From Dioscorea cayenensis subsp. rotundata (Eukaryota > Streptophyta > Magnoliopsida > Dioscoreales > Dioscoreaceae), in the NCBI RefSeq assembly GCF_009730915.1, contig NC_052475.1:31991016-32055015 (forward strand): a stretch of DNA of 64,000 nucleotides, given 5' to 3'. The notes beneath the pieces were generated by a model. The model worked only from the letters and a program-made list of their open reading frames with translations. It had not been told where the DNA came from and did no database searches. This document shows, piece by piece, positions 1-64,000 of this stretch; positions within the stretch are counted from its first letter, which is position 1; each line of letters starts with the position of its first letter. The position numbers and the translations under genes were made by a program.

Positions 1-11
1 TTTTTTCGCAG

Positions 12-559
12 CTAGAATTCGGGACAACAAGGAGAAGGTAATCAAGAACTCATCAATGTATGATGCCACTCCATTCAATTATGGTGCAGGACATGTGATG
101 CCTAACCATGCAATGGATCCTGGTTTGGTTTATGATATCACTCCTAGTGACTACTTGGACTTCTTGTGTGCACTTGGCTATAACTCAACAAGAATGAGAG
201 CATTCAGCAATGAGTCACATTCATGTCCTTTGAAGCCAATGGAGCTTGAGAATTTGAACTATCCATCCATTTCCATCCCTAATCTCTTTGGTTCGAAGAC
301 GGTAACCCGAACGGTGACAAATGTAGGGGCCACCGGGCAAGTACATTGCCTTCGTCTACGCTCCGAGAGGTGTATCAGTGACGGTAAAACCTGCAGTCCT
401 TGATTTCGAAAAAAATTCGGTGAGCTGAAGAAGTTTAAGGTTACAATGAAAGTCATCCAAGAAGAAGTTCAATATGATACTTATGTGTTTGGAAGGCTTA
501 TATGGTCTGATGACAAGCATCATGTAAGGAGTCCTTTGGTGGTAAAGGCCAAATATTGA
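12..559 (+). CDS. Subtilisin-like serine protease (AIR3/SBT5-like), last exon, with two indels
   Basis: This is the C-terminal part of a plant subtilase; the catalytic Asp, His and Ser lie upstream of the window. A pyrimidine-rich tract ending in gcag at 8-11 looks like the splice acceptor of the last exon. The exon encodes the conserved FNYGAGHVMPNHAMDPGLVYD block, then NLNYPSISIPNL and TVTRTVTNVG, which open the Fn3-like C-terminal domain, and it ends ...SPLVVKAKY before TGA at 557-559. The frame is lost twice: after GATG near 331-335, where one extra G in GGG fits, and at the run of seven A near 409-415, where two extra A fit. Together they add three bases, so the reading frame returns before the stop. 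This pattern suggests homopolymer errors in the assembly as much as a real pseudogene. Subtilases of this family are secreted to the cell wall. A second subtilase start lies at 14752, so this was a tandem cluster. Confidence 0.85.
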
Positions 560-1829
560 TGTTATTTTGTACCAAATAAGCTTACCGAACTGATTATATG
601 AATGATTATTAATGCTTAACTATATTCCTGAATTTATAACAATATTACTTGTAATTTTGTTATGATTTCTTTTTTTTTTTCCCCTTAAAAATTTATGATT
701 TATCTATTTTTTTTAATAAATTATATCAAAATTGATTTGAATGGACATGGGTGAGCTGAGAAACCAATTAATTAACTGGAATTAACCTATTTTGTTCAAA
801 GAATATCACTTATTTAGAGTGAATACTACTTTTTTATTAATAATTATTTTTTATTGTTGAGTCATATGAGTCCTATAAAAAAAGATAGACATCTTCTAGC
901 TGGTGGTTATTTTTTTATATATAAAATAAGGATTCGATTTAAAAGCTAAATTTATTTGAGCTTTTAGCCATCATAAAAATAATGAAATTACTCTCCTCTA
1001 TAATTAAAAAAAAAATGATTTAGAAAAAATTTATTCAAAAAACCTATTATATAAATATATCACTACTTATTTCAAAGTACTGATTTCTTGTAAATCATGA
1101 TTTTTTTAAAGCATAGTAGTAAATCATGTGTGAAAATGGTCTTCTTGTTTATTTATGAAATATTAGAAAAAAAATCGATAAACCATAAAGCCCAGGATTT
1201 AAGCACTAGTTTCATGATATTTTTAAGAAATAAATAATAATAGATGAACGTTAGTCCAGTGGTAATTACTGTGTTGGGATTTAGATGTTTCAATTTTGAG
1301 CATCTCTGTAGGAGTTCTGTATGAAAAATATCCCGAGTTCTCCCATCTAGGGTTATATGACAAGGGAATTTATTTTTAAAAAGTTATTTAAGGTACCGTA
1401 ATTGATGCACCTCTACGCTTTGCATATCTATCTTTTAATTTAATACTTGTTGTTTTTTTATTAAAAAAATAAATACATGAAAAAAATTAATAATAGACGA
1501 GTACGATAAAGTCTTTAGGATCATCAAATTTTATTTTATTTTTTTAAATATAAATAAGTCATAAATTTGAATTATTAATTTTTTTAAATTAAGGAGAAAA
1601 ATAAAATACCAACTGATATAAATATAGTGTACTCTATTAATTTTGTTTTTTTAAAAATTTTAAGTAAAAGCATCAAACAGGGATATATAACGTTACATAG
1701 GATATACAACGTTATATATATATATATTCTATTTTAAAAAGTGATTTTTGAACTAATTAAATGAGCATTTTTCTTAATTTTGATTGTGATATGTGTAAAA
1801 AGGTATTTTTTTATTGTTTTTAATTAATT
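560..1829. other. AT-rich intergenic DNA, no gene seen
   Basis: Very AT-rich spacer after the subtilase stop, with many poly-A and poly-T runs and a short TA repeat near 1715-1729. About 1245-1370 holds a stretch with a cagtggtaa motif that resembles the A box of tRNA-derived SINEs, but the B box is poor. I see no coding signal. It runs into an assembly gap. Confidence 0.7.
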
Positions 1830-2829
1830 NNNNNNNNNNNNNNNNNNNNNNNNNNNNNNNNNNNNNNNNNNNNNNNNNNNNNNNNNNNNNNNNNNNNNNN
1901 NNNNNNNNNNNNNNNNNNNNNNNNNNNNNNNNNNNNNNNNNNNNNNNNNNNNNNNNNNNNNNNNNNNNNNNNNNNNNNNNNNNNNNNNNNNNNNNNNNNN
2001 NNNNNNNNNNNNNNNNNNNNNNNNNNNNNNNNNNNNNNNNNNNNNNNNNNNNNNNNNNNNNNNNNNNNNNNNNNNNNNNNNNNNNNNNNNNNNNNNNNNN
2101 NNNNNNNNNNNNNNNNNNNNNNNNNNNNNNNNNNNNNNNNNNNNNNNNNNNNNNNNNNNNNNNNNNNNNNNNNNNNNNNNNNNNNNNNNNNNNNNNNNNN
2201 NNNNNNNNNNNNNNNNNNNNNNNNNNNNNNNNNNNNNNNNNNNNNNNNNNNNNNNNNNNNNNNNNNNNNNNNNNNNNNNNNNNNNNNNNNNNNNNNNNNN
2301 NNNNNNNNNNNNNNNNNNNNNNNNNNNNNNNNNNNNNNNNNNNNNNNNNNNNNNNNNNNNNNNNNNNNNNNNNNNNNNNNNNNNNNNNNNNNNNNNNNNN
2401 NNNNNNNNNNNNNNNNNNNNNNNNNNNNNNNNNNNNNNNNNNNNNNNNNNNNNNNNNNNNNNNNNNNNNNNNNNNNNNNNNNNNNNNNNNNNNNNNNNNN
2501 NNNNNNNNNNNNNNNNNNNNNNNNNNNNNNNNNNNNNNNNNNNNNNNNNNNNNNNNNNNNNNNNNNNNNNNNNNNNNNNNNNNNNNNNNNNNNNNNNNNN
2601 NNNNNNNNNNNNNNNNNNNNNNNNNNNNNNNNNNNNNNNNNNNNNNNNNNNNNNNNNNNNNNNNNNNNNNNNNNNNNNNNNNNNNNNNNNNNNNNNNNNN
2701 NNNNNNNNNNNNNNNNNNNNNNNNNNNNNNNNNNNNNNNNNNNNNNNNNNNNNNNNNNNNNNNNNNNNNNNNNNNNNNNNNNNNNNNNNNNNNNNNNNNN
2801 NNNNNNNNNNNNNNNNNNNNNNNNNNNNN
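1830..2829. other. Assembly gap, 1000 N
   Basis: Exactly 1000 unknown bases, a conventional placeholder, so the true distance is not known. The left end of the MULE that follows probably lies in or next to it. Confidence 0.99.
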
Positions 2830-3834
2830 CAAAAAAACCCTTTAAGTTTGTAAAAATTGCCAAAAAAACACCCGTTAGTTTTTGCGATCCCCAAAAAAAC
2901 CCCCTCCTTTTTAAAAGTCTATGTTTTTTTCAAACCCCCAAACCACATAGCGGATGTGAGCGGAGTGAGTTTCAAATTTTTTTGGGACGAAAATGCCCTT
3001 GCATGGGGAGTCGTGGGCTGCGACCATCTCGGCGATTTGAGGAGGAAGTGGGGGGTTTTTCAGTAGGGAGTAACCCAGAGGCAATTTATTGGAGCCGTTT
3101 AATTGCTTTTTCTCGACTCACGTCTTGACTTTTCCATTTCAAAGTTTGTCTCGAAGTTGTCTCTCGCGTGAAAGCCTCTGTAATTAGCATTTCATCGACT
3201 TTTTCCCTTTCCACGGTATCTCGAAGGAGAAGTCCCCAGTGACTAGTTGGCATTTCATCGATTCTCGATCTAAGGTATTGAGTATGGTTTTATGTTAGCG
3301 ATTACATTACTAAAAGAAAGATTTTTTTCGGTTTTGTTTTGTGCTCTGTTTTTTTGTTGGAAGATATTGAAAGTCTGCGAGGGATTTCTCGGTTTGGGGT
3401 TTTTGTTAGTCTGCGAGGGAGATTTCTCGGCTAGGGTTTTGTTTTGTTTTGCATTTTCGTATGTATACACTATCGAAATAGTTTTTTCGATTGTTATGAT
3501 TTATGTAATATTTATAATGTACATTTCCCGTTTCGTTTTGATATGGTTGCGATTTCTGAAATGAGGTTGACGTTTAAGAAATGAGATATTCTGAGTTTAA
3601 CATTTGTTGTCTCGTTTAAAGTATTCTCGTCTCTGTTTAACAAAAATGGGTCTCTGTTTAACATTTTATATCTACATTTAATAAGCGAGAGTTCTGGTTT
3701 AAAAACCTTATATTTACAGCTTAAACTTTTTGTCGAAATCTTGCGAGGCTTGTGATTATGGCGGTCGACCTAGTTAATGGGCGTTGCTATTTGACACGGT
3801 TGTGGAGACCTTAGGCTGAATTGAAAGTTAACAT

Positions 3835-6800
3835 GACCCCTCGACAGCTTTGGGAGATTATTCGAAGGACACCGTTTGCGGCGTTATTTGGTGGAAGCCA
3901 TATACCAGAGAGGGCCCTTCTTGATTCTCTTTTTGCAAAGATGCGATGGTCGCACCCGATAAATTCGGGGATCGGGGAAAAGCTGCTTTGAGTTTCGAGA
4001 CCTCGAGATGTGGCCCTCGTTCTTGAGTACGCGTTGCGATAGCGGCCGGTGGTCTTCGGAAGAAGAAAACCCGGTCGGCGTTCGAAGGGCGGTATCTATC
4101 AAAGACCTACGAGAGGCAGGAGACTCCATCGAGAGCACTACGGTGCAACTTGTTCGACGAGAGGGAGAAGAAGATAATTTTTGTCAAACTCGATGGTGTA
4201 CCTCGTGGGGGACGAGTCCTCTTCCCAAATACATCATGCTCGGTTCGAGCCGGATCGTTGATTACGTCGATGATCTACCGGCCATGGGGGCGTCTGGCGT
4301 AGGGCGCGAGCGGCGCTGAAGTGGCTTATGGAGGATATTCCTGGCGGCCGCCCGAGTGCAAGATAGATCTGCCGGGAAGAAGACCAACACGAGAGTACAT
4401 TAAGGGTTGCTCGGTCGCTTAACGTCCGGTTTCTGGTGGCCGGGAGCAGGGGAAGAAAGTCCGTTTCGGCGAGATCCCAAGGATCTTTGTGCTACGGTGA
4501 AAGTACTTACGGAAGCAAGCGGCGGTGAAAAGCGAGCTTGTCGTCGCTCGATGGAAAAGAGGTAATAAATCATGGACGATGTCTAACATAAGTCTTTAAT
4601 GTTTAAACATTTTATTTAGCGTTTAACTTTAGTATTTACCGTTTAACTATTATTCATAACCGTTTTAAATATTTTTGTTCTCCGTTTAATTATATTCTAT
4701 AACGTTTAAATATATAGTTTTTTTATAGTTTAAAAATGAATGATCTCATTTGAAATTGTTTTGGTTTACATATGTTAGTTTCTGAGTGGTTCGTGAATCT
4801 TTGAAGAAAGAAATATTTGTTGGCGCCAGACAAGCGGATGGATGCCATTGCTCGGGAACCACTTGCTCGAGGCGGGGATGAGAGGCGGCCTCTATCGTGC
4901 TTGTGCTGGGCGCTCGTTCTCCTACTTCCGACCCACCAGCGCCGCGCATTCCTCGGCCAGGAGAAGCCCTCCCCTACCCGGCGGTTGCAGCAACCCCCTA
5001 CCACGACAGCGAGCGGTCCCCCGACCATGGCGGCCCCTCCGGCCGTGGCGGCCCACGGTGACATTAGGGCGAAGATGTCACCCGCAACTCTTATGCGGGC
5101 GTGCGAGATATTGATGACCGAGTTTCCTCGGCATGTCGCTCGTGTGGGTAGCTGGAAGGGCGTTCGCGGCCAGTTGCGCCATCCCTCGAAAGAACCGAAA
5201 GCACCGGGGACGAGCAGGCGTCGGGATTTGGCGGCAGCGACATCATCGGGAAGGTCGTTTCAAAGCGGCCACATTCGAAGAGACTTGCGAAAAAGAGGAG
5301 AACAATCTGCCTCTGTCTCCAGCGTCGGTGACGATGAAACAATAGCAACACCATCGGCGGTGATCTTTATTCTTGAGTGCATCGCCGTTGATGACATGGC
5401 CGTGAGCGGTGGAGGACATCGTAGATGATGTGGCCGTTGCCGCGGTTGAGAAGGTCGTTGACTCTCTTCTCGATGAAATCGTCGACCCGGTGGAGCCAGG
5501 TTGCCGAGATGCGGCATCGAAAGATGGACACAATCCACGAAGGTCGAGAACAAGTTAAGGGTGTGTCTCCCAGTGATCTTTGTTGTCATGGCCACGGTTG
5601 AGAAGATCGTCGAATCCGTTCTCGTGGCCGTGGCCGGCGATACTGCTGACCAAGCGGGGACACAATCCCACCACAACAAGAACCATGTAAGGGAAGTGTA
5701 CTGCGGTTGATCTTTGTCGCCGTCGTCCCGCGTCGAAGCCGGACACAATCCCACAACAAGAACAACAATGTAAGGATGTATGCGGGTTGATCTTTGTCGC
5801 CATCGTCCCGCATCGAAGGAAGATCTTGATGAAGACCCCAGACCGAAAGCAGCGAGAGAGATGATCAAGGCCAATCAAAAAAATTGGACGGGGACGGCTC
5901 GGAAAGCTTTTTATTCGAAGAAGAAGAAATGGGTTGGCACTGAGTCGTCTTAACAAATCTGACGAGGGAGTTGATGAGGATCTTCCTCAGCTGCTCTATG
6001 GGACGGAGTAAGTGTAACGTTTTTATGATATTGTTTAAAGGGTTTCTTATAGTGTTTAACTATTACCTAATAGTGTTTAATACCATTATGTTATCATTTA
6101 AGTTTTTAGCCTTACCGTTTAATTATATATAATATCATGTAACAATTGATAATATCATTTAAATATTTCTGATATGGTCTTCTAATATACATTATCGTTT
6201 AACCTCGACAGCTATGTCGTGTGGAAGAATAGCCTTTGTCGGCCTACCTGTGACGGGTTATACTACTGCTTGAGGGGAAGGAGATGGTCGTTGATGATGT
6301 GATGGGCGCTTTTCGTATGCATAATACAAAAAGTCGGTGAGCGAAAGAGCCATATCCTTACAAGACGCGCCTCCATCATCGAGACCGCTTACTGTTGTTT
6401 ATGTCAAAGCGGGAGACGGCGCACATGACACAATTATGGCTATGATCGGGGATCTTTGTCGCTGACTGCATGAAAGTTCAAAGTGTCATCCTCCCGATAA
6501 TCATGAATGGCCACTTCCATGTCGTCGTCACGGACAATGATAAACAAGAATACGAGGCGTTATTCTTCATGTCAGGGAGTGCGATAAGGACAGCGTTGGA
6601 CATGGTAAGTTCTTTAATTATGTCCGATTAATATACATTTTGGTATTTAAATCGGTATTCTAATCTCGACTTGCATATCTCGGCGGTGGAATCTATTCGA
6701 CCTTTGTGTCGATATGGAGTTAAGCGAGTCGGCGGCAACAAAAGTACCCGCTCGTGCGCGACACGAAACCCACGCCAAAAAAACAAGGAAGCGTCGATTG

Positions 6801-6942
6801 CGCCGTCTACGTCATCGCGGTTTATCGAGCAATTCTTGTGGGGTGAGAAGTTACGACTACATGCAGACGGGGCGTTCCTTACCTCGGATTACGGTATGTT
6901 ACCCGCATACTTAAGGAGGGAGGCGGTCGGGCGTCCATGACA
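3835..6942 (+). pseudogene. ULP1-like C48 cysteine protease of the MULE, broken
   Basis: The plus strand can be read, with frame changes, as a plant transposon ULP gene. About 3835-4560 gives an N-terminal block (TPRQLWEIIRRTPF, RDVALVLEYALR, GSLIDYVDDLPAMG with frame shifts) that resembles the DUF1985 domain usually fused to these proteases. About 4800-6000 is a low-complexity basic linker. About 6460-6900 is the C48 peptidase core: PIIMNGHFHVVVTDND carries the catalytic His (codon near 6512-6514) and the Asp that follows, and QGSVDCAVYV carries the oxyanion Gln and catalytic Cys (codon 6799-6801). Phe replaces the usual Trp after the His. C48 enzymes cleave SUMO or similar ubiquitin-like proteins; in MULEs their job in transposition is unknown. 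Stretches at 3566-3730, 4590-4740 and 6015-6210 look like introns. Several stops and frameshifts make it non-functional as it stands. Confidence 0.72.
5525..5820. repeat. About 80-bp direct repeats in the ULP linker region
   Basis: Two clear adjacent units at about 5658-5741 and 5742-5820 share acaatcccac, aacaagaac, atgtaagg, ggttgatctttgtcgcc and cgtcccgc. A more diverged unit precedes them at about 5525-5600 (gacacaatccacgaagg, gatctttgttgtcatgg). They lie in the low-complexity linker of the protease gene, where repeats would expand or shorten the protein. Confidence 0.75.
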
Positions 6943-7034
6943 AAGGGGGTCGTCCAGCGGGTTAAATTACATTTTTTTGAATAACATGTCTTGTATGTCA
7001 GTTTGTCGATTTTGTTTTCAAATGTAAATCTGGA

Positions 7035-7586
7035 CAAATTCAATTCATTGTTTTCGTGTTCGAAGAACATGACTTGTATATCTTAATGTAAATTTTTGTT
7101 TGTTTTGAATTGTAAAAGCGGGTTAAATTCCATTCGGTTTTTATTTCATTGTTTAATTTACGTTGTGATTGTGTACATTTCACTTTCATTGTTTAAATAT
7201 AGTATATATCGTTTTAAACATCGGTTTTAAATATTTCAAATTACGGTGTACCCGTTTAAAAATAACACTTTCTCTGTTTAAATAGAATGCACTTATTGTT
7301 TAACTAAATATGGAAAGTTGCCCATCAATACACAATTCAATTCATTGTTTTTTTGTTTTTTCGAAGAACATGACTTGTATATCTCAATGTAAATTTTGTT
7401 TGTTTTTCAATTGTAAAGGCGAGGTTAAATTTCATTCGGTTTCATTTCATTGTTTAATTTACGTTGTAGTTGTGTACATTTCCGTTTCATTGTTTAAATA
7501 TACCATATATCGTTTAAACATCGGTTGAAATATTTCAAATTACGAGTGTATCCGTTTAAAAATAACAATGTCTCCGTGTAAATACA
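7035..7586. repeat. Direct duplication of about 255 bp inside the MULE
   Basis: The segment 7035-7290 recurs at 7331-7586. Both copies contain in the same order caattcaattcattg, ttcgaagaacatgacttgta, a tcattcggtt block, taatttacgttgt, ttgtgtacattt, then several gtttaa motifs and tatttcaaattacg. The copies differ by scattered substitutions and small indels, so the duplication is not recent. It is noncoding and sits between the 3' ends of the two convergent transposon genes. Confidence 0.88.
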
Positions 7587-7595
7587 TTCAATTAG

Positions 7596-10090
7596 TTATA
7601 AATACACAATGTTTCCACTGTCATCGTCGGTTTTATTAACAATGCCTAGTCGGTGACGAGTTTCATTACAAGATCGTCGATTGTGGCCGGATCCTTGGCG
7701 GCAGTGCAGATGTAACTCGCGGACATCAAGCGCTTGCGACTCGATCCTCTTTCGTCTAGGCCGCCCGGTGCCTTCTAATCGCGGGCGATGCATAAGCGAA
7801 GCTCACGATTTCCGTCCGAAGGCTGTCATCGTCGGGTATGGGGAATATAGCTTCCTTGTATGCCGGGTTTGTAATTATCGGCGGTGAAGTACCGCTCATA
7901 AATCGATGTACGTTGGTGTGCATGCGCATTATTCTTTGCGCAAAGCATGTTTTGCAAGGGATACCATAAACTTGCCACCTTCGACATGAACAAGTTCGAT
8001 GGCGAGATCCCGCGGAGTTCTTTGCATTGGTCGATCGCTTCGTAGCGATCATCGACACAGACGACCAACACGAAGATTTGGTTTCGTCCTCAACAATGAT
8101 CTCTAACCCGAATGTATGTCGGGCGTAAGTGGGTCTCCCATTTGGTCGCTTGCTCACGCTGGGTTACATAACATGCGCATCAACTTGAACACGGCAAATA
8201 AGGTTAAACAAAAGGCGGTGATGGTTAAATAATTACGTCAACATGTTTAAACATTATTGTAATTAAATAAAGCGAAATGATTAATATTTAAAAGTCGAGA
8301 AAAAGTGTAATTAAACAAAGATTGAGAATGTTTAAAGGGTAATACTAAATGTTAAGTGTAAATCAACATTCGCGAGACCTTATGGAGTCGACCATTTTAG
8401 ATCGTCGGTAAATGGCGAGCTTCCTTGATCCAAGCATTGAGCGACTCCATGACGTTCGAATACATCTCACCCCAGCGATCACCTCCGAGCGAGATAATTC
8501 GACCAATGTGCCATATCCGATTTATTAATCAACCCGGTGATGAGCTTGGGTGATATGGCTGCGAGTTCATTCACGGTATCATCGAAATCTTTAGCCGTGG
8601 ATGCCCACGCAATGCTGGGAAAGCATATAGACCGACACTCCTCCCTCGATGCCTTCCCAAGTCGACATTGGCTTTCGTAAAAATTGGCCTCCAAATGTCG
8701 AAGGCGATGCGCGTGTGGCGAAGAAGGGAAGACTCTCGCAATTGCGCTCACGAGGCCCTTGGACACGTCCGACCACGAAGGTAATTATCTCATGATAATC
8801 TCCACCCTCGTATAAGGCATCGCCCTGACTTAGATATGAACCAAGTCAATTGGCATCGGTCTCGTTGTCGACTATACCGAAGGCGGCGTGGAAAAAAACC
8901 ATTGTTACCATCTTTCCTGTGGCGCGGGTGAGTGTACCCCGATATTTTTCAAGGAGGTGGGTACCATCGAGAAAAGCAGCTGACACTGCAAGCCCTCTTG
9001 AATCCCATGATACCCATGTTGAAAGAAAAGAATGCACGTTTAAAAGCGATCACCGTCTCTCTCCACGATCGCTTAGCTGCTAGGGTTGTCTCGACCACCT
9101 TATCCACATACCAAAAGCAAGCGAGTCATAGGGCTGGAGATGTCACTTGCAGTCGAGGACCACCGGGCATGCTCTTTTTCCCAACCAAGCACTGCTTGTA
9201 TGGTATGTGGACACCATGTTCCCATAACATGTCCTACGAATGTCGATGGCCTTGTACGAGGGGCGGTCCTTGAGCTTACGAATCACTCGTGCGCTAACCC
9301 ATTTTTTTGGGCGCTTTTCGGATGTGGCCTTGAACCTATGCCACCACCGCAAGTGTGTGGCGGGTTGATTGTCTTGATTACGAAAGTATTTTTTTGTTAT
9401 ACTCTTTTGATGCGTGAAGGCGCCAGCGACAACCATCGGGACGCATTCCACGATCGCTCGATGTTTTTTTCGTTCTTTATGAATTTGAAGTCAAAAATTC
9501 CTTTTTGATTGCATGATTTGAAAGTACATCCACGAAATGTTCGACACCGTCAAAAGCGTTGACCAATATCCAGCGACAACACTTGAGAATGATCGGCGAG
9601 GAAGGAAGACATCCCACGCGTCGAGGTCGCCCATGGGGATGAATGGGGAGCACTCGCGAGAATCCGAATTCACTGCTAACACTTGATCGAATGAAAAGAT
9701 CAATATGTTAAGCGGAGAATATAATGTTTAGCGATAATGACAATAGTTAAGCGTTAAATTAAATACTTAAACAATTAACTAATAACGTAAAGGACTAGTA
9801 CTGATATGTTAACCCGATGGCGGACATATTTAAACAATAATGACCCCGGACAAGCTGAAATAATTAAAAGAAAAGGAACTTACTGACGAGTAAACCTCGT
9901 TTTCATTAGGATTCGACAATGGCACATTTTTACGTCTCGACGACAAGATCAACTACTGACACATTTGAAGATGGAGTGGGCGTGACACATCCGATGGAAG
10001 TCGACATCGTTTTCTATTGGGCGAAACCGTTTTTATATCCATACGGTGTGATGAACTTAACCACGACAAGAGAAACTTGAGACCCCATCG
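7596..10090 (-). pseudogene. MURA-like MULE transposase, broken
   Basis: Read on the minus strand with frame changes this is a Mutator-type transposase. From the N-terminal side: SIGCVTPTPSS near 9990-10010; RPKKWVSARVIRKLKDRPSYKAIDIR at about 9200-9330 (plant MULE N-terminal region); FLDGTHLLEKYRGTL at about 8930-8980 with the first catalytic Asp; KGLVSAIARVFPSSPHAH..RHLEANF at about 8670-8760, the region before and through the family's CX2H motif, whose Cys is Arg here; HWLI..SDMAHWSNYL at about 8480-8530; TCSCRRWQVYGIPCK at about 7945-8000, the SWIM zinc finger; and GRPRRKRIESQ..DVRELH..CRQGSGHNRRSC at about 7670-7780, a C-terminal zinc knuckle. One extra A in the run 7950-7953 shifts the frame right after the SWIM CK and would restore CKHALR if removed. 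Spacers at about 8160-8370 and 9700-9880 look like introns. Several frameshifts make it inactive. Confidence 0.85.
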
Positions 10091-10929
10091 GCTCACATAT
10101 CTCAGTAACACCAATTCCCAAAGTGCGGGACGTGAACATTAGCACTCTTCCCTCCCGTTGAATCTAGCAATACCACAAAAAAACTCTCCATAATATATCG
10201 ATTCGAAAACCAAATCGTACAAACCAAATGAAATGAAGAACAAAAGCGAAGGCGGCGAAGAAGAAGTAGAAGATGTAAAGAACAAGCGGTCGAGCAGCGC
10301 AAACAAAAAAAGTGCGAGTTGTATGCATAGAGGTTAGACTAGGCGTGATGTGATTGGGCGGTATTTTTTTCCCTCCATCCCAAGGGCAAAAAGGGAAATA
10401 TATGTCATTGTCGCGAGGAAGACATGTTGTCATCGTTCGAATGAAAGTTCTCAACTCAACATGAGTCTACGTGTAAGCGTCAAGCTTTTTATGTTTAAGC
10501 AGGATACATATAGTGTTTAAAATAACGGTTAGCTGTTTAACTAAAAGTCTATATCATGTAAATAATATGTTATTGTTTAAATTGAATGCTTTTCAGTGAC
10601 ATCGCGTTGCTAGATGGGTACCTCACGAGTCATTTTGTTTAAACATATTTACGTATTTTCTTAAACACCGTTGTCGTTGTTTAAAGAGTAACTTGAGTAT
10701 TGTTTAACTTTTTTTCTATTGTTTACAATGAGCGTTTTTTTGTTTCCCACATTGTTTTTACTAGGTCTCTGTTTAAATTTCGAAGTTCACGAGTCAAATA
10801 CGATTGTTTTCGTTTTATTTATAAAAGATTTACAACATTTACAACATTTACAAAGATTTACAACATTTACAACATTTACAGACGTCCGCTCGGACTTTGG
10901 GACACTCACGACTCGACCCTCGTATAGCT

Positions 10930-12459
10930 GAAACAAGTGTGCGTACATTCGAATGCTCACGGCGGTTTGCATAACAAAGCGCATCAACTTGAACACGCAA
11001 AAGCGTACAACATTAAAAAGGTTAAACAACACACATTCATGAAAAGCGACTATTAATCAATGTGTCGTGGTAGGACTTAAGCAGCGATCGATAGTTAAAC
11101 ACGAGCGTAGCTGAGTTGTACTGCGGCGTCATTTTTCTTAAGCGTTAACGAGAAAGTCTCAAGTGGTAAATGTCAACCCGTCTTAAAGGATGTTTCATGA
11201 TCTCCCTCCTCTAGAGAATCCTCCGCAATCACGCGATACGTGAAAACTTTCTTTTTCATACCCAAGTCGAAATGCTCTCTTAATTGCTTTCCCGTCGTCC
11301 ACATTTGGAGAATCCTCGCATTCGAGGCGATTATGAGAGGACTTTCGACAGGCGAGAAAAAGATAGTTTAACTAGTTCGGTGATTACGGCTGAGTGATTC
11401 TCAAGATAAGGAAGAAGGCTCACGAAACATCCTTTCGAGATAGAGTGGTTGTCCGTGGGAAGAGGAGGAAGAGGAGGAGGAGGAGGAGGAGGATGATGAG
11501 GGACGGCGAGGGGTGGTTGTCCATGGGGAGGGTTCTTCACAGTTGTTATGGTGTGAAGTCCTGAGCGGTGACTCTTCGTGTCAGAAAAAAAGTTAAGCGC
11601 ACGATGGCCGGGCATTGGTGATGAGAGCGAGCGGGTGTTGGGAAATTTATGTTACCGTGCATAAGAATTAATGCAGTCATTAATTCTTACGCTGCGGGAT
11701 ACCCTAACCTTGCCACGCCACGTGCCACGTGCCAGACAATTCGGATCAAGCGAAAAAGATCACCGTTTCTGCGAGAGACTTTGAGAATTTACGTTTATGA
11801 ATAGTTATACATGTAAAGATAATGTTAAGCGGAGATGGGAAGTATTAAGCGGATATGACAATTATTAAACATATTAGTAAAATATTTAAGCGGATAATAG
11901 CAAATAGTTAAACATTATTTAAAAATATACAAATAGATAACCATAAGCGAGAAAAGAACTTTACAACGAAATGAACTACGTCGTAATTCTTTGCATTCTT
12001 CTACGTACGTAATACAACTTTACAACCATAAGCGAGAAGGCGACAATGGCACATGCTGCTGCCTCGACAATAAAAATCGACTACTGACTCGTTTTGAAGA
12101 TGAAGTGCACTTGACCAATCCGATGGAAATCAATTTCATTTTACGTTAGAAACCGATTTATATATTTCGGGTATGATAATGAGGAGAACAACAAGATGTA
12201 ATGTAACTCCTTGGCATTGTCTATCAGAAACCAAGCAGAAAGCCCTTCAAAAGGTTGAACATGATGTGATTTGGCGCTTTCCTTTCCCACTATTTTCAGG
12301 GCCAAAAATGGGATTTCACAACATGGACCCATTTGAAGTGAACGGTAGGGGGTAAAAGGGAAGTTAAACACTAACGGAAGGGCTGTCCGTGGTGTGTAAA
12401 AGTAGGAGGGGGTTTTTGGGAAGTTTTGAAAATTACGAGGGGTGAACAGTAATTTTCCC
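10930..12459. repeat. Second, shortened copy of the MULE right half
   Basis: Three blocks of the upstream element recur here in the same order and orientation. About 8140-8215 (gcgcatcaacttgaacac, ggttaaacaa) matches about 10945-11030. About 9905-10045 (gacaatggcacat, tcgac, ctactgac, ttgaagatg, catccgatgg) matches about 12050-12190. About 10338-10400 (gatgtgatt.ggcg, agggc.aaaa..ggg) matches about 12258-12315. The spacing is shorter in the second copy, so the transposase core has been lost. About 11150-11345 reads on the minus strand as DDGKAIKRAF..KKKVFTYRVIAEDSLEEGDHETSFKTG with a frame change; this might be a MULE N-terminal segment but I cannot confirm it. About 11465-11515 is a GA/GGA-rich simple repeat. 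Confidence 0.68.
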
Positions 12460-12690
12460 TTAATTTATTTATATTTATATTATTAATATTATTATCTTTT
12501 ATTTAAGTCGTTTTAAATAATAAATTAATCGCTGCATCACATCTAATTAATCCGTCAGAATCTATACAATATGTTCTGATAAAATTGTATCATGAGAATT
12601 GGATTTATAATAATTGTCAAATAAAATTAATTTAATTATAAAAATATTTTATATTTAACAAATTTTCTTTTCAAATAAACCATAACTATT

Positions 12691-12902
12691 ATGGTGTGTT
12701 TGGATGACATCAATGTAATCAATGATTACACATTCCCTACTCTTTGTTTGAATATCTTTTGTGCATATAATCGTTCTTTCACTCCTCACTCCTCCCACTC
12801 ACTCCTCATCCACTCCTCCTCTCCTCACTCACTGATCATCCAAACAAAAGTTTAGATTCACTCCTCCACTCCCACTCCAATCATGTTAACCAAAACACTC
12901 CA
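12691..12902. mobile_element. Candidate MITE with imperfect terminal inverted repeats
   Basis: The left end atggtgtgtttggatgacat and the right end atgttaaccaaaacactcca are imperfect inverted repeats of about 20 bases, enclosing a CTCC-rich centre. An inner atcatccaaacaaaag at about 12835-12850 repeats the left end inverted once more. Ends of the form GGTGTGTTTGGATG are common in plant MITEs. I could not find a clean target duplication, so the superfamily is left open. Confidence 0.5.
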
Positions 12903-13702
12903 TAAGTCATTCCCCGTGTTGGAGGATACCCATTTATGAGATTTAAAAATTATGTTTTTGCTAATTTCAAAAATAAAAATATTACATGTATATCCCAACT
13001 TAAAAATCTAACAATCTTTAATTAGCCTAAATAATTAAATTAATACAATTAATAATTAATAAAATAATTAATTAACTTAATTAATTCAGTTAATAAAATA
13101 ATTTATTAACTTATATCTAAATAATAATAAAAAACTAATAAAAAAAATTTAGGATTCAAGGACACTAATGAATTAAACCTAATCAAACTTGTCAATCAAC
13201 AACATATTTTATTTCCTCAAAAAACATGTTCTATATATTATCAGCGTATTGTTTTTTTTTATTTAATAAAAATAGATAAATCACGACTATATTAGAGTGT
13301 ATTGTTTTTTATTATATTTATTACATGCTCTATTTATAAATTAGTTATCACAATAAATGGATAAGAGAGAAATCAGGTAATTCATTAATATTTATAAATT
13401 AATTAAGTAATTGTAAATAAGTGTTTGTTTTGATAAAACAATGTTTGTTTATATTTTTGTTTTGGTCTTGGGCTATTTCCTTGGGAACATCAAATCATGA
13501 TCCAGTCAGTATATGAGTGCTAACTGAATTTTTGACCGTGTATTTTTAATTAAAAAAGAATGTAAACTTTACATTTTTGACCCTTTGCTTTCTTTTATAA
13601 TGACTAAAGTAGCTTATTTATGGTTTATAACCTCATTTTTTAATTTTGTTTATTATTTTTCTAAAATTTATTAATTTTTTAAATATGTTTAATTTAAAAT
13701 AT

Positions 13703-13704
<2 letters not shown>

Positions 13705-13740
<36 letters not shown>

Positions 13741-13756
13741 TATTATTATTATTATT
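13705..13756. repeat. (AAT)n followed by (ATT)n microsatellite
   Basis: About twelve AAT units run directly into about five ATT units, forming a perfect inverted repeat able to fold into a hairpin. Confidence 0.95.
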
Positions 13757-14751
13757 TTTGTGAATTCTTTACCAAAGTTAGAAGTAGATATATGCACATG
13801 AATATAAACTTTGATTTTAATAAATTAATGCATGTAAACTCCATAGATAAACAACCTAGTTATTATAAAAACTACTTATTTAATATACAATAAAAAAATA
13901 TGTAATATAAGCAAAATAATAGATGTATTTTTTATTTGCACTCGAAAGTAAAAAATAATTATTACATACTATTAATTAACTAATATATTTACAATGTATA
14001 AAATAATGTTAGTTCAAACTATTTTATGTCTCTGTGTATTAAATAGATCATGATTATAAACGAAAAGCGAAATTTGAAAAAAAAATCATTTCAATTATTT
14101 TTTTAAAAATAAAAAAATAATAATATATTTTTAAAAATTTAAAAGAATTTTTTAAAAATAAATTTTAGAAAAGCAATATATTTTTTTTTAAAAAAATTGG
14201 GTTAAGAAAATCACAAAAAAACTACTTTAGTAATTATATATATAAAAAATTGGTCAAAACACAAAACCTCACATTTTTGCCATTGTTGTTCATCATTTAG
14301 TGTTAGATGATACTGCTCCTTTCGTTTGGCCGATTTTACTATTGTTGTTGATTTTTTTCTTTCCTTTTTTTACGGTGTTTCACTTTTTTTTTTGTTTGTT
14401 CTGTTTTGTTGTTTTCATTATTTTTTTTAATAAAATTTGTGTTTGTCTACTCTATGAAAAAAAAACTCACATTTTTTTAATTAAAATTGGCTGGTCAGCA
14501 GTTCAATTAGCACCCATGTGAAGACTAGACCATAGTTTTTTTTAAAGGGTATAAAGCAATATTTGTTTTTTTGTTTGTTAAACTATCTTAGTTTAATTCT
14601 TATCATCATAATCATAGTTACCAGAATAAAAGAGAAGAAAATTTTCTCAGTTGAAGCAATCTTAACAGCTATATATCACATTAACCATTGTTTGTATATA
14701 AACACACACCAAATACATATTGTTTACATATCATAAGAGAGAGAGAGATCA

Positions 14752-15054
14752 ATGGACCTGATCAATAAGGCAACTCTTCTCTTTCTCTTTTCATTTTCTC
14801 TTCTTCTCCAAACTCCAGCTTTTGCAGATACAGAGGTAACAACCAATAAATCAATAAATGAATTATATATCAACTTTAATATTTCATTATATATATACAT
14901 CATTCAAAGTTATGGTCATTATTTTTTTTTATTTTTTTATTTTTTTTAATTTATTTTTTGTGTGTGTTTTGCATGCAGTCTTATATTGTTTATCTTGGTG
15001 GTCACGCTCCCAACACAAATGGGGATGCTGTTATTGATGCTCACAATGAACTCT
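14752..15054 (+). pseudogene. Subtilisin-like protease, 5' exons, cut by the CACTA element
   Basis: Exon 1 (14752-14835) encodes a 28-residue start that is a clear secretion signal: MDLINKATLLFLFSFSLLLQ followed by TPAFADTE. The intron runs from gtaaca at 14836 to gcatgcag at 14978. Exon 2 starts at 14979 with SYIVYLGGHAPN, the first strand of the I9 inhibitor propeptide found in plant subtilases, and continues to AHNEL. After base 15054 the frame runs into the terminus of a CACTA transposon. The rest of the propeptide, the PA domain and the catalytic triad are not found after the gap at 22217, so the gene is probably disrupted; the alternative is that the remaining exons lie inside the gap or the element is spliced out. 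Together with the 3' exon at 12-559 it shows a tandem subtilase cluster. Confidence 0.8.
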
Positions 15055-15301
15055 CACTACAAGAAAAACAGTAATTTGGCACGATTTATTTGGCACGGTT
15101 TTGATTCCGTGCCAAATTTGATCCTGAAGTAGCACGAACACAAAGTTAGTGACAACGTTGGCCTGATATTTGCTACGGTCACCAAAGCCCGTGACAATTT
15201 TATCATGGTATTTAGCACTATTTATATTTTAAATGCAAAATTTTAAATAAAAAATCCGTGTCATGACACCGTCTGCGCAACGTGACAACAGTATCACTCT
15301 T

Positions 15302-16460
15302 TTATTTGTCACGGTTTTTGGGGACGACCGACAGCAGCCGTGCCAAAAAATAGTGACGATGAAGCATATAGTATTTGGCCTCGGTTTTTGGCGCAGTCTA
15401 GGGCTGGCCGTGCAGCAAGTAACAAACTGCTCATCCCTTTATTTGTCGCGATATTTGGCGCATGCAAGCCAAAAGCCGTGCCAAAAACACGTGACAATGG
15501 AGAACGTGTCGTTTGGCGCGGTTTTTGGCGCGATCTAGACTTTCCGTGCCGAAAAATTGTGACAAACACCTCATCGCCCTTTTGTTGTCGCGATATTTGG
15601 CGCGTGCATGCGAGCCGTGCCAAAAAACGTGACGATGGAGAACATATCGTTTGGCACGGTTTTGGCGCGATCCAGATTTCCGGTGCCAAAAAGCTGCTGA
15701 CAAACACCTCATCCACTTTAGTTTGTCGCGATATTTGGCGCATGCTGAGCCAAAACGCGTGCCAAAAACCGTGACAATGGAGAACGTGTCATTTGGCGAG
15801 GGTTTTTAGCGCGCGATCTAAGATTTCGGTGCAAAAAGCGCTGACAAATCAGCCTCATCACTTTATTTGTCACGATATTTGCGTGCGATGCAAGCCAAAA
15901 GCGTGCCAAAAGCACGTAACTGATGGAGAGCGTGGCATTTGTCACGGGTTTTTGGCGCGTTACGAAAGCTGCTGCGTGCGCAACCGTGTTCAAACATCAT
16001 CCGCTTTATTTGTCGTGATTTTTGGCGCGACCAAGGCAAAGACGTGCCAAAAAGCAATGACGATGGAGGCTATGGCATTTGGCGCGGTTTTTGGCGCGTT
16101 CAGAGATTTCCCGGTGCCAAAAACCGTGATCCGCACTCATCCTGATTTGTCGCGGTTTTTGGCGCGGACAATCCTAGAGCGATGCCAAAAGCACCGTGAC
16201 AATAAATACGTGGTATTTGGCCGGTTTTTGGCGCGGGCAAACATAGAACGTGCAAAAACGCGTAACTCGCCATCTCATCACTTATTTGTCGCGGTTTTTG
16301 GCGCAATCGAGCAAAAGCAGGTGCCAAAACTCTAATGACGATGAAGTACATGGATTTGACGCTTTGTTTTTGGCGCGGTTTTTAACGAGTGGTGCCAAAA
16401 ACCATGAAATATCCCTCTGTGACGGTTTTTGGCACGAACAACCCAAAACTATATCAAAAA
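15302..16460. repeat. Array of about 140-bp tandem units in the CACTA subterminal region
   Basis: Unit starts, marked by TTTATTTGTCGCGATATTTG or close variants, fall near 15302, 15439, 15582, 15717, 15860, 16004, 16144, 16284 and 16415, a spacing of 131-144 bases. Each unit has the order: TTTGTCGCG + TTTTTGGCGCG, a variable 10-15 bases, GTGCCAAAA, CGTGAC.ATGGAGA, TTTGGCGCGG + TTTTTGGCGCG, about 12 variable bases, GTGCCAAAAA, then GACAAACACCTCATC. So each unit contains inverted GGCGC/GTGCC pairs that could fold or bind a transposase in both directions. Such subterminal arrays bind TNPA-like proteins in En/Spm. Confidence 0.9.
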
Positions 16461-16464
16461 CTTA

Positions 16465-16880
16465 ATTTTTACTCTATATTTATAATAATAATTACATAAT
16501 AATTATACTCTATTTATAATAATTACTCACCCACAATACTTATTTTTATATTATAATTTAAAATTAGATAAGTATAAATTTTTCTTGGATAATATAAATA
16601 CGCATACACATGATATTTCTATATTTATAATAATTACATAATAATTATACTCTTTTTATAATAATTACATACCTACAATAAAAAAAACTTAATTTTTTCT
16701 TGCATAATTTTTTTCTTATAAACTCTCTATGCTTCAGAAATATATAAAATTTTTATTGCATAATTTAATTCGCATATGATATTCAATATTTATAATAATT
16801 ATATTCTATTTATAATAAATTTTTATATTATAATTTAAATTTGGATAAGTATAAATTGACTAATATAATTAAAATTGATT
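16465..16880. repeat. AT-rich direct repeats of about 145-165 bp
   Basis: After the GC-rich array a block with tttataataattacataat, aattatactct and tttataataattac starts at about 16480 and again at about 16622, with a shorter third copy at about 16786-16860. The first and third copies also share ttttatattataattta and ataagtataaa. It is noncoding and lies inside the CACTA element. Confidence 0.75.
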
Positions 16881-17699
16881 ATTTTAAAAATTTTAAATAA
16901 AACTAAGAATGTCTTTATTTGGTACAATATTTGGCATGCTATTTGACTGCGGTGTGCCTAAGATCATGCAAAAAATCAGTGACAAAAATCCTAAACCATT
17001 CTCCCAAAACACCTGCCTTGCTATTCATCATAGTCCCTCCGTGTTGTTTTTAGACCTTCTAATTAGGATAGGGGCCCGGTGCTTTTGATTTACATGTTGA
17101 GGAGAGGTACCTAGTGGAGGGTAGAGGAGGTAGGAAGAAAGCTCGAGCTATCACATTGTTGTTGCCGTCATTACTCTTGATGAGCAAAGTTTAGCTCGGG
17201 AAATATCACAAGGAACCTCAGAGCCCCTCAGCGATGGATCAGACCCGATCTGGGGCGTGTTGGATAGGAAAAAGCTCGAACACATGTCTTACTGTCGTAG
17301 ACTCATTTGGTGGTGAGCATGAACACCAAAGACTTTAACACGATCAATGCGCCAGTACTGCGACATCTACATAGAAAGGTACCTTCTAAACAATATTTTT
17401 GAGACATCTTTTAGCCCTTTAACCCCAAAGTCAACAATCTTGAAAGCAACTGAATAATATAATTAATCAAATAAGTATTTTATTCATAATTATTAATATC
17501 ATCAACACTAGCACAAATATCAATAATTAATTTGAACATGATAAATTTTATTTATTTTTATTAGTGTTAAAGTTGGAATAAAAATAATCCTTCCTAAGTA
17601 TTTGTGTCCCTTTTTAAATTTTTCTTTCGAGAAAAATCCATTATTTAAAACCAATATGATACTAATTTTCCACTAAGAAAATAAATAAATAAATAAATA

Positions 17700-18560
17700 A
17701 AATATGGAAATTTGTAATTAACATAGAAACAAGGGTCTTAATCAAATGGGCTTTTTAAGCGGGTTTGGTAGCCCAACTTTGTGGATAAACTTGGAAGGCT
17801 ATCGGCCGTTGCTTCCATCCACTCACGCTAATCTCAACCGATTGACGAGCGGGATATATACACCACGCGATTCTAGCTTTTCTTCTCTTCCAATCCAAAT
17901 GCTTTCGCCTCGGAAACCTAGCGGTGAAACCCTAGAACCTTGATCTCCTCTCGTGGTATCAGAGCTCTAGATCACCATTAATGGGTTTCGATTGGTCGAT
18001 GGGAAGCCCTACGCCGCGTCCCAAGTTTTTGCCCCAGTGGCCCGGTTTTAGCGGGCGTCCTCAACTCTCCGGCGGCCGATGAGGAGGTGAGCCCGCCGAG
18101 CGTGAGGCGAAGAAGGGCGTGCCGCCGAGATCGGATTTACCACCATAACCATGCTCTTACGGCCCTCCATCTAATGCTCACCAGGGCCCCGAGTTGCAGA
18201 GGCCTGCTTCTCTCAAATCTTACATCAATATCCGAGCTTGAATGGATAATGCTCGTCGAGATCCTTCTCTACCTATCCACCAAACTCTCCTTCTACGTCC
18301 CGAGCCCCCGAGAAGACCTTCGATTTGTGGTGCCCTCGAGCTTTCTGAGCCGCTCCTCGATCGCGTCAACCCCTAAAACGAAACGCCGCTCTGGAGAGTT
18401 TCAGAGACCGGGAATTTCTTCAAGAGTCGCTATCACAGTCGACCCCATCATCCCGCGCCTCGCTAATGAAGATAAAGCCACCGTCTTTGCCAGCGATGCC
18501 ATCTCTCTCCACCCTTATATGGCTCCAGCGCTCATGCCTCTCAACGTGTATTTATTTTTA
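17700..18560 (+). mobile_element. LTR-retrotransposon remnant with a primer-binding site
   Basis: TGGTATCAGAGC at 17954-17965 matches the end of plant initiator-Met tRNA and is the usual primer-binding site of LTR retrotransposons. The preceding stretch (about 17740-17945) would be the end of a 5' LTR or leader. The following 18080-18560 is GC-rich and partly open but I do not recognise gag in it. No integrase, reverse transcriptase, polypurine tract or second LTR was found. It is nested in the CACTA element. The extent given is a rough estimate. Confidence 0.45.
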
Positions 18561-20739
18561 TTAAACTAACGGTTTACGTAATCATCTTCGAGTTGCTTTT
18601 TCCCGACAAGTGATTTTCTTCAGTTGGAACCTTTGGGGCTGCCATCAATGACCAGGCCTCTTCTCGGCGTTCGAGGTTTGAATTCATTTTTCTCGATATT
18701 CCTTTGGCTTGGACTTTTACATGCTATATACTCGATCAATATACATATACACGGACCAATTTATTAAATTTATGGCCTTTTGTGGATAGAAATTTTATGG
18801 ATTGGACATTCTATGGATAGAAAGACTTGTCACTCACACAAAATGTTCATTCTATTTGATGATTTTTGAGTCGAAAATACCGCAGAAAGAACTTTAGTCG
18901 TTACTAATGATTCGAGGTTTCAAAACCTTGGCGAGATGATGACTCTCGGGACGAATGATGCAGCCAATAACGCCCTAGTTTCATTGAAGGCGACCTTGGA
19001 TGGACCTATAAAGTCATAGCGGTAATTAACATGCACATTGCATATGTCATGAATGCATTTTTCTTCTCTATGACTAATGATGATGTACATGCATCTCGTA
19101 TTTATTGAGAAAGTTAGCATACTGTGGAGAGTTGCCGACTGATGAACATAGGGTGAAGGTCGGGATCGGTTTGAGCTCACAAAGAGTGCCAGCGATTCTA
19201 CTCGCGTGTTGCGAAACCCTGACCTAACGAAAGCAATTGCGAGGATCATAAGTTTATCGGTGATAACTGCGCATCTTTCGAGTTTCATGTTGCATAATTT
19301 TATTATGCTTTACATATGTTATTCTAATTATGACCAAATAAAGACAAAACATTTAGGTTTAAATTAACTCAATTATTAGTATACTCTGCGATTTCGTGAT
19401 GTTTTGTATATAGAATTGTAGCTTTACATTTGTATTTGACTTTAAAGTGTCGATGTAGAAACAATAATAGAAATTTCAGCTCGTCTCTCTCCCTTTGCGA
19501 TTAGATATTTATACATATATATATATATATTTAAGTTTCATGTCTTTTGATTTCTTTTCTTTGTATTTTTCATCATTTTAGTTGTTTTAGAAGTAAGTTT
19601 CTTATGATAGAATTAATAGAATGAATAATAGTGCATGTGAATATTCAAGATGAAGGAAGCCAATTACAATAATAAGATGAATAATAGTGCATGATTTGGT
19701 AAAAGCTTGATTTTTAAAAGCTTTTTATGAGTATATTAGTTTATTACGTGATGTGTTTAGTACTTTCCATTTTGAGAGTATTATCCATGGCAAGTGATCA
19801 TTGTAGATACATTCATATATTTGTAAGTTGAACATATCAGCTTCTCAAAGGAAATAGCGAGGATTAACTTGTAGGCTAATGAAAAAGGTGATTTGCACCA
19901 AAAAGAATCCCAATGTTTCTTTTCTTGATTCGATAGATGGTACCTAACCTTGGGATAGAAAGACTGTTTTATCAAGGAAGTATGAAGCTACAACTTTATA
20001 ATCATTTGTTTTATTTGAAACTCTTTTGGACTACTGTTCTTGGTTCCAAAAATTAGTTCTTAGATGGTGGAGACTTGACTTTCTGTTCCTTCTTTTTCCT
20101 GCTATTAATGGTCTAGTTGATGTTGATCATGTTAGAGTATATTGTAAACCAAAATCGATTGTATCTTGCACTCTTTTTGGATTCTTAGAGTGTAACATTG
20201 GTTTTGTGTTTGCGGGGCACTATACCAAATCAACAAAGCAGAACAAAAAACTCATGATAATGCGTGATGAGTTTTTGGGATACTAACGCCTCATTATGGT
20301 CCGGAACAAAGGTTTGAGCTTCACTCACAAATATAGTATAAGAATAGAATGTGGCATGAGAATTTAGTGGGCTCTACGTAGTATGCTTGTATATGTTATA
20401 TTGCTTAGCCACTTAATGTGATAAAGTTTTTCCTCCTTTCGAGGCAAGGTATTGATCAACCTTTCTAGCATGTCTAATGTTGCTACGCATGCCACATGCG
20501 CCCTGAACACCAACGAGGTCACAAATACATGCCGATAAGCACTCTCAATGCCAAGAGAGTTACGTGTTCTCCATCATAGGATGATGTATAGGGTTATGTT
20601 AGATTGGACCTTATTATTAAAAATAATGTCTATGATTGCTAATAACATTTTTGCATATTTTACCAATATTGTAATTTATATTTTTGATGAAATTAAATGT
20701 CTGAGGTTTAATATTAAATAAATTTATTTGTAATTATTT
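18561..20739. other. Interior of the CACTA element, nothing recognisable
   Basis: Mixed-composition DNA without a convincing coding frame. Short open frames occur but show no known domain, and they start and stop without splice logic. A TA repeat lies at about 19518-19530. Decayed transposon sequence is the likeliest content. Confidence 0.55.
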
Positions 20740-21217
20740 TTTATTTTTAAAAATAAATTGTGTGTCAAAATTCAGTAACAAAAATCATATCAATATCAAT
20801 ACTAAATTTAAAAACCGTTCCATGTGACAATATGTTAATAATTATGTTAAAATTTGAAACCAGCTGACAAAAATTGTGACAAAAATTATCTTTAATGACA
20901 AAATAATTGTGCCAAATCGTGACAAATCAAGTACTTAGCGAACACTAAATTAGTGATGTCAAAAACACGTAACAAAATTAAAACATGCCAAAAATAAATG
21001 ACAAAAATCATCATGCCAAAATAGTGCCAACATTAACGTACTTAAAATCAGTGACAAATAAGCTGTCCCAAAACCGTACCAAAAGGTGGTGCCTAAAACC
21101 GTGACATTAAATTTGTGCCAAAATCGTGACAAATAAAACCGTGACAAAAACTGTACCTAAAACCGTGACAAAATTGTCACGGTTTACTATTTAAATGACA
21201 AATTATATTTGTCACGC
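20740..21217. repeat. Right-hand subterminal repeats of the CACTA element
   Basis: Many copies of GTGACAAAAA, GTGCCAAAA and AAACCGTGAC occur at short spacing, rising in density toward the gap. They are the inverted form of the TTTGTCACGG and TTTTGGCAC motifs at 15080-16460. The last readable bases, attatatttgtcacgc, switch back to the other orientation. Confidence 0.8.
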
Positions 21218-22217
21218 NNNNNNNNNNNNNNNNNNNNNNNNNNNNNNNNNNNNNNNNNNNNNNNNNNNNNNNNNNNNNNNNNNNNNNNNNNNNNNNNNNN
21301 NNNNNNNNNNNNNNNNNNNNNNNNNNNNNNNNNNNNNNNNNNNNNNNNNNNNNNNNNNNNNNNNNNNNNNNNNNNNNNNNNNNNNNNNNNNNNNNNNNNN
21401 NNNNNNNNNNNNNNNNNNNNNNNNNNNNNNNNNNNNNNNNNNNNNNNNNNNNNNNNNNNNNNNNNNNNNNNNNNNNNNNNNNNNNNNNNNNNNNNNNNNN
21501 NNNNNNNNNNNNNNNNNNNNNNNNNNNNNNNNNNNNNNNNNNNNNNNNNNNNNNNNNNNNNNNNNNNNNNNNNNNNNNNNNNNNNNNNNNNNNNNNNNNN
21601 NNNNNNNNNNNNNNNNNNNNNNNNNNNNNNNNNNNNNNNNNNNNNNNNNNNNNNNNNNNNNNNNNNNNNNNNNNNNNNNNNNNNNNNNNNNNNNNNNNNN
21701 NNNNNNNNNNNNNNNNNNNNNNNNNNNNNNNNNNNNNNNNNNNNNNNNNNNNNNNNNNNNNNNNNNNNNNNNNNNNNNNNNNNNNNNNNNNNNNNNNNNN
21801 NNNNNNNNNNNNNNNNNNNNNNNNNNNNNNNNNNNNNNNNNNNNNNNNNNNNNNNNNNNNNNNNNNNNNNNNNNNNNNNNNNNNNNNNNNNNNNNNNNNN
21901 NNNNNNNNNNNNNNNNNNNNNNNNNNNNNNNNNNNNNNNNNNNNNNNNNNNNNNNNNNNNNNNNNNNNNNNNNNNNNNNNNNNNNNNNNNNNNNNNNNNN
22001 NNNNNNNNNNNNNNNNNNNNNNNNNNNNNNNNNNNNNNNNNNNNNNNNNNNNNNNNNNNNNNNNNNNNNNNNNNNNNNNNNNNNNNNNNNNNNNNNNNNN
22101 NNNNNNNNNNNNNNNNNNNNNNNNNNNNNNNNNNNNNNNNNNNNNNNNNNNNNNNNNNNNNNNNNNNNNNNNNNNNNNNNNNNNNNNNNNNNNNNNNNNN
22201 NNNNNNNNNNNNNNNNN
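21218..22217. other. Assembly gap, 1000 N
   Basis: Exactly 1000 unknown bases. It probably hides the right CACTA terminus; repeats in the subterminal region would explain why the assembly broke here. Confidence 0.99.
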
Positions 22218-23677
22218 CGAAGTTACGTATTGCTCATAATTCACCAACATTGGCTCTCCCAAGATCACTGCGCGGAGCAAAGTATTGAGAAAGTTTAGAT
22301 AAGTACCGGCCATGGTTGAAAGAAAAACACTGCCTGCACTTAACATATGAACCCAACGCAAGTTTTTCTGACTCACTGGTTCTGTGGTGTTTAATTTTTC
22401 CTCGTGCGAGATTCTGATGAAAAGGTTACAAGTATTAATCACTAAATCTGGTTAGAATTCTTTGTTCCATACGAGGGTGAGCAAACATGTTTAAGAGTCA
22501 TGGGCTTCAATTTTCGCGTTAAGTTAGCTATGGTGTGTATTGGCATATCATACTTTTGTGTTATGGGCTATATTTGTTTTTCTTATGGACATGGTTGTGT
22601 GTGAGACAGTAGCAGTAAATTGAAGGTGTCGCTACTTATCCACACTTTTGACTAACTCCTCACAAATTTGGATTTTATTTTTGCTTACATGTGATTCTTG
22701 AGAAGTTAATGTTTTCAGGTTGAGGATTAGTGAAAATTATGGCCTATATTTGATGAAGTATGTGTTTGATCTAATTATAAACTAATATGGTATACGATGA
22801 TTAATGTTAAGATGTAAATGCATGTCTAATAATATAAATTATATTTATTTGTATAAAAGCACAAAATGAAAATTACCCAACTCGAAGTGAGCCTTAATTT
22901 ATTTTGCTTAGCGAATCTTGATCAATCATCTTCTTTGTATATTTTAAAAATTATTAATCAACATCAAAAGAAATTTTGTAATTTAACTTAGCATGATAAT
23001 ATGGTGCCACTTTCATCAATTAAAAGATACAGCTGATGATAACAGTGTTATTGGTATAATAAACATTATCCTTCTCGCTTTGTATTATTATTATTTTTAT
23101 AAATTGAAATAAATCACTGCTTTAAAATGTAAGAAGGGTATAGAGGTGCATAAGATGAGTGAATTTTTGGGAGGAACAAACCCTAGTGATTCAGATTAAG
23201 TTAAAATACAATAAAATTAGTTAGCGTTTTATCGGGATTAGAGACATCACGTAGTGAAGTGTAAGCTATCTTCACAAATATCAAATACATTCAAATATCA
23301 ATACATTCACCGTAGATGTAGCTGTGAGTTCGATCTCTGGATGTTATATAAACACCTCACGCAAAAATATATTTTAAACATAGAAACTTGATGCTCCATT
23401 GATCATATTGAGTTATACTGAAATATCATTTAATTAAAAATCTTATTATTTTTCTTCAAATGGCTTAACATCATTTAATACAGTGAAAATATCAATTTTC
23501 TTATGCTTAATCATAAAGAATTAGGTGCATGGTACATTTATGAAGAATTATAGCATTTATTGGGTGGACTAATTTGGCAGGCTCCTGCTCTAGCTTTCAC
23601 ATTTGAGTTGTTCACTCCCATTAAATATTCCTCATCTTTCTTCCAATGACTCATCAAATCCCTACAATATTATTTAT

Positions 23678-23712
<35 letters not shown>

Positions 23713-23776
23713 TTGGTATGAAACCCTTTTCTATTATTATCTTCATAACCACTGTCATATCTTCTATAAATCTTCA

Positions 23777-23825
<49 letters not shown>

Positions 23826-24469
23826 GAAGTGGTTTGTGGCAGATCTAGTCAGAGTGATGGGTTGTGGGTTTTGTGTTTATATGTCATGCCAGTTATGTTC
23901 ATGTTATGTGTTTCTGTTTGTATCTTCTCATGCTTAGTTCTCTCTCACTCTCATCATTCCATTTGTATAATTTCCATTTCTGTTTCTAGTGCCAAGTCAA
24001 AAAAGGTTAGGAACAAAAAAATAAATAATTAATCTTATTAAACATTTTAAATGATAAATTATACCCTTAAGTCTCTTGCCAAAAAGCAAAGCGATTACAA
24101 CATGCAACCATTCTATATTAAAATAATTCAATATAATAGAGTTAGACTGTTAGTTATATATATATAAAAAAAGTAGGAAAGTTACTTGCATGAGTCTATG
24201 TCATTTAAAAAAAACACCTAATTATATATATTTATTTAACTAATTTATTATAAAAAAAAACCAAAATCAATAATTATATATATTTTTTAATAAACTTTCT
24301 CACTGTCTAGTCAATTTTCTCAACAAATTATTAATTTTGAATAAAATAAAATAAAATAAATCTAAGATCTCTCACAATGTTCCACATGGTGTCACTATTT
24401 ATTTATTTTATTTATTTATTTATTTATAATTATTTATTCATATAAAAGTCCAAGTACACACAGAGCCAA
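22218..24469. other. Intergenic DNA between the subtilase locus and fimbrin
   Basis: No gene is supported. A 210-base open stretch on the minus strand just after the gap (to about 22440) has no domain I can name. 23220-23345 has a short region ending gtgagttcgatctctgg that resembles a Pol III B box of a SINE remnant. Two microsatellites lie at 23680-23713 and 23779-23822. The right part, from about 24000, is AT-rich and should contain the fimbrin promoter. Confidence 0.55.
23680..23822. repeat. (TTA)n and (AT)n microsatellites
   Basis: About eleven TTA units at 23680-23713 and about 22 AT units at 23779-23822, 65 bases apart. Confidence 0.95.
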
Positions 24470-25136
24470 CCTTCACCGCCTTCGCGGGTCCGCGTGAACA
24501 AAACCGTTTTGTTTTACTTTAATTTCTTTTTTATTTGGAAAAAAAATTTCTAAAAAATAATCGAAGAAGAAGTTCTTCCCAATTTCTTTCACGAAATCTA
24601 GGGATTTGAGAAGGTGTGATTCATAGATATAGAGTGGAGTAAAAGGAAGGAATAAAGGGTGGAAAAAGGGAGGATCCAATGGCTTTTTCTTGTTGAATTC
24701 TTGACTTCGGGGTTGGTTTTTCTCTTTCTCTGTTGGAGAAATGTGAGTGAATTTGTGTTTTTGTTGTGATGGTTTTGATGGAATCGGTTTGTTTTTGGCT
24801 GGTTTTGAGTTTTGTTTTTAAAAACAAAATTTTTGACTTGAACTCTTGCTAATTGATGTTTTTGATTGCTTTTTTTTTTCTTGAAAACGGAATTGGTTGG
24901 GGGTTTTTGGTGTTTATTTGGCTCGTTTTCTGCAATTTTCTTTTTGGGATTTCTTGTTCTGGATTCAATCTTGAGTGTTTTTGTTACTGTGTGATGATTT
25001 TTCAGCAGGATTTTGGCTTGAATTTCGGTCGGAAAGTGGAGATTTTGATCGAGGTTTTTGTTGTTTAGTTTCTCTTCGGTTTCTCCGATTCAGTGTGGAA
25101 AGGAGGAATCGAAGACGGTGAATAGACTCATAGAGG
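24470..25136 (+). other. Fimbrin 5' leader with a probable intron
   Basis: The stretch directly upstream of the fimbrin ATG is T-rich. A donor-like aaatgtgagtg at about 24740 and an acceptor-like tttttcagcag at about 25001-25011 suggest a 5' UTR intron of about 270 bases. This is inferred from splice signals only. Confidence 0.4.
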
Positions 25137-28100
25137 ATGTCAGGATTCGTGGGAGTTTTAGTCTCCGATCCCTGGCTTCAGAGTCAATTCACTCAGGTTG
25201 AGCTACGGAGCCTGAAATCTAGAGTAAGCTAGCAGATCACGAGTTCTCTCATTTGAAGTCTGATTTATTGTTGCATTGCTTCTTCTTGATCTAATGATTG
25301 CATTATTTGATTGACCAGTACCTCTCTACACGGAGAGAAACTGGCCATGTGACAGCCGGAGATTTGTCTTCAGTGATGGTCAAGCTAAAGGGTCTCAATG
25401 AGGTGCTCACTGAGAAAGAGATCTCTGCAGTCGTGGATGAGTCTTATTCAGATTACAGCCATGAAATAGACTTTGAAACTTTTCTTCGGGTACATTGTTG
25501 TTGTTCTTGTGAGACTTTATTTATTTATGGTGTGACATGTCTTTACTAAGCTGCTTTGAAGTGGATAAATTGCTTTTGTGGGCATATTTGAATTAACGAT
25601 GAATTAGAAATGATGCATTGGGTAAGTGTACTTATTTGAATCTCCATCATGGAGTGAGTGTTTTTTTTATTTTAATTGTTCATTGGTAGGTTTATTTGAA
25701 TCTGCAACAATGTGCTGCGGCTAAATTGGGTGGTGCTAAGAACTCCTCATCATTCCTTAAGGCAACTACAACTACACTTTTGCACACTATTGATGAATCA
25801 GAGAAATCTTCTTATGTGGCGCATATCAACAGCTATCTCAGAGATGACCCTTTTCTTAAGAACTATTTACCACTAGATCCAGCATCCAATGATTTGTTTA
25901 ACCTTGCCAAAGATGGTGTTCTTCTCTGGTATGAATCGAATCCTATTCTGTTATCAATGTAGGCTTTGTTGACAACAATTGCTTGAGAGAGGCTAAGTTA
26001 TTTATAGTTTAATACAAATGGCTAAATTGTTTTGTGTTATTCTCAAAGTCGAATGACATGTCACATGCATGGAGATAATATTCCTATGCTTGATGTTTTT
26101 GTTTTCCTTTTACTTAGTAAATTGATCAATGTTGCGGTGCCTGGAACAATAGATGAAAGGGCAATTAACACAAAACGAGTCTTGAACCCTTGGGAAAGGA
26201 ATGAGAATCATACTCTTTGCCTCAACTCTGCAAAAGCAATTGGGTGCACTGTTGTTAACATTGGAACACAAGACCTTATTGAAGGGAGGGTAAGTCTGTA
26301 CATACTTATTATTTGTATAATACCAGTAAATAATTGTTTATGATTTTCCTTGGTAATGAACAAGTGATCTGACCTCTCCTTCGGCATGTATTCTCTTTTC
26401 TGCATATCCCACCGCAAAAATTTTTCACTAGTGGTGTGTTTAAGCCCAGTGCAAATAGCAATTGGTTTTTAAATTCTTTTTGTGAAACCTCTGAAATTCT
26501 GAATCATGTTTCTCTTCATATACTTTATAAGCTTATGTGCTTCCATTACCATTGTGCCATCAGTTTCATCAGTATACTTTTTTCCCTTTCAATTTTAGTC
26601 CCAATATTGACAATTTACTAGAATTTTCAAAATTCTTGTTTAAGTTTCATTCATAAATTTTGATGTTAAGCTACCTATGTTTACCACCTAGAAGTGCTCT
26701 AAGATTTATATAGTTCCAGCACATCAATCCAGCTTACCATGATAAACTGTTTCTCTTGCTCTTGATATCTTGAAAGTTGATAAGAGGAAGCATGCCCATC
26801 TTTACTCGTTTCTCGAGGGACCTCCAATCTGTAATATACTTGCAAAATTCTTGTGTGCAAGACCATTGCTATACCTGTCAATTTCAAATAATTTTGACTG
26901 TTGGTTTTTCTTTGATGCAGCCTCATCTGGTACTAGGACTGATATCTCAAATCATTAAGGTATACGATTCAAGTTTTGCCATCTTAACTCTCTAATTTCT
27001 TTGTTGCATCATGTGTCTCCGGGTTGCTTTTACAAACTCTTCAAATTTCCTGCTTGATGTGTGTTTCTTTGAATGATCAATTGCCATAGGCACAGATGAC
27101 ATATGAATGACTATTTGATTGTTTTGATGATTCACTTATTAGATTCAACTTCTTGCGGATCTGAATCTAAAGAAGACACCACAATTAGTGGAGTTGGTTG
27201 AAGACAACAAGGTTAATAGATTTGGCTACTTGCTCCCATTTCTGGATCCATACATTCCCTGGACTCGAATATTATTTATTAGGTTGTTGGTTGCAATGTA
27301 ATCAGGATGTGGAGGAACTTCTGGGCTTGGCACCAGAAAAAATGTTGCTCAAATGGATGAACTTTCATCTTAAGAAGGCAGGATATAAGAAGACTGTAAT
27401 GAATTTTTCTTCTGATGTGAAGGTAACATATTTACTATCTTGATCGAAAATAGCCCATCACAATTTTGTTATAAATCTGTTGTTAGTTTATAAAGAGGCA
27501 GAAATTTTAGAGTAGACATCAGTGTCTAATTCTGGCTGGGGCTGTGTCTTTTTTTTTTTCCTGCACAATTATTGTTTAAACAATAAAAGTGAGAGCAGTG
27601 TGCTCTACCTCATCTTATGTACACCATCAAAACAAGTTTTAGTGTTATTTTAGTAATTGATTTTATGACTATTTCATAGTTCTAAAAAACTCATTTATTT
27701 ACAGGATGGAGAAGCATATGCATACCTTCTTAATGTTCTTGCTCCTGAGCACTGCAGCCCTTCCACTTTGGATACTAAAGATCCTACTGAAAGAGCAAAG
27801 TTGGTACTTGATCATGCAGAAAGGATGGACTGTAAACGATACTTGAATCCAAAAGATATTGTTGAAGGCTCACCTAATCTTAATCTTGCATTTGTTGCAC
27901 AGATTTTTCATCATCGGTGAGAATTGATCAATGCTTTATTTCTGTTTTGCTATTTTGTTCTCATTCCTATGATCTTAATAATCTTTTCAATTCTCTAGAG
28001 ATCCCCTGTCAGTAAGGATCATGTCTATTTATTTTTTCACAGTAGACTAAATAGGATTCTAGGGTACCGTATGAACCATTAAATGGGGCCCCATTGGGGT

Positions 28101-31081
28101 TTTGTTTCCTTTCACCTTCTAAAAACTTCCATCTACGAGGACACATTAAGGGTCCTTCTTCAAATTGTATCCTTTACCTGCAAATACAGGCCGTTAATGT
28201 TGTAAACTGCCAAACTGTTGGACAAGCAAATGGTGACAGTTTTCTTATTCATTCTTGCAGTTGTTCAATGTGAATTCTTTGCCTAGAAAATTCATATTTC
28301 CTCATCATGATTTTATTTAGCACTACATCTCTTGAGCTTTCTTTAATATATTCATCTCCAGTAGTCACACTGCATGTTTGTTGAGATATTTTTAAATGCC
28401 TGAAGTCTGTGGGCGGGCCATTTTCAGCAATTAATATTTGCACGCCTAGTTAGATGCTCTTATGACTGAGGCATGATATGTCCCTTTTTAGTTTATGAAA
28501 TTCTACCATCACACCAGGTGAAATAACTGCTTTATCTGTCCTGCCTATATTCACTTTATGGTATATGTTTCAAACTCCAGTTTTTTCTACAAGCAATTGA
28601 ATTTCAATGACCATGCCACTATCATGCATGTTTGTTAATGAACTGCTATATATTCCTTAAACTGTATCATCGTACTTTTCTGGTGTTAACCTAATCACTG
28701 GAGTATGGAAAGACCAACAAGATCATCAGGCAGCATGCATATGCGTTCGAAAAATTGAGATTAGAATGCCATTTATGCAGGATTGATCATGTGATTGTAT
28801 TTGTATTTTAAGTTATTTATTGACATAATTCTTTGTTTGTCAATTATGAGCATTTCAATTCTGTTCTGATTTTTCTTGCTGTAATGCTATTTTACCTGGC
28901 AATCTATTATCCTCCCCTTGTCCTGTTGTTTGACACCTTGGGCCTTTTTTTTAATCTATTTATCTATTGAGGTAGGATTGTAATGGTGCCATGGCTGTGT
29001 TAATTTTTGTCAGGAATGGTTTGTCCACAGACAGCAAAAAGATTTCCTTTGCTGAGATGATGCCAGATGATATTCTAGTATCTCGAGAGGAAAGGGCTTT
29101 TCGGTTGTGGATAAACAGCCTTGGAATTGTTACATATGTTAATAATGTATTTGAGGATGTCAGAAATGGGTAAGCTTCTGTTATACCATATGCTCTTTGT
29201 TTATACATAGGCTGTTAATTAATATAACATACATGCAGGTGGGTTCTTTTGGAAGTGCTCGACAAAGTGTCTCCAGGATCTGTTATCTGGAAGCAGGCAA
29301 CAAAACCTCCCATCAAGATGCCATTTAGAAAAGTTGAAAACTGCAACCAAGTTATAAGAATTGGCAAACAACTGAAATTCTCCTTAGTGAATGTTGCAGG
29401 GAATGACATTGTGCAAGGGAATAAGAAACTCATTCTTGGTAAATTCTTTTTCTTTTTAATATTTACTTTTACCATTGCTGATGCTTTTGATGTCTAATCT
29501 TTTTCATTTTTTCTGAATAAGATGGTGCATGTACTGATTTTTGTTATCTCAATGAATTATAATAATCCTTTCTTTCCTCCACATGTAAATTTACCACCTG
29601 AAGCAAAAGAAATTAATATAGTTAGACCTTTTGTTCAGCATTTTTGTGGCAGTTGATGAGATACAACATTCTTCAACTCTTAAAGAACTTGAGATACCAC
29701 TCTCAAGGAAGGGAAATAACGGATGCTGATATTTTAATTTGGGCCAATAAAACAGTGAAGAGCACTGGCAGAACTACTCAGATGGAGAGTTTCAAGGTTT
29801 GATTACTCTTCTTGATTTATGATGAATGATTATCTTTGTCCTATATATTTGACTTTTTACTGTTTACTTCAGGACAAGAGCCTCTCAAGTGGAATATTTT
29901 TCCTCGAACTTCTCAGTTCTGTTGAACCCAGGGTTGTTAACTGGAACATTGTAACAAAGGGTGAAAGTGGTAGGCATTTTAGTACATACTTACCTAATGT
30001 TATTTAGCTGCTAAGTGGTAACTCATGCATCTTCATAAATATTTACGGTCCTAAATACACACAAGAAGATACAGTGCAAGTTGTCAATATATATAGAAAT
30101 TTTAATATTATTACGTCACAGGTTTCATTAAGTTGATTGCCTTCATTTCTCTGAGCTACTACTTGATTGCTTGATTGCTTGATTGCTTGAATGCAGACGA
30201 AGAAAAGAGGCTGAATGCTACTTATATAATCAGTGTAGCTAGAAAGCTTGGGTGTTCCATCTTTTTGTTGCCTGAAGACATAATGGAGGTACCATTTTGA
30301 CTGACATTGTTTTTATATTGGTTTAACTACCCTCATTGAGTAAAAATAAATATTTAATGGCTTATGACAGTTATCCAAGTAATTTCCTTTTTAGAAGCAT
30401 AACCATGCAGGCCATGAACTTATATATCTCGACATAATGAAATTAAATTTGATGACTGACCTTATCGTGTATTTATTTCAAAGAGTGTATCTTGAAAGAA
30501 TTTGGAACAAGGTGCTTTATGGTTTAAATATGCCCTAACTACATTGCTGCAAGAAAGCCACGGTCAAGTCATTTACCGAACACCATATTATTAATCATTA
30601 CAACAAAATGGTATACATGCATAGATTATAGGAGATGCTCCATAGGAATCCATAATTATCATTTATCATAAATCATCTAATCCTATATCAGGAGTTCTCT
30701 CAAACAAGAATTTTTTTTTTATGCTGCTGCAGTAGGACTTCCTTTTTATGTTTATGATCAACAGGCCTTACTTTGTTTTTCCTGTGCTTGCTGTTATGAC
30801 AGGTAAATCAAAAGATGATTCTCACACTAACTGCGAGCATTATGTACTGGAGCTTGGAGCGGCAGCGGGCCGAGGACTCTGAGCAATCCTCGGAGATATC
30901 GGTTGAGGATGCGTCCTCTCAGAAAGCTCCTTCCTCTGATGGAGAAGACGGCAGCATTGCTGCAGATAGCATGTCAAACTTGACTGTCGATGATGCCGCT
31001 TCAGATACCTCGAGTATAGCTGCAGATAGTGCAACTGCTTCAGTTGAAAATGAGGGCCAAAAAGAAAACATTTTAATCTGA
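25137..31081 (+). CDS. FIM: Fimbrin (plastin), actin-bundling protein
   Basis: Fourteen exons join in frame with GT-AG introns: 25137-25223, 25319-25489, 25690-25928, 26118-26289, 26921-26959, 27143-27211, 27306-27422, 27705-27916, 29014-29169, 29239-29438, 29639-29796, 29873-29969, 30197-30288, 30803-31081, giving 695 residues. Fimbrins cross-link actin filaments into bundles in the cytoplasm. An EF-hand-like N-terminal region (about 5-75; [20 protein letters not shown] at the start) is followed by four calponin-homology domains at about 123-240, 267-372, 393-500 and 515-622. Recognisable blocks include [16 protein letters not shown] in CH1, [14 protein letters not shown] in CH2, [14 protein letters not shown] in CH3 and [10 protein letters not shown] in CH4. 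Residues about 626-695 form an acidic Ser/Asp-rich tail with [10 protein letters not shown] and [10 protein letters not shown] repeated, as in plant fimbrins such as the pollen type. It converges with FLU downstream. No breaks were seen. Confidence 0.96.
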
Positions 31082-31906
31082 ATTATAATAGGCTAATAGC
31101 CAAAGGGAAGAAAAAAAAAAAGATCCACTTTTTGCTATGGAGATTACAGAACAATGCTCTTTTGTTACTTGCAAATAGGATTTTACCCAAATGATTGTTG
31201 TATTTCACGTTTCATTTGGGGAGGACAAATGGTAGATAAAAGTGTCAAAATGCTTTGTGTGTTCCAGTTCTTTGTAGTATATTTACTTTGTTATAGCAAA
31301 TTTTATTGCAATAATGTTCTACTAGTAAAAAAAAAGAAAAGGAAAAATGATACTAAGTTTTTCGATGTGGAGTAATTCTTGATTATGCCTAAGTTTTTAC
31401 GTGATGTGTTTTTTTAGGGCTCGAACTATTGTTTTTGTTTTTTGGGAAAAATTTAAGTTTATTCAGAATGTATTGTCAAGCATGCTCACTGTGCATATTT
31501 ATAAGTTGAGAAATTAATTACTTCCCCTCAAGAGCTTCTTTTTTTTTTTTTAATAAAACTCAGGAGCTTTCATATATACATTGTCTGAGGCATAATTATT
31601 TTTTGAATTGATGTTTTCTTTCAAATAGGTAAAATACGAAAAGAAAAATAAAATAAAATGAAAAAATGAACTGAAGTAGATGATTTAGGTAAAAGCTATA
31701 AAGCCATCTTTTATTTTAAACTCCTCATAAGACTTTGTTTTCAAAGGAACTTACTCCAAATGTAACAAGAGCATAATCCAAAAGCTAGAAACTCTACAAC
31801 TAATTCCAGCATAAATTTCAATCCCAGGACCTCAGGCTGTTGCTCTACATGAGCTACAACATAAAAAAAAACAAGAAATTCCAAGAAAACAAGACTAGGG
31901 AATTCC
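31082..31906. other. Convergent 3' regions of fimbrin and FLU
   Basis: The 825 bases between two facing stop codons hold both 3' UTRs. AT-rich with poly-A/T runs; aataaaact near 31552-31560 and its neighbours could serve as a poly(A) signal for fimbrin. No further gene is seen. Confidence 0.6.
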
Positions 31907-34900
31907 TCAGTCATTTTGTAACCTTCCAATGTATTTATCATAGAACTTCCCCGCCTTCTCAAGATCTCCGAGCTCGGTGTAGCAGTCAGCTATGGCTCCG
32001 TAAGCTTCCGTGCTGCCAGAATCCTCTCCGGCCCTCTTCGATATCTCCAGAACCTTTGAATGGTACTTTATCGCTTCCTTGTATTTCCCCAGTCTCTGAA
32101 AAGATGCGCCTGAAGAAATCCAAGAAAGAAAGTAGTCCGAATGGTTTATGTATCTAGATATGGTCAAAGCAAAGATTGAACACTATAAAACGTTAATCAA
32201 CGATGCAATTGTCAAATTTTGATGCTATAATCCTTTCATTTATATTCATGAGAATAATGCTGAAGGGGAAAGCCGAACCTAAGCCTCGGGCAGCCTTCTT
32301 CTCTTCAACATGATCTCCTAAAGTCTCTGCAAGCTCAAAGGCCGCATTGAATTCTGCAAGAGCCTTCTCAGGATCTTGATTCCGGAGATAATTTTTCCCA
32401 GTTCTCAAATTTGTGATTAGTTGCTGCTTTCTAGGATCGATAATGACTTCTGTTTCAGATACCCTACCAACTGGTGCATAGCTCAAGTTGGGAGCATAAG
32501 ACTCTATTTTCGCTTGTCTTCTTAATGCAGCATTGATTTGGCGCAATTGATCATTTAGCCGCTCTAGTTCTCCTCTTCTTTGACGTGCAAGCAATCCTAC
32601 AAATCAAACCATTCAATTTGCATATGAAAGGAATTGGTAGGAGTTGAATGTTGCATATGTAGCATTCTGCTGGCCATATAACAATCGACTCAAATCCATT
32701 CTCCTCACTTCATTTCATCAAAAAGAAAATGCCAATGTAGTCATGATACTAACAAAACAAGTTGACATAGGAATGCAACAAACAGTCAAGAAGCAGTCAT
32801 TGAATAGGAGGTCCATACTGAGTAGACGAGCTTTCTTACTTGGCTGAACAATCAGCACTGATATATAGGACTGTAATCTAACATATCTTATGTTACTCCA
32901 AAGTAGGCAAAAGGTATTATTTGTGAAGGCAAAAATATAACTTTGGTCACATACATCACATACATATTCAAGAAGCAAAATAAAACTTCCATTACCTCCA
33001 ACAGTTGCCCCGATCAGGGCTATTATGAACAAAAGAGGCATACTGAGAAAGGAATTCTCAGGCTCACAAGTTTCTGCCAGAGCATTAAGAGGCAGAACGA
33101 GCATGAATGAGTTTGCAACCAAGAATACCTTCAAAAAGCTGAATGATGCCATTTTCTGCAGAATACAATTCCATAAATATAGCAGAAATTGATCACTTCA
33201 TCATGGACCAAGAATGAAATATATACCTTGGAAAAAATAAGGAGTATAATCAACATTAGACAGAATCAGAAAGACATGAATAATGTGCAGAACGAACAAC
33301 AAAGATTCAAGCAATGCACAGCATCTATAAGATGGTGAAATCCAACATTGCTGAAAAACTAGAAATTTATAGTCTAGCATTCGGAACTCAAGCCTAATTT
33401 GAGGCAAATAAAAACACCACTGCAACTAAAAGGAATCACACAGCACAATTATGTAATCACAAATGAACTGAGTACTCATTAACATGTCATAAACAAATCG
33501 AAGATTCCCTTGAAACATTTCTGCAAGCCATACTCAATGTGCATTGGCGCTCATGAAATCACATTTTCTACTTTCACAATCTATACATGAAAAAACTAAA
33601 TATTTATTGAGAAAGGTGTAATTTTCATGGAAATGCCAGTTGTTTTAGTTTTTTTCTAAGAATGCAGGAACAAAAGTTGAACAAGAGAGACTCACCATCA
33701 TACCTGATGATCAGAAACACAATCCAAAGTGGCCTTGCAAACTCCAGTTTTTCTCCTATCAAATTCATAGGCATCACAAGATCCAGCCTTTTGGAAAATA
33801 CCGAGAGTAGAGCATATGATTTTGCTGCTTGACAGACATTGGAGTTGCGAGGACGAAAGCACAAACTTTGCCACATCCTTCCTGAATGGTAGGCATGCCA
33901 TGTCTTCTGGTTTCAAAAGAAACACCTAAACCCAATCAGAACAGCACAAAACCAGACTGTAACAATCAAAATCTACATCAAAAAAAGATTTGTAAGTTAC
34001 AGAACAGCAAAAAAAATTCCTAATTGTTGCTGCTAGATACTTTTCATCTTCTCGATCATCTGGTTTCATAGGGGTCTAATATCATAAATATAACAAAGTC
34101 AGCAATAGAAAAAATGCAATGGTGTATGATTATAACCAATACGTAAATGTTTTGACACACATTATACTATTAAGTCAGAAGTTACTAACACGGTCATTAA
34201 CCAAGACAACCACCTAAGGCTGGATTTAAACTAGCATAATAAATTTTTTAACTAATCTCATCTCACTAATTTGACAGCAGATCAAGGTATCTATATTAAT
34301 TATCTAGACTTTTTAGTTTTTGAAAAAAAATGCTGGCAAACTTTCTCTACTGTCTTGCTGCATAGTATAATAGGAAGAGAAGACAGTAGACCATAAAAAT
34401 CTCAAGGAAGAGGAAGGACATGGGAGGAAAGAGAAGGTAGAGAAATGCAGAAGAAACCACAAGTAATACTGTTAGATAATTCACTCGAGTTCCATTTCTT
34501 ATCTTATATTCCTTGCTGTCCAAACTTTCACAAAAAATATATATGGCTCCTATTGACTGATTAAAATTACAGTCAAACATGTAAATTTTTTAAAGAGAGA
34601 GAGAGAGAGAGAGAATGCTTCCGCATAACAATATATTCATGAAATCTATAAACTTGAAATGCAAGTAAAGAAAAAAAAATACACAGAAAAATGCAAACTT
34701 TCTGCTTTAAAAGATAAAATTCAATCACTCTTAACCCTGCTCAGCTAAAAAAAGGAAAACAAAAAAAATCAATACACATTTAGAAACCCCCCCAAAAAAA
34801 ACCCCCTCCATCTCCAGCAAAAAGAGCTGAATAAGATAACTTGCTATTCTAACCAAATTTCACAATAAACCAACAAAAAAAAAAATTCATGCAAAGAAAA

Positions 34901-35117
34901 ATAAACACTGCCAAAGAGACACAAATTTTTGACAGCCATAACCAAACTTCCATCAAACTCAAGATATTTCCAAAAACGAAGAGAAGAGTGGTAATCATCA
35001 AACAATGCTTATACTAGTGAGACCTGTGCATCGTGGTGTGAGGGACTTGAAGGGGTTTGCGCAGCGAGAAGGCGAGGGCAAGGGCGGGCGCAACAAGCGG
35101 AGGAGAGATGCCGCCAT
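31907..35117 (-). CDS. FLU: FLU, TPR repressor of chlorophyll precursor synthesis (chloroplast)
   Basis: Five minus-strand exons join in frame: 35117-35024, 33906-33704, 33155-32996, 32596-32279, 32109-31907, giving 325 residues. FLU (FLUORESCENT IN BLUE LIGHT) binds glutamyl-tRNA reductase at plastid membranes and turns down 5-aminolevulinate synthesis in the dark. The N-terminus (MAASLLRLLRPPLPSPSR) is basic and Ser/Pro-rich like a transit peptide. Two hydrophobic stretches follow at about 103-122 and 132-152 around ETCEPENSFLSMPLLF, typical of FLU. LLARQRRGELERLNDQLRQ starts a coiled coil, and SYAPNLSYAPVGR is a conserved FLU block. TPR repeats fill about 200-325 (NYLRNQDPEKALAEFNAAFE, YKEAIKYHSKVLEISKR, EAYGAIADCYTELGDLEKA). 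For exon 2 I chose the acceptor after aaaccag, because the earlier AG at 33926 gives a premature stop. Intron 1 has a (GA)n run at about 34595-34614. Confidence 0.93.
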
Positions 35118-36298
35118 TGTCGCCAAGACACTTGGTAGGATAAGGGAAAAACAAAAAGAGACGAGCTTTTTAGAATTATAACAATTTGAGAAAAAAAGTT
35201 GGGTTCTTTGTTTTGTAAGTTTTGTGAAAAAAAAAACTAGGGGCTTGAAATGGCCCACAAGCTGAGATTTTCCAAATATTTTTCAATAAATAATTTTTAA
35301 ATTTAATATTTATTATTAAATAATTACCATATTTAATTTGTTAAAACAATGATCAATGTTTTAACTTTTAAGAAATTATTTTCAACCATTAATTATTAAT
35401 CTATTTAGTTGATGTATATACAAATAGTAAGAAAAAAATTCAGGAAAATTCCACATTTATGTCATAATAAAATGTGCAAATTTAGGGAGTTTAATGCAAA
35501 TATTGGGTAAAAAAGAAATAAAAACAATTCCTTCAACTTGCCTCATGTATGTATATATATATATATATATATATATAGGAAAAACATCATCTAGGTAAGT
35601 CCCTAGATTTCAAATCTAGGTAAGTTTTAAATCTAAACCGTTGGATCATCATCTGATGGTTGATTATTTACATAAATACTGTACACCTTTTTACTGTTCA
35701 TGATCACTGTACAACAATGTAGAACGCGGTTTCTACTGTTCATAATGATAAGAGCCATCAGATTACCATCCAATGGCTATTATGGACATCCCTAGATTTG
35801 AAATCTAGGGACGTCCCTAGATGATGAGTCCTCATATATATATATTTTATAGTTCTGAGGCCTCAAATGAAGAACACACAGGCCTCAACAAGTATGAGGA
35901 ACACAATGACTTCACAAAATTTATCAAGTATATCAAGTGCTCCTCCTCATGAAGTCTATATAGAATTATAACAATTATTATTCAACAGTTACATTGATAA
36001 ATTCCATACTTTGGTATATAACAGTTTATGATTCAAAGAAAAAAAAAATCCACTCATTAAATTCAAGGCTTCAATTAGAGATGGAAACAATACAAGCAGC
36101 AAATTCATGAACTGAATAGTTGTTGTTCCTGACAGAAAACTATGCTTGTAATCCATGCTACAAGTTGCAGAGCAAAAGGGTCGAGCATTCCATCGACAAA
36201 AGTTCATCATTTTGTCTATTTTCGGAAACAATAGAATACTCGAGGCATCAGTTGCATCAATATTCCTGTCTAGATGGGTGAGCATTTGGAGGTTGAGG
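35118..36298. other. Intergenic: FLU promoter, a MITE, and mtKAS 3' region
   Basis: Upstream of FLU the DNA is AT-rich. A (TA)n run at about 35551-35577 borders an inverted-repeat element at 35578-35831. The right part (about 35940-36298) is probably the 3' UTR of the mtKAS gene. No gene seen. Confidence 0.6.
35578..35831. mobile_element. MITE with long terminal inverted repeats
   Basis: The left arm reads GGAAAAACATCATCTAGG then GTCCCTAGATTTCAAATCTAGG. The right arm, reversed, reads GGACTCATCATCTAGG then GTCCCTAGATTTCAAATCTAGG. The arms are thus about 40-45 bases, nearly identical, around a 160-bp centre with aaaccgttggatcatcatct, a stretch seen in many plant MITEs. It sits in a TA repeat, so the target duplication cannot be read. 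The arms themselves contain the palindrome CTAGATTTCAAATCTAG. Confidence 0.82.
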
Positions 36299-39200
36299 TT
36301 AAGGAGGGCCGGAAAATAGCAGGGAAGCATTGGTTCCACCAAAGCCGAACGAATTTGAAAGTGCAGCTCTTATTGGCATCTCTCTTGGGGCACTCAGAGG
36401 CATGAATCCACCATGAAAGACAGGATCTGGCTTTTGAAGGTTTAGTGTTGGTGGTGCAATACCCTGAAAACCAACTCAACAGAGTTATGATGATAATTTT
36501 CCAAACACATGGAAGAAGAATAAATGAAAGGGTATGTTTAAGACATTTGCTGCAAACCAATTAAACAAATCCAGGGATACTAGATAGTTTCTGTAAATTT
36601 ATTATGCTTTGCAGTATCAGTAATCGGTTTTTAGCCTGAAAGAAGCATCCTAACAGTGAGAAAAAAAAAATATGAACAGTTTTCAAGATTTTCAGTTTTT
36701 AACTAAGCAAAAGAGTTTGAGATTGTATAGCAAATGTAAACAAATAGGGGGATGCTTTGAAGGAAACCCACATGATGAATTGCTAGAACCGCAAAAATTG
36801 CCTCCACAGAACCAGCAGCTCCAAGTAGATGACCAGTGGCTCCCTGAATATCATATCAAAAGGCTGACACATAATAAAGGAAGGTACTTAAAAATCATAA
36901 CATATTAGGAAAACAGACCTTTGTGGAGGATAGTGCCAGAGCACCTGATGTTGAATGATCTGAGAATACAGATCCGATTGCATTGGCTTCCGCAACATCA
37001 CCTATTCAGAATTGGCATTCTAAATTGTGTTTTCTATTCTCAATCAAATTTGAACTGCAAAAATCTAATGAAGACTTTAGTGAAGTACCAAGAGGAGTTG
37101 ATGTGGCATGAGCATTTATATAATCGACCTGATTTGGACTAAGGCCTGACTGCACAAAAGAAAAGGGAATGTCTTACTGATCTTTGAATATGCAGTCACT
37201 GTAAACTGTTTTTGGGCATAGATATCTAGTAAAGCATAATCCACAAATAATTAATGAATAAAATTCATGTTTAAGGGAAATAAATAGACGACAAAGTCAC
37301 TAAATGGCATCAAACAGAACTGGAATAAAAAATCACTGCAAAAAGGTTACTGCACTAGGTACAGCAGAAATGTGAAAATGAAAAATCATACTTGTTCCAG
37401 TGCGCGTGTCATGGCTAGCATAGCGCCCTTGCCTTCAATGTGCGGCTGAGTAATGTGATGAGCATCACCTGACATGCCATAGCCTCGAACCTCTGCATAA
37501 ATTTTTGCCCCTCGCTCCTTTGCATGATCAAGTTCCTTCTCAGGGAAAACAGGCATGCATGGATACAAACTCAGTGGTCAAGTTGTCATATTTCAAAGTG
37601 AAGAACATGTTACTGGGCCAATAAAAAATAGTAGCTTACCTCCAATACCATTACACCAGAACCTTCAGCGATCCTATCCAATTTAAATGGGCAAGAGTAA
37701 CAATAATAAGATCCAATGGAATCAAAACCAAAAGAAACAAACAACTAAACAACAAAGGAAAGTCATCATACACAAATCCATCCCGATCACAATCAAAAGG
37801 CCGAGAAGAAGCTTCAGGAAGGCTATTATATTTGGTAGCCAGTGCTTTTGATCTACAAAATAATGAAAGAATTTGTATGTCCTGAGCTTAAGAAGTGAAG
37901 CATATTCCTGACTATTATGTTCATCTAACACTTTCTAATAAATCATGCAGAACAAAAGTCAACAATTACTTTATGAATAAATCTGGAAAATACACAAAGA
38001 AAAAGGAGGTATCAATTGGATAACTGATGCTCACCTACAAAATCCTGCTATAGAAAGAGCATCAATACTAGACTCTGTTCCTCCAGCCACCATTACATCT
38101 GCATCTCCAAATTGAATCATTCGTGTAGCATCCCCAATAGAATGAGCTCCAGTGGCACAAGCTGTCACCGCTGCATGGTTTGGCCCCTGCCAAAAATTTG
38201 GACAAATCTGTAGTATCGTTCACCGAGAACTATAGCTCAACCAGCATATTGTAAAGGTTCATATAGTAAAACCAACAAGTTTGGTAACATTACATAGAGG
38301 GAAACTAATTCACGTACCATGAAACCATACTTCATGCTCACATGGCCTGCTGCCATGTTAATCAATATTCTCGGGATAAAGAATGGACTAAGCCGGCGCA
38401 AACGCTGCACTCATAAAGTTGAAAATTGTATCATGCCCATAGACAACATTAATGGAAAAGCAACCAGTTGAATCCAAAGAGGAACAAACCTTTTCACATA
38501 TCATATGTGCCGCATCTAAAATGTCAGATATGCTTCCAGTACCCCCACCTATGGAAACACCCTGTCATTTCCCAAACCAAAAAGGAAGAAACAAGTCACC
38601 TATTGCACATTATCACAAAGTAAACTGAAGGGTGGAAAAAAAAAAGAAGTGATACCGTTCTTTCCTTCTTTTCTGGCTCTTCTGGCATCCAGTTTGCATC
38701 TCTAATCGCCTCATCAGTCGAGCAAAGGGCATATGATATAAACCGTGCAATTGATCTATGATCCTAGGAAAAAGAACGTCAGTAACATGATGAGAACAAA
38801 ATTCAAAGAACTAATATCCAAGAGATATAAACCAATGCCAAGGACTGAACTATCTAGTAAACTTAGCATAAATTTGTGCTTATGTAGATCCAAAATATCA
38901 CAAACCAGACGGAATCCAGAGGTAAAACATAGATTTTGGATAACAATATCCCACTTTGCAACCCAATTTTCAAAACTCGAGTCTTTAACATGAAAAGTTA
39001 AAGCAAACATGTGTTATTCATTGAAGAAATCCAAGCATCAAAAACTGAATTTTTAATTCATAAAGGGGGAACTGAAAATAAATCAAAGTGGCAAGACACA
39101 AGCGGCAGCATTGGATTAAACACAGAAATCAGAACAAATCCACAAGTCAGGGACTGATTCTAAACTCATAAACGGAGAATTCAAACCAAAAAGAAAAACA

Positions 39201-39577
39201 AATAAAAGTCTCAAGACATAAGTGTCCACCTTGGAACGAACCCAGGTCTCCTCATCAAACTCCCCCTCTTCCTTCCCGCACGGCACGACGCCTGCCACCT
39301 TGGACGAGAGCTGCTCGTAGGTGTGCATTACCACGGTCTCGTCAAACCCGTCCACCTTGAGATCGGCGGGAGACAGAGCCCGTATCCCGCAACGGCCATC
39401 GATGAGGCGGGACCAGGTGGGACCAACGCCACAACCAAGCGGGGTGACCATGCCGAGGCCAGTGACCACCACGCGCCGTCGGGGAGCAGCAGGAGGAGGA
39501 GGTAAGGACTGGGAGGAGAAAACGCGGCGGTGATGGTGGGGGAGAAGCCGGAGGAGACGGCGGCCACCGGCGTTCAT
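36299..39577 (-). CDS. KAS: Mitochondrial 3-oxoacyl-[ACP] synthase (mtKAS)
   Basis: Twelve minus-strand exons join in frame: 39577-39230, 38763-38656, 38561-38490, 38404-38318, 38186-38035, 37852-37772, 37673-37640, 37535-37392, 37149-37089, 37001-36919, 36843-36772, 36463-36299, giving 468 residues. The enzyme condenses malonyl-ACP with acyl-ACP in type II fatty acid synthesis; in plant mitochondria it supplies octanoyl chains for lipoate. The catalytic set is complete: Cys215 in [12 protein letters not shown], His356 in [11 protein letters not shown], Lys390 in ALSSTK and His395 in [12 protein letters not shown]. The C-terminal [15 protein letters not shown] is the KAS glycine loop. The short basic start [20 protein letters not shown] fits a mitochondrial presequence, and [18 protein letters not shown] begins the mature enzyme. 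A plastid KAS I/II would have a longer transit peptide, so mtKAS is preferred. Exon 1 is far more GC-rich than the rest. Confidence 0.94.
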
Positions 39578-40890
39578 GGCGGCAGCGACAATGAAGAACT
39601 CGAACGAGAGGTTTTAGCTGAGGTGCGGAATAGTGGCACATAAAATGGTTTTATGGAAACACCCTTGGATTTATTCAAATTATTAACACCTCCTTATTCT
39701 TAAAAAAATAGTTTTTATTTTTTTTTAAAAAAAATTATGCTTTATTGATTAAAAAAAACATAAATTCAATGATTACAGTCTCATATTGTTTTGTAGCATC
39801 TCGTTTTTGGATACCTTGAATCGGACGTAAATATATAAATTCTTTGATTTCGAATTATATTATTATAAGATTAAAGATAAAAAAAAAAAGAAACAACATT
39901 GTTTTAATAGACTTATTAAAATAATAATATTCAGAATTTGGTCATACTCAATTTGAACATAATTAAAAAATTAAAATTTCAAATTTGCAAATCTTTTAAT
40001 TGAAATATAAGTAAAAAGATACTATTTAAAATTTTAGCCAGAAGAATTACTACTGTATGTAAAAAAAAGCAGATATGTAGTTTTAACTTTTAAGAAAATT
40101 CAGGGATGTATGTGTAATTGTGAACAGATAAGAGAGATTGAATGAAAATACCAAAATTTTTGGGGAGCCGTTTGCAAAAATGTTTATTTTATTTTTTATT
40201 TTATTTTTTTTCTCTTCCTCTTCGTGCCCTTGCGCTTCTCCCCTCGCTTTGCTTCCCTCCCTTTTTCCCCCTTTCAAAACCCTAGGTACCCAAATCTCCA
40301 TAAACCCTAGAGATTCCTATTTCCTGTTCCTTTTTCTCTTCAACAAAATCAATTGATCAGCCCCCTTCTCCTCTACAAATCCATCGCCACTCGATTCTTT
40401 AATCCCTCCCGTGCCCTAGCTCCACCAGTTCCGCCTTCAATCTTTTCACTCAATTTGTTTGGAATATCATTTTCTTTTCTTTTCTCTCATTTCTTATTGT
40501 TTCTGGGTTTGGGATTTCGGTGGGAAGTGGAAAAGTTTTGAAAAGTTTGTGGCTAGTTTGGTTGTTGTGTGGGTGTCCGTTGAACTAGGGTTTGGCCAGA
40601 GTTGGAAAGGCTCGCGTTTGTGGATCAATCTGGTTCTGGTTTTGAATTGAGTTTTGAAGTTTTGGGTCGGTGAATCTAGGTTTTGGTTCTTTTTGATGAG
40701 ATTATGAACTGAATGGCGAGCTCAAGAAGCTCTCGGGGGAATTCTTGATGTTTTTGGCTAATTAAGCTGTTGTTTTTCGTCGTTTTGATTGGTGAATAGG
40801 GTTTGAGTGGTTGCTAGGTTTTGGAGATATGAGAATAGGGAAGTGTGTATAAGCGTGTGGCTTTTTGGAGGGGAAGGAGATGAACCGGAT
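39578..40890. promoter_or_regulatory. Shared divergent promoter region, mtKAS and EPL genes, with telo-boxes
   Basis: The two starts point away from each other across 1.3 kb. The centre (about 39660-40130) is AT-rich. Two telo-boxes, AAACCCTAG at 40277-40285 and AAACCCTA at 40302-40309, lie on the EPL side, after a CT-rich stretch at about 40207-40270. Telo-boxes near the transcription start are common in plant ribosomal-protein and growth-related genes and are bound by TRB-type Myb proteins. The EPL leader (about 40290-40890) is long and contains short upstream ORFs. Confidence 0.55.
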
Positions 40891-40894
40891 ATGA
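40880..40894 (+). promoter_or_regulatory. Minimal uORF overlapping the EPL start codon
   Basis: ATG AAC CGG ATA TGA: a four-codon upstream ORF whose stop (40892-40894) overlaps the main ATG (40891-40893) as ATGA. Another upstream ORF of seven codons lies at 40829-40852. If both are in the mature leader they would lower or tune translation of the main frame. Confidence 0.5.
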
Positions 40895-43800
40895 GTAGGC
40901 TGTCATTCCGGCCTCGTCCCCTTGATATTCACAAGAAGCTCCCGATTGTAAAATCTGTCAAGGAGTTTGAGGATGACGAGGCTCCTGTCACAGGTGCTTC
41001 CACACGAAACTCTCAGCTGCTCCGACTTGCTGCTGAGACTGAAATTGAGGTTATGCTGGTCTTATGTTGATTATTTGAGCATGATATTATAATTATGAAA
41101 ATTCCAATGCTGCTTGTGATCTAGTATACTTTTCTTCTTATAACACGTTATCTTGTCCAATCCTGCTTGCATAATGGGTCTTTCTCGCCTCATGACCTTA
41201 TTGATGACGAATGCTAGTTGACCATGTGCAATCGGGTTTGAGTGGATGAATATTTTTGATGTTGGTAGAAATTACTGCTCTCCTTAATCATGACTATGTT
41301 TTTTTAAGAGTGCTCTGATATGCTTTTGCTTTAAGTGATGCTTGTAAGTCCTGGTGACCTGTGACAATTATGTGAAGTGGTTGCATATGGTATTGTTGTA
41401 TTTCATAAATATTTTTGATATGTTCAGCAAGAGGTTTATGCATACTTAAAGTTTTTCATATCAGCGCTTGAAAGTTTAGTGTGTTCTGAATTTAATGGAA
41501 TAGTTGATAGTCAGTTTTCTTTAGTTGAGAAGTGGGCATGCAAAAAATGAGTGCTACCTTTGGCTTGGAACCACCGATGATTTAAACATAACTCTGATTG
41601 AGTTACATTCTTTACTTTATATAACGTCATCATGTAGATATAGATATTTTTCCTCTTGTGGTCATTTTCTTTCTTCATCACCTTTTTTGTCCGTCCTATT
41701 GCTAATGATTAAAATGCCATGTGTTCTCTTTGACATTCCTTTATTGGTTCAACATCTCATGTTTCTCTGGTTGTTCGCTCATGCCATTCTATGGTTACCG
41801 AGATTCTGACTATTCCAAATCAATTTCAAAAGCTGATGTCAGTGTGTAGCTATTTTGGATAGTGTAGCATGGCATTATGGAAACCTCCATTGTCATGTAT
41901 GTAAGAGCAATTTATATGGTTTTAAATAAACACACAGTAATCTTATGAAAATGGACACCCTAACCTGGCAATTTGTATTTTCTGTAGGTGCAACAAAACA
42001 ATAGCAAGAAAAATGCTCAAGAAATACCTACACCACAGTGCAGCATTGTGGACACATATGAAAGGGATTACTTGCAGTCCTTCTCACAACCGGCATCATA
42101 TTTACGTGGAAGAGGAGGTCTGCACTGACCTGCATAAAAAAATTGTCTAATGTGGTACTTTTTTTTTGTTGATAATATAGCTAATCTTTTGAGCATGATG
42201 TATCTTTTGCAGCTAGGGCTGAGATTGGGGAGTTTGTTGAGTATGATCTGGATGATGAAGATGAGGATTGGCTGCTGGAATATAACAATGATAAAAAGAT
42301 TCTTGCTCCTGAAAAGTAATTTGAAACTATTAATTTTTCTACACTTTGTTGAATTTCTTGTATGGAAGGCCTTCTTGATTCTTGAGGTCTACCAATTATA
42401 ACTTGAATGTTTTTTCTGCATTTAGTAGTTGATTAAATTATGGAAACAAATAATTTTTGTATAAGTTAATATGGTTCCTCATGTGGATGTTGCCCCATAT
42501 ATAGTATGGAATGAATTCATGCTTAAATAAATTTATATGAACTTGTATCTTTTATAGTTCATGCCCTCAATGGAGGACTGGATCAATTAAGGTTATTCAA
42601 ATTTCTGTTTGCTATTTAATAATTCTAGTTACACATCCAAAATCACTAACAGAAATGGGTATTTAAAGTTGAAATCACATAAATCACATAGTGTTTTGTA
42701 AACTATGGGCGAAGAAATAATATCAATTACAATGATGACATAAAAAGGGAAGAACAGCACAATAGAAGCTTAATCAATATCAAGAAGGTCCCTCAAATTA
42801 CTAAATTTGACCATCTCTTGTTAAGGTGCTTTTCCCTCTACAATAACTTTATTTTGTCACTGTCAAATGTGTGTGTGTGTGTGTGTGTGTATATGTTTTA
42901 GCCCTGTTGTTGTGGGCACATAAGTACGAGTCTGAGATTTCATTTAAATGGAAGTAGGTTGTCTTTTAACCAGCTACCTTTTAATGTTTCTTTTGGTTGT
43001 TCTGTGCTTGCAAATGCAATGGTTTCTTCACCTTTTTTTTTTTTAATAAATCCATGGACTGCAATATGCAACACTTTTACTATGCATATTCGTACATTAT
43101 GAACATGCAAATGTCTTTGGTAATTGGTACTCCTTTTCTATTTGAGGTATCCCATTAACCTTTTGGAATTTACATGGACTTACCTATGTTTACTAAGGTT
43201 TCGCTTTATTGTTTTACATTATGGGCATCCAAATTTCTTCTTCCAGTACAATTATTTGAGGTATCTCCATTTACTTTCTGGAATTTACATGGTTTTACTT
43301 ATGTTTGTTAAAACAGATTTGAGGCTTTCTTGTTTAAGCTGGAGGTTTTAGATCACAAGGCTCGAGAAAAAGCGGGAATGATCACCCACACTCTCGGTTC
43401 ATCTATTCCTGTTCTGCTACAGCTTGATGCTGCAGCTGAGGTGATATATCAAGAGTTACAATTTATATGAATTTTGCTTCTATTCTTAACATGTTATATT
43501 TCATTTTCTAAAATATCATATGCAAATGTTTTGATTAGCAAGCTTGTATGTTATATGAGTTTCTCTCATTTCACAGGCGTTGCAATCTCAATCCACTCGA
43601 TTTCCAGTATTCCAGTCCGTATATGACTATTGGAAAGAAAAGGTGGTCTTCTATTTGACTAATATAATAGCTAGATTTGATCCTTTTGAGTTAGCATATT
43701 TAGAAAACTGTATTTTGCAAATTCCAGTGCATGGCTTTTGAACTTTGCTGATGTTACTTTATGACTAGCTTGCATTTTAATTTGTATCCTGATCATCCAT

Positions 43801-46800
43801 TATGATTTGACAGAATCATTGTCTCTGTTGTAGCATAATTTCTTATGCATCCTTTATTTATTTGTTACCAGCGGGAGCAGTGGCAAAAACCAATTTTGAG
43901 GCGTTTGCAGGTGAGATCCATGGCAATGCAAGTTACATTTATCATTTTACTACACTCTTGGGTTGATTATGTATTATCAATTGGAAATGATCTAGGTGTA
44001 TTTTATATAGATAGCTGATATAATGTGAAATCGAAGTTGTCTAATGGTTTGCAAGTAAAGTTTTGTGGTTTACGATGTACAAGAGTTCACAACTTATGCT
44101 TGTTAATCAAATGGACATGTATCTGCAGTCTCTTTGGTTGAATTATTCCTATCACTTCAGAAATTTCTGGGAACCTGTTGGGGCATTATTTGACACTTTC
44201 TAATTTATTCAAATAGCTTCATTCTTCATAAAAGTCAATTGAATGATATTCATGTAATTATTCATTTCGGAGGAAAAAGATGTCCTAGTATGTATATTTT
44301 TTTTTCTTTCCCTTATTCTCACAGTGACTGAACTCACCCATCCAAGATATATAACATGAGCCATGTATTAAGGTTTTGTGTGGCTCTTACATGCTGCACT
44401 AGTGGAGAATGGCTGTACTTATATTTAGGTGGTTGCCTTCATATTTTAATTTCATTGGGCATTCTACTTTGACTATCATTGACTGGAGTTGGTCATTACT
44501 TGGGTTCTTAAGTTAAAAGGTGATGTGAAGTAGAGTTAGTGAGCACATTGTCTTTTTTTTGTCAGTTCTTCCCTTCTTTGATTATTGGTTATTTCTTCTG
44601 TTGCTTGGTTTTTGCTGCAGTCATGTTTATCTCACAGGCTGTCTTCCAGGATGATAGTATTATTTTGTGCCACATATATTACTTTATTTAATTTTCATCA
44701 AACTTCATTTACTTTCTATATTTTCCATATCTGTGTTTCCCCTTAAAATCTTTTTTAACCTCCTTTGTTACATGAGCTTAAGGCAATTTAATACATGCTA
44801 TTTTTCTTCCCAATCTAAGTTCTACACATGACAACTGTTTCATGCATCAATTCATCCAGTTTGCATTATAATTGTAAAGTTTATTATACAGCTTACTATA
44901 TACATGTATTATTGTTTTTATGCAGCCTCCTCCAGCAGTTAATGATACAAACCCATACAATGTGTTCAGACCTAGGGAGAAAGCTCACCGCCTTCACACA
45001 AGAAGGGTAGGGCCTACTAGTCTAGCAAATTTAACATTGTTGTAGTCAGTATATCTTTCATATTTGGTGATGGCAAAAGAATGGGGTTTGGTAATCTGAT
45101 AGTTCGTGGTCAATATTTTTTCTCTAGATGCAAAGAAGGGAAAACAATGTGCAATCTTTTGAAAAACTTCGCCAGGTAAAATTTCTGTTATATTTGAGCT
45201 TGAATTATGTTAATATTTTATTTTTGAAGTGAGTGTTTGTCCTGTATCATATTCTATTTTTGTGAATGTGTCTGGCTGTGGACTCTTGTGGGACATTAAT
45301 TCCTTAACTCAACCCTACAGTGTTTACTGTTTGACACTTTTCTGTACAGCAGCTTTCATTAGTTTTTGGTGATAAGTATTGTCAGCTGTTCACGCCATAT
45401 CAGTGCTAATTTGACCTTATGAAATTGTTCCAGGTCAGGCGCAATTTGGACCAGGCCAAGACTCTGGTGGAAGCTTTGATTAAGGTTTCCATTCTGATTC
45501 AAAAGTCTACTTGTTTTAAAACTAATTTTCTTGTATAAATTATTTGCAACCTTGGAACTTCTTGTCCGGTATCTAATAAGCACACCTGCTTGCAGAGAGA
45601 GGAGAAGAAGCGAGAGGTCGTGGAGAATGAGGTTGCTCTTCAACGAATTCAGATAAAATACCAAGTAAGTCCTATGCCCTTGGTTTACTTGTTCTGTTCT
45701 TCAATTACTCAGCTCAAGTTTATTACCGTTTGCTGATTGTGTTCTCCTCTTCATTTTTCAATTTATTTATGTCTTGCTATTCCTTGTTTCAGTCTGTTCA
45801 GGCAAATTTCTTCATTTGAGGTACTTAATTTTGAGTCTTTGTTGTATCTTGGTTTGTGAAAAGCTAGCTAACTAATGGGATATTGTGCTATGCATATAGA
45901 AGGTGTAAACTGGTTGGAGCCTTTAAAGGTGATCTGCCTTGGTTTTGAATAATTGGTGTCATTGGGTTTAGACCTTGGCTTACAATTTCTATACTAAGCT
46001 GGACTGATAAGCTAGCATTAATTTCAATTAAGTTAACTTTTTTTGAGCCTATAATTGTCCCTGGCTTCCTTATTTTAGATATCTTGAATTTAACTTGAAT
46101 GCCGACGAGCTCGGATTCATTGTTTAACCACTATTGATGTTTGGATGGTAGACTTAGACTTGGAAGCTTCTTCATTGGAGTTTGCTCATACAAAGGTATC
46201 TGTTGATGGAGTTACCTTGGAAAAACAGATTTACCAACTGTACACACTAGATTTTCCGGATGTGGGATGGTTGTTTGATCTTGAATTAGTCTTCGTCGAA
46301 TTGTTGGAGTGATGCTTTTATATGATTTTAACATCTTTGGCAAGAAGAGACCTTACTAATCTCTTATAAATTTCACAAGTTGGAGGTTAAGTGTGGATAC
46401 AGAATAAGAGTAAATGTATGTCAACAGAGCATCTCAGAGTTTGTTTTTATATTAATCTTATGTTTCTGCTAGACATTTGTATTCAAACCTGAGATGCCTT
46501 GTTTTGGAAAACATCCTATTTGTCAACATAACAGTATTGCATGATTTATGAGGGAACATGTTAGTAAGTAATATATAGTTCGAAAGGATTGATCTGTTAA
46601 ATTGCATTATGGCTTCTGAATAGCTTTTTATGCATTCCTGCCGGTTCTCCTATATAATTTGAATATTCCTTTCCAGTTGTCTTCTATTGCCTGACATCAT
46701 TAAGACAATCTTACCCGTTTTGATTCTGTTAGTTATGGTGGTTCAGTTTCTGTAGTTTCGATCCATTAGCATCAATTATTTGCTGAGATCATCAGGCAGT

Positions 46801-48299
46801 TTCATTTTTTTTTATAAGACCTGACTTATTTACATGGTAATTATACAGTATTTGTTAGTTCCTTGGTCAATAAGTTCACAACACTTTATATAACCTGTTA
46901 ACGCATTGCAAAAACTAAGCATATTTATCATATTAGCTGGTTTTCTGAAAGGGTCCTTTGAGGTATTGGAAATTTTTATTTTAAAACCTCACAGAAATGG
47001 TCCGATTTACCAAATTAGCAGTTTTCCGAAAGGATCCTTTGCGCTGTTGTGAAGTTTAAGTTCCGCCAATAAAAATTGGTTTGATTGTATGCCATTATGT
47101 TGCATGCACTACACCTTTTCTTTCTGTTTTGGCTGGAGATTTATTTCTTTCTAATCATGTGAGTTGAAGTGCTCAGAGTTCATTGTTTCTGTGGTCTTTT
47201 GAGTTTTTTTAGTCTATGGAGGCTGACTGAGTAGTTCCTCGTGCCACAAGTTATTTAATTTTGAGCTACCACTTAGATAAGTAGTGAAATTGTTTTCAGC
47301 ACGAGGCACAGCTTGTTGAGGATGGGCTAGCATTGTCAGGATTTCCACTTGCATGCAAATTCGGATCGAGTGAAGATGATCCTATGGACTCTGATGATGC
47401 AATTAATGGTCGCTCACGACCTCATCCAACTTCTATTCAGCAGTCACGCTTTACCAACTATAGAAGGATAATTTTCCCTACTGGGCGGATGACGCGTGAT
47501 TTAAAACGGAGGCATCTACCTAATGGATGGCTTCAGAAGAGGGTAGGTTTTCTTCATGCTGCTACTTTCTATTTTCAATCTGATGCTAAATTCACAGAAC
47601 TTCAGAGATAAAAGAAGTCACCTTTGTTGAGGATTGATTAACCAGTTGCCTTCAATCTTTTAGCGGTTCTAGGATTAATTCCACTTACTAGTTTTATGTA
47701 TAGTAGTTAAAAGTAGATATTTTTGTGACTACAAGAGGAACTAGATGGTCAGTTGCAACCAAATCTTTTTGTCTCAATATATAACTTATTCTTTTAATCA
47801 TAGTATCTCCTCGAAGTCTTCCTTTATATCAGAGGAATCTAGGGCAGCACATTCTAATAATTTTCATTTCTGAAAGGATCCATGTTTTTTTTTTGCTTTT
47901 GAAGTTTGATTGAATAGGTTCGCCTTGTAAATTCAGTCACTATCCTTATTTGTTGAGGAAGAAAATAGTAAAAATAGCAATCATCATATTTTGCTACATG
48001 TTCATATACAGTTACAAGAAGTTTGTTGCTGGGAAAATTGATATGGTCAAATGCGGAATTTTTTGCAGGACCCTCTTGAGCCAGTTTTGTTGTTTACAAA
48101 ACCTTTAGATCCAGAAAAATTGACAGCTGCTGGCATTATTCCGCCTCCAGACCCCACATTTGAAAATGGATCCGTAGCACCGCCATTCCGCTTCCAGGGC
48201 AGGATCGGCCGAGGTGGCCGCATTATCTTTGATAGAGTACCAATTGGAACTGGAAGTCATGTGCCACCAAACACCCAGCCTCTGCAACCCAATGGTTGA
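40891..48299 (+). CDS. EPL1: Enhancer-of-Polycomb-like protein, NuA4/TIP60 complex subunit
   Basis: Twelve exons join in frame: 40891-41049, 41988-42117, 42213-42315, 43317-43440, 43577-43642, 43872-43910, 44926-45006, 45128-45175, 45434-45484, 45596-45664, 47300-47542, 48069-48299, giving 447 residues. The start MSRLSFRPRPLDIHKKLPIV, then DYLQSFSQPASYLRGRGARA and EFVEYDLDDEDEDWL, is the EPL1/E(Pc) domain, which in NuA4 histone acetyltransferase holds the Esa1/HAM catalytic subunit on nucleosomes. FEAFLFKLEVLDHKAREKAG and NPYNVFRPREKAHRLHTRRM are further conserved blocks. A charged coiled-coil-like stretch, RRNLDQAKTLVEALIKREEK, follows, and the C-terminal region is Pro-rich. Upstream in-frame sequence has no ATG, which supports this start. 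Introns are long; the one at 45665-47299 is 1.6 kb and I see no gene in it. The protein acts in the nucleus. No breaks seen. Confidence 0.92.
42867..42892. repeat. (GT)n microsatellite in an EPL intron
   Basis: About twelve GT units in the intron before exon 4, followed by atatg. Confidence 0.9.
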
Positions 48300-50411
48300 A
48301 CCGGCTTGTCGTCCCTAAGTCTACAGTCTACATGTTTCACCGAAAGAGGATGATTCCTGTGACTAGGAAGAGTGGTCCTGGAATATTGCCCATTATCCTT
48401 TTTCGGGATATCTGTGAAGCCGAGGTGAAGGAAGGCGGCAGGCATACATGACCGACTGGTTTAACTGTTGTAGTTTAGCATGATGTTGGGCTTATTTTTC
48501 CGTAGGGTTGAAATTCATGTCAGGCTTCAATTTTCCTAACCTCCATTGCTAGTCATGCCTCATATTATTCCGCCTAGTGTGCCCACCTCCCAATTTCTGT
48601 ACAATCTGTTGCAATCTCACATTATTTCCCGAATAGCTGCCTCTTTTCTTTTTTTTTTTGGCCCCCTTTCTTTCCCAATTTGTAGGGGTTCAATGTATTT
48701 ATGATTCTAGTTTGTAGGTGCAGTATAATTGCCATGTGCTTGTTGGCCGAAAGTTTGATGGAAACATGTTCATGCTGTGATATCATGCTGATTGATGATG
48801 AAGATTTTGCAATTGCTAATCATTTTGTAGTTATTAATTGTTTATTAAGAAAAAAACTATAAAAAGGGCTTTAAAGGGTATATTGAAAATCCAAGCTGCT
48901 AATATTTCATATTTGTAACTGGTAGCAGACTTGCATCATTGATTCTTTTATTTATTATTCTATTTTATTTTTCTAGTCATTCATTTGCATGAAACTATAC
49001 AGCAGACACAATGGTAAAAGTAGCCGTCCGAGCAGCAGGGACATCATGACAATCAATTAGATTAATTGCAAAAGATAATTAAACAAATTTATTATTCAAA
49101 CAAACTTAAAAAAAAAAAAAAAGCTTTTTTGTTTTGACAAAGTACTCTATTGTCATGCCATGATCTACTTTTTGAGAGTAGACAAAAAGTAGACAAGATT
49201 CTACACAATGGATCTCTCAATAAATACAGAATTGATACAAATAAATACAAGTGGCTTAAATAAATAGCATTAGCACTTGAGGAATCACAAGATTGAAACT
49301 TTGAAAAGGAGAATCACAAATAACAGTTAGATGTGCATTGAGCTTTGAGGAAGAAATAACGTAGAGTGAAACATTAACAAATGTTTTGTCAACAGTCCAA
49401 GCTCAAATTGTTCATAGGATTTCAGATATTATTTGGAATGCCATAATACTTTGTGGGGTTTAGGTGCACCTTCAATCCCTGATCTCAGAAAATATTCTGC
49501 AGAGAAAGGTTCATCAAGCTATTGCTGAATAAACACACCATGCCAAGAAGGCAACCATCTGGACTCCGGCACCAATGAATAAGCAGAAGCTCGCTTCCCT
49601 GGAAGACGAAAGCAGTCAGCAGAAAAACATCTTAAAATCAGAGTAGTACTTCACACTAGATAAACAAATACATTCTCAGAAGAACCTTTAAAACAAGAAT
49701 TTTAAAGTGCGAATTCAGAATATAAATGACATTCACCTAATAAGGAAGCATTCTATATCGTGTATCTCCAGTAGTTATTTCAGTATCTATAGCGCACCCG
49801 ACATTACTATATTGAGTATTAACATTCTTCATTTTTATATGTACATCCATGCAAGTTTCAAGATTTGCTAAGATAAACTTGGACATACATACCATAGATA
49901 TATAATATATATTGAGAATTCAGGAAAATCATTGGCTAGTGCAATCACACTATAAACAAATTTATATAATGTGTACCTTACACTAGGTGAATTGTGACTA
50001 ACATTGACTAGAAAATACAACAAAGCGGATAAATTACTGCAGGCAATAAGTTCAATAGTTTTTTTCTGATGCTTGCAAGAAAATAAAATGCCATATACTC
50101 TAGCCCAGCCCAACTTGCATAGCCAACTACCATATAAAACAACATGAAAATGCAACAAATTAGAGAACTTACACTCCACCTCCACCTTTCATAGAGGAAT
50201 TATGGTTAATATTGGAGAGTTCCACCAGAAACTTCAAAGGCTATCCATGGTTTAGTATTTAAAATTCAAGTTGATGAGAACCAAACTTTTATCTCTGTCA
50301 GCAAAAATCAAAATCGCCTGAAGGAAAAAATGAACAAATGACAATCACCTGATGGCCCAGAAAGCACAAAACTCAAATGGTTTATCTTGATAGTAATACC
50401 TCATACCTGGT
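48300..50411. other. Convergent 3' regions of EPL and the P-loop ATPase gene
   Basis: 2.1 kb between facing stop codons. About 48300-48730 is the likely EPL 3' UTR; the left of 50411 is the likely ATPase 3' UTR. The middle is AT-rich with several A runs (for example 49107-49122). I see no coding frame with domain or splice support. Confidence 0.6.
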
Positions 50412-53400
50412 CTACTTATAGCCTAATTCTTTCATCAAATGGCGATAACTCCGACCACGCACAATGCGCTGCCATAGGAATGCTGTATAGTCTCCAAGGT
50501 TCATCTGCATCCTTTCATGGACAAGCCTGAAAGTGGAAGAACTTCTGATTAAATTGAAATTTTCAACTGATTTTCTAACTATGGATTATTCCAAGTTCAG
50601 TTAACTCACCATCTGGCAAGACACCTCTGAACACCTCTAGTTATAGGACGAAAGAAAGATGGATCTCGCTGTTTATAAAGCAAACCAACCTAAAAGTAGA
50701 GGATGATTGCAAAGTGGCATTAGACGCCATCAAAGGTACTTTGCAGATAGGTTCTAATGGAACAACCAAATAAAAAATAATATTCTAATTGACTGACAGA
50801 TATTCTAAATATTGATAGGAAAGGCACCTCCACTTACCTCTAGCATAGCAACAGCAGAAGGATCTTCCAAAATTTCAAGGCTAAAATCCGCCAAATAATT
50901 TACCTATACGGGAAACAGGAAATAAAATTTTCCATGGGCAACACTAAGTGAAAAGTAAAAATAACTCAATTAGATTGGCAATAAAAACAAAAAGAAAGAA
51001 AGCCGCTGGCAAAGGTGTGGGAGCATCAGCAAGTTTCAAACAGAAAAGATCAAAGTGGTAAATGAAGATCTTATCCATTATTAAGGATTGTCTTTTTGGT
51101 TAGCTACCTAACCAACATTGTCCATTGTCTAAGAGCCATGCCTCTAACCTGTTGTTACAAGCAAACTTCTAACATTACATTTGTTTCCACTAAAACTTAC
51201 CCTCGAAGGAGGTGACGAAGAGCGAACATTCATTCCATCAAGTAAAGCATTACAGATTCTATCAATATGACTTAAATTCAACTTCAGAAGCACTAACCTA
51301 TAGACCCTTCAGTTCATTTGAACAAGAATAAGCTTTAATTTTACCAAAATTCACATAGTTTGGTTCGGATTTAGTCTTAAATCTTAATATAGACATGCAT
51401 AATTTGGTCAAAATCATTGAAAGACATGAATATTTTATCTGCTAACGAGTGGTGTCTAATCATTTTGAACATGCCTAACCAGTCTTTCAGAGTGATTCTT
51501 GAATATATGCAAAAGAGAAAATCTCAGGAGTATTCAACATCGCATCACAATTGAAAATTTCAGGAAAACAAACACAAACTATAACTTGAAACAAAAATAA
51601 TTTATGAGGTAGGACCAAGGACTCTCACCCCAAATTCAGCATTTACAAAGGATTGAACAAAATCCATTAGCTGAAGTTTTGCCCACTCCATGCAAACTGC
51701 TGGATCACTCGAGCGAGGTGGATGTCTCCAGGGAGAACCAAATGGCAATCTATTTTCTGGAATTTTTCCATCATGAACATCACAAACAAATTTTTGCAGC
51801 ATCACTAAGGCTGACTCCATGGCAGGGTTCACCACAGACACCTGCTAAGGCAGCAAAAAATTACAGAGGTTGGATATAAGAGGCCTTTGACCTAGAAAGA
51901 TGATCAGGGGACAGGGGAATATCAATGCCCAAATAAAGCAGTAAGGAATAATATGAGAAGATACTTACTTGCAAATAAGCCAAGTAGGCATCAACAACAT
52001 CCTCAAAACTACTGCTATCCTGCATAATCCTACCATAACAAATAGGAGGAAATATCATGGATCTTCAAATGCGGTATCACATGCTTCATTGCCATTATAT
52101 ATAGTTTTAGATGATTAGAAGAAAAACATCAATTAAAAAACAATGCAATGACATTATAAGCACTACCACGGAACAGTGTTAGAATAGCGCAAAAAGTGCT
52201 TGCTTAAGCGACCTAGGCGAGGCGCCATCAAAGAAGCACTGCCTAAGCAAGCACTGCAACCCAGGCGCAATGCAAAAAAGCAAGAAAAATGGTTCTTTTG
52301 TTGGTTTTTTTTTTACATTTTTTAAATGCTTTTTAGGAAATACAAACAATTATACCTGGAAATTGTAATAATTAAGAAGAGAGCTTTTCAAAACAAATTA
52401 AAGCAACTTTGGGAATATGGAGAGACTTTTTAGGAGAGAATAAAACACAGAAAGAAATAAAGCAAAGAAAGAGATTAAAAAAAAAAGAAAATTCATTTTA
52501 AAAAAACTACAGGTAAACTTTGAGATATTTTATGTGAAAGATAAGGAAGTTTAATTGGGAAAGAGTTCTACTTTGAGAAGATTATTGACACAGCATATTG
52601 AAGCAACATCTTATGTTTGTGTTTATGTTTTTATTTTGAATCTTCAATATTTTATATTTTAGTAGATGATTATTATATTAATTTAAGTTCAATCTTATGC
52701 AATTTCAGTGTTATTTTCTATTTTTTAGTTTTTCATTTTAAATAGCGCTTCATGCTGCTCGAGGCACAGGCGAGTGCCTCAGACGATTTATATTTTCATC
52801 GCCTTAAAGGCGCTTAGCGCTTTTAATTACACTGCCATGGAATGAGTAAAACTTGCTTTGTTTAAGAGCTAATAATTAAATCATTAAATTGCATGTTGAT
52901 AATAACATAAATAGGTCTAATGTAAGAAAGTTAGCATTTTATATCTCTAACTAAAACTAATGTATTCCACTTCATAAAGGTGGAATGACTTGTACAAGTC
53001 TTGCTTTTACAACATGCAAAAGAGAGATGGAAAAGAAATGCTTACCCCTGATCATGAGCATTTTGCTTGAGAGAATACAGCTCAGAAAGATGCCGTGGAC
53101 TTGGACCAAGAACCTCATCGATTACTTTCCACTGCAAATTAAAAATAGCATATAGATTATAGGATAGGTAATTGAGATTGTTGGCTGACATTCTGATAAA
53201 TAATAATGAAAAGAATATCTACAGTCAAATGAGGAAGGATTTGACACCTCAGATTCACTGAAGAAATCAGGTACCATGTGCAGTTTAGCTTCTTGACGAG
53301 TCCAGCCATATGTCTGCACCATTCAATAGTAAATCTGCAAGTCAGATAAAGGTCTAAGAAACTCCAACACCAATGGATTACGCCTATCAAAACTTTGATC

Positions 53401-55281
53401 ATGTCTCATTGGAGCAGGTAATAAGAACACTAAAAAGATGAATAACTAGCACACCTCACGTGAAAGAAATATGTCTGGAAATCCAAAATCGATGAACACT
53501 TGATATGAATAATAGCTGAAAAATTTTAAAAACATGTAAGCAAAGGAATCCATCTTAAAGAAAGTCAAGGCTGTATAATCAGATGAAGAAATGATATGCA
53601 AAATAATTAGGAAAAAATGCAAACTGATGGTCATGAATGCTGTACCTATCTGATGTTACAAGGAACACAGGCAAGCACCTCTCATTCACACCCAGGGCTA
53701 TCACTCTCCACAAGAAACTATCATGGTACATTGCCGCAGACACAGACGAATCATCCGTCAGGAATGCCTTCCGAAGAATATCAATGTTGTTTATTACCAG
53801 CTTTGGCTGCATCAAAAAATGTCTTGCTTCAACTAATTCTTCAGATATAACTATGTTGCAACTTTATTTATCATTAAAGTCAACACCGGCAAAAGCAACC
53901 AATTTTAGTAGGAAAAACAAGATGACATTAAGAATAATAGGGATACAAAACAAACATCATAAGCAAGTTGTAAAGATATTAATGATTGGAAATTTCAGCC
54001 TACTTTCACCAAAATTTTACAAAATATACAAAAGATATTATAGAGCTTATGCAAATAAAACACCAAGTAGTTATGGAACAAAGCGCCATCCCAAAAATTA
54101 TTTGAGCCCTGAATCAAATAATATTTAGGGTTTTAAAGTTACGAAACACGATTATTTGAAGGTTGATCAAAACTTATAAAACCTCATATCATAAAGGACA
54201 AGCCATCAATCTCTTATCAAAAACAAAATGATACCCCAGGAAAGAAAACCTCATCCCCGGTGCCCTTCATCTGCAAAAACAAAAACTAAAATCTTCATCC
54301 ATGAAGAGCAATGAAGTAAAGATTTGCCACGAGGGTTTTGTTGTTTAGGGTTTTGGAACTTAAGATGATACAGGAACAATAAGATACATCCACAGAAAAT
54401 ACAAGAAGGCATGTTTTATAATCTCAAATCTAATTTGTAATCTTTTTATTCTTTTTTCCTTGAGTTCTAATACCTGGAAGAGATCACTTTCTGCAGCTCC
54501 AGAGAGAATCTCGAGCAGTAAGCACGGCCAATCAGTAACTGAATGTGCCAGTGACCTCGAGAAGCCTCCCTTCCGATTGAGTTCCCTCACCGCCTCCTTC
54601 CTCCACTCCTGATGCAGCTCCACCACCTCCTTCGCCACCCTAAGCGCCGCCGCCGCTTCCTTCATGTACGCCACCTCCTCCTTCGAGTGCCCCCCTTCCA
54701 ACTCCTCGATATCCACCAGCCGCATCCTCGCTATCACAGCCTTGTTCCATAGAGAAGTAATGGACGACGATTTTGAGCTAGGATCAGTGTTAGTGAGCCT
54801 CCGGAGAGCGGAAAGGATGCCAAGCCGCCGATTAAGAACAGATAGAACTCCACGCGCGCCGATAGCACCGAGACGAACACCGCGGTCCACCATGGACTCG
54901 ATCTCACCTTCCAGAGCATCACGAAGCTCTCTGAGATCCCTCGGCTGTGAAGCAGCCCAAGGGATAGCACCACCGCCACCGGAGAAGTCCACGTAGCCAG
55001 CAACATGGGGGCCTTTGTTCCAATCATTAAGAAGACCTGAAAAACGAGGCAAAAGCAGTGTTAGATCAGAAGAAACCGAATCGATGGAAAAGGAAATGAT
55101 CAGAATGGGAGATGGCCGGACGATGGCGGATGAGGGAGGTCTTGCCGACGCCACGAGGGCCGTGGAGGAGGAGAGGTTGGGGAACCACGGGGTGGTAGGC
55201 ATGGTTGTTGAGGATGGTCTCGAGGAGGGGACGGGGGATGATGCGCCAGGGCTTCGCCGCGCTGCGCGCCATCGTCGCCAT
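50412..55281 (-). CDS. P-loop ATPase (archaeal ATPase/AAA+-like), role unknown
   Basis: Eleven minus-strand exons join in frame: 55281-55122, 55036-54474, 53806-53646, 53515-53455, 53313-53248, 53131-53046, 52029-51969, 51841-51629, 50903-50838, 50689-50610, 50526-50412, giving 543 residues. PLLLHGPRGVGKTSLIRH (about 36-53) holds the Walker A motif. LVINNID near 244-250 is the likely Walker B strand, and LPVFLVTSD after it looks like a sensor-1 strand, so the fold is AAA+/STAND or ATPase_2-like. The C-terminal half (GWTRQEAKLHMVPDFFSESE, VVNPAMESALVMLQKFV, RGRSYRHLMKELGYK) is well ordered but I cannot name it. Exon 2 is GC-rich. Start choice: MATMARSAAKPW at 55281; an in-frame ATG 25 codons upstream at 55356 is possible and would lengthen the protein. 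The N-terminus is basic and could target an organelle. The intron between exons 6 and 7 carries a hAT element. I give no function beyond ATP binding. Confidence 0.85.
52174..52834. mobile_element. Non-autonomous hAT-type element in an intron of the ATPase gene
   Basis: The 661-bp element begins CAGTGTTAGAATAGCGC and ends GCGCTTTTAATTACACTG, terminal inverted repeats of the hAT type (CAGTGT...). It is flanked by an 8-bp target duplication, ccacggaa (52166-52173) and ccatggaa (52835-52842), with one mismatch, which is the size hAT transposases make. Subterminal GGCG/CGCC motifs recur (aagcgacctaggcgaggcgcc on the left, cgccttaaaggcgcttagcgc on the right). The centre is AT-rich and holds no transposase, so it depends on another element for movement. 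Confidence 0.88.
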
Positions 55282-56986
55282 TGACGGCACCGTCGACCTC
55301 CGTTGAGGCGCCAAACGCGAACCCTGGGCTTTTTGGTTCAGCTCTCCAGGGTTCACTTTACATTCGTATTTCTTATTTGCTAAAATTTTTTATAAAGAGT
55401 TTTCGCTGGCACAACCCTGTAAAAATCCGAAATTACAGTGGGACTGAACTTATTCTTGCTTACCCATAAATTTTTTTTAATTAATACATCCATGTAAAAA
55501 TGAGTTTTTATTTGTCATAAATTATGTAATTTCACTGTATATATAATGCATTTGTTAATATAGTCAGAATAATTATAATTATAAATTAAGAAATAAATAT
55601 GCAAAGTATGCTTGTAGTATGTGGGTAGCCGCAGGACTATTTTTATCAAGGGGCTATTTTTAAATTCTAATAAATGTATCACATGAAATGTATTAACAAA
55701 AATATATAAACAAGTTGAAAGGTAAGCCAAAACTATTTATAGATAGATTGTATAAAATTTAAGTAGAAAACAGATTAAAATTTGACTTGATTCAAGTCCT
55801 TCTAAACTTTTTCTAAATGATCGAGAATTTAAGATCCCACACAACAATTCAATTTAGAAAGGTCCCTATAAAATTAAAATTGTTAATTAGTTGTTCAAGA
55901 CAATAAAATCCTAACTTTAAATAATCTAGTAAAATATGGTTATAATAGCATATTCACATCCACATGTGTCACACAGCCATAGAGGCTACATATTATCTAC
56001 TCATGAACTGCCCATCCGCATTAAGGATTTGATTACACTATTCTACCCTTTTCAATGTTACAAAACAAGCCAATTACCTTTGAAGAGATTTAGACCCTTT
56101 GGGTCAACAACAAGAGCATCAACTACCTTAGGCTAGAAAACTTCCTCATCCAAGCTATTTGGTAAAATATCTGGTAAAAATGAAATAATCGTATTTTCTC
56201 ATATATGGCATTAACGTCGTGTTTTTTGTCTATATTTAAAATTGATCATGTGCTGATTGTTTAAATAAATGCACCTCTAAATTCCCGAAATACCACACTT
56301 GAAGAGGCACTCACAGGCACTCATGACTATCAAAAAGAGCCTTGAGTTTGTGGAACTTTTGATCCCTGCACTAGAAGAACAGACTACTTACTCCTCGCAT
56401 AGAAATACTTCTGACCCAGCTATCTTAACGTCTATTTCTTTTACCTATGTTTTTCCTTCCTCGTGTTAGCTTATTCCCTCTACCTCTAGTGGACCCCTAG
56501 TAGTTTATTTTTTTGTGTATTTCCATTGAATGTGACGTGACATCTTTGTTATCTCCCTTTTTGGTTTTGATATTTATCATCTATCACATCTGTATTATGT
56601 TTTTTTTCTTTGGTAGTGAATTAATGGTTTATCTATATTATTAAAAAATAATAATAATAATAATAATAATAATAATCCTATCACCTCTAACGTGAAAAAT
56701 CATTGAACAGAAGTTAAAAATATATATATATATATATATTAAAAAATATTCATGAATAAACCATTGAAAATTCTTTATTAGCACTAATTACAGTTTTCAC
56801 TAATTACCCCCGGAGAGATTAAATTTACTTTCCCAAGTGACAAATAATTTGCAAACCTTCCAGGGGGTTACCAAGTAATAATCCACGTTGCTATAAAAGG
56901 GCGTTCGCGATTCCCCTGTCGCCGCCGATCTCTGTGTCTCGGTTCCCGGTCTCCGTTGAAGCCCTAGAAATCCCCGATCGGTGGTC
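55282..56986. other. Divergent intergenic region between ATPase and microprotein genes
   Basis: GC-rich next to the ATPase start and AT-rich from about 55380 on. It contains (AAT)n at about 56646-56677 and (TA)n at about 56721-56739. The right end holds the microprotein promoter. No gene seen in the middle. Confidence 0.6.
56892..56899 (+). promoter_or_regulatory. TATA box of the microprotein gene
   Basis: tataaaag in the context gctataaaagggcg, 88 bases before the ATG at 56987. This leaves room for a leader of about 60 bases that includes gaagccctagaaatcc. Confidence 0.6.
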
Positions 56987-57233
56987 ATGTTCGGAAGCAA
57001 CAGAGGAGTAGTGGGTGACAAGTGGTCGAGGAGGATCCTCTGGCTGTGCGTCATCGGCAGCGGCATCAGTAACCTCGCAACGCTCCTCTCATCCCAAAGG
57101 TATCCATCTTGTGGTTTCTGATTGTTCTTCGATTGTTGCAGGCCTCTACATGGTGGCGGTGGAGAGGCAGGCTCAGAACCGGAACCGAATGATCGGGGAG
57201 CAATTCAGCGATGCTGAGGGAGAAGAGATTTGA
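56987..57233 (+). CDS. 57-aa single-pass membrane microprotein
   Basis: Two exons, 56987-57068 and 57142-57233, split by a 73-base GT-AG intron, encode 57 residues. The protein starts MFGSNRGVVGDKWSRRILWL, has one hydrophobic helix at about residues 17-32 (ILWLCVIGSGISLYMV), then a basic/polar stretch AVERQAQNRNRMIGEQ and an acidic end. The basic residues before the helix and a short acidic tail would fit a small organelle or ER membrane protein. I think I have seen similar short proteins annotated as uncharacterised in other plants, but I cannot name a family. The splice joins the codon for Ser across the intron, and reading through the intron destroys the membrane helix, which supports the spliced form. 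Confidence 0.7.
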
Positions 57234-57278
57234 GGAGAGTGTCTTCAATAGGTGAATTCGGTGGATGTCAGTCTCAAA

Positions 57279-57281
<3 letters not shown>

Positions 57282-57337
<56 letters not shown>
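57282..57337. repeat. (CT)n microsatellite
   Basis: About 28 CT units, 50 bases after the stop of the microprotein gene and thus probably in its 3' UTR or a UTR intron. Confidence 0.97.
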
Positions 57338-57344
<7 letters not shown>

Positions 57345-59205
57345 TTGTTTGTTTTTGATTTAGGGAATAGACGTTTGTCTTGTTCTTGTGTTGTTTCGCT
57401 ATAGTTTGGAGAGAGTATGCGTATGCTATGAATTTGATCATCTTGAACAATTGCTGAATCTTCATCTGGTTATTGTATTCAGTTTTGTGTTGATTTTTAT
57501 TGTTATGGTTGTTGTGAGTTTATTTGCACTTGTTTGCTAATTGTTGGAATTTAATTAGCTAGTGTCTACTGTTTGAAATCGGTGTTTGATTACTTAGCAA
57601 TTAGCATTACGGATAAGGTTCCAGTTGAGTGTTCTTGAATTGTCAAGTAGGAAAACTATGTGACCAAGGGAGGAGGATGCTTAATGTCTAAATTTGGTAG
57701 CGTTTGTTTTGAGCAATTCAGCTAGTAGGAAGGAATGATGGATTTTCAAAGTTTGACAGCACATTGTACATTTTTATGGTTTTGATTTTTGTATTCTAAG
57801 TAGACTAGATCCTTTATAGTTCACATAAACTTTGTAAGCTTTTTATTCACTTGGAGAGGTTGGTTGTGAATACGAAACATCTCGATTTATATCAGGTGGC
57901 TTGAATTTGAACCCTTGTAATATTGTGATATCTGTTTAATTAAAACTCAAGATTTCTCTTCTTGCTGATCAGTGATCACTATACTCACCAAGAAGAAAAC
58001 TGTCATTCTAGTGGAAAACTGAGAGGGATTCTTCAACTTTTCCATTTGTCTCTATCATTATATGGGATGAATTAAGTGAATGAAGGGCACCACCAACCTT
58101 AACTTGAAGTATAGTGCAAGTTAAATGGTACTGGCGAAAAAGTTGTTTTGTGGTAACCCCGGAAGTAATTGGTTTGGATATGACCATTCTCATGCTTGCC
58201 ATGAGGATGAGAACGTGCCTCACACCTTCTGCTCTTGGAATTTGATCCAGAATTAAATTCATAATCAAAATGCGATATGCAATTCTTTCACTAGATTATT
58301 TCTTGTGCCAATCATTTTTGTTGCATTTGGAATACTGTATAAAGTGTGATGGCAGGATACTGCTACCAGCTTGGTTCTCTAGTATTGGAATTGAAGCATC
58401 AGTTATGATTGAAGATGTCATTTTCATCATCATTTTATCAATTTCGGCTGGGTCTAGTATGTTCAGAGCAGAGCGGATGTTATCAAGAAGATCAAACCTG
58501 ATGTTTATGAGTGGATGTCAACTAAAACCAAGTCCAGGTGATTCAACCTGTATAAAAGATTTGTTAGATATGGTTTGCTCTTTAGCTTTTCCTTTCACTG
58601 CTGAACATTTCCTAGGTTTTCTTTTAGGCTTGAGTTGTAACTATCAAGATATCAGCTGGTAGCATATTCACCATCATCAATCATATATATATTTAAGTTG
58701 CTCTTTGCCCTTTTCTATTTCTCATCAGGCTTTTATTTCTTATTGAAATGTAGACAAAGCAATTTCTGCTAATTTATCAAAAACTACAATATAAATGTGA
58801 GGAATCTTATAAGTTCCTTGATTTTTCTAGGAGAACTATAATTCCTTTGTTTTCTATGTAATTGCATGTTTTCTTACTATACAACTTAACATTGGCCACA
58901 TTTTCTTACAAAAGTCACAATTAATTGTCAATCTTTTGTCTTGAAACTTGAATGTTGCTATGTGGAATTCAAATTTTTTTGTGGCTTTGCTGATTTCCTA
59001 GTACCAATCTTACATTTAGATATTGAACAGTTCAGTTTGAGTGTAATGTCTAACTTCAACTTCGAAATTTCTTAGGCCTTAATGCTCAGAACCTGACACA
59101 AAGCATATAAGCTCACAATTACCATGCAGAATATTGGTATTGCACCAATTGAAGCGTAGAGATTAGATTCTGTTGAGCACAGTTCTCCCTACTGTTTTGT
59201 GTATC
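57338..59205. other. 3' part of the microprotein transcript and PPR upstream region
   Basis: AT-rich, T-rich on the plus strand as in transcribed UTR or intron. Several open stretches of 60-130 codons occur but none shows a known domain, and their codon use is not gene-like. A promoter for the PPR gene should lie in the right half; no clear TATA box is seen. Confidence 0.5.
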
Positions 59206-60846
59206 ATGGAAATAATGAAGAGTTCTTTAAAACTCCTTGCAAGCTGTGCTTCTTTGAGGGCATTGAAGCAAATCCATGCTCATATGTTTCTCAATGGATT
59301 ACATCATGATAACTATGTGGCAGTGCAGCTCTTGTCATTTTGCAGTAGGGAATTAAGAGAAGTTGGTTATGCACGCATGATATTTAATAGCCTTGCCCAT
59401 TCTGCAAATGTGTTTCTTTGGACTGCCATGATTACATCTTACTCCAATCATCAAACTGGTACAATGAGGGAGGCTTTCACCATATACAAGTTGATGCAGC
59501 AACAGGGGCCTTCTCCAAACAAATTCACTTTGTCATCTGTTCTCAAAGCATGTTCATCCTTACAAGCTGTGGCAGAAGGTAATCAAATTCATGCTCATGC
59601 ATTCAAACTTGGATTTCTTTCCTCCATTTATGTGCAAACAGCATTATTGGATATGTATGCGAAGCATGGTCAGGTACAAAAAGCGGGGAACATTTTTGGT
59701 GATCTGTCTGGTGAAAATGTTGTTGCTTGTAATGCTATGATTTCATGCTACACTAAGATTGGTGATATGATTGCTGCACGAGAAATTTTTGGTAAAATGT
59801 CTCACAAGGATGGTATTTCATGGTCTGTCATGATATCAGGATATGCAGGTAGTGGAAACATGCTGGCTGCTAGAGAACTGTTCCATCTAATGTCAGAGAG
59901 AGGAATCAATTCTTGGAATGCATTGGTTGCTGGATATACTCATAATGGGGAATGGTATGAAGCCTTCAAACTCTTTAGCTTCATGTGCCTTGAGTATGTG
60001 AAACCCAATCCCACAACAATGACAATTTTGATGTCTGCTTGTGGCCAGTTGGGAGCTTTAAAGCTGGCGTGGCAATTACATGGATACCTATGGAAGCACT
60101 GTATTGAGAAGAATGTACATGTGCATAATTCTTTGATAGACATGTATGCTAAATGTGGTAGTCTCCATGAGGCTCATAAAGTTTTCTCTGAGATGCCTAC
60201 AAAGGATGTAGTATCATTCAATGTGATGATTGGGGGCTTTGCTAATTATGGGCATGGAGAGAATGCCCTTGAGCTTTTCGCTGAGATGCTAGAGGGAGGG
60301 ATTCAACCTGATACATTCACCTTTTTAGGTATCTTATCAGCATGCTGTCACTCCAGGCTTGTTGACTCTGGTGCCAAGTTCTTCAGTTGTATGAAAAGGG
60401 ATTTTGGAATAGAGCCCTCAGTGGATCACTATGCCTGCATGGTTGACCTCTTTGGACGAGCAGGTTATGTTGAGGAGGCCTATGATTTTGTAAAGGCAAT
60501 GCATGTTGCACCACATGCTGGCGTGTGGGGAGCTCTTCTTAATGCATGCAGGACTTACTGTGATGTCAAAATCGGTGAAATTGCAGCACATGAACTTTTC
60601 AGGATTGAACCATGGAATCCTGGCAATTATGTGATTCTATCTAATATTTATGCTAGAGCTCATTGTTGGGACAGTGTAACAAAGATCAGGCGCTTTATGA
60701 GAGGCAGGACAGTGGAAAAAACATCCGGTTCCAGTTGGATCCAGGTGAATCATGAGTTCCATAAATTCACAATGGGAGAGGCCCTTCACCCTCAGAATGA
60801 GGAAATTTACGGAGTATTGAAGAATATATATTTACAGTTCTTGTAG
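59206..60846 (+). CDS. Pentatricopeptide repeat protein, PLS class, E/E+ subgroup
   Basis: An intronless frame of 546 residues. The first ATG in frame is at 59206; another lies three codons on. PPR proteins of the PLS class bind organelle RNA one repeat per base, usually at C-to-U editing sites. P, L and S repeats run through about residues 15-440, with typical pieces such as LKQIHAHMFLNGL, NVFLWTAMITSYSNH, PNKFTLSSVLKACSSLQAV, ALLDMYAKHGQVQKAGNIF, HNSLIDMYAKCGSLHEAHKVF and DVVSFNVMIGGFANYG. The end shows the E motif (GVWGALLNACRTYCDVKIGE, NPGNYVILSNIYA) and an E+ motif (SGSSWIQVNHEFHKFTMGEA, HPQNEEIYGVLKNI). A DYW deaminase domain is absent, so it would need a DYW partner. The N-terminus is not an obvious transit peptide, so the target organelle is uncertain. 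No breaks seen. Confidence 0.93.
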   Translation: MEIMKSSLKLLASCASLRALKQIHAHMFLNGLHHDNYVAVQLLSFCSRELREVGYARMIFNSLAHSANVFLWTAMITSYSNHQTGTMREAFTIYKLMQQQGPSPNKFTLSSVLKACSSLQAVAEGNQIHAHAFKLGFLSSIYVQTALLDMYAKHGQVQKAGNIFGDLSGENVVACNAMISCYTKIGDMIAAREIFGKMSHKDGISWSVMISGYAGSGNMLAARELFHLMSERGINSWNALVAGYTHNGEWYEAFKLFSFMCLEYVKPNPTTMTILMSACGQLGALKLAWQLHGYLWKHCIEKNVHVHNSLIDMYAKCGSLHEAHKVFSEMPTKDVVSFNVMIGGFANYGHGENALELFAEMLEGGIQPDTFTFLGILSACCHSRLVDSGAKFFSCMKRDFGIEPSVDHYACMVDLFGRAGYVEEAYDFVKAMHVAPHAGVWGALLNACRTYCDVKIGEIAAHELFRIEPWNPGNYVILSNIYARAHCWDSVTKIRRFMRGRTVEKTSGSSWIQVNHEFHKFTMGEALHPQNEEIYGVLKNIYLQFL

Positions 60847-63800
60847 GGTGGGTGTTATTTTTAATTAGAATACTCAGTAAGCCTGGCATTTTGGCAATGT
60901 ACTTTAAGTGCATGATTAAACAATGCAAAATTGCACATTTTGGATCCATGGCACTCCCAGTAGTGTAGTAGTAGGGTGTTTTTGTTGGTCAGTTATACAG
61001 CATTGAATAGCAAATACAAATTCTGAATTATGAATATAACTATCAAAGGCATCTTTTGAAGTTTTCTTTTCCCAACTTCAGATCTGTGATTTGTGTTTGT
61101 ATAACACTAGCAAGTAGGTGGACGGATCCTTGAGGTTTGGAGGAAACTATTTTAACTCCCTTATTGCGTGGAGTAAATGATGGAAGGTTATGGCCAGAAT
61201 TTTGCTTAGTTTGGTTCTGTTTGGGCTGATTTTTCTTTACATTGTCATATTTGCTCTTTATTCCAGAATGGATTAATGGTTTTATCATTCTTGCTAAAAG
61301 TACAATTGCCATGCTTTTGATGTGTTCCAAGGAGATTTATGTCAATGACTAAGATCGAGTCCTTCAATATCGAATGTGCAATGTTATAGTCCTTGGTTAC
61401 TAGCCAGAAGCTTTGTGGCTGGCTTCTGCTGGTTTTTCAGAACCTTGAGACCTGGCTTGAATGAAGCACCCCTCTTGTTAAACTGGCAAATAATTGTATA
61501 ATTTCTGGACATACTTAAGGCACTGATGCTTGATATGTGGATGTGCTTCTGTTAGTTCTTCATAATTCAGATGCTCATGTATGGTTGCTTTGTGCTACAT
61601 GAGAGAAAGCTTATAAATTGAAGATTTATACTTCCCAAGTGCTGAGTAAAAGGACTGTCATGACTGTAGGATGCATAATTTCGGGCATGCAGATGGCTCA
61701 CTGATCATGAAGAAGTTATTCCTACATCAGGTATTCTGTGCGCGTGTGCGTATATCAAAATTTCTATTATTGTTACTTGAAAGTCTTGGTTCAGTTGCTT
61801 ACAGTCTGCTGTGCCTGTGCGTGTGATTTTTTTTTTTAATAATCTAGTTTGTGCTAAATCTATGTTTTTGGCGTGCTTTTCATTATTTTATCAATGTAAT
61901 TTAGAAAAAGCAGTTTGGCATAAGTTAATATGTTACAGTGGCAATGTCAATCTAATCAAATCTTGTCATTATGTGATCAGATATGGAGCACAAAGTATCA
62001 TTGCTCCACTAGAGGCATTCAGTTGAAATTGACAATGGGCAGCTCACGGACTTGATAATGTCCCATTCGTTTGAGTTGTGAGACCTGTTCTATGTTCATT
62101 GGTGGAGAAAGGCTAGAACCACCCAGGGATTGTGAGGAGAAGAATAAAGAGAAAGTAGCAGGGGTGTAGAATAAATTAACTTAGTGATGCTGCTATTGGC
62201 ACTTCTTTTTCATTGGTTCTTTATTGCAACAAATCCTTAGTAATTGGAGTTTCGCATAAAGATTGTTCTCAGACATCTATTATGTCTAGTATATTTCTGA
62301 ATCAGGTATATTTCATCTTCTCTACCGGTTCTGCATCATATTTGTTAATTTTATTAACTTTTTAGCCATCTACTGAAAAGGAACAGTAATCTCCATTGTT
62401 TGTTTCACATGACAAACAACCTATTCTGATTTTAATTTCTGTGTCCACTATTCAAATATCTTTATGTTTACTGTAATTTCTTGTTTACCTTCATTTTCAT
62501 GGCTCGTTCACCTCAGACTTTTCTACATCCAACGCTTTCAATTTTTGTCCCATTTAAGCAACTCTTTATTGAGACATTTAATGTGTTTGTTATATAATGC
62601 ACCATCCTTTTTTTTTGCCATAATTGTATGAAATGGAGCACTTTTGACTTTTTGAAGTTTATTTTAATCATGTTGGTTGTATCTTTGTTATGTTTGTTTA
62701 TTTATGGATTATTTTTTAGTGTGCTATGACTTATCGCTTAAAGGAACCTTCTTTCCATTAGTTTACCCCTATCTGCCATAATCATTAAGAGTTCCCCCTC
62801 ATATCAATAAATCATTCTGTATAATTTGCTAGCATTTGAAACGAAAGTCGATTTTTTTTTTCTTCTGAAGCCTGCCACAAGTGCATCTGGATATGATATA
62901 TCCTCTTATTTGGATTGAATTTGATTCAACCGACACAGTTTTTGAGATGGAAAACAAGCTTTAGTTTTTTTTATTATTAGTATTTATTCTGTTGACATGT
63001 CAATACCCTGCCAGCCAAATGTTTAGATCTTTATCTTGATAATGTTGCTGCTCCTATATCACACATGCATGAATTAACATATATAGTGTTTGTACTCTCT
63101 GATATCCCTCGTCAAAGTCCATAATGTCACTCTTCTCTGCCCAGTTACAAGACTAAGAACAGGTTTTTTGGTTCCCCATGAAAAGAAGATTGTTTAGCTA
63201 CTATATTGGATGCTTCTTCTGGAGAACGCTTTAGATAAACAGTTATTATTGCTTAGTTGAAAGTTCCCTGTGGAAGTTGGAACATGAGTCAATAATTATC
63301 TACTTATTGAGATGGCCTACTTCTCGTTTTGCTCTACATTTATCTAGTAGGATTCCCAGCTGTTTACTTCTGCAGTTAATTGATTCCGCTCAATAGGAGC
63401 TGGAGAAGAGTGAGTTCAATCATTCTCATAAAAAATAAATAGGAAAGTCACAAGAAAGTAACTGCATAGAAAGAAGTATTAATGCTGTTGAGTTACTGGC
63501 CATAAAAAGAAGCCTCTTGACTTGAACAGCAAGTGTCTAGTCTTCAAAGTAGATAACCTTCACCTAACAGCTCCTTTCCCTTTCCGCTCTATTGGACTTA
63601 TTTTAATTGACCAAATGTTAGACTTGATACAAGGCTTAAAATATTTGAAGTGGACCTAGTGAGAAGTTAGAGGTTGCCTTTGTAGTGGCCAATATTTATG
63701 TGCATGCATAAACTGTAAAAGAGGAATCTTTAGAGCAAATAGTCCACTAATAGCTGGGGTTAGTAGGATAATGAGGTAAGACCCATCATTATCTAGTTCT

Positions 63801-64000
63801 CATCCAAGCCACCTTTCCTCATCAGCATCTCGCATTAAATAACCAACTCATTGCTTAATGCCTCTTAATATAATCAAAAGGTGGTGGTTATGGCCATCCC
63901 TATCTAATCTGATGCTCTTGGTGCTTTTTATTTGCACCTTTCTTTCACTACTTAACCCACAAAGTTAGTGTCACATTCAACTAGAAGACCACAGCATCTT
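60847..64000. other. No gene recognised in the last 3.1 kb
   Basis: After the PPR stop the DNA is AT-rich with short open frames on both strands, none with domains, splice continuity or gene-like codon use. A long PPR 3' UTR, UTR introns or plain intergenic DNA are all possible. No tRNA or transposon ends were recognised. Confidence 0.5.

Follow-up and report, generated by a model that had tools for sequence, protein, structure and literature searches.

Sequence-specific anti-silencing by transposons has, according to the cited literature, been worked out in Arabidopsis. As described in the consulted parts of PMC5735166, the DUF1985 VANC proteins of this plant bind arrays of same-orientation motifs in non-coding DNA (introns, intergenic and terminal regions), and remove silencing from VANDAL DNA. 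VANDAL21/VANC21 and VANDAL6/VANC6 are MULE-type elements with a DUF1985 gene, the product of which carries tandem peptide motifs in its variable region. Their short motifs (YAGTATTAY and AGTTGTCC/AC) undergo tandem gain and loss, and both binding and demethylation have been demonstrated (same parts of PMC5735166). VANC genes that also carry Ulp1 (KIU) target particular motifs in the VANDALs that harbour KIU, and the capture of Ulp1 is dated to the monocot–eudicot split, according to the sections used of a review (PMC13317346); the title of the KIU-specificity paper cited there speaks of eudicots. KI-MULE/Kaonashi (KIU) elements, found in plants other than the host studied here, contain an Ulp1-type gene running in reverse to the transposase (PMC2528002 and PMC13317346, in the parts consulted). 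Spm TnpA and MuDR MURA are likewise element-encoded proteins linked to reduced methylation of their own copies, but MURA acts on TIRs (extracts of PMC10398659), whereas the arrays of the full element described below are internal.

The window (the whole stretch of 64,000 nucleotides analysed here) comes from a 584-Mb plant genome, possibly that of a monocot, and contains a Mutator-like element (MULE) with same-orientation arrays of GTTTAA in its non-coding regions. The element resembles VANDAL21 and VANDAL6 in its gene content, in the tandem motifs of the putative protein and in the gain and loss of array units. Its motif is different, and the words of its arrays are set regularly at two helical turns, with poorly conserved spacers; such a lattice is not mentioned in the consulted parts of PMC5735166, the text of which does not use the term 'spacing'. 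Binding and demethylation were demonstrated in Arabidopsis, and would be predicted here. The arrays are likely to serve as targets for a VANC-like anti-silencing protein encoded by the element itself, and probably constitute a further case of VANC-type target arrays, with a new motif. A first-pass annotation of this DNA knew of no description of such arrays and so missed the published VANDAL system, although a search for the word GTTTAA in one literature collection had no hit. Among the functions that it offered, an anti-silencing signal appears best supported because the element type carries a DUF1985 and Ulp1 gene and because VANC proteins of Arabidopsis bind oriented arrays of short motifs.

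Organization of the element

The element occupies positions 2830–12459 (~9.6 kb, no strand assigned). It is defined by end-to-end collinearity (79–92% at the nucleotide level) with a near-intact relative, which is flanked by a 9-bp target-site duplication (TSD), TAATTATAA; another 9-bp TSD, TTAAAATAA, flanks a gene-less copy. The left tip is obscured by a gap of Ns (1830–2829), with ~12 bp missing as judged from the relative, and the right end reads ...CAGTAATTTTCCC at 12459. As to terminal inverted repeats, which are absent or degenerate in VANDAL/KI-MULE elements, the ends of the window element are weakly similar (score 36 vs a maximum of 33 in 200 shuffles); for the relative, the highest-scoring inverted match is located in the flanks, outside the element ends.

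The plus strand carries a VANC/KIU-like gene (3760–6940, approximate borders), made up of a DUF1985-like segment (~3815–4340), a tandem repeat (5658–5818) and an Ulp1/C48-like segment (~6240–6940). Its frame is broken, so the window copy could be a target at most. This broken gene has no DUF1985 or C48 match in Pfam, and its one ULP match in the PDB is a weak alignment to SENP7 (E 0.8) that ranks behind two Reelin ones. The window gene is resolved as a DUF1985–Ulp1 type only via the collinear relative, in which the corresponding gene, on the strand opposite to the MULE transposase, matches DUF1985 (4.7e-9, 36.8 bits vs a cut-off of 35.1), Peptidase_C48 (1.5e-6, 28.7 bits vs a cut-off of 20.7) and, in the PDB, SENP1 (E 0.011). 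By these sequence matches, the protein of the relative is of the KIU/VANC type.

The transposase gene (7640–10038, minus strand, approximate borders) is also broken in the window. Its SWIM domain (in 7756–8163; 1.7e-6) scores above the cut-off and its MULE core (in 8846–9049; 0.0019) under it, and the transposase of the relative matches DBD_Tnp_Mut (2.2e-22), MULE (3.2e-20) and SWIM (1.3e-9); together, the window SWIM match and the first two matches of the relative identify a MULE transposase. A shortened copy of the end exons of this gene follows on the same strand (10880–12179, approximate borders; longest open frame 82 codons), as it does in the relative. Segment 9914–10038 of the gene matches 12041–12165 of the shortened copy at 73%, and 8151–8198 matches 10954–11001 at 86%.

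GTTTAA arrays and their spacing

No other hexamer in the element is as strongly enriched as GTTTAA. Positions 2830–12450 contain 55 copies (39 plus, 16 minus) against a mean of 9.9 and a largest count of 20 in 300 shuffles that preserve dinucleotides in 150-bp blocks, a test independent of array borders; the window outside the element has 40, with 52.9 expected. Ten non-coding arrays with borders set by eye (1,950 bp in total) hold 43 words on the array strand, against 3.0 expected and a maximum of 10 in 1,000 shuffles, and eight on the opposite strand (2.3 expected), four of the latter within the palindromic GTTTAAAC. The remaining 7,671 bp of the element contain four. The counts in shuffled sequence rule out a composition artefact, and the excess over background and the near lack of the word outside the non-coding arrays, both proposed in the first-pass annotation, are borne out.

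Six arrays lie on the plus strand. A1 (3572–3724, six exact words) is in the leader of the VANC-like gene, A2 (4601–4733, six) in a non-coding block of this gene, and A3 (6033–6202, five) within what reads as an intron, delimited by GTAAGT at 6008–6013 and CAG at 6209–6211. A4a (7151–7303, five) sits in the spacer that separates the two convergent genes, together with its local duplicate A4b (7452–7581, four; 88% over 255 columns). A7 (10493–10776, eight) lies upstream of the transposase gene in antisense orientation, and the relative has an equally placed and oriented counterpart (E 9968–10350); this dense array (eight plus, two minus) is missing from the original list of arrays, which was otherwise confirmed. 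The four minus-strand arrays, in which the exact word is sparse, are A5 (8204–8337; three exact words on the minus strand and two on the plus) in a non-coding block of the transposase gene, A6 (9747–9835; two exact, two GCTTAA) in the non-coding block past its first exon, and, within the transposase-like remnant, A8 (11022–11143; two exact, poorly phased) and A9 (11805–11913; two exact, three GCTTAA). Seven of the eight array-strand copies of the GCTTAA variant are in minus-strand arrays; the opposite strand of all arrays has one.

The words do not recur about every 20–30 bases, as initially described, but on a lattice of ~21 bp. Out of 33 consecutive spacings, 16 are 19–24 bp, ten are 40–43 bp and four are 62–64 bp, and three (69, 73 and 80 bp) are off the lattice. 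The phase strength is 0.82 at a period of 21.0, while the largest value for 1,000 random placements, each given its own best period, is 0.57. This period of 20–21 bp, or two helical turns, along with a peak of AA/TT power at 20–21 bp and a smaller rise at 10.5 bp, would suit phased words that curve the DNA or exclude nucleosomes with no dedicated protein. However, masking the words lowers the power at 20–21 bp from 3.0–3.6 to 1.8–2.2 and abolishes the rise at 10.5 bp, and G is conserved more strongly in the word than in the spacers (0.90 vs 0.80), which makes such an architectural role extremely improbable.

Spacing also bears on the origin of the arrays. In the window, the word recurs in 29 of 38 cases, against 2–3 of 36–37 at offsets +9 to +11; the spacers are little conserved, and the same word in the same phase is found at several positions with differing spacers. 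These non-recurring spacers rule out a simple satellite. They also speak against an old 20–21 bp repeat that has spread passively by slippage and conversion in AT-rich non-coding DNA and has no function, an explanation to which we return below.

Orientation of the arrays

All seven arrays in leader or intron-like positions, including the two in the transposase-like remnant, lean to the sense strand of their own gene. The orientation is clear in the plus-strand arrays and weak in A5, which leans to sense by three words to two only. Upstream of the SWIM exon, 1.5-kb segments from 30 transposase loci have 107 words in sense and 95 in antisense orientation, where 39 are expected in total, and thus show no strand bias. 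A7, which is intergenic, is antisense to the transposase. The earlier statement that the motif follows transcription is borne out only in part. The near-intact relative (C2) has an identical layout, so the agreement represents one inherited arrangement rather than seven events.

The sense lean and the location of A3 in an apparent intron are what would be expected of a splicing or intron-identity signal. GTTTAAC resembles a plant branch-point sequence, and intron arrays would by this reasoning aid splicing. Nevertheless, both A4 and A7 are intergenic and run antisense to the transposase gene, the orientation of A4 is common to all 29 other copies examined, and strand bias is lacking upstream of the SWIM exon. 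Since arrays are kept in intergenic spacers and in gene-less copies, one of which has 26 words in 1,731 bp, the splicing signal suggested at first is disfavoured and appears very unlikely.

Arrays in other copies of the family

Other copies were picked on transposase similarity alone, as the best 29 of 149 other scored matches. All 29 have the downstream array, with 5–13 antisense words each over 1.5 kb on that side. Together with the window copy, these segments contain 286 antisense and 51 sense words (59 expected in all). Eight regions of C1 (10 stretches) chosen from the listed candidate places all match the family via genes, both ends (L129, L132, L136) or likeness to those (L137). Viral contigs hold at least 120 stretches with three-word arrays, on which no conclusion is built here. 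The gene-less 1,731-bp copy, which has its own 9-bp TSD and relatives alike up to 98%, carries its 26 words on one strand and one on the other (1.6 and 0.6 expected). Single arrays have been lost in some copies: A1 has no words in L130/131 and one in L135, and A2 has two in L130/131 and in L172. Three other DUF1985 loci (L175, L176, L177) each contain a single GTTTAA and lack any different array of comparable strength, with L175 and L176 covered for 1.5 kb on each side; DUF1985 is thus not always accompanied by arrays.

The word is more conserved than the spacers in six of six arrays (0.920 vs 0.866 of sequences, p 1.2e-5), in a comparison of interdependent columns, and one in which the word itself may serve MAFFT as an anchor. 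The pool comprised 39 sequences and the window, and rows aligning over less than 75% of the segment were dropped, which left, including the window, six rows for A1, eight for A2, 13 for A3, 36 for A5, seven for A6 and four for A9; A4, A7 and A8 lie outside the comparison. A 30-copy alignment gives 0.976 for the word vs 0.942 for spacers (p 0.0015). The excess is modest and almost nil in A1 (0.865 vs 0.858), T columns have none (p 0.26), and this modesty would fit the passive repeat introduced above. So would the tandem 20-mers with alike spacers in gene-less copies, a 671-bp inner block repeated in many copies, and the A4 duplication. The proposal of a satellite that expanded inside introns may therefore hold in part for the origin of the arrays, but not for the window, where the word recurs and spacers do not. 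Given also the better conservation of the word across copies, a functionless repeat seems quite unlikely.

Subterminal repeats bound by the transposase are known from the Ac and En/Spm elements, and the MULE transposase might bind the GTTTAA arrays in the same manner. The relative's transposase carries a MuDR-type DNA-binding domain, and gene-less mobile copies retain arrays, which in the gene-less L132 come within ~280 bp (6406 vs the end at 6123) and ~140 bp (7710 vs 7853) of the ends. The arrays of the full element, in contrast, are internal: the first begins 742 bp from the sequenced left end, 546 bp separate the last exact word of an array from the right end, and the non-coding blocks of both genes are occupied. 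The transposase-binding site put forward in the first-pass annotation thus draws some support from L132 and is disfavoured by the full element; overall, we regard it as unlikely.

Proposed mechanism and significance

What the sequences show directly is that the arrays exist, that they follow a lattice, where they lie, that the sampled copies have them, and which gene type the near-intact relative carries. Under the anti-silencing reading, the plus-strand gene of an intact element would encode a protein composed of DUF1985, a tandem peptide repeat and Ulp1 (C48). Many copies of this protein might bind side by side to GTTTAA words two helical turns apart, in introns and spacers both of the copy that encodes it and of related ones. 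Binding would clear DNA methylation and other silent marks or keep them away, so that the genes are freed; a role of the protease part is conjectural. Gene-less copies are proposed to retain and expand arrays because they could be freed in trans.

A bolder reading, which we put forward tentatively and hold to be possible rather than probable, is that VANC-type sequence-specific anti-silencing operates outside eudicots by reading a single six-base word repeated at a fixed interval of two helical turns. Unlike the fast-changing motifs of Arabidopsis, this word would have been retained across a family with ~3,000 candidate locations in a single genome, and gene-less copies would spread as little more than transposon ends and a portable, expanding anti-silencing array. 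The family, which is large and combines a simple word and a clear lattice with near-intact genes and with many gene-less copies that vary in array number, would provide a graded natural series with which to ask how many sites an element needs to escape silencing, and could show whether the DUF1985–Ulp1 system is general in flowering plants.

GTTTAA arrays of the element

The Mutator-like element (MULE) at window positions 2830–12459 contains 55 GTTTAA words, counted on both strands, compared to a mean of 9.9 and a maximum of 20 in 300 shuffles that kept dinucleotides within 150-bp blocks, which passes the shuffled-sequence check set in the first-pass annotation. The rest of the window is not enriched (40 words, 52.9 expected), and because the signal is local, the window-wide excess is mild (95 versus 70.6 expected, equalled or exceeded in 2 of 100 shuffles). 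Ten arrays were delimited by eye; their array strand has 43 words where 3.0 are expected and their opposite strand 8 where 2.3 are expected, and the element outside them has 4 in 7,671 bp. Six arrays lie on the plus strand (A1, 3572–3724; A2, 4601–4733; A3, 6033–6202; A4a, 7151–7303; A4b, 7452–7581; A7, 10493–10776) and four on the minus strand (A5, 8204–8337; A6, 9747–9835; A8, 11022–11143; A9, 11805–11913). The arrays listed in the first-pass annotation are real, but its list lacked A7.

The words form a lattice. Among 33 consecutive spacings, 16 are 19–24 bp, 10 are 40–43 bp and 4 are 62–64 bp, with three (69, 73 and 80 bp) outside this series. Phase strength peaks at 0.82 for a period of 21.0 bp; across 1,000 random placements, each scored at whichever period suited it best, the maximum is 0.57. 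A six-base stretch located at the word reappears one unit downstream in 29 of 38 cases, and one at offsets +9 to +11 in 2–3 of 36–37. The preceding base is C or T in 40 of 43 words, and the base at position −4 is never G. Of the variants, only GCTTAA stands out, with 8 copies on array strands and 1 opposite; ATTTAA (7 and 13) and TTTTAA (7 and 5) display no marked array-strand preference. In 233 kb of other loci from the same genome, mostly picked for family membership but including ten picked for GTTTAA itself, 273 of 567 same-strand neighbours at most 70 bp apart are spaced by 19–23 bp and 176 by 39–44 bp.

Gene layout and array orientation

The transposase gene (~7640–10038, minus strand) matches SWIM (1.7e-6, over the cut-off) and MULE (0.0019, below the cut-off) domains. 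The plus-strand VANC/KIU-like gene (~3760–6940) has a broken frame, in which DUF1985 and C48 find no match, and contains an 80-bp tandem repeat (5658–5818). By eye, both genes (3760–10038) seem to be disrupted chiefly by frame changes, with in-frame stops looking rarer; the frame changes could reflect decay or indel errors of long-read assembly. Beyond A7, a shortened copy of the transposase end exons (10880–12179; 73% and 86% identity) recurs in a collinear relative on another contig, C2, where it has no open frame longer than 82 codons; it may represent a third, small gene or a remnant that codes for nothing. Elsewhere in the window, tandem repeats of ~138 bp (15336–16378) and 12–39 bp (21051–21173) have words such as GTGCCAAAAAC in common, and are possibly subterminal repeats of a different DNA transposon.

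The arrays were first thought to follow transcription. Leader and intron-like arrays do lean to the sense of their own gene, clearly on the plus strand and weakly in A5. However, A4, in the spacer between the convergent genes, has the orientation of the VANC-like gene and runs against the transposase, and A7, upstream of the transposase, is antisense to it. Array orientation is therefore not a transcription rule, and we read it as an inherited layout.

A near-intact relative and other copies

The C2 relative is 9,386 bp long, is flanked by TAATTATAA on either side and is 79–92% identical to the window element in nucleotides. Its transposase matches DBD_Tnp_Mut (2.2e-22), MULE (3.2e-20) and SWIM (1.3e-9), and the gene opposite matches DUF1985 (4.7e-9) and Peptidase_C48 (1.5e-6), both over the cut-off, with a PMD match (1.4e-7) below it. 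The window array positions recur there in equal orientation, A4a and A4b being merged, except that A5 has three words per strand and A8 just two. By strand, the relative carries 44 and 23 GTTTAA (about 5 each expected).

Copies picked by their SWIM exon, blind to GTTTAA, carry a downstream array as well. The 29 top-scoring matches besides the window copy share 75% to 49% of their residues at the protein level (150 of 3,128 candidates scored), and in each of them 5–13 antisense words lie within 1.5 kb downstream of the exon. Together with the window copy, these total 286 antisense and 51 sense words downstream (59 expected in all), and 107 sense and 95 antisense upstream (39 expected in all); the downstream words favour the antisense strand, and the upstream side is enriched without strand bias. 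These copies are close kin (median 86% nucleotide identity across the spacer) and thus represent one family, not 29 independent cases. Single arrays are missing in some copies (L130/131, L135 and L172).

Agreement with the consensus across copies is 0.920 in word columns and 0.866 in spacer columns (p 1.2e-5), a modest effect in columns that are not independent and with an aligner that may favour a repeated word. Word conservation is higher in six of six arrays, barely so in A1 (0.865 versus 0.858), and by base is significant for A (p 2.6e-5) and G (p 0.0097) but not T (p 0.26). The 30-copy spacer alignment gives 0.976 versus 0.942 (p 0.0015).

Across the 584,211,761-bp assembly, whose contig C5 contains the window, there are 22,366 and 23,122 GTTTAA pairs separated by 10–30 bp (one count per strand), compared to 10,214 and 10,069 for the reversed pattern. 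DUF1985 has no match in 14 control genomes. In this genome, 150 of 455 DUF1985 candidates were scored. Locus L178, whose protein is like the family's, has 18 and 3 GTTTAA by strand; loci L175 and L176 (viewed with 1.5 kb on each side) and L177 have a single GTTTAA each and no other array of comparable strength. The DUF1985 gene at L177 (G000:C17:8418000-8424499) is diverged, its open frame spans 324 codons, and the 6.5 kb locus contains its one GTTTAA; since other scored DUF1985 places have equal frame length, it may be multi-copy.

Gene-less copies

Neither the transposase nor the VANC-like protein finds a match in four array regions from the first set retrieved (L129, L132, L136 and L137). 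Both ends of L129, L132 and L136 are common to the full element, and L137 matches those copies. The L132 element (1,731 bp, flanked by TTAAAATAA) carries 26 GTTTAA on one strand and a single one on the opposite strand, in units with similar spacers, e.g. GTTTAAGAAATGAGTTTTCT, that resemble the first unit of A1. Its outermost arrays lie about 280 bp and about 140 bp inside the element ends, and this closeness leaves room for the alternative that they are bound by the transposase. A search with L132 gave at least 76 matches of 84–100% identity (40 of 3,136 candidates scored), and an inner block (query 632–1302) is repeated in many of the matches listed. Its number varies among gene-less copies (G000:C12:10416770-10419810 and others), a possible series of array dosage. 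A 130-codon acidic open frame lies between the L132 arrays (L132:6725-7117).

Relation to VANDAL and KI-MULE elements

In Arabidopsis, VANC proteins bind oriented arrays of short motifs in non-coding VANDAL DNA; VANC6 is paired with different motifs, and variable regions of VANC proteins often contain tandem peptide motifs (PMC5735166). RdDM silencing also targets VANDAL non-coding regions (PMC10398659), KI-MULEs carry a Ulp1 domain in reverse orientation to the transposase (PMC2528002), and a review describes the VANC genes that carry Ulp1 as acting on particular motifs of elements like their own (PMC13317346). The anatomy of the present family fits these elements, including the 80-bp repeat inside the VANC-like gene. 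It departs from them in its word, GTTTAA, in a regular two-turn lattice, whose spacers in the window are poorly conserved, and in its host. No description of GTTTAA arrays was found in one library of open-access literature, and one may exist elsewhere. The arrays are genuine and well ordered, and the explanation that fits them best is that they are predicted targets, with a new motif, of a VANC-like anti-silencing protein. From the anatomy we infer that this protein would bind and demethylate them.
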